Assembly (NCBI RefSeq): GCF_932294415.1
Contig: NC_065536.1
Location: 13,175,974-13,239,973, forward strand
DNA from: Quercus robur
Taxonomy: Eukaryota > Streptophyta > Magnoliopsida > Fagales > Fagaceae
Direction: 5' to 3'
DNA length: 64,000 nucleotides
The translations under genes were made by a program, and so were the position numbers. A model generated the notes under the pieces. That model ran no database searches. It saw only the letters and a program-made list of their open reading frames with translations, and was not told the DNA's origin. Position 1 is the first letter of the stretch. Each line of letters starts with the position of its first letter. Positions 1 to 64,000 of this stretch are shown here, one piece after another.

Positions 1-11
1 CATCTTTTTTT

Positions 12-14
<3 letters not shown>

Positions 15-53
<39 letters not shown>
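15..53. repeat. (AG)n microsatellite
   Basis: About 19 uninterrupted AG units. No gene is recognisable next to it. Similar GA/CT tracts recur at 7166-7197, 24637-24665, 25924-25954 and 40972-41008. Confidence 0.95.
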
Positions 54-57
<4 letters not shown>

Positions 58-3000
58 AAGGAAATGGATCTGTAAGGCTGGAACTGTAAGCTGAGAATAG
101 TGAGAATTAACTAAGGGGTGCTATAAAAGAGAGTCTGAGAGTTCAAAGGCGCTTGGTGAGCATTAAACACTTATCTTTAAGCTTTGTCTCTGTGTTTCAT
201 GCCAGTCTGTTGTTTTTTGAACTTAAAATATTTTAACAAGCACAAAAGGCGGTTGCTCGAGATACAAGAAATATCTTATAGTATATATAAACAACTGGAA
301 GTGGCTTGTCTAGACATTGCTTTTTGGGTAAAAGTGCTTAACAGCCTAACTTGGCAATATGTAAAGACATAATTACATTTATGGTCCTGCTTGAGACTAG
401 TTTATTTTAATGAAATCAAAAAATTCTTGTTGTAAATCCGATACATAAAAATAAAAATTAGTTAAAATAATATAGTAAAACAGTATCAAAAAAAATGTAA
501 TAGAATCTATAAATAATAATAAAAATAAATTGAATAATAAAATAAATTAGCAAAAATTATTTTTACCAAAAGTACACTATAAATCAATTTATCACTAGCC
601 AAGAGGCTCCACAGCACAAGCTTGACGTCTACCCCATTTTCCATGGGCTTCATTTGCATATGGGCTTATTAACTTTTAAGCTGGATCCAATCTTAAAAAA
701 AAAAATTTGAGGTTAAAATTGTAAATTTAATCTGTTTCCCAATTTTTAACTTAAACATGTCAGTTTCGTCTCTCAATTTTTAAGATATATTAATTGCGAT
801 ATCAATTTTTAAATGCACACTTCGTAACCATGTTTATTAATGTCATTGTTAGATAATCTCGTTTGACGGAGAAGAGATTTGAACGCAGAAATCGATTTGA
901 TTTTAAAAGCTTAATAGTTGAAGGACCAAGCTCAACTTTGTCCAAATTATTAAAAGACCAAATTAGTAATTTAAAGCAAAAAAGTTGATTTATAAGAAAG
1001 CATGGTATCTGTAAACCTATGTACCTAGCTAGTAAAGTTTCTTAATTTTGTACTAAACAGTATAAATCAAATCCATAGAAAATGAGTTAATCAAATCACA
1101 TCAAAATCTCATTGCAAGAATGAGGCTGTGATAGAGGAACAGAGTTACAGATTGCTTATCAAAAAGAGTTACACACTGTTTAAACAATCATTGAACAGAA
1201 ATGAAAATAAAATAAACATTTTTTTTTAGATTTACTTATTTTGTTGAAAATATTGTAAATAAATGTAATAATTAATTGAAATAATACAATAGGATTCATA
1301 AATAATATTAAAAAATATAACGAAAATTATAAATAATAACAAAAATAAACTAAATAATAAAATAAATTGATAAAAATAATTTTTGCCATATACAAACTAA
1401 ATCATGAGTTGTATTGTATATCTGCTGTGAGACCCCTCCACTCCACCACAATAATTAACTGCTGTGACGTTCATCAAGCACATGAGTTGTATCGGACTTT
1501 TTTTATTTTATTTTTTAGCTAAAACAGAAACCTTGGCCTTTTTTGAGTTTTTTTTTCACAGTATTGAAATACCATGGTCGCATCATTGCTGCAATGATTG
1601 TACTCTACTCGGTTTGTGTGTGTGTGATCATCTTACACAAAGATTGCATTTATATTTTAACATTATAGGAAACATGCACTATCGATCTTGTTTCCACTTT
1701 TCTATTAAAAATACTCCTTTTAGATCAAAGCCACTTATATTGTGAAGCAGCTTTTTGGAGGTATGGTATGGATGCAAACTTGACTATATTGGGAGATTGT
1801 GGATAATTGTTATAATGGAAAACAGGTTGATAGTGATATGAATTTGAGAAGAATACTGTGATTTTGTTTAAATGCCCATTATTCCATATCTTAGTTTTTA
1901 TGCTCAAGTGGTCCTTTTGTTTTTATAGCACCAACTTGACCCTTAAATACTTGCCCTTGACCAATCATTTACTCCCTCTCTAGGCATAAAGAGAGTGATT
2001 TAGGACCACACACTATTTTACAATTTTTTATTACAATTTTAACATGAGAGATTATGAGTAATTATCTATTACTTATATATGAATCTATTATTTTTTCTTC
2101 ACGACACACTTTTTCACATTACAATTGTGGCAAATAAATTGTAATATAAATTATAGTCCTAGATTTTATCTAGCAATAATAAATATTTTTAACTATCTAG
2201 GCCATGGTAGATAACAAAGTTAGGTTATTTTCTAAAGTACTCTCTCTCTCTCTCTCGAAGCATAGTCCAAACAAATATCTCAAGGCAGGCAAAATTGTCA
2301 TTTCAGAGACAGTGAGATATTTTTTGTTTATTTATTTACTATTATCATTACAGTACGGACACCCAGCATCTTAAAACTATTCCAAATGGATCTTATATAG
2401 ACATGCACTAGAGTCAAAAACACACAGAATTAAAAAGTGTTTGGACCCTTCTTTTGCAACCAAATTATTATTGTTATTTCTTCTTCTTAAAAGCCTCGCC
2501 AGTGAAGGAAATGCTGTCATTAAACCCTTCCTTTGCCTGTAAAAGATGCTTGGATGGTGACAAAAAAGACCCCCCCTCTACAGGGCACAACCCCTAAAAA
2601 AAATCTATCATGCTTATGTGCTTTATTGTGTTTATGCATGGGTTTGCTCAGAAATTGGCTTTTGCTATCCCCAAACATTGACAAATCAACTTCTTTATTC
2701 ATTTGCATTTGTTGGAATTATAAGTAAATAGTTATATTGAACTCTTTAATGGTTCAAATTTTGAGGGCTAAAATCCAATTCTTTGGCAGCCATTTTAAAT
2801 TCATCGAACATTCGAATCCTTTAAAGGCAATCTCTAGTGGAGTGATTGTATATTTCTGACCCTTCTTTACAGAAAGCTCACCATTAAAACATGCCCTTTT
2901 TGAATTCAAACCAAACCACTTTCATGGTGTTAGAGCTCAAAATGAAGTTTAAGATTTGGATTTATGTTAATCAATGCCTAACTTGGTACAACTAGTCCTC

Positions 3001-4437
3001 AACACAACACAAGATGTCAAGAACTGTAACTATTTTCATGTAGTATATATATCTAGAGCTACAATTAAGGTAGAGATATTTGCCATTGGGATTGTTGATT
3101 AAGTCTGATGATGATTTTACCTGATGTCAGACAGTCAGAGTCAAAGTTTCTAAGGAATATTATCTGCATGGGAATGAAGACACGGTAAATTTTGTCACAG
3201 TTAAAGCAGAATTGCATGCCGAAAAAGGATAAATAAAACACTCTGGATAAAACAGAACAATAAAAGTAGATGTAAATTGTTGTCTTCACTCTCTTGAGCA
3301 CAAACATATAATTTTAGTCCGTAGAAATTTATGCACAAACCTCGGAGGAAGATTCAGATGATATATATATATATATATATGGGATTTACTATATATTATT
3401 CTTCATGAGAATCACGTGCATAAGCATGCATTTTTTTACAGATTTACTAATTTATTTCTTTGTCCAAAGCTAGTTAAAGTATAGTTACATCTTAAAAAAA
3501 AAAAAATTAAAAATTAAAAATTGTACATAAGCATTTTTTTTATTAAAAAAAAAAAATCGCATTTGCTAAATTTTTTTGTTAAAAGTATGTTGAAGTATAT
3601 TTGTACTTTTAAAAAGTATTAAAAACAATTAAAGATTTAAAAAAATGTAAATAAAAAAAATAAAAACCTAATCTCAAGCACACACTAAATTAAAGTATAA
3701 ACTTCAGTAATAAGTCATAACCCATGTCCTAACTTCTAAGATTTTTTTTTTCATGAGAAGTGTTATTTACACCTCATTAGTAGTTGCTTCTACACTACCC
3801 TTTTCTCAAACTACTCAACCTATGAAAAAGGACGACATAGAATTCTAAAAAAATATTAGTTGCTTATACACTACCTTTACTTATTCAGGCTACTCAACCT
3901 GCAGTGAAAAAGAAAAGATAAGGAAGCAACCCAACCAATTAATAGTTTGGAAATGACACTACAACACCACTATTTGTTGTTGTTGTTGGTGGTGGTGTTG
4001 TTTTCAGCATTGTTGTCGTATGTGATTGTGAAAGTAGGGGCTGAAGAAGAGGAATGGTAGAGAAAATATGATAATAATAAATATAAGATCTAATGCTTTG
4101 CTTGCTGCTGCTGCGCTACTATTGACTGTCCCCTATGGCTCTTCTTGACTGTCAGTTGTACCTTCTTCAGCCCCACCTCATGATCATGATCATGCAAAGC
4201 AACAAGCAAATATTAATTGCTTATTAGGTACATTTTGTTCACACATGTGCAGGTGCATGCGCAATTTCACTTGTACTTTGCCATGTGCCTCAGTGTCTAC
4301 TTACTCTTTATTTTACATTGATATGATCTAACTAAGTTCATCTTGCTCTTAAAAGACTCCTTCACATGTACATAACAAAAATAAATTGAAATGAGATTTC
4401 CTTTTTTTTTTTTTTTTTTGTTAATAATATTAGATAT
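54..4437. other. intergenic, AT-rich, no gene seen
   Basis: No convincing exon on either strand; the short open frames here lack family signatures or splice context. Two AT-rich stretches, about 425-595 and 1235-1410, resemble one another (both carry AATAATAAAATAAATT followed by AAAATTATTTTT- or AAAATAATTTTTG-like sequence). They are probably two copies of one dispersed repeat about 0.8 kb apart, but I could not define ends. A (TA)n tract lies at about 3360-3380. Confidence 0.6.
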
Positions 4438-4445
4438 TTACATAA

Positions 4446-4615
4446 AGAGAAATGTTACGTCCACAATATTTTCCCAATAAATCTTAGTTGGTAGGTTGTT
4501 ACGAGTTTTTAATTTGAATCTACCATTGAAATTACTTCGTTACCCACTAGAAATAGTAAGTAACAACTTGCTAATTAGGATTTGTTGTAAAAATATTGTG
4601 GACATAACATTTCTA
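4446..4615. mobile_element. 170-bp MITE, hAT type (8-bp TSD)
   Basis: The ends form inverted repeats: the left reads AGAAATGTTACGTCCACAAT from 4448 and the right is its near-perfect reverse complement ending at 4614. The element is flanked by an exact 8-bp direct repeat TTACATAA (4438-4445 and 4616-4623). Eight-base TSDs are typical of hAT transposons. No coding capacity, so this is a non-autonomous copy. Confidence 0.75.
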
Positions 4616-4623
4616 TTACATAA

Positions 4624-5640
4624 AAAATAGTATAAGAATAAAAGGATAGGGAGTGTTCACAAGACAATTAGGTTTAGGTTTAAGCCGATTCATCTTTTGG
4701 GTTTAAAAATAGTACACAAAGTGAAATAGCGGCAACATGGAAAGCTAGTAGTGGCAAAAGCTCAATAGTCAAGTTTCAATATGGAAAATCTGATACTCGA
4801 CCCAATAAAATCAGGTGTTATTTGTTTTGATTCGTTACTAACCAGCACAAATGTCAAAATCGATTGAACCTATCGACTATGGTTAAACGGGTGAGTTGGG
4901 TCCTTTAGGCGTTTACTCACACCTCTAAGTAGAATCAATGTGGTTCAGCCATAAAACATATGTCCACAATTCCAAAAATCAAAAAACTAAATCCTTTGTT
5001 TACTTAGTTAATGACATGTTAGAATGGATGCTATATTTGGAGAGGACAAGGTTTGTCTCCGACTACAAATTAATTTCACATTTTGGATTAGTATTACAAA
5101 TTGATAATATTGATTTATTCAAATCTAGAAATTACTCATGTTAATATGGAAAGTGATTACTTTCCATTATTCTCTCTCAAGATATGTACGAAATCTTTGA
5201 TGAAGAGCACGACTTCATTTCAAATTCAAAACATTAAAAAAATTGTCCTCCTAACAATTACAACAACGCCTTTACAATAGCAATCCCTCAATGAAAAATC
5301 CACAGAATTACTTCCCTCAAGATGTCACTATAGCAATAGTGCAATGAACTCTTTTGTTAAGACGCAAGACTTAATGAGCATTAAAATTTCCATTGAATAT
5401 ATGAAAAATAAAATAAGGATGTAGATAATGAAAAGGATCAATAGTGCAATCCATGTTTTACTAATATTAATATTACTTTCCATCAAATAAAAGGATCAAT
5501 GTAAGGTAGCTCCTTCATAGTTTTTAATACTAACATTTTCTCTAGTTTCCAAATTCATGGCCTAGTTCTTAAGGTCTTCACATGGATTGGTCTTGGGTGG
5601 TTTAAGCGGTGCTAAGGTCATGTTAGGTCTTAACCCACTT
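4624..5640. other. intergenic, no gene seen
   Basis: AT-rich sequence with degenerate GGGT/ACCC motifs around 4670-4925 (for example GGTTAAACGGGTGAGTTGGG), a common look for old plant repeats. The 68-residue frame at 4938-5144 shows no family features and is not supported as a gene. Confidence 0.5.
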
Positions 5641-5689
5641 AAGGGAAAAATTATCTTATGTGTCTGTCTTATGGAGCGTGCCTCTCACA

Positions 5690-6030
5690 GACATGTGACA
5701 TGTTCATAGGTGGCATGTTCCATAGGACAAATACACAAGATTCTAGCTCCATTTGAGGGGGCACCATATGCTTGTGAGAGGTACGCTCCATGTGACAGAC
5801 ACACAAGATATCAGCTCCATTTGAGGGAGCACTCACATGTCTGTGGAAGGTATGCTCCATAATACGGACACACAAGATACCAACTTTACTTGAGGGAACA
5901 CCCACATACTTGTGAGAGGTACACTCCATAAGACGGATACACAAATATCAACTCCACTTGAAGGGCACCCACACGTTTGTGAGAGACCCACTCCATAGGA
6001 CGGGTACCCAAGATACCAACTCCACATGAG
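5690..6030. repeat. 68-bp minisatellite, about 5 units
   Basis: A tandem array anchored by the motif ACACAAGATAYCARCTCC, whose copies begin near 5733, 5801, 5870, 5939 and 6006, giving periods of 67-69 bp. Each unit also holds GAGAGGTACGCTCCAT-like and TTGAGGGRGCACCCACAT-like parts. The Cys/His-rich minus-strand reading frames across it are by-products of the repeat and are not called as genes. Confidence 0.85.
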
Positions 6031-6756
6031 AAGCCTTTTACAGCTCCCTCATTCATTCAAGCCCGTGAAACATTGATTTCAGACACAGGTTACTTACTAG
6101 GCTCACGCTCATGTAGGGTCACCACTGCTAGTCCCCTCTCACTCTTCTTTATTAAGGAGAAAAGACAAGAGTGAAAGACAAAATATGCTGAAAATTTTCA
6201 ACAAGTGTAAAAGACAAAATATGCTGAAAATTTTCATTCTCTTCTATACATTAGTTTAGAATCAATGAGGTAAAAATAAAATACAGGAGGGTCACAACAA
6301 TCGTGGAGTGACTGGAGTGAGATGTAAAATAATGTTTTATTATTGTCTGTCAAAGAGTTGCTGCATATTGAAGTCTGAAAATTGGGTGGTGACTTTTGTT
6401 CACAAATCACAGGCACAGGCACAGGCACAGCTGGTCTTAAAGGACTGAACGAGCTCAGTTGGGTCCCCCCTCAAAGGGTCATGTATCCTCTAAATTGAGG
6501 GACAATCACACAAAGGCTGAAGGACCAGTCTTTCATAAACTAAACTTGGTCAAGCAAAGATAAGAGTTGGGACCCCAACATTAAGGTCAGGGAGACCCTA
6601 GCTGCTATTATAATAAGCTCAGGACACAGGCTCCTTTATGTTGGATGGGATGGTTGTTGGTGACAGCTAAAGTGAATTATTAGATTGTTAATGTTAGGGG
6701 ACAAAAAATGGTCCAACCTTGTTAGCATACACTGCTACTACCATGAAGCCTATTGC

Positions 6757-6789
<33 letters not shown>

Positions 6790-7164
6790 TTTTTTTTTTT
6801 CTATTCATTTTTCTATTTGTTTTTCATTGAGTTGGACTGGCAATCTTCCTCGTAGCAGTGAAAGTGAGCTAGATAATCACCATGCCAATAAAAAAAATGC
6901 TGGTACTACAGTAGTAACATGAAAATCGAGGTGATTACTTTTCATCTGTAAAGAACTAACTCAGCAAGATTCAAATCCTCAGCAATAAGTATAGTCAGTG
7001 ATTCTTTTGCACTTTTGGACACTATATAAGACTGGAGACCACGCTTTTGTTCCCTTTTCCCATGGCACCCACAATTTTCACATCCACTTTTGGACATTCC
7101 AAGCCACTTTTCCCCGTTACTTGTGTAGCAAATATTCCCTCCCGGCCTCCCCCTTAACAAGCTC

Positions 7165-7201
<37 letters not shown>

Positions 7202-7263
7202 CGTGATTCATGATATAGTTTAATTAGTGTAGTTAAGGATATTAGCTTTATTATTTGTGAGGT
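6031..7263. other. intergenic with short repeats
   Basis: Contains a (TA)n/poly(T) tract at about 6769-6800 and a (GA)n tract at 7166-7197. A TATA-like CTATATAAG at about 7020 precedes an ATG (7062) opening only a 31-codon frame, so no gene is called. The rest shows nothing recognisable. Confidence 0.5.
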
Positions 7264-7612
7264 TATTTATAACCATCCATCCTAACAATAGGCATTTGTA
7301 ATATGCAGAAATTACGAAATTTTATAATCAACATCCTATTTCAAGGTTAAGTTGCAATATCCACTCCATCATCCAAATTGGAAATGAGTTACATTTGTAA
7401 ATAAAATATTATCTAATTAAGGTACTAATTACAAAATTATGCACATTACAAATATCCTAAAAGTTTAGGATGGATAACCATCCACTAATCTATTAATTTA
7501 TGGATTGATTTCGATGGTACAGTGTGAATTGCAAATTAATTTTGAATTAGGATGTTGATTGCAGAATTTTATCGTTTAGATACACAATGCAAACATCCCC
7601 AATTGTTAAAGT
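7264..7612. mobile_element. degenerate inverted-repeat element (MITE-like)
   Basis: The left part, about 7268-7380 (CCATCCATCCTAA, then ATTTGTAATATGCA, then ATAATCAACATCCTA), reappears reverse-complemented twice: at about 7425-7480 (AGGATGGATAACCATCC preceded by a TGCACATTACAAAT-type stretch) and at about 7535-7610 (TAGGATGTTGATTGC). Ends and TSD could not be fixed. An old foldback-type element is the simplest reading. Confidence 0.4.
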
Positions 7613-7947
7613 TGAATAATTGTAATTAACTCTTATTATTATTACATGATGAAAATTTCCTCCTAATTACCCTAAACAAAAATACATATTAAAGATAAAA
7701 TCTTCCCTAAACAAAATGCAATTTAAACAGAAAGGTGTAAACTTTTCCTGCTATTAGAATAAAAAACCTCTGTAAAAGGGTAGTAAAAGAAAGATTTCTT
7801 TTTATTTTTCTTTTTTCTGGTATGTAACTCACCCAATGTTAAAAAAACTGTATCAGATTTTCAAAGAGATAAACCAAGGAAAGATTCTGTAAATTCCATA
7901 CAGAGAGAACTTGATCTCCAACTATGGACAACTTCTTACATGAGCAG

Positions 7948-10900
7948 TTATAGCTGTTTACCAAATTGGGACTGTTCTTCAAAAGCTGTATGAGTGATAA
8001 CAACCCATGAGTCCTGTGGATTTTTCACCAGTGCAAAGAAATTGGTAATTTCCTATCTTAGGATGATGCTGAAAAGTGAAAACAGAAATAACATTACATG
8101 AGGCAAAGATATTTCTTGGGTAAAAAAGAGAAAACTAGAACATGTGAAAGGTGATTTTTTTTAACTTTTAAAGAAGAGGGGGGGGGGGGGGGGTGAACAG
8201 AGAAGAATATTAAAGACAGGTCATCAAAATCCAATATAAACAAATACATTTCTGAATTCTTACCTTTACTAATTTCATTTTTTTTGCTCCTGGGCTGGCC
8301 ACTTACACTGAAAATGCAAAAACTACTGTTCAACATTGGAAGAGAGAGAAATTCAAACCAAAACAAAACCAAGTGGAGCTATTTGCAACAAAACTAAACT
8401 CAAGCAGCTTAACTTTGGAAAATTATCATAGAACAGTTCTAATGAAATATTAGATACTAAAGAAAGATCATTATAGTTTTTTCCTTTAATTATTTTCCAC
8501 CTTTAAGTCTTGCATCAGAAAATATTCCCTAGTAAAAAATAAAAAACCTCAGCCAACTTATTGAACAAGCTGGTTTAAGGACTACAGGAACATATTCCAG
8601 ATTACATCACGTTCTGTGCAAAGCATGAAAGCAAAGTCCCAAAAAATAATAATTACATTTGCCTAGTACATGCTTGGATGCTCCTTTCCATGACATAATT
8701 TGTATTGCAATTAAGACGGCCATGACTGGAATAATGTTTATCAGATCTACACAAGATTTTCTTGATTTCCATTCACATATCACCTACTATTGTCCTTTCC
8801 CTGGTATTGTCAATAACTAGGATGCACAAGATGTACTAGTAGGGCAACTGAAGGCCCAATTGAGTTTCTGGACCAGACACCTGTATCTCAATAAGCAGCT
8901 GCTACTACAGCAAGCATTTTCACACCAGACAGACCCAGTTGGTTAAATCATCAACAGACTAAGTGATGGGTTGCTTCAATTAAACCAATTCCAAGACTGA
9001 ACCTTAAACTATCTGAGATGTTCTTGAAATTTATCACTTCAACAACCAAGTACTTACTTTTCATAAGTAAAAAGGTTACATTAATAACAAAAAATCGAGT
9101 CACCCAAGTATACAGGAAGTATACGACCGGGGACCATACAATCAAACATTGAAATTACATAGATCTATCAAATCGGAAATCAAACAAAGAGAATGACTCC
9201 ATAAAATAGACATCCAATCCAACAAAGTTCAAAAAAAAAAAATAATAATAATAATAATAATAATAATCAGGAATAGTTCTCTCTGTAGTTATTCACTTAT
9301 TCCCCTCTCTCTAGAGACACCACATCAAGCAATGGGGGTAGCCATCCCCATTCCTATGACGCCCAACTTTGACAACCAAGTACTTTTTTTGACCTTGCCC
9401 ATAATTGCCAACTGATAGCACTACTGATATCCTTTACAGCATCATCTAGGACCTAGACTAGTTCTTAGATAAAATAGTTTGCATTATTACCAGTATGCAT
9501 TAAATTCTTAACTGATTTTTCACAAAAAAGACCCATCTAGTCAGCTGTACAGTCTACCCAATGGTCAGATCCTTCATTGGATTCTTGCATTCCTATCTAA
9601 GTAGTTCATGGACCAACAGAACATAGACATCAAGGAATCCAAGAAATACATGGACCAACCATTCATCTTTACTTCTACCTAAAAGAAAAAGAAGCTATTC
9701 TCTGATTTTGCAGGGCCAACAAAGAGAAGCATACTCATCACCAATTAAAAACAGGTCAAAGAGCCCACCACACTGGCCCAATTAGAAACCATACTGAATA
9801 GTGAATAGCATATTATTTACCATAGCTAATCACCTTTTCTCCAGGAATTTTATTTCAAAAAAGGAAGAATGAAAAAAAATGGCAGTCATCATTTATATGT
9901 GTATGACGAACCCTTTACCAATACCTTATATTTACTCTCACTTGAAAATGGCCCTCATTATTCTTCTCCAGGACAGCTTGAGTTATCTGAGCATGAGGAA
10001 ACATGGTTGGCAAAGGCTGATTAGGTTGCACAGCAGTTGAGAGAGGTGGCAAGCCATGTTTCCTCAAAGATAACAAGTGGGAAGATGTCTTCTAAGAAGC
10101 CTAAATCAATGCCAGTTCCTGAAGGCTGATAGAAATTTCAGCTTAGAGCTTTCTGGAAAGGGATTTTCCTATGCATATATATTTCAAGGTATACTGAAGT
10201 GAACGTGCAGTTGGCCAATTCAGTGGCAAAGTAAAAATATGGTGATACTGCCATCAAAAGCAAGGGGGAAGGAGGAATGAAAAAAATGTCAGTCATCATT
10301 TATGTAAGTATGATGAACTCAAAGATCCCAGATGTAAATAAATGAGGAAAAGAAATATAACAAGAAATCAACAAAACTCAAAATTTAAGTCAATACACTG
10401 CAGTTAAATTGTCCAGCTTAGAGCTTTCTGGAAAGGGATTTTCCTATGCATATATATTTCAAGGTATACTGAAGTGAACGTGCAGTTGGCCAATTCAGTG
10501 GCAAAGTAAAAATATGGTGATACTGCCATCAAAAGCAAGGGGGAAGGAGGAATGAAAAAAATGTCAGTCATCATTTATATAAGTATGATGAACTAAAAGA
10601 TCCCAGATGTAAATAAATGAGGAAAAGAAATATAACAAGAAATCAACAAAACTCAAAATTTAAGTCAATACACTGCAGTTAAATTGTCCAGCCACAACTA
10701 AAAAAATGAATGTATATTTGTTTGGAGTCTTCAAAAGTTCAATTATTCTTCAAACTAACCAACTTCTATCAAGATAGCGATTGACAGCAGGAAGCAAATA
10801 TGCAGTTAAAGTTCATACCCAACAATTTAAATTTCAAAAATCAACTCAAATTACTCACTTGTAGCCCCAAAAAATTTACATATATATCATTCTTTCAAAC

Positions 10901-13314
10901 CAATCACAGATATTCTAATTCATAATCATCAGCCATTTAAAATTGCACGGCAGAACCTCAAACTAACCATAGAGAACAGTAAAAAATGTTAAATAGACAA
11001 ATGGTCAAATTCCAAAATCCAATGGATCATCAATTTGAAAGTCATTAAATTACCTTGGACACCAATTGATTTGGGAAAAAAAAAAAACCTAAAAAGTAAT
11101 GTTATCACAGAACAATGCAAAGAAAATAGTTTCAAATAAAAATGTTTCTAAAGATTTCCTAACCAGAGTGGGAAATGCTAAGGAAGAAAAAGAAGCAGAC
11201 ACTTGACCTTCAAAATAAATGAAAAAATTCATATAAGAGTTTGCACGCAGAAAACGTTTCAATAGGACTTCAAAGATAGCCACTTCTTATCAAGAAATTG
11301 GTAGGGTATCTACACAACTTATATCTTTCTATGACTATAAGAATCTAAACTGATGTTTCATTACCAGAAAGCTAAACTGTATGAACTTTAATGATCTCTA
11401 CCTAACTTTCAGTTCTTTCAATTTCCCATCTCATCCCGTAGTTAGCTTCATCTTAATTCTGGATTGTAAAATGAGCTAAAGAATTATCTCCCAACAGTAG
11501 TCCCCCTGCAACCTAAACTCTTTTTTCATTTTCTTTTTTCTTCCATGTCCATTTATTCAATAGAAATAAGTATGCCGCACTCAAAATTTTGAAACAAACT
11601 CTTTAGGATAGCAACCAAGAATAACACAAATGTATTATGCATGGGAGAAAAATGCATGCCAGAGGAGTAAGCAAGATGCTAAATGACCCATCTTTGGCCA
11701 ATGATAATATTTTGTATCAATTATATTCTCATAAGTATCTCTATCTCCCAATATAGTTTGACGAAACATCCTAAACCATTAAATTCACTTAGTAGTAGCC
11801 AGGTTCTGTCAACCAATTAACCTGATTTTTTTATAAGTGGAAAAAAATTGATTAGAATAGAGGAGATACCTCATGTACACAGGATGTGTACACAATATTC
11901 TCCTAAAATACTACATTATCATAGAATTATATTTGCAAAGAACCAACTAACCTGATTATAAATGAATAATAAAAAATTCTAAAGTAACATAAATGGACAA
12001 GCCATATAGGAAATGAGAATGATCTTTACCTGACTAATCTTGTTCTAAGCTCACTTGAAATAGCAACATTGGCAGACTAACAGTCATTGAATTTTGGCCT
12101 ATCTAATAGCTCTCCAATTACCCAAAAGAGTATATATGGATCACCTAGACACACTAAACTATGATTTCTATCAATTCAAAATTCAAAAGGCATTAACCTC
12201 TATATTTTGATAGGTAAGAATAATTTTGTTAAAATGAGACTACTTCGTGAAAAGAGACACAAAGTAGCCTAAAGAATTACAAATGGAAAAAGGAAATAAC
12301 CTCTATTACACAATCAAATGTGAATATATCATTTTTTTTTTTTATCCCCCAAGGATTTGTTTGCTTCTTCCAACAAACCAGAACAATGGCCTCAAAGAAT
12401 TTTTCATGCTCCTTGGAAAAAAATGGTGCAAGTTAGAAATTACATCCAATTTATATGCATGCTATTACAAAAGTAGTAAACCATAATTCTATTCGTTTCT
12501 TCCCTAAATTTCTAATTGGTAATGGACGTCTATCAAAGAGCATTGCAAATCTGACCCCCTCCCAACTGAAAAAAGAAAAAAAAAATATACCATGCACCAG
12601 TTATTGTTCTAGGAATCTAGCAACTCTGCAATAGACTAGCAACTCAACAAGTTTGCATTTATGAATAGCCCCCAACTTTTAAGAGAAATTATCTCATTTT
12701 ATGCTTCTTTCTAAACACCCTAAAAATTGGTGTAATCGGTACACACCCATCAAAAAAAAATAAAAATAAAACACTTTCTTTTTTAAGAAGTTCAGAATTT
12801 CAGCCACAGATTGTTACCTGAGATTGAACCTAGGCAATGAGTGGGAATAAATGACAACAATCCCAATTCCATTGTTTAGTTGCTCTATAAACCAATTAAA
12901 GCATACCCAATAAAAGACATAAAATTAAATTACCAAATAAATTCAAGTTCTTAATTACATAATAACCAATCCTAATCTTTTCCAACCACCAAACCCACAA
13001 AAAACCCAGCAACTCTTCACTTAGTAAACACACTTTACAATACACATGAATGAAATCCCTTGTATCCAAACAAACAAAGAACAGCTCAATAGCTACATTG
13101 AAACCAAACCAAACACTCACATTAAAGTGACCAACCATTTCATCAATGCACCTAAAATTTCTCATTACACAAAAACTACAAAGCACAAAAGTACAAGACA
13201 TACACAAAGGCACAACATAAAGAAGCAAACTTGAAGAAAAAAGAGCATGCACCTGATATCAACAAGAGGATTAAAAGTGAGAGAAACCGAATGGGGAATC
13301 CGGGTCATTGTCAT
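7948..13314 (-). CDS. cryptic multi-exon gene, product unknown (partial model)
   Basis: Candidate exons on the minus strand, found by reading splice signals. Exon A is 13253-13314, starting ATGACAATGACC and ending at a GT donor. Exon B is 12030-12076 (47 nt, reads SANVAISSELRTRLV). Exon C is 9936-10091 (156 nt, phase 0 at both ends; contains LRKHGLPPLSTAVQPNQ and AQITQAVLEKNNEGHF). The terminal exon is 7948-8052 (reads EITNFFALVKNPQDSW, stop TAA). Exon C joins the terminal exon in frame. A-to-B and B-to-C phases do not fit directly, so at least one exon is missing on each side of B, or B is wrong. A 44-nt segment with strong splice sites (8264-8307) would create a frameshift and early stop if included. 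I do not recognise the family. A transcribed gene is inferred, not shown. Confidence 0.35.
9055..9145 (-). mobile_element. LINE 3'-end relic
   Basis: On the minus strand this reads like the 3' end of plant L1-type elements (a TTATTAATGTAACC-type stretch followed by TTTTACTTATGAAAAG). It lacks coding sequence. Ends were not resolved. Confidence 0.35.
9240..9268. repeat. (AAT)n microsatellite
   Basis: About nine AAT units after an A-run, inside a putative intron of the cryptic minus-strand gene. Confidence 0.9.
10140..10689. repeat. recent 275-bp tandem duplication
   Basis: Copy 1 is 10140-10414 and copy 2 is 10415-10689; both start AGCTTAGAGCTTTCTGG and end TTAAATTGTCC. I see only about two base differences (near 10304/10579 and 10320/10595), so the event is young. 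A diverged fragment of the same sequence (AGGAAGAATG...GCAGTCATCATTTATATG) lies at about 9864-9912. The array begins about 48 bp upstream of the putative acceptor of exon C of the minus-strand gene. Confidence 0.93.
12204..12296 (-). mobile_element. 93-bp LINE 3' fragment with TSD
   Basis: Flanked by the exact 10-bp direct repeat TAACCTCTAT (12194-12203 and 12297-12306). The insert begins on the plus strand with a short T-run and GATAGGTAAGAATAATTTT, the reverse complement of a common plant LINE 3' end (AAAATTATTCTTACCTATC). It is a strongly 5'-truncated copy. A related fragment lies in ERCC1 intron 1 at 38049-38142. Confidence 0.65.
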
Positions 13315-13625
13315 TCTCATCCACCACGACCCTTATGGTATTTTTGTGCAAGTTTTACGTGACTGTTGATCTTCTTGGTTATTGCAGTCAGATACAGGTA
13401 TGGTGGCATTGGTGGCGTAGGATAAGAGTGGTTGGTGGTGAAGGCGGAGGTGGGTGGTGGTGGTGGTGGTGTTGGTGTTGGACATGGTGGAGGATGAGAA
13501 AAGGTGTGACCTTTGTGGGGTTGATGCTAAATAAGAAGAAGAAAAGGGTGCTGTTGTAGAGAAAGAAGAATAGGGAGTTGGGTTATGTGAAGGAGAGAGA
13601 CACAGAGAGGGAGGTGGGTTTTGAT

Positions 13626-14380
13626 CTAGGAAGCACGGGTGCGTTTCGAGACTCGGGTGCGGGTGCGGGTGCGGATGCGGGTGCGGGACTCGGCAATTTT
13701 TGAAAAAGGTGGGTGCGGGTGCAGCAGGACTCGGCGATTAAAAAATTAATAAAAATATTTTTAATATATTACTAGGCATATTTTTTCACATTATTTACAC
13801 ATATACCAAATTTAAGAGTAATAGTAGATACTAACTAAAACATAATTTTCATAAATTAAATAAAACCCACAAGATTAATCTTTTTTTTTTATTCTCTCCA
13901 TTCACCTGCCACTCCAGTGCCAACAAGTCACGGTCTCATCAGAATATCAACTTTACCTTTTTTTTTTATTTTTTATTTTATTTCCCCAAAGCTTAATCTA
14001 CACCACACATTTAAAAAAAAAAATCTCTACACCAAGTCAGCCTATCACTTCTACATATTTATTCTTCTTTCGTCTTCTACCTTAACCTTTGTTTCTTCCG
14101 TCACTCCCCTTCCCAGTTCATACCTCTTCTTTTTTTAACCCTTCTTTAGTTTTCTTAAACTAGTTTACGCAACATCTAGACTGAGTAGAGGCAGGAAAAC
14201 AAGACAGAGAGAGAAAGAGAAGAAGATTCTGCACTTTTTTTTTTTTGAATTTCGGTGTTTCGGCAGGACGCGGCCCGACGCGGCACCGACACGCGGTCAG
14301 CGGCGTCCCTCGCGCGTCGCCGCGTCGCGCCGCGTCGGACGCGGGTGCGGCTCCTCTGGCGCCGCGTCCGTGCATCCCAG
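13626..14380. mobile_element. 755-bp hAT-like non-autonomous element, copy A
   Basis: An exact 8-bp TSD GTTTTGAT sits at 13618-13625 and 14381-14388. Terminal inverted repeats read CTAGGAAGCACGGGTGCG on the left and CTGGGATGCACGGACGCGG (reverse complement) on the right. The left end continues into a GGGTGCGGGTGCGG array. The right end holds a very GC-rich block, about 14265-14370, unlike the AT-rich surroundings. The interior resembles that of the element at 18292-18762. The Arg-rich open frames here are products of the GC-rich block and are not genes. Confidence 0.72.
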
Positions 14381-14388
14381 GTTTTGAT

Positions 14389-15545
14389 CTTTGTTGGTTT
14401 TGATGACGGTGGGGTGGTACTGGTAATGATAGTTTCTTCTTCTTTAGAATGAAGTGACTTCTCTTTTTCTTGTATCAAAAAAAGAGAAGAAGTGACCTGT
14501 GAGCTAATCTAACCAAAATAAAGAAAATCGAATTTAGAAGTAGCAATTAGAGAGTTTGTGTTTAGTTAATTTAACAATTGGTAATTTGAGTAGGGAAAAT
14601 TTTGTTACACTTGTTTTGTAGATTCTGTATACATTCTCTTTGAAATCATGTTTTGAAATCATGTTTTGAAATTGCATATCTCATCACTTCATTTGAAATC
14701 GTATTCATAGAGTGTACAATAACGAATATATATGATAATCATTACTCATTTGAGAATGTGTTTGTGTTTATGCCTTTTTATGGGTGGTTGAAATTCAAAA
14801 CTCAAAAGTGGGAGCTATATATGTGTGAATAATAATAGTACTAACTTATAATTTCCAAAAGATAAAAAGAAGCTTTGAGGTGGTTTTGGAAGTGGGCTCT
14901 TTTTTAACCTGTAGTGTCCATTTCCTATTTTCTATTCACAATTCAAGACATCAATTGATTTTTATTATAAGTCAAAAGTCTTGTAATTCTATTGGTATTT
15001 TAAATAATTTCTAATGGAAACTTTCAGGGTTCAAATCTCACATTTTTATTATTGTAACTAGCAAATTATCATAAAAGAATATAATTTTTTTAGTGTAAAT
15101 GATATTTGAACCTAGGTCTCTTTTCGAAAACATGAGACTATCAATTAGGCCAACTGAAACCTACGTGGAATAAGAGACCATCCAAATTTAAAATAATCTT
15201 AATGATTTTGAATGAGTTTAAGTTTTTTAGATTGAATATCATTAGTGTAATAGTCAATTTCTTAAAAGATTATGGCTACATAAGCCTTGAATGTCAAGAT
15301 TTGAGACTTGAGACTAAACCACTCAAACTTGGGGATTGGGGTTTAGATAAGATGATCATAAAAATAGCAAACACCTTCACTCTTCCTAAATTTAGTATAG
15401 TATTGAGTTTTTAATTTCCTTTTTATTTCAATTCAATTCACAATTAGCAAAATCCTAAAACCCCATATCCATCCAACTTTTTTTTCTTCTATTTTTTTGA
15501 TAAACGGTCAAATAAAACAAGAGGAGAAACAAATAGTCGAAAACT
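14389..15545. other. intergenic with SINE-like traces
   Basis: No gene seen. Around 15020-15045 (plus strand) and 15090-15175 (minus strand) there are tRNA-box-B-like GGTTCAAAT motifs with nearby T/A-rich tails, suggesting degraded tRNA-derived SINEs. The minus-strand copy also has a box-A-like TCAGTTGGCC. Boundaries were not resolved. Confidence 0.35.
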
Positions 15546-15548
15546 TTA

Positions 15549-17024
15549 GGGCCTGTTTGGTTTGGTGCTAACTCAATTTTCATATCTCAACACTCAAACT
15601 TATTACTCAATTCTCATATCTCTAACTCAATTTTCCCATAACTCTATTAGTAGTGTGTTTGGCTAGAAATTCTCAGTGGTATTTCAATTCAAAAACTCAA
15701 TTTTAAGTAAAGTTGTGGGACCCACAAAAATTAATGCTCTGCAAAATGCATCCTTTCCACTTCACATCTTCATCTCTTTGAACAAAACCCAATGGCTACA
15801 ACTTGTAGATAAAAGAAGAATGTAGAGTGAAAAGAAAAAAAAAAAGCTTTGATCTCATAAAATAAACTCATAAAATGAAGCCAAAAGATCTCAGTTTTAA
15901 GGGTTTGATGTTGATATTTGAAGCTCTAATCTCATGTCATAAACCCAGTATGTAGCACAAACATCACAAACCCATAAAATACCCCCAAAAAACTAAAATA
16001 ATCTAGTCCGAAAATCAAAGCCAAAAATGCCTAGAAAAAGACTATAACAAGCCATCAAGAAAAAAGAATGAAAAAAAAAAAAAAAAAATTTCGGTGTGAA
16101 GAGATGAAGAAACAAAGAAATATAAAAGAGAAGAGAAGAATGGTGCTAGAGTGAAAAAAAAAAAAAAAAAAAAAAAAAACAGCGTGTGACCTAAAGAAGA
16201 AAGAAAGAAAAATAAGAAAGAGAATTGATGCGACAAGACTTTAGGTGGGTCCTGTTATCTTTATGTATTTACTAAAATGCCACGTAACTCATATCTTGAA
16301 AATATGAAAACACCAAAATTGTGTTTTCAGTTTCCAACATTCAAACTCAAAATTTTGGAATTTTTTTTTAAAATAACAATAAATATTAAACAATTTAGTT
16401 AATTGTCATATTTCAAAACAATTTTGAAAAATAACATCTCGAGTATCTAAAACTCGAGTTCCAGATGGAACTCGAGTTTTTAAGTCTCGACTTGGAGAAA
16501 AAAAATTGCGCTGAAAATCGAGTTTTAGAGACTCGATTTTCATAAATTGCAAAAAACGCCGCTATAGGTCTATAAAACGTCACTATAGGGCTTAAAAACG
16601 CCACTATAGGACTCCTTAAGCCTGTACTTATAAAAAATTTTTTTGCAGGAAAACGTCGCTATAGGGTTTTAAAACGTCACTGTAAGTCTTAAAAACGCCA
16701 CTATAGGTTAAATTTTTTTTGCATGAAAAGACTTGAGATATAAAGCGAGTCTTCCAGACTCGAGTTCTAATATGGATCTCGAGTTTCAAAAACTCGAGAT
16801 GTTAGTTTTCTAAATTGTTTGAAAACGTGCCTAACTAACTAATTTGAATGGTTGAAGGAAGCTGATTTGCACAATACCTCCAAAATTTTGAGTTTTTTAG
16901 TGATGGAAACAAACATCCAAAATCAATCCAAACATTGCATCATTTATGGAATCCACGAGTTTTATATGATGGATTATGAAAATTGAGTGACATCATCCAA
17001 TTTTTAGACTATCCAAACAAGCCC
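15549..17024. mobile_element. 1.48-kb PIF/Harbinger-type element with internal inverted repeat
   Basis: The left end is GGGCCTGTTTGG and the right end, reverse-complemented, is GGGCTTGTTTGG. TTA is duplicated on both sides (15546-15548, 17025-17027). This TIR and TSD combination is typical of Tourist/PIF-Harbinger MITEs. Subterminal ACTCAATTTTCAT occurs near both ends. The interior contains a large inverted repeat whose arms match from ACTCAAAATTTTGGA (about 16345 and 16882) inward to ACATCTCGAG, enclosing the CGCCACTATAGG tandem core at 16555-16706. No transposase is seen. Confidence 0.65.
16422..16840. repeat. CTCGAG-arm inverted repeat with CGYCRCTATAGG core
   Basis: The arms carry several CTCGAG sites and match as ACATCTCGAG...ACTCGAG versus its reverse complement (about 16431-16540 and 16725-16810). 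The core at 16555-16706 has six 14-bp motifs of the form AACG(C/T)C(A/G)CTATAGG. Read on the minus strand they run in the order GTGGCG, GTGACG, GCGACG, spacer, GTGGCG, GTGACG, GCGGCG. The same ordered triplet and a similar CCTGCAAAAATTTTTTTATAAG-like spacer are present at 55799-56019. Confidence 0.8.
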
Positions 17025-17027
17025 TTA

Positions 17028-17560
17028 GTCATTTTTCACTAAGAACTATCACTAATTTGACTATGAAATACAGACAAATGGACAAACTCTCTCTTTATAT
17101 ATGTGTTATTGCCTAAGGAGGACTTTGTGCCAATGGATTTCCAGTTCCAACCTAAGCTCATCCTATAGGAGTCAAATATGCCATTCAACCTAATGGTTCT
17201 TGGTAGTCATCTCCTATGTATGTATTGCTACATAATTAGAACATGCCATTTGACCTAAAGAAAATTGACAATTCTTATATATTTATGGCTAAAAAAATGA
17301 TATGTAATCTCAATAGACTTCAAACTCACGTAGTCGAGCTCATTCATGAAAGGGTTGGATATACCACTCAACTTGAACATTATTAAAAACTCTCTAATCT
17401 ACATATTTTTCTTGTTGACATAATTTTTTTAATTTTGTAGCAACCAGAATTGCATATAGAAATTTTGAATTTATCTTCCCCTAAAAAAAAAATTGGATTT
17501 TATTTCTCATTAAAAATGGGTATTTAATTAATCCTTTTGGGCTTTTAAAAATGAATTCTC
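17028..17560. other. intergenic upstream of ALG13-like gene
   Basis: AT-rich sequence without recognisable genes or elements. It leads into the ALG13 promoter region. Confidence 0.5.
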
Positions 17561-17577
17561 CTTTAAGTGGGCCAGGC

Positions 17578-17695
17578 CCAAATGGCAGCCCAATCCTGCA
17601 AAACTAAAACGGCCACTGTCCCATGCGTTTCACTAGAGAAAACATAGAATGCAAAAACGGTGCGTTTTCCTTCTTCTTCTTCTCTGAAACCCTAA
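17578..17695 (+). promoter_or_regulatory. site II and telo-box elements of ALG13 promoter
   Basis: Overlapping site II-type motifs TGGGCC (17578-17583) and GGCCCA (17585-17590) are followed by a telo-box AAACCCTAA (17687-17695), within 310 bp of the start codon. In plants this combination is common at housekeeping and growth-related genes. A 5'-UTR intron, about 17744-17832 (AAG|GTACAG...TTATAG), is plausible. Confidence 0.5.
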
Positions 17696-17880
17696 AATCA
17701 CAGCTCTCTCTAATCCAATGGAATATAGATTCAGCTGAATAAGGTACAGAATTTTCTACAGAATCTAAATTAATTCCAAAAATTCACCCTTTATAGTTTA
17801 TTTGCTTAATTCTCAGCTGGGTTTTGTTATAGGCATTTTGCGTGGTTTGAATTGTGAAGAAAGAAACAAGCCATCGTAAA

Positions 17881-20593
17881 ATGGGAGACACCGAGAACGG
17901 TGAAAAGGCAAGGAAAACGGTTTTTGTAACCGTGGGAACGACTTTGTTTGACGCTCTTGTTAGAGCAGTGGATAGTTTGGAAGTTAAGCAAGAGTTGTTG
18001 AAAAGAGGGTATACCAATCTTGTCATTCAGATGGGTCGTGGATCCTACACACCCACGAAGGTATTATATGTGTGTTGTTCTGGTTTCTGATAAAATTATT
18101 GTAGTGTATTTTCAATGTGTTGTTGAAACATTGCTTCTTTAGTTTGAAATTGAGTGAGACTTGAAGATTTTTTCAGATTGTTTTCATCTGTTATGCTGTG
18201 TCATAAATTTTTTTTATTGAAAATTTGAGATTTATATATAAATTTCAGGATACCTGTTGAGACTTTAGATGCAAAAAGGGTGACTAACACCCTATGATGC
18301 ACGGGTACGGATACGAGTATGGGTACGGGTACATGTATTTATAATCTATTAAATATATATTTTTTAATATATTTTTAAGCGTTTATTTTATATATTGTTA
18401 AGCATATATCAATTTAAAAGAAATAATGGATAATAAAGTGAATCCATGGCCATTAGATGATGTTTAGAATACAAACCAAGATCAAAAGAGTAAATAATAG
18501 ATAGCTAGGTAAAGTGTTCAACATTGAAACCAATACATAAAACATATAAATAAAAATTCTTACAAGTTGGGGCTATCTCTCACTATCGGGGGTTAGTTTA
18601 GAACAATATCCAAGTCATATCACGGGTGTATCCTAGATGTATTGGTATATTTATATTTTTTAAATGATTGGGTATGTATCTTAGAGGTATCTGGTATGAT
18701 ACCGGTACAATACGTATTGGATACAGGTACATGAGGAAAAATGGAGTATCCGTGCATCCTAGCTAACACCTGTAATCAGCAGAGATGGGAAGGGGCTACA
18801 GTAAGGTGATTTAGCGTTAAAAGAATTAAATTTTGAATTCAACTTGGAAAAAATAAATTCAAGAAGAAGAAGAAGAAACATATTAACAAGAATTTGAGTT
18901 CTTGCTGAAGTTGGCTTATTCTCTTCTTGTAAGAACAAGGTGGAGGGTAAATTTATGGGTTCAAGAGCCACCAGTTGCATGTGTATTTACCTTTTTTTTT
19001 TTAAAAAGATTTTTTCTTAGAATTAAGTTCTGTCAAAATATTTACCAAAAAAAAATTTCCACAAACATTTCATATGAATGTTCTAAACCTTTTCTTTTAT
19101 GCAGTCTGGAGGGGAAGATGGGTCTCTAGCTGTAGACTTCTTTACTTTCTCATCAAGCATTGCTGATTATCTGAGGTCAGCATCTCTGGTGATCAGTCAC
19201 GCAGGTAAGCAATTTATAGTCATGTTCTAAATTCTTATCCCTTGTTGGAAATGGCCGGATTATACTGATATAACACTTTCCTTCTTGCCCATGCTTGATT
19301 TATTATCTAATGAATTGGGCTTCATTTGGAGGATTACTGGTTCAAATCTTTCATTAGACTGTTTTTTCTTCAATAAAGATTATTATTTGTCAAAAAATCT
19401 TTCGTCGGACTGATACCAGTCATTTGGACATTTCATCTCCTTTGGCTTTTAAACAGCTACAATATCATCAGGATGGTGTTTATAGTAATATTATTGTTAT
19501 AATAGCTACAATATGTATGTGATTTCCCTTCAATTCTCATTCCAATAGTTGCCATTGCTCAATCTTCTGATATTCTATTATTGGACTGGATATGCTTTGT
19601 TGCCTATGGTGCTGTTTACTTGATTGTTGAATTTAGCCTGCCACACAATGAACTTCTGTAATGGTAATATCAAATTTGAGTCAGGCTTCTAGTAGGATTT
19701 GTCTTGTCTTCTAGAAGGAATGTATAATTTGTACTTGTGAACATCAGTACATGAAATGAAAAGTTATTAGCAGGCAAACCTTATTTCTTAATACTCATTC
19801 CATTCATGAGGGTCGTGTTTGTATTTGTCACCAAAATTCCATGAAGCAAATAAATAGAAGTACCCAGAGAATCAATGATTAGGAAAATTGTACCAAAGTC
19901 CCTTCAACCTGTACCAATTTCAAATCAGCTAAGATATTTATGCTGTCCAAGAACTTTAAGCTGCCTGCAGTTTGGTATGTTGGGGTTTGGATTCCAAACC
20001 CCAACATACTTTGGATACAACGCAGAGGTAAGCTTAGAAGCTTCCTCGGAATGTATCAGCCTAAACTTTGCCTCCCCAATCCCCCCCCCCCCCCTCTCCT
20101 TTTCACTTTCTTCTCTCTTCCAGTGGGGAAATGGCAAATATTAAACATCAAGATTTTATTCCAACTTGCACCCTGTTACATGGTAACTCTATTCTAAACT
20201 AATGGAACACACAGAGAGAGAGAGAGTTGCATAGCCATAGTTCTGTTTTTATGTCTAAGTTTTGGATTGTCAGAGGATTCATATTTGCTGTAATAATTTA
20301 TGATTACATCCATGACTGATTTTGACCATGGTGCAGGGTCAGGAAGCATATTTGAGACACTGCGACTTGGTAAGCCTTTAATTGTGGTGGTGAATGAAGA
20401 TTTGATGGACAATCATCAAATTGAGTTAGCAGAAGAACTAGCGGAGAGGAAGCATTTATACTGTGCTCGTCCTCAAACACTTCATCAAACCATAGAGTCT
20501 ATGGATTTGGAGTCTCTCCTCCCATATCCTCCAGGTGATGCAATGCCAGTTGCGAAGCTTATTAATCAGTTTCTAGGTTTCCCAGATGATTAA
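17881..20593 (+). CDS. ALG13: ALG13-like UDP-GlcNAc transferase subunit
   Basis: Three exons, 17881-18060, 19105-19204 and 20337-20593, join in frame (phases 0 and 1) to give 178 aa. Family knowledge: ALG13 is the cytosolic catalytic subunit that pairs with membrane protein ALG14 at the ER and adds the second GlcNAc to the dolichol-linked N-glycan precursor. Seen here: [18 protein letters not shown] near the N-terminus, [20 protein letters not shown] at about residues 87-106 (glycosyltransferase-28 C-terminal nucleotide-sugar region), and the NEDLMDNHQ loop at 113-121. Length fits plant homologues. An upstream in-frame ATG at 17854 would add nine residues; 17881 (MGDTENGEK) was chosen because plant relatives begin so. 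Introns begin GT and end AG. Intron 1 holds a hAT-like insertion (18292-18762) and intron 2 a 35-bp palindrome (19975-20009). The gene looks intact. Confidence 0.93.
18292..18762. mobile_element. 471-bp hAT-like non-autonomous element, copy B, in ALG13 intron 1
   Basis: An exact 8-bp TSD CTAACACC lies at 18284-18291 and 18763-18770. Ends: CTATGATGCACGGGTACGG on the left and CTAGGATGCACGGATAC (reverse complement) on the right, matching copy A at 13626-14380. The left end has GGGTACGGGTAC repeats in place of copy A's GGGTGCGGGTGC, and the AT-rich interior is alignable with copy A. No coding capacity. Confidence 0.75.
19975..20009. repeat. 35-bp near-perfect palindrome
   Basis: Arms 19975-19991 and 19993-20009 are exact 17-base complements (GTATGTTGGGGTTTGGA and its reverse complement) around a single central T. 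It lies in ALG13 intron 2 and is not flanked by an obvious transposon end. Confidence 0.9.
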
Positions 20594-23500
20594 TGAAACT
20601 GTTGAATTTACCTCTTCAGAGATATTCTTTTGCATGTACAATTGAGCTGTAATTTTTTGATGATGAATAAGCTTTGCCTCAGTGCTTATGTAATTGTCTT
20701 TTGGGAAATTTTTTTGGTTATAGCTTTTGCATAGTATATTTTGTACAAATTATTAATTATAAGCAAGTTTTTGAAAATTTTGGAAATTATTTACTTGCTG
20801 GAATAAAAGATTGGCACAAATTTGTTTACTCTTGACTTTTCTGATCTAGAAGCAAAGTTGGTAGTGATTGATTCTAGTCAAAGTTTGGCTGGGTTGCAGA
20901 TGATTAATTTGTACATTAAGGAGTTTTGGGTGCTCAATCATAAGTCCTATGTTGCAGGATAGGGTGGTGGGAATATTGAAAGAGCATGATGGCTTTCCAA
21001 AAACAGTGATCATGTGATTGATTTTGAGCGGTCAGTTGATTAGGTAAGTGAAGATCACAGATCACATGATACCAGATTGAGATGACATACATACATTATA
21101 TACATATGTGAAAGGGAGGGCCTTTAACATGATTGTCATTTTAATACTCTTGCTATGAATTTGAACTTGGCCCTACTTGGCTTAAATGCATGTTTGTACT
21201 CCAACAATTTATACCAAAAGTAACGGCCACATGGCTTCTTGTGAATTACAGATGAGCAATTTTCATCTCTCTTTCTGTCAAAGAAGGGGGATCTCTGGTG
21301 TGAGAGAGACAGATCAGTAAGTGCAACCCATGCAGATAGTGATTTACTACTGCTTGGGGGGGTCAGGTCTTACATGTTGTCACTCTCAATCCCAAGTGTA
21401 AGAGAAGGGGACAGGAAGGGAAGGATAAAGCCATAACAGTGACTGGGAGTATTAATCTTTGATGATGCTTATTGGCATGTAAGGACAACATTAGTCCTCA
21501 TAAAAGAAAAGAAAAAACTCAGAATTTTCTTCTTGCTAGATACCAAAGAAATAAGAATAAAAATCACGCCATATGATTTGGTTGCTGAGGATTACAGATT
21601 TTGATAGCTAATAGAACTTATAAAACTTAGAATTTTGGAGAATTGACATTTCTTTTGTTTTAAATGTGCTCAAATTAGAATGCATATTAAAACTTATTTG
21701 TTTAATATAATATTATAAATATTCTTTTCATTTATTATAGATTTTCTTTTCCTTACAATAAGTGGAAAATGGAGAATTTGAACCAAGTTTCCCCATGGGA
21801 GAGATTGGGTAATGACGATGAACCACAAGCCTCTTAGTAGTAATTATAAAATTAATCATTTGATCATTGTGGATAATTTCTTAATAACAAAATTACTCTT
21901 AAAGATAAACATAATTTTGATGATAAATAACTTTTTTTTCTTTAATTAAGTTTACTCATAGATACTTTTAACACAAGTGAGAACTGTTGTTTTGTACCTT
22001 GAATGTGAAATTTTGCGTTTTTTAAGAGAATTGAAATGCTTTTAAGAGTTATAATTTTCACTATTTTGTTAAACAAAAAAAAACCAAAATTTCATGAATT
22101 CTTATAAATAAACAACTCTTATACAGAATTTTGTCTTATTATTTTTCTTACATGGATGTGTAATCAATTTTTATTTGTCATTTACTTACAATTATAATGA
22201 ATTGTGGCCACACACTATTACGAAAGGGATAAAGGGAAGAGGAGTGGAGGGAAAAAGTTATCTCTTATGAAAAATTTATTTAGTCGAATGTCGATCATGT
22301 AATAAGCCAATGAGTAAATGCTGTGTGGAGGAATTTATTAAGTCGGTCATATAATAAGCCAATGAGTGAATGCTATGTGGAGGATCAATGAATGAGACCA
22401 AATATGACCCAAAAAAAAAAAGTTCAATCATGTGACATTCATTCATTATTTTCTTTTTCAAGACTGATTTTGTATGTTTGCCATAAGAAATACTCTTTCA
22501 TTGGAGAAGATTACTCCTTTAGCAAGTCTTGTAAAAATCCTCAAGTGCCAAAGCCCATTTACATGAACAATATCCAGGTTAGAAAGGCACCGTAGACCAT
22601 AGGAATGTAATTCAGACTTGCTGCATCGGCTCCAAGTTTTCCAGATACTGTAAATTCATTTTGATCATGTATGAATAAATTTAGGCATGCTACTTGCTCT
22701 AGGGATGTAAGCCGAATTAAGCTTAGCTGAGGGAGCAAGATCCTCTCAATATCAATAGAAATGGAAAAGAGTTCATTTCACGGTTAAGATTTTATTTCCT
22801 GAATGTAACAGTATACAGAGTGCCACATCATTTAAAATTTTAGTGACGTGACTTTGGATACATCTTTATTTATACAATTTAGTATGAACCTTGTATGGAT
22901 CCATTTCAAATGGAAAGGATCCTTACTTTTTTTCTTTTTTTTTGAGAAACTAAAGGATCCTTACTACTAGTTGAGGTGGATACTAAAAACTTAATACTAG
23001 GTCAATTTGAATTCATCACCAAGGTAGTAGACTACCTATTAAAGTTTTTCATATTAATTTTTTGAACAATATCTTGTTCTTGATTATGAGATGTTTGATT
23101 GTATTCATAACAAATAAAATGTATTAATTTACCAATAAATTAAAAACAGTAACTCTATACCTTATGACCTTATCTATAAAATCAAACAAACACAAGTATT
23201 TATGGTAGGGCCAATAGTCATGAGCTCTTAACTATATATTTATGATCAATTTAGATGGTTTAAAATCCTACTTCCAACTTCACCTTGGCTCTTTCCTCGA
23301 CGAGTATAGTATATATGCTCACGAGTATCCTACTTTGTGTTTATTACACTCTTTTTTTCAACCATAATTGCTAGGACAGACCCAAGTAAGACAAATGATA
23401 ATTTTGAAATCTTATGACAAGTTAAGGCTGCGTATATAATTCATTTCTTAGAGACTACTTGATACTGAAAAGTCAAGCTCACCAGCTGGGCCTAGGAGTC

Positions 23501-24633
23501 AAAATGTAGATTAGCCAGTTCAGAAATAAAGCAAGAAAAAACTAATAGAACTCTTACTTTCTTTCTATGGTTCTTAGACAAATTGGCTTTTAAGATTTAG
23601 CTTGTCTGGTACACATGCATGTGGCCTTGCTTAATGATTAGCAATCCCTCACAAGTTTGCCAGTACTGTCCAATGATTGAGTTCTGTTTCCCAAAATTCT
23701 ATGCAGCCATTGACTTGGACAAAATTCTTCTCCTCTTTTCTTTTCCTTTTTATCTTCTCAGTAAATATTAGTTATGGATTTGACAAGGAATTGGAACCAT
23801 ATATATCATGCCAAATGAACTTTAATGAAGACATCATCTAATTCATGGGTTTAACTTAATTTAGCTCGTAAAGTATATTGTTATTAAATAAAAATTTTTG
23901 TTTCAAATCTCATTAAAAAAAAAAAAAAAATTCAAATGACATTTTGGCTTGATTGTAAAGAACAATCCTCACATAGAACCAATATCATAAATTCAAATCC
24001 TATCATTTATATATATAATTTTTAAAATTGTCTAGTACAATACAAACTCTTCAAATTATTTTTTAATATGTGTAATTAAATCATTTTTCTGTGGCACAGT
24101 GGCACTAGGCAACCAAAAATTGTAATGGCTTTCTATTCCCTGTGGGTCAAGCAGCAATTTTATTGGTGGTGACATTACATGCACGGTTTCCTAGTCCACC
24201 CTCATCTGTGAATTGTGATAGAAGCTATCATCAAAATATCTATGAATCTATCTACCAACAAGTTAAATAAAGAATTCAACTTTTCAAAAAAAAAATAAAT
24301 AAAGAATTCAAAAGATGTAACATTTGCACACTGTTTTGAACATAATCAGCAAATAAATCATAGTTTTTTTTTTTTTGGTGGAGAAAGAGCAAATAAATCA
24401 TAGTTGGATGGGTATATGGATGTGAAATGGTGCAAAAGCTTCCAAGTTTTTTTCTGATACAAAGACAAAGACAGTTCTATGGAAAATACATAAGATGGGA
24501 CGAAATGAAATACAATAAATTAATAATACACAAAACCAGGAGGTTTATCACGAGAGAGAGAGAGAGAGTAACCTCATAAGAAGGGAAACTCAACCTCCAT
24601 AATACAAAGTTGCAACCCATCTTTTAGAAAAAC

Positions 24634-24636
<3 letters not shown>
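20594..24636. other. intergenic between ALG13-like and kinase genes
   Basis: No supported gene. At 22291-22332 and 22343-22384 a 42-bp unit (CATGTAATAAGCCAATGAG core) is repeated with a 52-bp period. SINE-like pieces with TTCAAATC box-B-like motifs and A-rich tails sit at about 23840-23930 and 23945-24020, and on the minus strand at about 21765-21830. The frame at 22392-22595 has no splice or family support. Confidence 0.45.
22291..22384. repeat. two-copy tandem repeat, 52-bp period
   Basis: TCGATCATGTAATAAGCC...GTGTGGAGGA (22291-22332) recurs as TCGGTCATATAATAAGCC...ATGTGGAGGA (22343-22384) with four substitutions. No function apparent. Confidence 0.85.

Positions 24637-24665
<29 letters not shown>
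24637..24665 (+). promoter_or_regulatory. (CT)n tract in presumed kinase 5' UTR
   Basis: A pure CT microsatellite ends 46 bp before the first in-frame ATG of the kinase. CT-rich 'Y patches' near transcription starts are common in plants. Whether it is promoter or leader cannot be told from sequence alone. Confidence 0.4.
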
Positions 24666-24669
<4 letters not shown>

Positions 24670-24711
24670 AAGGCTTTGCAATTTTTCTATCTTGCATTGC
24701 TCTTTGTGCTC

Positions 24712-25919
24712 ATGGAAGTCAACATAACTATTGCACCTGCAAGCCCACCAGCTCCTAGTACTGCAAACAACCACACACAAAAACACCATCACTTACATTC
24801 ACAAATCCATAGCCAAAGCCATCACCATGGCATTTTCTCTTCCACTTCCATTCTTATACTCGTCATATCCATCATCTTTATTATCCTCCTCCTCGCCATA
24901 ATCCTAATCATTTTTCTGCTCAGAAGACTCAAATCTGCTAAAAACAATGGCAATTGGAAGGAGCACAATAGCATGCACAACACAAGTCGCAGGTTCATTG
25001 CTCACACCACTGTGAATGTCAATTCTAGCCCAGGTGATTACCTCTTTTTCAAATTCTATAAATTTAATATTTTTTTGAAGATGTTGGTCTTTTAAGGCTA
25101 TGTTGGCTTATAGGAAATGTATCCAAGTTTCCATTTTCATGGTAAGTGTTAAAGTCCTTTTATCATCACCATTTTTTGGCCCGCCATTGTTATCTCATTT
25201 TCACAAAACAAATCATTTTCAACCACCCAAATATACTTTCTCATATAGTTATCAAAAATATGTGCTTTCACATGATTTATCCACATAACTTTATGACTAA
25301 AAATGACCCTATTGGATTTTTGTTCTTTTTTTTTTTTTTTTTTTCTTAATAAACTTTCTCCCTTTCAAATTCTATTCAAATTAATTTTGATGGGCACGTC
25401 TTAAATTGTGGCAGATGTGAAGGGTGGGTGCCTTTATGGAGGGAATAAGGGAAGGACAGCACCACCTAAAGTTAGAGGGGTTCAAGTTTATACGTACAAG
25501 GAGCTTGAAGTGGCCACAGGAAAATTTAGTGAAGCAAATATAATTGGTAATGGAGGATACGGAGTGGTGTATAGAGGGGTCCTGAGTGATGGGACCGTGG
25601 CGGCAATTAAGATGTTGCATAGGGAAGGCAAGCAAGGGGAGCGTGCTTTCAGAGTTGAGGTGATTAAACTGACTGACTTCATTTATTATTTTCTGTTCCT
25701 ATTTGCTCTTTCTCCTCCATTTGTTTCTTTCTTAGTTTCTTGCTTCTATTGTGTTTTTTTTGTTAACAGACTTGGAAAAGATAGCCATTTTGTCCTTATT
25801 GCTTGTAAGCAGTTGTATTATTTGAGATAGGAAAGGAGAGGCCTTAGTTTAATATGCACAAATCCACTTCTTGCCTCATCTTCTAATATCACATGCATAA
25901 ACAGTTTGCCTTGACCTTC

Positions 25920-25969
<50 letters not shown>

Positions 25970-28187
25970 GTCGTACATAAACATAAATATCATGCCAGTT
26001 TAGTACAACTTATTTTTCGACTTTTTGAAAACAGGGTTGTTTAAAAAACTGAAACTAAAGAAAGGTGAAATTAAAAAAAAAAAAAAGAAGAAGAGAGATT
26101 TACTTTGAAAAAGCTTTAATTCTAACAATATCCACTGGTGGTGTACAAACAGGTCTAATATCACTAACGGCATACTAACAAAACGGCCTAAGTCTTGTTA
26201 GTCTAGCGGAAGCTTTAAACATTTGTGTTAGTTCCTAGCAAACCGATGTGGGACATATTGTTTGCCCCAACTTAAGGACATATTTTGTCTTGTTGGTAGA
26301 AAATAAAAACCATGAATTTCGGAGTATACAAATAATTTTTCTTCTATGTATGTATTTGCCAGCAAGCATTAATGAAGGCTTTTATCCTTGCACATGGGTG
26401 AGCCACTATTTTATGACATTTTTGCTTGTTCTTTAATGTTGTAGGTGGATCTGCTTAGCCGCTTACACTCTCCTTATCTGGTGGAGCTACTTGGCTATTG
26501 TGCTGACCAACATCATAGACTATTGGTTTTTGAATTCATGTCTAATGGTACACTCCAACACCACCTCCACCCCTCTCACATTCAACATAGGCCATTGAAT
26601 TGGGGTACCCGATTGAGGATAGCCCTTGATTGTGCTAAAGCCCTTGAGTTCCTCCACGAGCATGCAAACCCATCCCCAGTTATCCACCGTGACTTCAAGT
26701 GCACCAATGTTCTACTTGATCAAAATTTTTGTGCCAAGGTGTCCGATTTTGGATTGGCCAAGACAGGGTCAGACAAAATCAATGGTCAAATTTCGACACG
26801 TGTTCTCGGGACCACTGGATATTTGGCACCAGAGTGAGTGCATCCATCACAGTCATGCACCTGATCTGTCTTTCAAAATCACTACTATACTTGTGAAAAT
26901 GCAGTGTTATACAAGCATGCACATGGGCATGTTAAGGTCCCTGTTAATTAGGCAAGATGTCACTTTCTTAGCATAGCAAAAATTCAAAATGACCATGTGA
27001 ATTTTAAATGCCTTGTCCTTAATTCAAAAGATGAAAAAAATTTGAAAGCATATAACAAATCATTAGCTTCTTATTAATTGTTTAGTTCGTAAATTTTTTT
27101 GGTTTATGTAGGTACGCTTCAACGGGTAAGCTTACTACAAAATCAGATGTGTATAGCTATGGTGTGGTACTCCTAGAGCTGTTAACAGGTCGCGTACCAG
27201 TTGACACGGAACGACCCACTGGAGAACATGTCCTCGTCTCATGGGTTAGTACTTAGTAGACAAGCTCCATCAACTTTTCTCTCATCAACTTCTCTCTCAT
27301 AAAGATGCTAGCTGTGATGCTATATATATTTAAACCACAAACATATCTATAATCAAGAATGAAATGTTCTTTATCATAGCCTATTTATTGTGGTCACATT
27401 TTGAGAAGTAATATCAGCATCATTGAACCAGCATTGTATCTTTAACTAGAGCTTTATGAGTGCTTATTGTGCTATTATTCCAATGACTAGAGTACAAAAA
27501 ATGGCGTTCCTAATGAATTCACTAAGTTAGAGCTTCTTCCTCCCACGTCTATATCATTAGTAGCAAGCTTCTTATGTTAGTTCTTTATGTCTCAAAATAA
27601 GGCTTCTAGAGAGTGCAACACCATAAACCACTGAAAGGATACTTATTCTTCATAAACACAAAAAATACATGTATATTGTGTCACTAAAAGACACCCTAAA
27701 TATAAATGTGATGCAACAAATTTTCAATAACCAAAGACTCTTTGAAGTTATTATACCTTGATTCTTTGTTCAATACCTATAGTCCTAAACAATGAGCTAA
27801 TGTTCAAAAGTTCTGTAAGTGTAAATTTTTATCTATTCTGTGATTTACAGGCTCTTCCACGATTAACCAACAGAGAAAAAGTAATGGAAATGGTTGATCC
27901 GGCTCTACAGGGCCAGTATTCAAAGAAGGATCTAGTTCAGGTCAGCTTGGCTTCTATCGTAATCATTATCACCATTATTGATTCTAAAATCCTACTAACT
28001 CTATTTTTACCATTTGATGTTGTAGATAGCCGCTATTGCAGCTGTGTGTGTGCAACCAGAAGCAGATTATCGGCCTCTAATGACTGATGTTGTGCAGTCA
28101 CTAATCCCTCTAATCAAAAACCTCTCTTCTGTTTCTTCCTCTAGTTCCTGTAGATTTCTAAGTCAAACAGTAAGTCCCAGTTGTTAG
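24712..28187 (+). CDS. membrane-anchored receptor-like cytoplasmic kinase (PBL/CDG1-like)
   Basis: Six exons: 24712-25033, 25415-25659, 26445-26833, 27112-27244, 27851-27940 and 28026-28187. They join in frame to 446 aa. Seen: short His/Pro-rich N-terminus (residues 1-40), one strongly hydrophobic helix (about 46-70) followed by RRLK, then a complete Ser/Thr kinase domain: glycine loop [11 protein letters not shown] (152-162), AIK lysine 173, HRDFKCTN (270-277; RD-type), DFGLAK (290-295), GTTGYLAPE and [16 protein letters not shown]. Family knowledge: this type phosphorylates signalling partners at the plasma membrane; the specific pathway is unknown. Oddity: the open frame runs upstream through a hydrophobic stretch (LQFFYLALLFVL) that looks like a signal peptide, but it begins with TTG at 24676 and has no ATG before the in-frame TAG at 24625. 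The true start may be lost, non-AUG or in another exon. Confidence 0.88.
25924..25970. repeat. (CT)n(CA)n compound microsatellite in kinase intron 2
   Basis: About 15 CT units run directly into about 9 CA units. A similar (CT)n(CA)n tract is found at about 31411-31440. Confidence 0.95.
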
Positions 28188-29493
28188 GGGCTACATTGAA
28201 AACTGTGTGATCAAGCTGTCGCAGTAACTCTAAGCTGGTTCTTGTGAGAACTGAGTGACAACCATCCTACAATTTCACAGTGAAAAATAAAACCTTTATC
28301 TTTCAAATATAAACTTTCAAAATGTGCAACATTCTCCTCTCTACCATACAAAAGAAGATCTTGTCATTTCCTCCAAGGTGATCATAGCAGGCTCGCTTGA
28401 TTTTTTCAGTTTCTTCTGAGACCCTAATATTACATTTTGTAGTATAACAGCTGCAGTAGAGACAGCAATTGCTTTTAGATTTCTAAACCTTGACTAGAGC
28501 TTTTGCAATATAAACATAGCAGTTTCATGCATGGGATCTTGTAAGCAGAATTCCATACTTGAAAATTGTACTCATAAATCTGAACTTGAAGGTCAAAGGC
28601 AGCTTGGGGCACTTAGGCCTGGTACAGAAGCTGTGATTCTCCTTTGAGCATGTATCTTCAGTAACAATTTTTTGTAGATTAATTTATATATGTTGTTCAG
28701 ACACCTCCTCCCCCCCCCCCCCCCAAAAAAAAAAAAAAAAACATATTCAAAAACATGTTGTAAAAGATCAATATATATAAGGCTTCATCACTTGCTTTTG
28801 TCAAGAATTAGTTGTTCTCCTAGTGGAATTAAAATTTTACATTTATGTTCTTTATGAATTTCAAGGAACAAATTACTCTTCTAATGGAGTACCATATTAA
28901 ATTAATCCATCATGGTTAAATAGACAATTTTTTTTTAGAAACAACCCCCCCCCCCCCCTCTCTCACACACACATGCACAAGGAAGAGAAAATGAGGTTCT
29001 AATACAAAAACACACTATAAACTCCAAGAAGAGTGGGATAATTTATGATGATAAAATACCGCTTAACAAAGTTTAACAGGGTTAAGAAATAGTGAATTTA
29101 ATCATTTTACCATTATTCTAACACATAGGATCATACAAATGGCCATACACACTCAGAGGAATTAACGCACTTCTTTAAATGCTTTGAGAAACAAAATGGA
29201 TAAGTACCAAGGGGTAAGGAACTTCGGCTAGATAATTACATTTCCATGGGAGCATTGAAATGCCTTAAGAAAGGGTGAATAAGCAAGTTCAACGGTTGCA
29301 TGGAGTATAACTTGAAGATATTGTTGTCTATATATGTTCTCTTGTTGACTCTAATTCTCAGAAAAGAATCAAATATTTGAGGGTTGATTGTATATTGTAA
29401 CAAGAGAATTATATATATATATATATATATATGAGAAGTAAATGCCTAGTCGAGCGAATCAACTCGCATTTTTTTGCCTTGAAAAATTTGTAA
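28188..29493. other. intergenic downstream of kinase gene
   Basis: Probable kinase 3' UTR at the left (AATAAA-like AAAAATAAAACC near 28285). Long C and A homopolymers occur at about 28709-28741 and 28945-28960, and a (TA)n tract at about 29412-29432. No other gene seen. Confidence 0.5.
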
Positions 29494-29602
29494 AAAGAAA
29501 TAATATTGAGAGCTTATTTTCAACTTATTTAGTTTATTTGGTTTATATAAAAACCAGATAAACTAAGTAAGTTGAAAATAAGCTCTCAATATTATTTCTT
29601 TC
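29494..29602. repeat. 109-bp near-perfect hairpin
   Basis: About 50-base arms: AAGAAATAATATTGAGAGC...CAACTTA at the left pairs with its reverse complement at 29552-29602, around a short TATATAAAA loop with few mismatches. A small MITE or foldback relic is likely; a transcript would form a long double-stranded stem that could feed small-RNA processing (inference). No TSD resolved. Confidence 0.8.
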
Positions 29603-29807
29603 TATATATATATTTTACACATTTTATTTATTTATTTATAAATTTTAAACTCAATAAACCAATGAAAATAAACTCACCCAAACAAGTGCTTACCCATATT
29701 CTTGGAAGAGTTGGTTGAGGCTCTAGCAAATTATAGCTTTAGGTTCATCTCCCTGGACTGGCAATGCACATAGTTTGCAGGTGATGATTATGTAAATTGT
29801 AAACACA

Positions 29808-29862
29808 CCCCCCCCCCCCCCCCCCACCCCCCCAAAAAAAAAAAAAAAAAAAAAAAAAAAAG
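29808..29862. repeat. C-run followed by A-run
   Basis: About 18 C, one A, 7 C, then about 28 A with GAA-rich continuation. Homopolymers of this length are error-prone in assembly; exact lengths should be treated with caution. Confidence 0.9.
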
Positions 29863-30090
29863 AAAAGAAGAAGAAGAAGGAAATCATGGAAGTGAAATTC
29901 ATTTTATTGATAATTTTCATCCTGGAGAGGCCCCTTCAAACATGGTACAATAAGAAGCCATCATATTTTACTGCATTTGGTGAAAGCAAGGCGCGAAAAT
30001 GCAGCCTATAAGGGGCCCAAATATACAGAATCAAATGGGCAAAGAAGATAACCATGTTAAAAGGACCAAAGGAAAGGCCAAAGGGCAGAG

Positions 30091-30201
30091 CTACCCATGA
30101 TGTCGTTTCCTCATAGGCTCAAATTCTGACCCCAGAGAATCTTGAAGGAGCAGTTCAATAATTTGATATATGCTTTGTAAATAACCTTGTACGTTTCCCT
30201 T
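30091..30201 (-). CDS. orphan terminal exon, product unknown (possible gene relic)
   Basis: On the minus strand, ATTTTACAG at 30202-30210 forms a good acceptor, followed by a 36-codon frame (KGNVQGYLQSIYQIIELL, then QDSLGSEFEPMRKRHHG) ending in TAG. An AATAAA signal follows at about 29903 on the same strand, so a 3' UTR is plausible. I could not find upstream exons between here and ERCC1; the Helitron-like element at 30769-32171 lies in the expected direction. It may be the last exon of a broken or long-intron gene. Family not recognised. Confidence 0.3.
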   Translation of the reverse strand, partial: KGNVQGYLQSIYQIIELLLQDSLGSEFEPMRKRHHG

Positions 30202-30768
30202 CTGTAAAATATGTAGGGAGAATAAGTACTTCTCATCTTGGGTATTATATCATCACTAGGTTAAAAAATGTGTAAAAGTTTTCAACTGAATAATTTTTTT
30301 GAATTATAAGATTGGTATGAGACAACATATATTTTAGGTACCTAGTAAAATTAAAAGAGAGCCTTATGTAGGTCCTTTTTGTCCTGTCAGTCTTATCTGT
30401 TGGGAGACAACTATTGAGGGAATTATCGACCCTAGAAGTCTCTAAGGTAAGAGACAAAAAGAGTGTCTTGTGGAATAATTCATCTGCCCTAAAATGACAA
30501 GAGGGTCTGCAGTGGAATACTGTCGAAAGCTAAAGATCAAAGCAAACAAAAAGGACTAAATTCAGGAAGCATAATTTTAGTATAAGAAGTATCTTAAAAG
30601 CATCTTAGAGTCCTTTGATAGGACAACCTAGGCTTCCCACCTAGATTAACTACCTAGATTAATCCCACCGTAAACCTTAGGCTTCACCACGTAAGGTTGT
30701 TTGGATTCACCATCAACGTAATGCAAATGTTGCATGAATAAACACTGAATAATCAATATCAATATATA

Positions 30769-31407
30769 TCTAATATTAAAGCAGAGACCTCATGTGAGAA
30801 AGCATGAAGTCTTATCAAGCGACACTTTAATTTTGCATTTAGCCTCTTTAACCTCTTCTCATTAACATTTTTTTCACTGTTACCAAAAAGATTAGGTTAA
30901 ATTCTTTTTACTGTAATCTAAAAGATGGGTTGTTATTAGAGATTAGACTAAATCAAATCAAATCTTATGAAAAACCCAAACCCACTCATTCCCTTACATA
31001 TTATGACCCAAGCATGATCATTTCCCACGTGTAAATGAAAGCCAAAACTCTAACCCACTAACAAACTCTCTTTATCCTCCCCCACATGTAGATGAAACTT
31101 GAAAACCAAAAACGTAACTCACTTAGAAGCTCTCTTCCTACATACAAGCTTCCTTTCGGACTACACACACTCTTCAACTTATTTGCAAACAATAGTTTTG
31201 TAGTGTTAATTCAGTGATCCCATCTACCAAACCAACATTCTTACTCACTTTTCAAGTCCTAATTTAGCCCTTATAAGTAAACTAATGGAGATGTACAATC
31301 AAGGAAGATTACAATCACTATAAAAAATAAAAAATAAAAAAGGAAAGAAACGTGCAGTCTAACCTCAACTGTCCCATCACTCTATCTTCTCTTTCTCTTC
31401 CAAAACC

Positions 31408-31440
<33 letters not shown>

Positions 31441-32171
31441 TTTTGAGTGGTATATTAGGATTCTCCAAATTGAAGTTAATATTCAATCTTACCTTTGGGC
31501 TGCACATTGGAATGATTGTCTTCTAAGATAATGAGTGCTTCTCTTGATGTGTAACAAAAATTGTCAAATGGTATGCGATATGGCATAGGCAGTTAGGCAC
31601 CAATAGTCATATTGCATTCAATTCGTATTAAATTTCGAGTTGTCTATGGTGCTATGGTACTAGGTATGAAGACCAATTTGTTAATATAACTTTTGATATG
31701 CTCCTATAGCCGATTAAGAAAGTCACAGCAAATTGGACCAAATTGTTTGTGATGCATTCAAATTGCAGATTTTTTTTTTTTTTTACACAAATGCCTGAAA
31801 GTGGTAAGTCCATTATGAGTATAAAGATGATCATAAGTTCAGATATTGACAAACAATTGAGATACTGAGGTCATAGATTCTAATAGCATTTGTCCATTCA
31901 GAAAATCTAAACAATTTATAGGATCCTAGCCACAAATATTTAGCATATAATCTATGGTGCAAAAATATTTTTGGTATCCTATATGGTAGAAACTAGAGAG
32001 GACTACAGAAAGTTTTAGTTAGATGCACACCAATTTTTTTTAAAGTCTTAATGTCCTATTTATTGTTTCAGTTTGAAACTAATATAATTTGATTATACTT
32101 TCTATGCAAAACTCAAAACCAACATACTTTTAGGTAAAAATTTCTCATGTATCGCACGGGTTTCCAACTAG
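30769..32171 (+). mobile_element. Helitron-like non-autonomous element
   Basis: Begins TCTAATATTAAAGCAGAGAC after an A and ends CGCACGGGTTTCCAACTAG followed by T. Plant Helitrons start with TC, end with CTRR after a GC-rich hairpin, and insert between A and T without a TSD; the CGCACGGGTTT...CTAG end is very like that of common plant families. The expected 3' hairpin is only poorly preserved. No Rep/helicase coding. The interior has a (CT)n(CA)n tract. Confidence 0.55.
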
Positions 32172-34330
32172 TATTAATAATCATCTGAATCCAAAATAAA
32201 CCAACTGGAGTTTTATATACAACTTCCAGGAATCACAATGATAAAGATAAACTCTTAATATGATTCCTAAACAATCTCAAATACTAATCAAATTCTAATA
32301 ATAAACCCAAATAAAGATAAAGATAACATAAATGATATTGATAATCTCCACGAATGTGCTATAATGTGGTGTCCGCACCACCTATTAACCTTTGGGGTTA
32401 AAAGAGTGCCAAATGCTAGATGGTCTAGATTTACATGCACTTGATGATTCAAGGCAAGCTAAGGTGTAGTGCTGAAGTGACATGCAAAAGTTACATTGCA
32501 CATATATTGAACTTGTACTTTCAGGTGAACATATCCCAAATATTCAAAAATCTTTCAGCTGCTTGAAATATTGAACTAGTAAAAAGGAGTCGAGATAATG
32601 TATTGTACAAGAATTGGACAAAAATTGCAAGTAAAGATACTTAAAAATTTCAATCTGAAATATTTTCAACATTAATTTGAAACCTTAATTTATACCTATT
32701 GCTTAATTTTCACTGTCGCTATTACTATTTTAAACCTAAGAATTATGCATCACAAACATGAGATAGATTCTGTAACAGGCGAAGTCCTTGAAATTATGCG
32801 TCACTGTTGCTGGGGACCGTTAGAAACTTAGAGTGGTATATAACTATAGATGTGACTAGCTCAAATAAACTAGTATAAACTTTTGTTTGTTTATTTATTT
32901 CTCCACTCTTTTCCTCATTTCCAATTACTAAGATTCTCATTATTTACCCCATTAACACTAATTCAGTATGGCATTGATGGACATGGACTAAGAAAGCATA
33001 AACTCCATTGGTATAAGTTGATGAAGAGGGATTTGGCTTGTCCTAGGTGTCTTTGCGCATTGAAACGCTAGATAGATACACGTCCATTTTTACACACACG
33101 GTTTTTACACACACGGCACGCCTATGTTCAAAGTATAAAAAATCGAGACAATAATTAAAATTATGCAACCAAGTAACCAACCTTAAGTGGTTGGAGTTAC
33201 CAATAAGGAATTCTAATCTCTGTTCCATCTAAAACCATCCATCTCACTTTATTCTGAACTCAATTTCTTCCAAAGGAGGCACCAAACTTTTAGATTCTCT
33301 AATAAATCTGTTTCCTTTTATTATAAACTTTTTAACAAAAGCTTGATGATAAAATGTTTATCACTGCATGTCTCATGTGCTTCACAGTCCTCATCATTGA
33401 TCTCACTATGCATAAATAGACTAAAATGCCTTGGCCAGTCTCAGACTGTAATATCTGATTACAGCTTCCTTCTATTCCTTATCTATATTCTCTTATTCTT
33501 AATATCGGGGCCACTTCCTGACCGGGATTTGTCTCCTGCAAAATTTCATCATCTCTCACCATCTAGTTATATCAACTTACAATCATCATGACTTTGATGG
33601 GATCCTCAGTTTTTCCCAGACCTGTTAACCAATTTTAACAAACTAACACTGCATGCATCGAGAATAATGCAAACATGGTAACCCTGCAAGCATCAATAAA
33701 AGGGATCCCACATTGGCATTTTATGCTGTGAGGCGTCAAACTCCACACTTGCATGCCCAATAATAAGATAAAGACTGCAGGCATAGTGATTTAACTCCAA
33801 TCTAGTTCAATGTACATCAGATTCTGAAGCAATGTAGCGAACCTACTTTACAAGTTCATCAAGAATGAAACATTATTTCTGGGAGTTTGTCAAGCTTCGA
33901 TAAATCATACCACATAGTTCATCATACAAATAGAATTCAATATAACAAATTTCTTATGAGCCACTCAAGGGCATTATAGTGCTCTTTCTTTTTTGGCAAC
34001 CTTTGAAAAGACTGCCCATTTTCATTGCAGAAGATGATAGTTAGCACTACAGAAATTTGCTTCAAGGTATGTCTATATACATACCAATACATAATGACTT
34101 TCAGATTTTATATCTTATGTTGACCACCGGTCGAACAAAATTTGGTGATTCCGATCTTTTGTACTGCCTCGTATAGGAGAGCATTAGAGTAAGTGTGCCT
34201 CACTAATGCAACTGCAGCTCTGCCACAATCAGTTTTCTTCCCAGTGCGCCATAATAAGGGAAAATATCAATTATTTCCCCTATACCCAGCCCTCCTGCTT
34301 GTGGTTACCTTGAGATCTGGAAAGGAGTTC
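32172..34330. other. intergenic between Helitron-like element and ERCC1
   Basis: The right-hand few hundred bases are probably ERCC1 3' UTR. The short frames ending at 33071 and 33591 on the plus strand have no family signature and no clear partners. Confidence 0.4.
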
Positions 34331-37300
34331 TTATTTTTCAGCTTCTGATTCGACACTAGCCCTTGTTTCTCCTTTCTTCTCCCCTGCCATCTTTGCATTC
34401 TTTTGACCAACTTTATCAGCATACTTGGCAAAAGCAGCAGACAGGGCAGATTTAACTGTCAATTCAGGCTCATTCTTCTTGTTGCTTGCATCTTCTGTGG
34501 CCTTCTCCTTTCCTTTCTCTTCACTCACTGAGACAGGTTCAGTATTGTTCTGGACAGGAGTTTCAGGAACTGCAGGGCGGCTGGCAACAACACGCTTGAA
34601 TGGCTCATGAAAAGTGTCATACAAGCGTTTTACCTGATGAACAGAGTAGATTCCTTTTGTTTCACACCATCAATTCCTTTACTTAAAGGTATTCAAAATT
34701 TTAAAAATGCCTCTAGCTTATATATGCAATCAACCGAATAACATCACACAAGAAACAAGAACCTATTATAGTATGACTTGACTCACTTTAAACAATGGAA
34801 AAGTACCTTGCGCTCTCCAATTCCAGGGCATCGAGCTAGATCTTCCATTGATGCATCCATGATATGAGAAAGGGACTGCATTAACATGACAATTGGCATA
34901 TCAATATTTACACCAAAAATAGTAACCAAAAAAATAAGAAGAAGAAGAAAGAAAGAAAGAAAGAAAACTCCTAATGGAAAGATCCAGGTGCAAAGCAGTG
35001 TCATACCCCAAATGTAGTACCAAGGGTGACTACATCAGTCTTGTTAACATGTCGAACCGTTGTAAGAGCATGAGTTAGCTACATTTAAAAAGAAATAGGT
35101 TCAGTTCAATTAACTCATAGAGCTAAACTGAACAAATGCACCCTAGATATTTCAAATTTAAGCAAATTAATATAAAAAAATAAATTGATTCTAAACCAAT
35201 GAGAACCAAAATATAATACCCGTGATAGATAGTCTGTATCCATTTGGCCTTGAATAATGTCTGCAGGCTTGTTTTCATATACTTTTATAGTCTCCAAGTA
35301 GCGACCACATTCCTCCAAGCTATAACAGAAAGTAGCCAAAAGGATATGTAGTCAAGGAATCATACTTAGGTTAGAGCCATAGAAAATCTGAAAAAGATGA
35401 TTTTGTTACTGGTAATAACAGAACCAGGCTCCAATACACTTGAATGGATGTCTTTAGCATATTACATATGGTTGTCATCTGTATTTAAAGAGGAAATTAC
35501 CTCCAAGCACATAATAGGGTACAGTCATGAAGCAGAGCTGTTTTAGTAACTTCAAGTAAAGGCTTAGCTACATCTTCCTGAAACCAATGGAAAGGAAAAA
35601 TGTAAACTTGTCCATTTATATTAACAACAAAACTTCTAATTTATATGTCCACATGGATCATTAAAAAACTTGGATAAGAAAAAATTATATTACAGACAAG
35701 AAAGCAGGGTGGCTTACCACATCGACATGACATAAAACAACACGAAGCTTGAAATTCTTTTGCAGTTCTCTGATTCGGTAATATAGGTAGTCTGGGTGCA
35801 GCAGATGATACCGAAGACTGCATCAATTAGTAAACTTAATACCCATTGATGCAAAAGGATGGATTTTTAAAATTCATATAATAAAATGATTAAATAGAAA
35901 TGACAAGCTAGGCCACTCTATATATCAAAGCCATGCCGAATATTTTTGTGAACTACGGTTCTAACAGAAGAAGTCCCTCAATAAAGCACCAAGTTATCAC
36001 CTTACAAACATAGAAAATGATATATATAGGTGCAAGTGTTCAAACCTCAGATAGAGAGCACATGAGCTTTGACCAAGTAAGTAGTCACAAACAATATCTG
36101 CAAAAGCCCACCTCACATTCCTGATATGTTTGAGCAAGGGGTTTCCCTTCTGAAAAAGGAGAGAGGACTTTCACATTCAGGCTAAGTAAAAATAACAGAC
36201 AACTCTGTAATTGGTACTAAACAGTTCTGCTGAGAACAAACATTTTTTTGGACCAAAAAGTTCAGTAAGAAGATGTTATAAAAATTTAGATTTTCCAACA
36301 CTTACCCTCAAGCTTTTAAGGAAAATAAGATAGATTTCACAGTATTGAAGAGAGTAAATGTAACGAACTAAGGAAAAGTGCTGGCCACTAGTCTAGTCAC
36401 AATTGAGGTTCTTTGTAGTTAAAGCCCAAATTGAGCTAGTATATACCCAACTTGGGACTCAACACATACCCTCACAAAACACTCTCAACTAATTCAATTC
36501 GATATTCAATGAATCTAAGGTATCACAGTAATTACATCACAAATATTCCAAATTGTTTAATGTACGATAGTATCACTGCTGCCTTTCCCTCTCCTTCTAA
36601 GTTTGTCCCACTTCCTACTGAACTACGACATAACTTATGCAACTACAAAAAGTTAAACAGCTTTGATCAATAAATTTTCATTCCACCCTTGGTTAATTGA
36701 TTTTCCGACCGTTTTTCTACTCTTATTATGCTGAGGGTACAAAAATAGAATAGAACTTCAAGATCCAGCTGTTGATAGAAGTTATTTTCTCCAACCCACT
36801 TTAGGGAAAATCTACTTTTATATGTAAAAAATAAGAGAATAGTTTTTTCCTAAATGAGTAACTATGTAGCAGAGTGATATGAGATATAATTCATAGTTTG
36901 GGCAAAATTTATGAACAATTCCTTAGGGGAAATACATTAGGTTTCCCCATAAAATTCAAACACATGGTTGCATTGACCAATGAAACACAAAAAGTGTCAT
37001 TTTTTCAAGGACAATTAAATACAATGCAGCTATTTGTTTGAATTTAATTGGAGAACCTAATATATTGCACCTATGGAACTGTGCCTAGTTTTACCCTTAT
37101 GATTTATAGTAACTAATATTGATCAATACAGTCATACCAAATTTTTCTTCTTACCATTTTGCACTATTAACACATACTTCTATCATAATAAGGAACAAAT
37201 GCTGAGATCAATATTATATCAACAAATGAGATGTGGCATCCAAAAATTCTGGGAAAGTAATTATAAAGGTGCATGTATTATTGTATTGTCTTGCGAACAA

Positions 37301-39292
37301 ATCCATCACTTCCAACAGGAACCTTACAATACATCTACCATTACCACCAAATGCCTGAAGTTCAAGTTAATGAACAGTTGCTGTAGTGACAACATCATCT
37401 ACAACAGGCCCAGCAGCTATGATGCATATCAAATGCTTAAAAACAAAGAATGCCCCAAATAGCCCACCTGTCTGTGGCTTACAAGAATTGCATTGCGACT
37501 CTGTGTGGCAAGTGAAGTTGACAATGGTGATGAAGTAGCAGGAGCAGCAGAAGAAGCCGGTGACGTAGAAGATGGTGGATGAGATTGACCAATTTGTCTA
37601 AAACAAACAACAGACCACATATAACATCTCAATTTCAAGCCCCACAGAAACAACAAACCACAGAAAGCATCTAAAAATCAAACAAAAGCATAGAAACAAA
37701 CTTCTTCACCCCAAGATCAACCACTTTGAAGCTGAGAACAACAACAAATAGAGGAAAAAAAAAAAACTTATGAGTGTTCTAGTTTTAGGTTCTTATCGAG
37801 TGTCAGAATTAAAAATTTTAACCTGCTAATGCCAACAAGAAGGCACCTAAAAGATTCAATGCTAAATGGTTGTCTTAGCTTCATCATCTAAAGTTCTTTG
37901 TTCCCTCAGGTACAAACCAACAAAAACATTATAAACAGAACCTAACATTCCTCAAGAGTCAAGACAAAACCCTAATTCTACCTTTGCTCTCTGAGAATAA
38001 CGCACGCAATGAAATAAAGTTTCTTTTCTTTTTTTTGGTCCTTAAACTTTTTTTTTATAGGTAAGAATAATTTTATTGAAACAAAACTAACTTGTGAAAA
38101 TAGTCATGAAGTAGCCTAAAGAATTACAAATGGAGAACTATCTACATATAAATCAAATCTATAAAAGAATGAAGAGAGTCACTATTTGTGAGACCCAGCA
38201 CAAAAGACCACTCATAATTTACTCAACTATTTGGTACCTGAGTAAAAAATATAAAAAAAAGCTCTTTTCACCACAAACACATTGACCAAATTGCATATTG
38301 CATAATTTACTCAAACTTTCCTCTCTTACAAACAAAAGCCAAGAGAATAGGCAAAAGTTTTGCCGCAAAACTTAGTTACAATTCCTTAGGTGTTGAGCTG
38401 TACATTAGGTTCCCTGGTTAAATTCAAATGTATGGTTGCATTGAAAAATAAATCACAAACATTGTTATCTTTTCCAATGACAATTAAATTCAATACAGCT
38501 GAGTTTAAATTAACTGGAGAATCTAACTTAATGAAGCCAAGGAACAGTAACTAAGTTTTACTCCAATAGAATCCTCAAGCCACCAGATTTCCTTTCCCTC
38601 CATTCTCAAATCCACCAAAACCAAGAAAACGATCACAAAACCTCCCCATAGTCACTTTCCACCAAACCAAACAATAACCCAACATTTTCCCAGAAACTAA
38701 CTTTCCTCCAATATAACCCAAATGGGTACCTCAATTCTAAATTCTAGAACCATAGAAATCTCCCAGAAACCAAACTTTCTCCAGAAAAAACAATAACCCA
38801 ATTTCCCCAAACAAAAAACAACAAAGTACTCTTATAGACAAACAAAAAAGATAACAGTTTTGAATAAACAGGCAAATGGGTAACTCGAGAATAAAATATA
38901 CCACCATAAAATCTCCTAAAAAACCCAACTTTGAACCAAAACAAACAGAAACAACACCACCAATGAATTTAGAATTGAAAAGGGCCAAATGGGTACCTGG
39001 AAACAGTGCCATTCAAGGCCTGTGAGGACTGTGAAGAGGAAGTGTTATTGGAGGAGGGTGGTGGTGGTTGTGGTGGTGGGGTGTAGAACTCAGAGGATTT
39101 GATGAAAGAGAAGGCTTGAGAGAAGGACTTGGAAGGGTTGAAGAGAGAAGGTGGGGTTGACTTTGACTGTGAGCTCTCAATAACTTCCTGGTAAGATGGT
39201 ATCTTTATCACTGTTGAGGAAGAGGAGCTCTTGTTCCTCTTGTGCTGGTTTTGCTGTGAGTTTTGTTGACCTTCCTCTTCCTCATTCTCCAT
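34331..39292 (-). CDS. ERCC1: DNA excision repair protein ERCC1/RAD10
   Basis: Nine exons (5' to 3'): 38997-39292, 37468-37597, 36046-36149, 35718-35817, 35501-35577, 35220-35319, 35007-35078, 34807-34875 and 34331-34633. They join without frame break to 416 aa, near the usual plant length. Family knowledge: ERCC1 is the non-catalytic partner of XPF/RAD1; the pair cuts 5' of lesions in nucleotide excision repair and acts in crosslink and recombination repair. Seen: Ser/Pro/Gln-rich variable N-terminus (1-130), central domain with [26 protein letters not shown] and [16 protein letters not shown], then a helix-hairpin-helix region with [21 protein letters not shown] and an acidic/Lys-rich plant tail. 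Start chosen at 39292 (MENEEEEG); an in-frame ATG at 39337 adds 15 residues. Overlapping TGGGCTGGGCC-type site II motifs upstream (about 39363-39374) suit a constitutive gene. Intron 1 carries a LINE fragment. Confidence 0.95.
38049..38142 (-). mobile_element. LINE 3' fragment in ERCC1 intron 1
   Basis: A T-run followed by TATAGGTAAGAATAATTTTA and a GTAGCCTAAAGAATTACAAA block, the same family as the TSD-flanked fragment at 12204-12296. Same orientation as the host gene. TSD not resolved. Confidence 0.55.
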
Positions 39293-39379
39293 TTTTTTTT
39301 TTTCTTTTCTGTTTCTCAGACTGTTGCAGAGAGACACAACGAGTGGTAGTGTTTATCAGACTTGGGCTGGGCCTTTCGA

Positions 39380-40287
39380 TGGGAATGATTTCAATTCTCA
39401 CAGAAATCCAACCCATTACGTTTGGATTGTATAGTACCCACTTCATCTGTTGCAGCACTTTGTAAAATTGGGTTGGGTCGAGTCACAGGGTTTTTCCAAC
39501 CTAACCTGCTAAGGTCGGGTTTAGAAACTCTCAATCCGGTGTATTGTGTTGCATTGTTTCATCTCTTGTAAAGAAATTTAGACTGACTATTTAAGCTTTT
39601 CTTAATAATATATTATTACAATTTATAATATACCTAAATATTTATATTCCAAAATTTTGAATTTATCAAAACTAATTCTCATAATACTGGAATGAATCAA
39701 AATAAAATATGAAAACAAGAGTTATAAAATAAATTTATATGCGTATAGTGGGTCAGGTTAGGTTAGATGGGTTAAAAGAACTATCAACCTGAATTCGACC
39801 CAATATGAAACTCAAAATAGAATTGCAACCCAACCCGACTCACCAACCTATAAAAACCAACTCAAGGTGTCAATTTGGGTTGAATTGGGTCGGTTTCGTT
39901 GGGTTGGTGAGTTAGATGCATGCTCCTATTCTAAACTTTTCAAGTTGAAAGTGTTTGACTTAATAAATGTCTATTTATAAAGTTTTTTTTTTAAAGTTTT
40001 ATTTTTACTACATCTTTCCACAAAGCACCGTTGTTACAATAGAAATACATAGGTTCAAATTCTATTTACACCAAAAATTAGTTGGTGTTTTAACCTAATA
40101 AAAAAGAATTATTATTATGAAGTAGACAATATAGTTTCAACCTTCAAATTATATCATACTCATCAGATTATCAAAAATAAATAATTTCTTATGTTGCAAA
40201 TATTGACTCACTTAACATTTTTGGTGACATAAAGTTTTAACGTGTTACACAAATAATTATTTGCCAACCTCTCACTCTTTTTCTTTT
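39380..40287. other. intergenic upstream of ERCC1
   Basis: Contains degenerate GGGTTGGGT/ACCCAACCC motifs on both strands at about 39465-39530 and 39745-39910, an old dispersed repeat with partly inverted halves. At about 39995-40125 a SINE-like copy ends with TTGGTGTTTTAACCTAATAA; related copies are at 49190-49300 and 51255-51345. Confidence 0.4.
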
Positions 40288-40967
40288 CATTACACCAAAA
40301 TAAGTCTATTACATCAAATGTTAATACAACAAAATTAGTATAGTGGTATTAGACATGATATCAATCTACGAATTAAAATCTGTTGCAATAGTAACTTAAA
40401 AGTGGTAAATTATTACATTAATAATAATTAGTTGCAATAACTTATAATTTTCTGTTGAAATAAAGGTTTTAATACAAAATTGTATTAAGAAATTTTTTTT
40501 TGCTATAACTTTAATTGAAGAAATCATTGTAATAACTTAATACTAATTATTTTGCAATCTATTACAATAGAAATTTCTAAGGCTGTGTTTGGTTCGCGTA
40601 AAATCATTTCTGGAAAATATTTTATTTTCCGGAAATGCTATTTTCCGGAAAGGAAAACGTTTTCATGTGTTTGGCTGTCACAAAATTCATTTTACGGAAA
40701 ATTAATTTTGGTGTTTGGTTCATTTCATCATTTTACCAGAAAATGCATCAAATCCGGCAAAACGCTCGTCTGACGAGCGTCCGACGAGCGCGCTCGTCGG
40801 ACGAACGCGCTCATCTCTCGTCGATCGCTCGGACGAACGCGCTCGTCTCTCGTCGATCGACGAGAGACGAGCGCACTCGTCGATCGCGCCGCTCGATCGA
40901 CGATCGCGATCGTGCACCGCGCCGCTCGTCGGCGCGATCGTCCCTCTCTCTCTCTGATCTGGGCTCT

Positions 40968-41011
<44 letters not shown>

Positions 41012-41523
41012 CCGGAAGTGAATTGAAGTGAAAATGAAGGCAGAAATGGATTTCCGTGGTCAAAGGGGAAATTTGTGGTTAACCGGAAATCATTTTCCGG
41101 AAAATAATGTTTTCCGTGACAGCCAAACGCATGCATTTTCCGGAAAATCATTTCCGGAATCACTTTGAAGTCGATTCAAACGCAGCCTAAGTGACAACTT
41201 ATTACAGCAAATGTATTTATGTGTGTGTGTATGTGTGTAATAAGCTTAAATAATTGGTATCAAGTTATTATAACGATTTCTTTAATTTATGTCATTGCAA
41301 AAAAATATTCTTAATGCAATTTAGTATTCATGCCACTATTGTAACTAAAAATTATAAGTTATTGTTACTAATTATTAATAAAGTAATAATTTACCATTTT
41401 TAACTTTTAAGCTATTATTGCAACGACTTTTAATTTGTAAATGTGATATTATGTCTAATACTGTTATACTAATTTTGTTATATTAACCCTTGATGTAATA
41501 TACTTAATTATTTTGGTGTAGTG
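40288..41523. mobile_element. CACTA-like long inverted-repeat element
   Basis: The right terminus reads TTTTGGTGTAGTG, i.e. CACTACACCAAAA inverted; the left is CATTACACCAAAA. Arms 40288-40580 and 41191-41523 align over their whole length as inverted repeats (roughly 75-80% by eye), e.g. ACAAAATTAGTATA...GTATTAGACAT in both. CACTA termini are typical of En/Spm transposons, but no 3-bp TSD is evident and no transposase remains. The centre is occupied by the nested PIF-type MITE 40581-41187. Confidence 0.6.
40581..41187. mobile_element. 607-bp PIF/Harbinger-type MITE nested in inverted repeat
   Basis: The left end GGCTGTGTTTGG and right end CAAACGCAGCC are inverted; TAA is duplicated at 40578-40580 and 41188-41190. 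Subterminal TTTTCCGGAAA motifs recur in both halves (e.g. 40626, 40652, 41094, 41138). The centre, 40763-40942, is a CpG-dense block of CGCTCGTC/GACGAGCG inverted motifs, followed by a (CT)n tract to 41008. Arg/Ser-rich frames on both strands across the block are repeat by-products. Confidence 0.75.
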
Positions 41524-43171
41524 ATTTCCCGGTACGTTTGTTCCTGTTTTGCATTGTGATTGTGGGAGGCTTTTAGAGAGGCAATGGACGGTTTAACTAC
41601 AATACGTATAATACTATATTATGAGAGAAACAGTTGAGCATAAGTTTTGGCAAAAAGTGGCAGAAATCAAGTAGATAAAATAAGAGAACATACTCACTGT
41701 CCCTCTTTTGTACAGCTAATTATGTTGCTAGATATTATGGGTTGGGGTAACAGTAGAGAATGACCCTCTTTTGTTAAACAACCCAATAATGTAATATATT
41801 TGGTATAAACTCTTTTCTTATTGTCTAATAAAAAAAAGTTCTTTGTGTAAATGAATTTTTTTTTTTTTTTTTAAGCTGTACTTCTTTCATCACTTTTGGA
41901 AATTTCTAAACTTTTTCTGCAGGTTGAAAAATCTTAGATTTAATAAGGGTGTGTTTGGTAGCAATTTTTTTAAAACTGTTCTAGAACACTAAATTTTTTT
42001 CCAAGATTGGGAAAACATTTGTTTCTTGCTATTTTTAGAATAAAAATTATATTTGACATGATATAACTCAAAGTCTCAAAACCCATTTTGAGAAAATAAA
42101 AGACAATTCCCTCAAAAAATAAAATAAAATAAAATGAAAGGCAAAAAAATTGTTGCTAACCAAAAATTATTTTATTTGAAAACGTATAATTTTTAAGAGC
42201 TGAATAGGTAAAACAAATTCCATATATTTCCAAAAACATCTCATGGGCAACGCATCCAAATTGAAGTTTTAACTTTTAACCACAAATCATCACCAAAATA
42301 AAATCCATGTTACAACTTATGTAATCGTGTTGCTCATTTGGCTGAGCTGCTAAAGAGGATGAAGAGGTGTTAATCTTGTTGGAAGAATGTCTCTCCTTTT
42401 TCCATTCAATTGTTGAAAATGATATTTTTTGAATAAAAACTCTTTATCTTTTTGGTTTTTTTTTTTTTTTTAATATTAAAAAACAAAACCTTCTAAGCAT
42501 TTATATTTCAATAATGTATAGTTTTATTGCCAGGCCTTCACCTTGGACTAGATTAAGGTTTTGGATGTGTCAAAATTTAGAATAGGCCTGGGCCAGAAGT
42601 TCTTCCAGAACAGAACAGAAGTTCGGTTTGCATGCTATTGCCTATAGGTTGGTCATGTTTTGGTTTAGGTTGGCTATAATGTCCCAGTCACAATCAATTT
42701 ATTTTTCAATTATGGTGATTGAAAAAAAAAAAATTTTGAGTTTCCTTATTTTCCCCTCATCAACAGCAAAGATTAAATTCTAATTCTCACTTACCTTTTG
42801 TAGGGGAAACTGAATGTCATATTTTGTTTACTAAAAAATTGTCTTAGCTTCCAAACTTTATAGAAAATTATTTGAGTTCAAGTAGTCCCACAAAAAATAT
42901 CTTTTTGCCACCAATCTCATGGGTATTTTAAAGGTTTCATGGGTATTTTGCTTATTTTAGAGATTTTGAGGATATATTGGTCATTTTAGTAGTTTTTTAG
43001 CATATTTGGTGATTTTATAAAAATCGGCTTTGGGTAGGGTATGGATATCTATGGATAAACAGACTGGATAACAATTGGGTAAGGTAATCAGATATCCATG
43101 GATAAATTAATTGGGTCAGGTATATATGGGTATACCCTACCCATGGTCATCCTTAATTATTTGTAAACAAT
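41524..43171. other. intergenic, no gene seen
   Basis: AT-rich. At about 43025-43150 GGGTA/GGATATC(C)ATGGATAA motifs repeat in both orientations, probably an old dispersed element. Nothing else recognisable. Confidence 0.4.
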
Positions 43172-43590
43172 AGGTGATGAACACTTATTTCGTCACCAAA
43201 AATACCTCCATCTTAATATTGGATGATGAATTTGGAATTTCGTCACCTTCGGTTAGTCTTTGGTTAAACAATAGGTGACGAAAATTTACACCTACATCCT
43301 AATATTGGGTGACGAATTTAGAATTTTGTCACCTCTAGTAAGTCTTTGGTGACATGAATATTTTGTCACCCTAGGTTTGCCTTTTTTTATGACCTATAGT
43401 GACGAAATAAATATTTCGTCACCAATTGGTACATCTTTGCTGACGAAATATTGATTTCGTCACCAATTTTAAAATTTTTATAATATTTGATGACAAATTC
43501 TTCTTTTCCTCACTAAATGTTATTATTTGGAGACGAAATTGTTTACTTTCACTAGATTTCGTCACCATAGCCTGCTTTTGTTGTAGTAAA
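43172..43590 (-). mobile_element. CACTA-type terminal fragment with subterminal repeats
   Basis: The right edge reads TTTGTTGTAGTA, the inverse of TACTACAACAAA and near the canonical CACTACAA(C/G)AAA terminus. Inside are about ten copies of GTGACGAAAT or its complement ATTTCGTCAC in both orientations (e.g. 43192, 43247, 43279, 43399, 43420, 43440, 43456, 43556), as expected of En/Spm subterminal transposase-binding repeats. The opposite terminus is not seen, so it is a fragment. Confidence 0.6.
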
Positions 43591-45780
43591 ACATTGAACA
43601 TGTGATTCTCAAAAAAAAAAAAAAAAACACATTAAACATGTGAAACATCATAGTGAAATGCATTTTTGTGTTGCTTGTATGAACTTAACCAAAAAGTGAT
43701 TAATCTTTAGACATCTCAATCAATTTTTTTCAGATAAGATAAACAATTTCAAGGATTTAGAACATGTGAGAAGTTGGGGGAACTTGAAGTAAAAGAAGGA
43801 GTGACTTTATTTGGTTTTTTGGCAGACTTTATCTAGGGTGCTGAGAATCTGGGATCACGAGCATGTAGCATTGCAAGTCATAGACTACTTTAGCAGCCAT
43901 CTCAACCATAATGACATTAAATGAGTAGGTAAAAGTGCAGCATCAGCATTTTGGGTCAAATTTATGTTCAATGTCCAGTAGTACTGGACTTGTTGAGATG
44001 ATGATATGTGTCCATTTTTAGACACGTGTCACCATCTGACTGGATCTAGTGCATTAGATGCATTGGACCTAAACTAAGTCCTAACATTTTTTATGAGCCA
44101 CTTGGAGTTGGAGTGAGTCTAGGTATATATAGGCTTGAAAAGTTTGACTAGCTTAACACCATGAATTCTCGTTTCACATGATACTTAGCAGAAGTTGAGT
44201 GATTGGAGTAATGACGCTTAAATAAATGTGCGATGATAACCACATCAAAATCTCGGTGTTACACGTGGTATTACTCATTGGGTCACGTGGCGTGGTTAAC
44301 GAGTTCACGCCAAAAACTCTCTTTTTACTATAAAAAGAAAAAAAAAAGACTAACCAGCCTTTGTAGAACCTAACATACAAAGCTAAGTATCCATAGACTA
44401 TGGTGTGTGTCTGAAAGAATGGCCATGAATTAATTTAACATATATTTCCTGCAAGTGGTGGAACCGTGGAACATTGAAGTTGATGGAATACAAAGAGATG
44501 GTATTAGATTCCACGAACACTCGCAAAGTTCACATGCAATGCAACTGACCAAGCTATTTCATTTCACTGGTAAACTCAAAAACACCCACAAATAATGAAC
44601 CATTTTTTTTTTCATTGTGCGACTCCTTTCCTCATGAGGAAATTACTAAGCAAGAGGTTGATTTCAAGAAATGTCAAACAATTAGCACTGAAAATGAAAT
44701 GTTATCCAAAAACTCAAACCTTATTATATCATTAGGGAAACAGTCAAAATTGACCGGCCTTGGCCCTTTCCATGAATTTGACATGAATCTTCATAAAAAA
44801 TTAACTATAACAACTTGTTTGTTGGCCCCTTTCAATGCAGGAAACTAATTGTTTTTATTCTGTCCACGTTAAAATATTTTGTTTGCTGGCCCTTAACATG
44901 TAAAAACAATTACATAACAACAAAATAAATGAAAAAAAGAAAAGAAAAATGATTTAGAAAGATTTCTGTAAAAGAGTCCAAATATAGGCCAAGTCACAGC
45001 TGCCAATGTTTACAAACGCGTGTTGCACCCAAGTGGTATCGTGTAGGATTGTAGTATTGTATACTGGATACAACTTTTCTCAGTCTATAAAAATGAAAGT
45101 TTTGTAGTTTGTACACTGGATGGTTTTTTTTTTTTTTTTTAATTTATGAGTATAGGATTGTAAGTTAAGTTATGTAGCCAATGCAGCCTAAAATGCTAAT
45201 GTATAACAAACGCACACAATAATTTATATATCCAAAGAAAGTGGAGTTTGTAATGGACACAACATAACACGTGATGTGAGAAGTCTCTTTATTTTAGGGC
45301 AGGATTGCAACAAAAGATAATGAATTTTAGAGGGTTGATAGTTACAACCTATTCAGATACTGCTACGCCCATTAAAATTTGATAACAGCCAAGACCTGGG
45401 ACCATAATCACCATCTCCAATAGCCTTGGACAGTTGGAACACACCTTACATATGGCGGTGATCAACATCGACCTACCTATCATTGACAGTTGAGCTTAAA
45501 ATATTTTAAGGGAAAAAAAATTAGTCGAATGTCCTAAAGCGTTTGTTAATAAATTATTTTTAAAAAAAAATTATAAAAAAAAGAATTGATTTTTTGACAA
45601 CATTTTTTATTTCTCATAAAAGTTATATCAAAATTTTTATAAAATAATTCACTAAAAAATGTCTTAAAAGCACTCATTAACTGTACTATTACCTCCATCT
45701 CACTTTGTTTGTCCTCTATTCTATTTTGAGATGTCCCAAAATATTGTCCTATTTCTAAAAATAAAAATCATTAATTTACT
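43591..45780. other. intergenic, no gene seen
   Basis: No exon chain or element with definable ends. The frame at 44615-44848 has no recognisable motif. A MITE-like AT-rich stretch about 45530-45685 has weakly inverted ends. Confidence 0.4.
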
Positions 45781-45800
45781 AATGTTCCTATTACATTCTT

Positions 45801-46070
45801 TTTTTTTTTTTTTTTTTTTGGTAATAGACGATATCATTAAAACAAAACTAAGGAAGAACAAGAGAAACAGGACACAGCCTGGACAGGTAAAAACCCTTAC
45901 AATCATCCTCATAAGCCTTAAGAGTGCTCACAGGCGGGCTTTCATAGTAAGCAATATCAGCTTCTTGACTAATACTCAACCTAGCTAAACTATCTGCACA
46001 CCGGTTTGCTTCCCGGTAGCAGTGCTTGAAAAGAATCCGGTGGAAACGAGAGATCAAGCTCCTGCAGTCG
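45801..46070 (-). mobile_element. 270-bp 5'-truncated LINE with RNase H-like coding end
   Basis: Flanked by an exact 20-bp TSD AATGTTCCTATTACATTCTT (45781-45800 and 46071-46090). The T-run at the left is the poly(A) tail of a minus-strand insert. The insert carries the C-terminus of an RNase H-like (RVT_3) domain: HCYREANRCADSLARLS, where the H-x-x-R-E-A-N-x-x-A-D core is characteristic of plant LINE-encoded RNase H. The frame ends at a stop 45848-45850. Confidence 0.88.
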
Positions 46071-46090
46071 AATGTTCCTATTACATTCTT

Positions 46091-47625
46091 ATTTTATTAA
46101 TAATTCAATTTTTTGATAAATTTATTTAAGAATTTGAAAACTTATACAATTTTAAAAGATAAACAAGATAATAAATTATGTTATCTTATAAAGTTTAATT
46201 TTTTAAACAGGACAAATAAAATAAGACGGGGAGTGTAATATTTTAAACACGGCACGCAAAGTCGTGTGTTTCAACTTTCATTCATTTGACAGAATCATTG
46301 GTTGCAATTGATGAATAATCGGACAAGGACTAAAGAATTCAAGATCTAACTTTGCTTTGGAGTTGGAGATAGCACTTATATTGTATTCTTGCTTTTTCAC
46401 CGAAGTCAAAGAAAGAGGCTGGGATTTATTGCCGTAAGTGCAAGCCAGTGCTAAAGAGAAAAGAAACTGTAAAGGCAAAAGGAATTAAAGCTGATCAAAC
46501 TTAAAAGCCTGATGTATCATATATGTACTTCCCAACTTGCAAATTGGGTAACGTTAGTTATGACTTATAACTCTAGTTCCAAGTTGAAGACCGAGAGAGA
46601 GAACCATTGGGCTTTACACAAAGTTTGAGTAACAAGAGGGTGCAACGACGTTAAAATCAATTTTAGCGTTTACAAATGGCATTCCCATATGGTTGCCCTT
46701 GCGGTCAATTAAGGCAATTGACCCATCATTGAAGCAAGGAAAACGTCACCATAGCATGAGAACAACGTCCTTATCGGTCTAAACTAAATTCCATTTACAA
46801 GTCTAAAGGAGTTTACCTAATTAAAAAGAATCAATGAAACGAATAAAGAAGTAAAAAAAGTGTATCTCATTAGGGGAATTTTCACAAAAACCAAGAGGCA
46901 CATAAATGATTCGTGTATGAGATTCATTAATGTTGCCGTAACCATTTCGTATTTGGCAATTTCCATAAGCTGCCAAACAAAAAACTTTAAATCACATCAT
47001 TTAATTAAGGAAGCAGTCAAAAAGAAAAGAGGCAATTGCAATTTCTCTTCCCTCAATTATTATTATTATAGATCAACAACATTGAACTCCAACATGTTTT
47101 TTTTGTTTTTTTCTCGGGATGAGTAGAGTAAGTTATAACAACATTTTTTTCCGACAGCCCCATCTAGCATAAGCACAAGTTGTCCTCAATGGTGGTTATT
47201 ATAACTTGTTGACAAAAATGTACATGGCCAGAAAAATAATGCATTGGCAACCAAAAAAAGCATAGTCAAGTTGTAATTGTTTCCACAACTTAGGTAGGCT
47301 TAGCACCAACCAGTGCAGAACTCAAAACAGCTATCTACCTTATCTATCTATCTTTCCTTTTTTTCTTTTTTTTATGACACAATTTTTGCCAATGTATTAT
47401 AAAATCAAAGTTTGACATAGACAGAATCCTAGCAGCTTGATCAAATTGACTTTTAATGTCAGGATTGTTATGTTCATCTTACATACAAAAAAATAGTACA
47501 TTTATATATTTTACAAATTGAGACCAAGTAATGACATAAAATTAAAAAAATACCCAAAAAATAAAAGAAAAATAAATAAATAAAACAAAATATACTAAAT
47601 CTATGTTGAAGAATCAAAATTGGCC
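46091..47625. other. intergenic downstream of ATL gene
   Basis: No gene seen. The left end continues the pre-insertion sequence of the LINE site. The far right may include ATL 3' UTR on the minus strand. Confidence 0.5.
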
Positions 47626-48783
47626 TTAAACCGGGGGTCGAGCCGAGTCACTTACAAACCCCACTGGTCTAACTGGTTGGGCCGAAGTTCCCTCACCACT
47701 ATTTGTTGCCACTCTTGGTGACCTCAATGATGATGCCCTCACTAAGAATGGTGGTGCCATGGTAAACACCCAGCGGTCCGACTTAACCATGGGGTCCAAT
47801 TTCTCGAGCCGCCTATAACTCTTCCCCCGACTACTCTCCTCTCCACCATTTCGATACCCTAGCCTCGAACTCCCTTCCCTCGGCAACAAAACCATGCTCG
47901 TGGCCCGGTTCAACTGCCGGTTCATTACTTGCTTCCTCACTTCAACTGGAAGCCGTAGAGTGAACCGGTCCGTGTTCTCACCCGGTTGGACCAGGGAGTG
48001 TCCGGTCGAGTGGGACCGCGGGAATAACAACTTCCGCACACGGTTGGATCGAGATCCACCGCCACGTGTACGGTTCCTCTTCAAAGTTTGATTCACATTT
48101 AAAACCTCCAACATTTCATCCTTTTCTTTCTCTCTCTCCCCATCTCCCACTTCCTCAACTTCCGCCTCTCTGTTGTGCACAGACTCCAAACCGTCGTCGT
48201 ATTGCCCCTCGAGGTCCAACTCGGGCAGGTCCAGCTCGGCGACCCGGCGAACCGACTCGCCCGGTTCCGGAACGAGATTAGCCCGACAAACCGGGCAAGT
48301 AGTGTGCGAAGCCAGCCACGCGTCGATGCACTCGGGGTGGAACACGTGGTCGCATTTCGGAATCAAGCGCAGCCTCTCGTCGTCCTCGAACTCGTTCAGG
48401 CACACCGCGCACTCCAACGCGCCCTTCCCGATCTTGAGCCCCTTCACGGCGGAGTAGACCAAGGTCGGGAACGTCTCGATGACCGCCGCGTCGAGCCCAC
48501 GCGCCGCGGCAGCGCGTCGGGAGAGGCCTCTCATTCGGATGCTGTTGGAGCTGGACGAGGCCTGAGAGCAGTGGCGGACGTAGATCGAGAAAAATCCCAT
48601 GAAGAAAAGAGCGGCGATCAGCACCACCACGATTATCGCCATCGACGGGCTGAACTTCGCGTACTGGTACTGAGAGTCTGGGCCGGGCTGGGCCGCGGCC
48701 CATTTGATCATCACCTCCGGACATATAAAAAGAAATCCGATCAGAGTCCAGATCGGACGGTTGGGATTGGAGCTGAAGAGCAT
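47626..48783 (-). CDS. ATL6/ATL31-type RING-H2 E3 ubiquitin ligase
   Basis: Intronless, 385 aa. Family knowledge: ATL proteins are membrane-bound E3 ligases; the ATL6/ATL31 group acts in carbon/nitrogen balance and defence signalling. Seen: signal-peptide-like N-terminus (1-30), transmembrane helix (about 48-69), GLD motif (96-98), and a complete RING-H2 at 125-166 ([19 protein letters not shown]) with conserved Trp 156. C-terminal half has conserved short blocks (e.g. WVFTMAPPF) of the long ATL subgroup. The open frame extends to an ATG at 48915, but that adds 44 residues before the signal peptide and lies upstream of the TATA box, so 48783 is chosen. GC content is far higher than the flanks, giving long antisense frames (e.g. 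48175-48822 on the plus strand) that are shadows. Confidence 0.92.
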
Positions 48784-48852
48784 TGTTTTTTTGTTTCTGA
48801 GTTTAGTAAATGTAATGTGTGAGAGAGTGAGAATTTCTGAGAGAGAGAAAGG

Positions 48853-48860
48853 TTTATATA
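48853..48860 (-). promoter_or_regulatory. TATA box of ATL gene
   Basis: TATATAAA on the minus strand, 70 bp before the chosen ATG; transcription would start near 48825, giving a leader of about 40 nt rich in CT. Confidence 0.6.
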
Positions 48861-48999
48861 TGAAAGAGAGAGCGAGAGGAAGCGTGGGAGTCAAGAGAAG
48901 GGGTGTGGGGTCCAATGAGGAAATTTCTTTGGCTTTTCCCGAGCGAGTTGGGTCGGAGAGACTGACGTTGGTGTTGGGTCATGGATGACCGACACGTGG

Positions 49000-51900
49000 G
49001 TAGGTTTTGTTTGGTTTTTTAGCGAAGGTTCCGAAGAAAATTGACTCTCTGAATTTTTAGTGAAAAAAAACTCATTAAATGGGTTGGTGGTGGTGTACGA
49101 TGCATTGATTTTTGACTTTTTGTTAGTTTATTAGTAATAATGTAGATGGCTGATATTAAAATAGTAATAATTTGTGGATTGCAGTTAGTTGAATGGATAA
49201 AGTCTTTAACAGTTATATAAAAGATTTGAGATTCAATTTTTGTCTATAAAAAAATTGATTGGTGTCTTGATTTGATGATAAAAAACTAATAATTTTATTA
49301 CTTGTTTTAAAAAATATTATTTAATTGTTATTATCGAAAAAGAAAGTATATTAGAATGTATACTTGCATTTAGTGTATCAAAAAGTCAAGTGAAACAACT
49401 ACTGTACACAGTTCTAAAACTTGTTTAAGCGATAAGTTATGAGTATCAAATTAATTATTTTTACATGAACTCATTACTAGCATGAACTTTTATTCTTAAA
49501 GATTAAATTATGTAAGGATGTAGTATAAAACTCATGTTTGACCCCTTCAATCTCAACATGTCATATTATATTATTACATATTTAAGAATAAGTATAATTA
49601 CACCTAATCAATTCTAATATCTATATTTAAATCCAATCATATTAGGAGTTTATTGAGATGTTATTAGGTGTGGTAAGATGTATTTAATTTTAAGTAAAAT
49701 GTTGGAGTGACAATCTCTTATTAGATGGTATAAAACATGAGTTTTACATTCCGTCCTTACCAAATTTAGACTCTTATTCTTAACCCTTGGATTTTTTTTG
49801 CTCCATATGCCTTTCATGCATACGAAACATTTAGACAAACATATATTAATAACTAGTATCTTATTTAAGAAAATTTTAAAATTTAAGTTTTTTTTTTTTG
49901 AACTTTAAAATTATATACAAAACATGAATTTAGAATAAAAAATAAACAATATTCAATTATCAGGATATTTGGTATATATTAAGAATATAGGGAACAAATA
50001 ATACAATGGTAAGATTTTTAAATTATTAATCAAATAAAAACTTATTAATTAGCGTAAAATTAAAGTAGAAAAAAGAGATAGAAAAAAAAAAAAAAAAAAG
50101 GACATAAGGGCTTTTGATTTTTTAATGTACTCTCTTACAGTTAGGCCTATATGGATATTGGGGAAATCTTGAATACAGCCCCTGCCGGTAAGGCTCCAAC
50201 CAGATCGTTTGAATTTTAAGTGAAGAAGTTTTAGTCCAGTCAACATATTATTACAAAGATTATTTTTATATTTGACTGTTCACATTTTTAGACTTTGTTA
50301 TGTTGTTATGTATATCTTTTAGTGTCGTAAGAACAAATTCATAAAATATTTTGTTGAATTTTATTCGGTAAAGCGCCTTCCTCTCTCTTTCTTTATTTCT
50401 TTGGTCTTTTTTGTTCATTTAGCTGTACAACTTTGATTTTTTTTTTTTTTTTTTCTCAAAAAGGAGAGAGGGAGTCTGAATACAGCAATGTTCTTTCAAA
50501 AGCCTAAAAATCAACTGAACTTACACCATTAATATCTGAAAATAGGCATCTTTCTTTTAATAAACTCTCTTTTTTCCTTAAACTTTAGTGGGATTATTCA
50601 AAGGAGAAACTTGGCAAAATATTGGGATATAATAACATGAGTCATGTTAACGATACTTTTAGAATAATTGTTAATAAATTATTTTTAAAAAGTTTGATAC
50701 TACTTTTATGTGAATATAAAAAAATTAGAAATTTTTTATTAAAAAAATTTCTAAAAATATTATTTAAATCAATGCCCTTCGGGGCATTCATTAACTTTTC
50801 CCTAATATTATTTAAAATATTATTTATCACCGCACACCTTTAAAGCGATAGTTACTGCACAAGTATAAGTGTTTGTGGAGTGTAGGGATGATGACCGAAA
50901 TTCAAGTCTCCAGGAAGTAACTTCATACAAATATACACTTATATCTTGTATAAATAAAAAAATAAAAATAAAAAATCCCTAATAACATAGACTTAATTTC
51001 AAAAGTAATTTTGTAGGCTCTAGAGTAGGTTTTAGTTAATACATTAAAGTTTTAGATGTCTTTTTAAATGCATTTTGCATAAATTTTTTTCCTCTATATT
51101 TTTTTATTTATACTTATTTTACTTGGCCAATGATTTGGATAGAAGGCATCAGGCATGGCAGTGTACTACAATCTTTTAAAACATGCCAACATCTTTTCGT
51201 TAATGGCATGGATTTCAGACTTTTAGTTAGCTAAATTAGAAATGTTTTTTATTGTTGGATAAAATATTTTGGATTTAATTCATGTTTATACTAAAATGTT
51301 CATTAGTGTCTTAGTTGAATGATAAAGAACAATTATCATGAGTAGACATTATAAATTAAAATTATTTCTTAAAAAAGAAGAAGAAGTAATAATACAATAT
51401 TATTTTATGATTTGTGAACAAGTATATGTGTTAAATATCCCTTAATTTGTGTAACAAAAGTAGTTATGCTTATCTGTAATAATAGGAATGTGAAGTTGGA
51501 AATCTTGATTTTCTCCTTTTGAAAGAGAGAGTATAATTAATGAGGGGTTGCTGTGATTTGTCCAGAAAGCTGGCATGTGAAATGAATTGGATACTCTTCT
51601 AGAAGGATATAAAGAAATTGACAAGTGTGGCGGCTGTAGGCTTTGGACTTTCTGTACAGCCAAATTCAAACAAAGAATTCCAAATGCGTTCAAGGACCAC
51701 CACTACTTTTATTATACTGAAAATAATAATAATAATAATAATTAAGAGTTGCCTTTTTTTTATACTTACTGTCTTTTTTAATAGGCCCGAGCTGCCTTTT
51801 TTTTTATTATATCTTTCTTGTTATTATAGTATTATCATCATATATTGGAAGCGACCAGTTATGTTATATAATCTTGTGAGTTGGATTTTATATATATGTA

Positions 51901-54900
51901 TATATATATTCATTTTGACTTTGAAAATTCATATATAATTAAGAGATGAATTATGAAAGGGTTGTGTCCTATCAAATTTGATAGAGTTATTTTGCTCCCA
52001 AAAAAAAAAAAAATGATAGAACCTATCATTTTTTTTTTCAAATTTGACAGCAAAATGTTTACAGATTGAACGTGTACTGAATAAGTGTACAAATTATAAA
52101 AGTGGACAGTTTTTAAAATTTTCTTAATGTTTTATTATTATTATTATTTTTTTAAAGTTAGTATAAAGTAAAGTGAATTATATTGTATCTTATATTTGAA
52201 GCTTTTTATTTATTTTATTTTATTTTTATATAGTTACAATAGAATGAGAATTTGAATCCTAGATGTTATAAACATATCAGAAATGTCAATTAATTAAGTT
52301 ATATTTAAACATGGTTAAACATCTATTATATATATAAAATCTCTTTAATCTACAGTAAATCAGTAATCTAAATTGTTATAAAAAAATCCACAAATACGAA
52401 GAAATCAGCTGATATCCTATCAAACATCTTAGGACATCATCTTATCATATATAGTTTATCCCTATAACTAATCGTTCTATTTATTTATTGTTTTTGGGCA
52501 TCTTCGGCACCAAAGGAGCCAAGATTTTAAACTGATCAAATAGTTTATTCTTTTGCTAGGAAATAAAAATCTTCATGAGCCACCCACATTTTTTTCCTAG
52601 AATAGTGTTTTGAAATTTTTCTTAGCATAATGTCATTTTCAAATTATTTTATCAATGTACGCAGTTTTTGTTTTTTAGAAGAAAATGTATGTAATTAGTA
52701 AAACACAAACATCACGCTCACGCACACAAGACTTTTTTTTTCTTTTTCCAACTTTTTGGGCTGTTCGACTTCTAATAAGAAAAAAGCAACAAACATTTAA
52801 ACGGCAGTCATTAATTAATTTCAAAATTTCATCGAACTTCCTCTTTTTTTTTTTTTTGGTTGAAAAATACAGTATTCCAGGAAAAAATTTGATTGAAAAA
52901 TACAGTACTTTAAATTAATGCAGAATAAACAGTAATATTTTAATGTATAATTTCCAACATAGTATTCTAAGTTATAAAATATAAGTTAATGCAATAATAT
53001 ATACAAGGATAAGATCGGGTAGATGATATCATATAAAATTATGTCTTAAAAGATTCTCAACCAAAAAAGAAAGTCTTAAAATTTGAGATTTTTAGGAATA
53101 TATATAAAGAAAAGTAAGGCGCCTAATACAATTTTATATAGTTATTAATAGTCTCCAAAAATTAAATGGTGATGATGGCAACTACGGCCAAAAGTCTAGC
53201 TATAGACTCTATTCTATTATAAAGACTAAAGAGACAAGAAAAATAAAAAAAATAATTAGAGAATAAAGGAGACTTGATTTGGATGAAGGCTTTTCCAAAC
53301 TTCGTCTGCATGTTTTTGGTATTGTGGAAAAGCTCGTGCATCATACTATGCATATAAACATAAGAGTGACACACGTGGTGATTAGGAAAGATTTCATTAA
53401 ATAAATCTTATAATTGATGTGCCAATTTTTAAATACAAAAAAAATATATATACAGTTCAAGAATTTATTATCATATTGTTGATGTAGAGACAAATGCCTG
53501 ATCTTGTGCTCTTGTGCATTAGGCCTATTGGGATGTGGACTTGTGGTAAGTGTTTGATACAGGTCCAATGCATATGGGAGCAGTAGAGCCAAGTTGAATC
53601 CATTATTGTGGTACCAATCATGTTAACAATTACGTCAATTATGGATATTTTGTAAAAATTACAAAATTTTTTATTATTTTTCAAAAAAAAAAAAAAAACA
53701 AGGTGGCAATGAATTACTAAACTTAATTTAAAGGAAAGGAAAAAGGAAAAGAAAATACTAATGGAATAATTATGAGTTTTATTACTGCTAGCCAAAAATT
53801 TAAAATTTAAAAAATAAAAATAAAAACTAATATTTATCAAATAAATTTCCCCTCCCCTCCCCAATTACAATTTTATTTTTCTCTCATATTTTTTTTAGTG
53901 AATTTAATTTATGTATTTCTTGTTGTTATATTAATTTTGTTATCATACATACAGTCAATTATATTATTATCTCTTTTATATGTCAAAATTCATTCCTTCA
54001 AGAAAGAAAGTTTTCTTATTTTATTAATGTATTTTAAGTTCAAAAGAAGACAAAAGACAAGAAAAAAAAATGAAGAAAATTAAGAAAAAGAACTTTATTG
54101 TTACCTTATAGAAAAAAGCTAATAGGACCTCTGTTAAATAATTTATTCTCCATTAAAATTTGTTTAATAAGAAATAAAATTTTGGTGTAATTAAATAGTA
54201 ACTTTTTTTTTTTTTTGAGAATAAATTAAATAGTAACATAAACTTACATAAGTTGTATTTAGTGTCTATTTAACTATTTGGAAACTTTCATTCTTAAGTG
54301 GAATTTCGACTTTGAAAAGAAATTGGATCATGGTGTATTCAAGCAGAAATTCCTTTACAAATAAACAAAATATAATGAAAATGTTACTATTTTGTGGGTT
54401 TTCTTATAATATCAAAATATCACTCAATATATATATATGAATAGCTTTTTATATATCAAGTACTACATATATGTTTGAGTGTATGTGCATACTGAATACA
54501 TGTGTATATAAATTTTGCAAATTGGAATCAAATTGCGGGACTTGACCACTGGTCCATGGTACCTTCTAGGTTAATATGAAACTTCAAACCATGTTTTCGA
54601 AGAATAGAACTCTATTGTCCAACCAACTTATCTAATAGTTGACATTTGAAACATACTATATGAAATGATGAATCACAAATTGACTCCTGAAGTTTCCCTA
54701 AAAATAGTCTTTGAGTTCAAGGTCCCAATCCTACAGAATGAACACATTTAAATGAATGGAAATGTCAATCTTTGACAATTTTTACTTGAGTTAATGCATG
54801 TCCGTACACTTGGTTGTTATAGACTATTGAAAAAAAAAAAAATTTTGGGTGACTGACAGAATAAAGAGAGTTTATCATTTCAAGTTTATAATAAGTTTAT

Positions 54901-55452
54901 TATGAAATAGAAATCATCAAGATTCCTATGCATAAAATTTTGCATTTTCTGCTCGATATTTATAATTTTATAAACCAGATAATATTCTTTCTCCTAGGGG
55001 TTGAAGTTTGAACCACATTAAATGTATGCACATTACTTATTTAGAATGAAGGGCAGCATTAGCATAGGTGGGAATAAAGTTAGCTTCCAGAAAGCAAGAG
55101 TGCTATATGAAATCTGCAAGTTGACGAAGGTCTAATGAAATATATAATGCTGTTATATTTATTGGGTGTGAGAACTTCCACCTGGTTGAACGGGGTTTGA
55201 GTCAACAACTTTGATAGAAGGACGTTGTTGGGTTCTTGACCAACTGTAGTAGGCCTAGACCCTTCTGGTGTGGATCTTTGCTGGGTGTGTTATTTGAAAT
55301 ATGTTATTTGAAACATGGTATCAACTATCAAACATATTTTTTACATTATAAGTATTTAAACACATGTTTTCACAATACTTTTTAAACCATAGTTTTCATA
55401 TCATTTTAAACAACAATACTTAAACACCACAGCGAAACGGATTCTATACATT
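49000..55452. other. gene-poor AT-rich stretch
   Basis: About 6.4 kb without a supported gene. SINE-like copies sharing TTGGTGTCTTGATTTGATGATAAA-type ends (cut here) occur at about 49190-49300 and 51255-51345. A perfect small hairpin ATGCCCTTCGGGGCAT lies at 50774-50789. Poly(T) and (TA) tracts are frequent (e.g. 50437-50456, 51891-51910, 52844-52857). Open frames are short and compositionally driven. Confidence 0.45.
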
Positions 55453-57270
55453 CATGCTAAAGTTTTGCATTGCCAACCTCCAACAGTCAAACTATTATTA
55501 TTTGACACACCGCAGTCTTCATCTATAATCTATATGGTCTATTGTACTTGAAAGTTCTTCTATGTTGGGCTTAAACTTAGCCAACTGGCTAAAGTCCAAA
55601 AACTGTAACTGGGTCCATTGAGGTCATGTTGATAGCAAATGTGGGCCAAAATGGCCCATTAGCATGTTTTTTTGAACTATTTAGCAACAGAGCACTGTTT
55701 CGGAACTATATAGCAATATACCACTTTTTCTGGTACTCGAGCTTGGTGAGCTCGAGTACCATGTTTTTTTATCCACTATCGTCTCATATTCAAGGAGCCT
55801 TATAGTGGCGTTTTTAAGCCCTATAGTGACGTTTTCGGGCCCTATAGCGGCGTTTTTAAGCCCCCATACCAGGTTAAGGGGCTCTATAGTGACGTTTTCA
55901 GGCCCTATAGCGGCGTCTTCCTGCAAAATTTTTTTATAAGTCCCCATAACAGGTTCAAGGGGCCCTATAGTGGCGTTTTTAAGCCCTATAGTGACGTTTT
56001 CGGGCCCTATAACGGCGTTTTTTTTTTTGAGAAGATGTTTGACCAGTAAAAAACATGGTACTCGAGCTCACCAAGCTCGAATACCAGAAAAAGTGGTATA
56101 TTGCTATATAGTTCCGAAATAGTGCTCTGCTGCTAAATAGTTCAAAAAAACATGCTAATGGGCCATTTTGGCCGCAAATGTGAGTAACTTCAAGGGCCCA
56201 AAGTGGATGCTTGTTACAAAATTATAACTTTTAGGGGGTAGAATAATTGGTAAATTTTCTTAAACCAGTGAAGGCTACTGATAATTTGCTACCAGGTCAT
56301 TGGACTAGGTTAAATAAACTATTTGGTATATTAGGGAGTTGTTATATTGCTAATATTCAAATCTGCCTTACGTTTTCTTATGATGCAATGATTTGGGCCT
56401 CAAGAATCCAGATAAATTGTTACATTATCCATGGGCCACTTAGGAGGAGCTGAGACTTGAGACACTGAAATGAAAGGGGCCTAAATCCCATATAAATCTC
56501 AAGTTATCAGTCCACGGAATGCAAGAGCACAAAATGGGCTTTAGCTGCAAATTGAGGTGGGATTATGAACTTTGATTTTTAATTAAGCCCATAAATGACT
56601 TTACAGTATTTGGCCCATAATAACAGTAATATACTTGTCTTCCATTTACAACACTTCAACCCAGGTTCCATATATTTCAGCCATTGAATGCTTCTGCGTA
56701 TTGCAAACCATGAAACTTTGGCCCATTTTTTAAACCTACATTTTACACAAATCTTGGAGCTGGGCTGAAGTGTTTTGTATATATTACTAGTCCAATGTTC
56801 TGGAGAAAAAATAAAGGACTTAGTTTTTTAGTTTCATGGGTCCAGTAACTTCAAGCCCAACCAAGTATCAGAGCTCAGCATATAGCCCACGGGTTTGCTT
56901 AACTTTGTTTGTAAAATGAAATGAGCACAGCCCAGCAGTTAAATTGATAAAGTTAAGATGAATAAATGAATATACAAAGAAAGATGAATATATATATAAA
57001 TGAATAATTTTATTTAAAAATAATAGTGTCTCCTATTAATGAAAAATTGAGGGAGAGTTGTTTGAGATAATTTGGTAATGTTTGAAAGGAGAGTTTGATT
57101 AATACACTAGTAGGAAAAATTGATTTGATTTAAGTGGATGGAACAAAAAATAGGTAGAAGAATATTTAAACAAATAACATTAATATAAGTAATTAAAAAA
57201 AATATTAATTAAGATTGTAATAAAGGGAGTGATTTTAGATAAAATAAAATAGCAGAAAATTGGAGAAAAT
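55453..57270. repeat. tandem segmental duplication, copy 1
   Basis: Starts CATGCTAAAGTTTTGCATTG and ends AAAATTGGAGAAAA; the same landmarks in the same order recur in copy 2 (57358-59690), e.g. CCAACTGGCTAAAGTCCAAA, AAAGTGGATGCTTGTTACAA, GACACTGAAATGAAAGG, AACCCAGGTTCCAT, GGGCTGAAGTGTTTT. Contains the Mutator-type insertion 55644-56173, absent from copy 2. No coding function seen. Confidence 0.85.
55644..56173. mobile_element. 530-bp Mutator-type element (9-bp TSD)
   Basis: An exact 9-bp TSD GCAAATGTG lies at 55635-55643 and 56174-56182. Long terminal inverted repeats begin GGCCAAAATGGCCC and run about 130 bp, ending in CTCGAG-containing sequence (TGGTACTCGAGC). The core 55799-56019 has eight CTATAG(T/C)G(G/A)CGTT motifs. 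The paralogous site in copy 2 of the duplication lacks the element, confirming insertion. Nine-base TSDs plus long TIRs indicate a MULE; there is no transposase. The Ile/Gly-rich frame on the minus strand is the repeat core translated. Confidence 0.88.
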
Positions 57271-57550
57271 TTGTCAGAGGTCAAGACTCCAATTCGTTCG
57301 CAGGCTAAGGGAAACGTCTTCTTCTTTTTTTTTTTTCTTTTTTTTTTTTGGGGGTGATCATACTAAAGTTTTGCATTGCCATATTCTGGCTTTATTTGGA
57401 TGTCTAGCCTCTGAGGGCATTGTTATTATTTGACATATCACAAACCTCATCTATATTCTATGATCTTTTCTAAGTGCTTCGATGCTAGGCTTTAACTTAA
57501 CCAACTGGCTAAAGTCCAAAAATAGTGACTCAATGAGGTTACGTTGATAG

Positions 57551-57678
57551 AAAAGTTAATCTTATACGTCCGGCATATAAGACTCATGTGAGACTGACAT
57601 GTGAGTCTCACAGTTATGAAATTCACATGTCAGTCTCACATGAGTTGTATACACCAAATGTATACAAGATTTTTTCAT
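57551..57678. mobile_element. 128-bp hairpin MITE
   Basis: Exact 23-base inner arms at 57582-57604 and 57623-57645 (ACTCATGTGAGACTGACATG core) with imperfect outer arms AATCTTATAC/GTATACAAGATT. Flanked by GTTGATAG (57543-57550) and GATGATAG (57679-57686), an 8-bp TSD with one mismatch. Absent from copy 1 of the duplication, where GTTGATAGCAAATG is continuous. Confidence 0.75.
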
Positions 57679-57699
57679 GATGATAGCAAATATGAAAAA

Positions 57700-57702
<3 letters not shown>

Positions 57703-57738
<36 letters not shown>

Positions 57739-57744
57739 AGAGAG
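57703..57744 (-). mobile_element. poly(T)-only retro-insertion
   Basis: Thirty-plus T followed by GAGAGAG, flanked by AAATATGAAAAACTC (57688-57702) and AAATATGAGAAACTC (57745-57759). The duplication copy lacks it. It looks like target-primed reverse transcription that copied little beyond the poly(A) tail. Confidence 0.6.
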
Positions 57745-57863
57745 AAATATGAGAAACTCTAGGGGCCCAAAGTGGATGCTTGTTACAAAATTATAACTTA
57801 TAGGGGTAGAATAATTGGTAAGTTTTCATAAAACAACGAAGGCCACTGATATTATATTATTAT

Positions 57864-58135
57864 TATTTTTTGATAAACCATGATTAATGCATAAAACTAG
57901 GAATTAACTAGTCTGTTACAATACAAATTAGCTTTGTCAAAAGCCATAATTCTTTCCACCATAGGTGGTGGACTAGAAAATACAGCAAAAGATGATAGGG
58001 AGCTTGCTCCCAATTTGGCCAATGCATCAGCATATTGATTGGCTTCACAATAGGTGTGAGTTATTTGCTTGTTGGGGATTGTCTTCAACAGGTTCCGGCA
58101 ATCAATTAACAAAGGTTCCATCAACAAGTTTATAG
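57864..58135 (-). mobile_element. 272-bp 5'-truncated LINE with RNase H-like coding end
   Basis: Exact 17-bp TSD TGATATTATATTATTAT (57847-57863 and 58136-58152). The minus-strand frame carries HTYCEANQYADALAKLGAS, an RNase H-like (RVT_3) C-terminus related to that at 45848-46057, stop at 57897-57899. Copy 1 of the duplication lacks the insert. The encoded sequence differs from the other LINE, so they are different subfamilies. Confidence 0.88.
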
Positions 58136-58586
58136 TGATATTATATTATTATGTAACTAGGTTATTGGACTTGGTGAAAGAAATTATTTAGTATATAATG
58201 GGGAGTGTTTTAGTGCTAATATTCTAACCATCCTTCTTTAGCCTAAAACGCATATTTATGTTTAGAAAACAGAGATTGAAATGTAAAAATTTCAAATCTG
58301 CCTTGTGTTTTCCTTGTGAAGACAATGATTTGGGCCTCCAGATACATTGTTACATCATCCATCGGCTAGTTTGGAGGAGTTGAGACACTGAAATGAAAGG
58401 GCCTAAATCCCGTATAAATCTCAAGTTATCAACCCAAGGAATGCAAGAGCCCAAAATGAACTATTGATTTTTCATTTAGCCTATAAATGACTTTACAGAA
58501 CTGTCTATATTAGGCCCATAAATATCAGAAAATAAGCATATAACTGCCTTCCATTTACTACACTTCAACCCAGGTTCCATGTACTT

Positions 58587-58619
58587 TGTTTCTCCAAAAA
58601 AAAAAAAAAAAAAAAAAAG
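58587..58619 (+). mobile_element. 33-bp poly(A)-only retro-insertion
   Basis: TGTTTCTCC plus about 22 A, flanked by the exact 14-bp repeat GGTTCCATGTACTT (58573-58586 and 58620-58633). Confidence 0.6.
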
Positions 58620-59552
58620 GGTTCCATGTACTTCAGCCATTTTTATTTTGGGCCGAATACATTGAAAACTTGTGCGTATAGCAAATGAAATGATGAAACC
58701 TTGGCCCATTGTTTAAAACTGAGGTGGGATTATAAACTTTGATTTTTTATTTGGCCCATAAATGATTTTATTGAACGGTTTGTATTAGGCCCATAGTATC
58801 AGAAATATATCTGTCTTCCATTTACTACATTTCAACCCAGGTTCCATGTACTAAGGCCATTTTATTTTTGGGCTATAATGTATTTCAGCCACTGTAAATC
58901 ATGAAACCTTGGCCCATTGTTCTAAACTTACACAAATCATCGAGCCGGGCTGAAGTGTTTTTATCTATCTTACTAGCTCAATGTGCTGGCCGAAAAAAAA
59001 AAAAAAAAAAAAGGTACTCGGTTAAGTTTCAAGGGTCCAGTACCTTCAAGCCCAGCCAAGTGTTAGAGTTCAACATAAGTGAAATGATGAAACCTTGGCC
59101 CATTATTGTAAAACTTACAGAACCATCAAGCTGGGCTGAAGTGTTTTGTCCATATTACTAGACCAATGTCCTGGAGAAAAAAAAAAAGGTACTCAGTTAA
59201 GTTTTAAGGGTCCAGTAAGTTCAAGCCCAGCCGAGTATTAGAGCTGAACATATGGCCTATGGGTTTGTTTAATTTTGTTTGTACAACAAAATAAGGACAG
59301 TCGATTAATTTGAAATGATAAAGCTAAGATTGATAGATGAAAATAATTTTTAACAAAAATTTGAGAGAGAATTGTTTGAGATAATTTGGTAATGCTTGAA
59401 AAAAAATAGAGTTTGAGTAATACACTAGTCAGAAAGATTGGTTTGATTTAAGTCGGCAGAACAAAAATGTGATAGAAGAAGATCTAAAATAATATTAATA
59501 TAAGTAATAAAAAAATGACATTAATTAAGGAGGTAACAAAGGGCGTGATTTT

Positions 59553-59643
59553 TTTTAGACTTCTAAGTATTTTTAATGCACACACTAGGAGAGGGAAGAA
59601 GGTCTTAAAGAAACTAATAGTGGTGTATATCCAAAAAGGTCTC
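59553..59643 (-). mobile_element. 91-bp short insertion with 12-bp TSD
   Basis: Flanked by GGGCGTGATTTT at 59541-59552 and 59644-59655; copy 1 of the duplication has the site uninterrupted (GGGAGTGATTTTAGATAAAA). The insert starts with T's and ends GGTCTC, so a minus-strand retroposon fragment is likely. Family not recognised. Confidence 0.6.
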
Positions 59644-60514
59644 GGGCGTGATTTTAGATAAAATAAAATATCAAAAAATTGGAGAAAAATTCCTTGTTGA
59701 TCTCAATCAATATGTTGAGGATTGAATTTATAGCTGACATCAAAAGTTTTAGGACTAAGACTGTAATGTTGTTTATGAACCAAGTATAATATAAATATTA
59801 ATATGTATAAGGCACTGCACCTTGTGTTGAGGACAAATTTTTCACACCACATGACTTCATTTCATTGATGACCCGCACCACGTCAACATTATCATGGATT
59901 TTGGGAAAACATCTTTTAAAACCCAAAAGAGCCCATATTTACACAAAAAGGCGTCAAAGCCCATGGTTCAAGTTCATGGCACATCATCTCATTTTTTGCT
60001 TATGATCCAAGCTCATGAGTCTCATTGGGGAATTTTGGGAGTTATGGTTTGGAGGGCCAAGAAGTATGTTCAGTAAAGCTCCAGTGGTTCAAAGTTGATA
60101 AAGGAAAGCATGTTGTTTGGCGTATCTTTCCCAATTCTCTGAAATCTGACAAGTCAGTGTATAATAGGTAACATTTGGGTAAGCTTCTCATATCACATAA
60201 CACTTAAAATGATAAAATTAATATTCATCATATAATATAAGTTTAAAGATGTAATTATAGTATTTCATATAAATTATATTATTATCATCTAAATCAATTC
60301 CAAGCACATGGCTAAATATATATTAATATCTCATATCTAGCATTAAATGCTCTCTTTACTCTCCAAGATTTGGTTAAAATGCAAAAGGATCTTAATTACA
60401 TCTCTAAAATTTCATCAAATATCAACCAACTAGTCTATTACTTACCAAAATTATATATGGACTAAATATATAATTTTTTCCAAGAGAGGAAACTTAGCCA
60501 AAAAATACCAACAA

Positions 60515-60715
60515 CAGCTCTAGTGGAAGCTGCAAACAGCCCCAGTAGAAATTGCAAATAGCCCCAGTAGAAGTTGTAAACAGCCCCAGCAGAAGCTGTT
60601 TTGCAGAAACAGTTCCAGCAGAAGCTGCAGATAGCTCTAGTAGAAGCAGAAATAGCTTCTGCAGAAGCTGAAACAGTTCCAGCACATTCTGCAGTGGCTC
60701 CAGCTGTGGTACCAG
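60515..60715. repeat. degenerate 24-bp tandem repeat inside LTR
   Basis: About eight units resembling GCCCCAGTAGAAGCTGCAAACA, with increasing drift towards the right. In one frame they read as an Ala/Glu-rich peptide, but neighbouring units contain stops. Confidence 0.75.
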
Positions 60716-61863
60716 AAAAATCTCATAAAGCTTATCTCACCATCTTTAGTCAAATCATGAATTTAAGGCCAAATACTTTCCTCCAAGCAAATGATGTTGT
60801 AACAGCTGTGATTGACAGCTGTTACAGCTATAACTTCAGCCTTAAAGTCTCAAACTTTCTTCATTTGGCAAAAAAACAAAGGACCACTTACTTTGTCAAA
60901 GATTTTTCCTGATTTGCTAAGTTTCCCTTCAACTAGTTCTGATCTAGTTACATACCTTAGCTTTATATAAAGAGGACCAAGCTACATACTAAGGGGTCTC
61001 TCTCTCTCTCTACCCTCCTCTCTGATCTCCCTCTCTGATCCTCTCTCTCAGATTCATCCCTCTCTCACCCTCTTATGTAGAAACTTCACTCATTTTGTTA
61101 CAAAATACACATTTTCACACTTTCCCATCTCTCTTACAAAGTCCCTCTTCATAGATAACAACACAACACACATGTTACAACATACCATTATCTATTACCC
61201 ATCTTTCCCACACTCCATTATTCTGAAACTTCATCATTTTTGCTGCCCAAAACACATCTCTATCTCATTCTTTATTTCTCATACAAAATCTTCCTTCTTA
61301 TAAAGCAATATAACTAATGTCATAATACAAAAAACAATCCCAACAGCAGTCTTTACTACATTTAATCTTCATTTATCTATCTCATACTTTCATTTATTTT
61401 ACAAAACACATTCCTCACAAAATACTCATACATACTTCTCATACATCTCTAAACTCCATGTCTCACAAAGTATACATATACAAGATTCATGTCCAACAAA
61501 GTATCTACATATAATTCCTATACATATTGCAAACACCATATCTCATAATATATACATATTTCTTACCATCTCCACACATCTTAAAATATATCAAACATTC
61601 TTCCAAGAACTTATTACTAAAAGCCATTTCTTATGAAAGGCAAAAACTTATAAAATCAAAAGTCTTTCTTATGGAAGGTAATATCACTCATATTTGACTA
61701 AAAACTAAAAAAGTATTACATGGGGAAAGTCATTTAAGTGTATGATGAAAGGGGATAAACTTAACCAACCTATGCACACGGTTGAACTTACTCTCTCTCC
61801 CTTCAGTTGCACACATTTCCCTTTCAGACATGAAGTTACCATGAAAGAATTCACTTCATCATG

Positions 61864-62205
61864 TTGCTGAAATGTTAAGTCCACTGATGTGATATGGCTG
61901 GAGTTATAAAACATGAAGATAAGTCATCATATTTTTGTCTTCAAATTCGTATTATTAAGTATATTTTATTCATCATTATTATATCACTCGACTAATGTTA
62001 TTATGCTGTTGGACTCATTTTCTCATGTTGCTGAAATGTTGAGGCCCACTGATGTTGTACGGTTGGAGTTGCGAAGTCTGAAAGTTGCTGAAATGCTAAG
62101 TCCACTGATGTTACGGCTGGAGCTGCAAAATATGAAGATAAGTCATCATATTTTATCTTCAAATTTATATTATTAAATATATTTTATTCATTATCATTTT
62201 ACCGC
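61864..62205. repeat. three-copy tandem repeat inside LTR
   Basis: TTGCTGAAATG units start at 61864, 62028 and 62085; the first and third continue through CCACTGATGT...GAAGATAAGTCATCATATTTT...TATATTTTATTCAT, and the middle one is short. Copies differ by small substitutions and deletions. Confidence 0.8.
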
Positions 62206-62755
62206 TGGATGCAAGCTATTTTAATATCATCTCACTATTTAATGAACATGATCTCACTAATACTTTAATGAACATACTTATTAATAAATCAATCTACCAC
62301 AATTGCACACATATTATTTGGACATGAACCACCCTTGGACATATATTATTTGGACATGGACCATTGCTAGATATACCTTATTATGATGAACATGAACCAT
62401 GAACCGCAACTAGACATGGACTATTGGACTCATCCCATTGTTAGACATTTGACACCTAATTAATTATTCTTTAATATTGGACATCACTCAATATACATAA
62501 TAATAACATATCAACTCACCATTTAATCAAAGCTATCATGCTAAGCATATTATTTATTTATTTCAACCATTATCATGATTCTAAGACTTTGAGTTTTATC
62601 TATTTTGTAGGCTTAAAAATACAACGGTAGCCATTGGTCTATGCGGCCCAATGTTGAGTTCCGGGTTGACCTCCCCAAAACAAATCCGAGCCTAGCAAAG
62701 TTACACCTCCAAAGACACGTGGCTGCACACAAAAAAAACCGCCCCCGACACCTTG

Positions 62756-64000
62756 TGTTTGAGGGAAAAGAAAAGCAAATATAAAAAAGAAAAAAAAATG
62801 CTTGAACTTATATTAGGAATGTCATATAATCTTAGGCATAAATAATACTTAAGATGCTTTCTTATCTCTCCATGGAAAGTGATTTACTTTAGGCCAACAT
62901 CAATGTTCTTAAACCATAGGTAGGGCTTTCCATCATATAAAGAACAACTTGTTTTTCTGCTGCTTTCTTTTCCACCTCTAAAAGTGTTCAACATAGACCG
63001 TACCAGATGGAACTTATTTATGTCAAAAATGTCTAACACTAATATTGTGTCATATGTAAATCATGCATAGATTAACTAAAAAAAGATAGGCTGATCGTGG
63101 CAGCACGGGGTTTTTTTATAGAGACATTTAGCAATCTTGTTATGCTGCTTTTAGAGATAATGATGGTTTACAATATAGTTATTGTTGGGGAATTAAGGGG
63201 GAATCAATTGAATAACCGAAAATTGAAGTAGACTTAAAGGTGAAACTTGATTGTTATCCTCACAATGATATATATGCCCCCACTCCATTGATTTTATTAA
63301 TGGGTTCAGGGAAAATTATGTTCAAGATATATAAAACTAAGCATGGATTTTACAAGTTAACAAACTTGGAAAATTTTGTAAGTTTCTCTTTAATGATGTG
63401 AAAAACTTTCAAAATCTGTAAATTTAATGCATTGTCAAGTATAAAAAAAAAAACTATAAATAATTGAATATGGATCATTATAAACAATGAAGAGTTGCCT
63501 TTTAAAATTCACACTTAAAAGGTTAGTTTTGACGATACAAGCCCTTTAAAATATTGTCTTGGTTTTTACTAGCCACTGGTCGTTGACCCATGCATTGAGT
63601 GTAATAATTTTTTTAGGGCGGTCTCATTATTATTATTTGTTGGCAATTTGGACTAATTTAATGAAGAGAAATGCATTTCATAATCATATCACAACATATT
63701 TTTTTATTATTGTAGAATTGTTTTATATAATTTTTGAAACTTAATTCTACTATAGTCGATTGTCTAATTTGTACATCTCCAAGTCAATCGAATACATTTT
63801 TCATGTTACATGTTACATACCTCGTTGTATTATGGGTACACAAACCTCTCCTCTCAAAGTATCAATATTTTTGAAGTAATTTAGTAATAATTTACTTCTA
63901 TTATATTCCCAATAACTCACATATTTGTCAATCCACACAATACCCCTATTTAACTGCAAGTCAGCATAAATACCTTGAGTTGCAGGAAACGTGAATATTT
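62756..64000. other. intergenic right edge, no gene seen
   Basis: AT-rich sequence with no supported exon or bounded element. Confidence 0.5.

Follow-up and report, generated by a model that had tools for sequence, protein, structure and literature searches.

Ordered motif arrays with a 21-bp period in short MULE-type elements of Quercus robur that differ in their ends

The VANDAL elements of Arabidopsis belong to the MULE group of transposons. VANC proteins are described to bind short motifs that recur in tandem in the non-coding DNA of VANDAL elements, and the motifs of VANC6 also occur in the unrelated element AT9TSD1 (PMC5735166, PMC10398659). For CACTA transposons (En/Spm, Tam1, Tgmt), binding of TNPA-like proteins to the subterminal repeats is reported (PMC2613891), and one of the VANDAL accounts mentions a MURA-induced hypomethylation of the TIRs in the MuDR/Mu system of maize (PMC10398659).

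The window, i.e. the whole stretch of 64,000 nucleotides analyzed here, contains 17 sites matching CTATAGYGRCG with at most one mismatch, compared to 0.49 on average and at most 3 in 100 shuffles. Five of the sites (all exact) lie at 16557-16706, eight (six of them exact) at 55800-56017 and four elsewhere; a sixth unit of the first array, TTACAGTGACG at 16675-16685, deviates at two positions. Neighbouring motif pairs with up to three mismatches were found nine times in the window and not once in 100 shuffles. The occurrence of the motif at both places, claimed by an earlier sequence-only reading of this DNA, was thus confirmed, but the 14-bp unit proposed there has to be replaced by a period of 21 bp, composed of a conserved 16-bp block (CCTATAGYGRCGTTTT) and a linker of 5-6 bp. 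The first array (16553-16707, minus strand) consists of two triplets GTGGCG-GTGACG-GCGRCG in 21-bp steps, at a distance of 55 bp between the closing unit of one triplet and the opening unit of the next. The second array (55799-56021, plus strand) comprises eight units, grouped as 3, 2 and 3, which are spaced by 21 bp within the groups and by 42 and 60 bp between them. Once the strands are matched, the order GTGGCG-GTGACG-GCGGCG is the same in both arrays, as had been stated, except for one unit of the first array, which reads GCGACG in place of GCGGCG. The similar spacer noticed earlier (CCTGCAAAA...TTTATAAG) is indeed present between the triplets of both arrays, and both are surrounded by the CTCGAG-bearing inverted arms that had been described.

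The first array had been assigned to the TTA-flanked element at 15549-17024, whose termini are GGGCCTGTTTGG...CCAAACAAGCCC (ends read as GGGCCTGTTTGG / GGGCTTGTTTGG) and which lies between TTA copies at 15546-15548 and 17025-17027. On account of these termini and the TSD, we take this outer element to be PIF/Harbinger-Tourist-like. However, the real carrier is a nested non-autonomous MULE-type element of 523 bp (16358-16880, minus strand, as is its array) with the terminus type T8 (GAGGTATTGTGC / GAATTTTTTTT). It is bordered by plus-strand copies of the 10-bp TSD CAAAATTTTG at 16348-16357 and 16881-16890, and it contains CTCGAG-bearing inverted arms at 16411-16466 (plus strand) and 16770-16825 (minus strand), which are 84% complementary. 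The TSD being palindromic, the boundary was verified by means of four relatives whose ends are the same or almost so, all with TSDs of 9-10 bp. One of them, L004, has the same ends and lies between copies of TGGATATCC (or of CTGGATATCC, if one base is given to the duplication); the other three, L018, L052 and L056, have the 10-bp TSDs CCATGATCCA, TGTCCTTTTG and GGTCCATGTT. As the nested element possesses its own TSD and has relatives elsewhere, the TTA-flanked element is its landing site, and the first array is located inside a MULE-type element that jumped into this older element. That the array is owned by the TTA-flanked element, within whose borders it does lie, has practically no probability, given the nested boundaries with their 10-bp duplication, the four relatives elsewhere in their own TSDs, and the clusters listed on C1 (see below), 29 of 30 of which are MULE-type and one of which has a CACTA end. 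Hence, although outer ends and TTA fit PIF/Harbinger (Tourist), the array is not this element's own.

For the second array, the reported 9-bp TSD was recovered: GCAAATGTG at 55635-55643 and 56174-56182 (both plus strand) encloses a non-autonomous MULE-type element of 530 bp (55644-56173, plus strand) of the terminus type T1 (GGCCAAAATGGCCCATTAGCATG). Its terminal inverted repeats of 126 bp at 55644-55769 (plus strand) and 56048-56173 (minus strand) are 98% complementary and contain CTCGAG palindromes at 55731-55761 and 56056-56086. The two window elements accordingly have GGCC ends (T1) and GAGG-GAAT ends (T8) with TSDs of 9 and 10 bp, and in neither of them were CACTA ends with a 3-bp TSD found. 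At two T8 insertions the target sites are palindromic (CAAAATTTTG at 16348-16357 and GGATATCC in the flanks of L004), which perhaps reflects a target preference. Elsewhere in the window, CACTA-like subterminal repeats (TGACGAAAT...ATTTCGTCACC) extend over 43154-43588 up to TTTTGTTGTAGTA; their motif differs from that of the arrays, and CTATAGTGACG is shared once.

In the genome (786 Mb), motif pairs with a gap of 9-11 bases gave 4019 matches (1994 + 2025) and the reversed control none, whereas pairs with a gap of 1-8 bases were detected only three times. The pair pattern had no match in the viral and prokaryote sequence collections, and a search for the motif letters in the main text of a collection of papers returned no transposon paper, judged by title. 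Among the matches listed, 30 clusters at 1.86-24.5 Mb of C1 were grouped by eye and all examined; each includes at least one exact motif pair, so that decayed arrays such as that of L057 escape. Short MULE-type elements account for 29 of these clusters. Their TSDs, obtained by parsing anchored at the ends, are exact in 25 cases (8-10 bp) and have one mismatch in three; in L014, which the parser missed and which was taken by eye, 8 of 10 positions agree. An unanchored TSD scan was abandoned as it produced false duplications inside palindromic arms. Duplications in the range of 8-11 bp, as expected for MULEs, are thus present in 29 of the 30 listed clusters and in both window elements. Long inverted ends are present as well, with aligned lengths of 117-266 bp in T1-T5 and T7, where those of T2-T4 take in part of the arrays; the ends of T8 are degenerate. 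The array-bearing elements measure 337-860 bp.

Seven terminus types were distinguished among the 29 listed clusters: T1 (GGCCAAAATGGCCCA, nine clusters), T2 (GGCAAAAATGGCCCATTACC, two), T3 (GGCGATTTTGGCCC, two), T4 (GGACAAAATGGGCTT, eight), T5 (GGARAAAATKGG, two), T7 (GGAGATTCTAGC and similar, three) and T8 (three). An additional type, T6 (GGAAAAAATGGCTAAATAG), is represented only by L001 from the search with gaps of 1-8. The arrays are unidirectional in the 11 T1 elements, while in eight of nine T4 elements arrays from both arms point at each other, and an inverted pair occurs at one end in two of three T2 elements and in both T3 elements. The carriers of the array therefore form a set of non-autonomous MULEs whose ends have diverged into at least eight terminus types. 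Of two circumstances regarded beforehand as adverse to the sequence-only reading, a nested copy within 15549-17024 is a fact, whereas a single terminus type for all copies was not found. On the whole, the arrays are real and abundant; what had been misread is the unit length and one of the carriers. Two of the loci show further features. In L002 (1159-2367), some 40 bp separate a T2 element from a T1 element, both of which have a duplication of their own (CTGTATAGGG, AAGGTTCACC). In L039, a T3 element with a 10-bp TSD (4596-5338) lies between two frames which, judged by eye, could both derive from a single lectin/S-domain receptor kinase gene.

The remaining listed cluster, L036, has a CACTA-type end (CACTACAAGAAATCTGGG at 5196), and its subterminal units include CTATAGCGACGTTTT twice at a spacing of 22 bp. 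This might indicate that the block is common to CACTA transposons and that one DNA-binding protein serves two superfamilies. We regard this as very improbable since the units of L036 mostly alternate in orientation and read GCGACGTTTT instead of forming the ordered triplet, and since CACTACAAGAAA followed by the motif within 30 bp has no match in the genome.

Spacing and order of the units were counted at 24 loci (19 C1 clusters, L001-L004 and the window; L003 and L004 overlap, by which a step or two is counted twice). Out of 165 gaps of up to 120 bp, 113 measure 20-22 bp and 92 exactly 21 bp, with further peaks at 42 and 60-61 bp. The most frequent of the 113 steps are GTGACG to GCGGCG (41), GTGGCG to GTGACG (35) and GTGACG to GTGACG (10). 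T4 deviates in that its steps are partly 22 bp long and the order is GTGACG-GTGACG-GTGGCG or three times GTGACG. A period of 21 bp would also correspond to seven codons, and in some copies one frame is open, namely 128 amino acids of seven-residue repeats in the window (55684-56067, minus strand) and 162 and 176 amino acids in L039 and L042. A coding array nevertheless deserves next to no credence: 62 of 224 consecutive motif distances are not multiples of three and the frame is not kept between copies. The 128-amino-acid frame is a by-product of the 21-bp period.

The consensus of the block, CCTATAGYGRCGTTTT, was derived from 244 units of the 29 listed MULE-type clusters. Beyond the searched motif, it includes a leading C (96%) and a trailing TTTT (95-99%), which are the only parts of the block free of bias from the motif search. 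Within the single families, the conservation of TTTT amounts to 88-100%, apart from the last T in T4 (77%) and T6 (75%, only four units). In the linkers, the information content falls to 0.2-0.8 bits. Identities were compared in 14 of 37 parsed elements (five T1, one T2, two T3, two T7 and four T8, with T4, T5 and T6 excluded); in the set of 37, the T1 element of L014 is three bases short at one end, and the T8 elements of the window (T8_win16k) and of L004 carry one extra base. Between T1 and T8, the 15-mer is 95.7% identical, a value biased upward because clusters were chosen by exact pairs and units kept with at most two mismatches, while the interleaved linkers are only 64.1% identical. 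The spacer between the triplets reaches 81.8%, counted as gapped identity without a random baseline, and the outer 84 bp reach 70.0%. Within T1, the corresponding values are 97.9% (15-mer), 89.2% (linkers), 86.3% (spacer) and 89.2% (outer 84 bp). In all comparisons with T8, 93-99% for the 15-mer are opposed to values down to 62-78% for the linkers. Random local segments compared with the T1 ends by the same gapped counting gave 70.9%, so that the ends of T1 and T8 are not alike by identity. Outer-end identity alone was for this reason discarded as a criterion.

The contrast between block and linkers bears on the question of why the arrays are alike. The arrays might be functionless minisatellites, expanded by slippage in a common ancestor, that hitchhike in families which are simply young. 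The number of motifs, varying from 2 to 16, and a recurring, slippage-like higher-order period of about 100-103 bp would be in line with this, as would the identities within T1 of 89% for the ends and 86% for the spacer, which point to copies that are not very old. On the other hand, it is difficult to reconcile with the divergence of the linkers next to a nearly invariant 15-mer between families, and with a period and an order that are common to T1 and T8 despite their unlike ends. We therefore consider it unlikely.

One T8-T1 pair and one T8-T3 pair were aligned locally; in both cases the alignment covered the two-triplet core only (138/161 and 138/160) and ended at both array edges. Together with the outer ends of T8 and T1, which are no closer than random sequence by identity, and with the similarity of the spacer, this is what would be expected if recombination or template switching had moved the array as a module from one MULE family to another whose ends are unrelated. 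In that case, the likeness would be due to recent exchange and not to constraint. The two T8-T7 alignments differ in this respect. That of L004 and L046 breaks off 82 and 107 bp before the element ends are reached, as capture of a module would predict, whereas the similarity of L018 and L037 extends, in both elements, up to a point 22 bp away from the end. The ends were additionally compared by shuffling with one or two representatives per family. Those of T1, T2, T3 and T7 are mutually linked (z 8.0-21.9), as are those of T4, T5 and T7 (z 9.2-16.2), and T1 is linked to T4 and T5 (z 5.8 and 6.6), while T2 and T3 are not linked to T4 and T5 (z 1.2-2.5). Against the two T8 arms, the ends of T6 gave z values of 4.8 and 2.0, and those of T8 and T1 gave z 1.5 and 2.8. 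When the T8 arms were anchored to the arms of other families, 0-60 of 1000 random segments scored equally (28 non-independent tests), which leans to homology. These values hint that the elements may be one MULE group with fast-evolving ends, T8 included. Moreover, both window carriers are MULE-type, the TTA/GGGCCTGTTTGG element is only a landing site, and CACTACAAGAAA with the motif at 0-30 bp did not occur in the genome, which weighs against a transfer between families. Exchange of whole modules would carry linkers and 15-mer alike, so that their different conservation favours constraint. Of the two interpretations offered by the sequence-only reading, a binding array kept by selection is thus preferred, and a module passed between families is the weaker one, possible but rather doubtful.

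An autonomous source was searched for by means of the domain PF10551, which yielded 1249 candidates, 150 of them being scored and listed above the cut-off. Among these 150, five places lie on C1 below 24.5 Mb, none of them, by eye, within 10 kb of the 30 clusters. Two transposase loci, L057 and L058, were examined; neither of them owns the array, and neither of their transposase elements has the ends of the array families, so that no autonomous carrier was found among them. L058 contains no motif. In L057, a T5-type element with a decayed array adjoins a transposase element with different ends, and the locus was rejected as an autonomous carrier because the motifs sit in the separate T5-type element. 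The transposase element of L057 (2082-7145) has a frame of 743 amino acids and inverted ends of about 100 bp (CTCTCCCGTTTCTTTTTCTCC). Places with equal or nearly equal scores are found on C3, C5 and C35, and at least 245 bp to its left recur with 100% identity on its right.

Taken together, we lean, by a narrow preference, towards a protein-binding array that has been kept under constraint within this set of non-autonomous MULEs while the outer ends diverged into at least eight terminus types. The block CCTATAGYGRCGTTTT recurs mostly in steps of 21 bp, approximately two turns of the DNA, which places its copies on one side of the helix. Ordered triplets of blocks are seen in most families, with CTCGA-bearing inverted repeats just inside the ends. 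We infer that a protein from an autonomous relative may bind the blocks cooperatively, and that this protein could either assist in transposition or counteract silencing in the manner of VANC or TNPA. Copies without the array would then no longer be mobilised or kept unmethylated. The similarity of the inter-triplet spacer (82%, gapped and without a random baseline) runs counter to a binding model, by which it is not required. Judged from the conservation pattern, the array is probably under constraint in this small MULE-type set, and a function can be ascribed to it with moderate confidence. It is a more tentative idea, for which we see only a limited chance, that one trans-acting protein reads the internal 16-bp block at a 21-bp pitch and not the terminal repeats.

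Should that be the case, a single autonomous source could activate many MULE families with diverged ends, by demethylation or by assistance in transposition, and there would be a layer of control in which the interior of the element is the common identity tag, leaving the ends to evolve freely. As a binding platform, the array would make it readily testable how non-autonomous elements with diverging ends remain visible to their activator, for which one genome provides thousands of natural motif pairs, and, alongside VANDAL and VANC, it would stand for a MULE group that is characterised by motif arrays in its interior. Otherwise, the elements would still constitute an abundant small MULE-type set with an ordered core that can mislead annotation, as almost happened with the TTA-flanked host.

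The arrays share several properties with described systems. Like VANDAL arrays, they consist of a short motif repeated densely and in one orientation in non-coding DNA, and they expand and contract (PMC5735166, PMC10398659). The VANC motif, YAGTATTAY or AGTTGTCC, is unlike the present one, however, and VANDAL arrays are described upstream of element genes and in their introns, whereas the present arrays reside in elements of a few hundred base pairs with long inverted ends. With CACTA elements they have in common arrays of sites of 12-20 bp inside the ends, which in CACTA are bound by an element-encoded protein and needed in cis (PMC2613891). What separates them from CACTA are TSDs of 8-10 bp and mostly GG ends instead of a 3-bp TSD and CACTA ends, and a reversed pattern of conservation, since CACTA elements have conserved ends and a diverging subterminal motif. 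Tetris of Drosophila virilis, reportedly an inverted-repeat (foldback) element bearing tandem repeats, resembles them in this combination but is an animal element. MuDR/Mu has long TIRs, a 9-bp TSD and non-autonomous copies driven in trans, as do or may do the present elements; to our knowledge, however, MURA binds within the TIR, and Mu elements have no internal ordered array. In their layout, the arrays described here look most like the VANC and TNPA systems.
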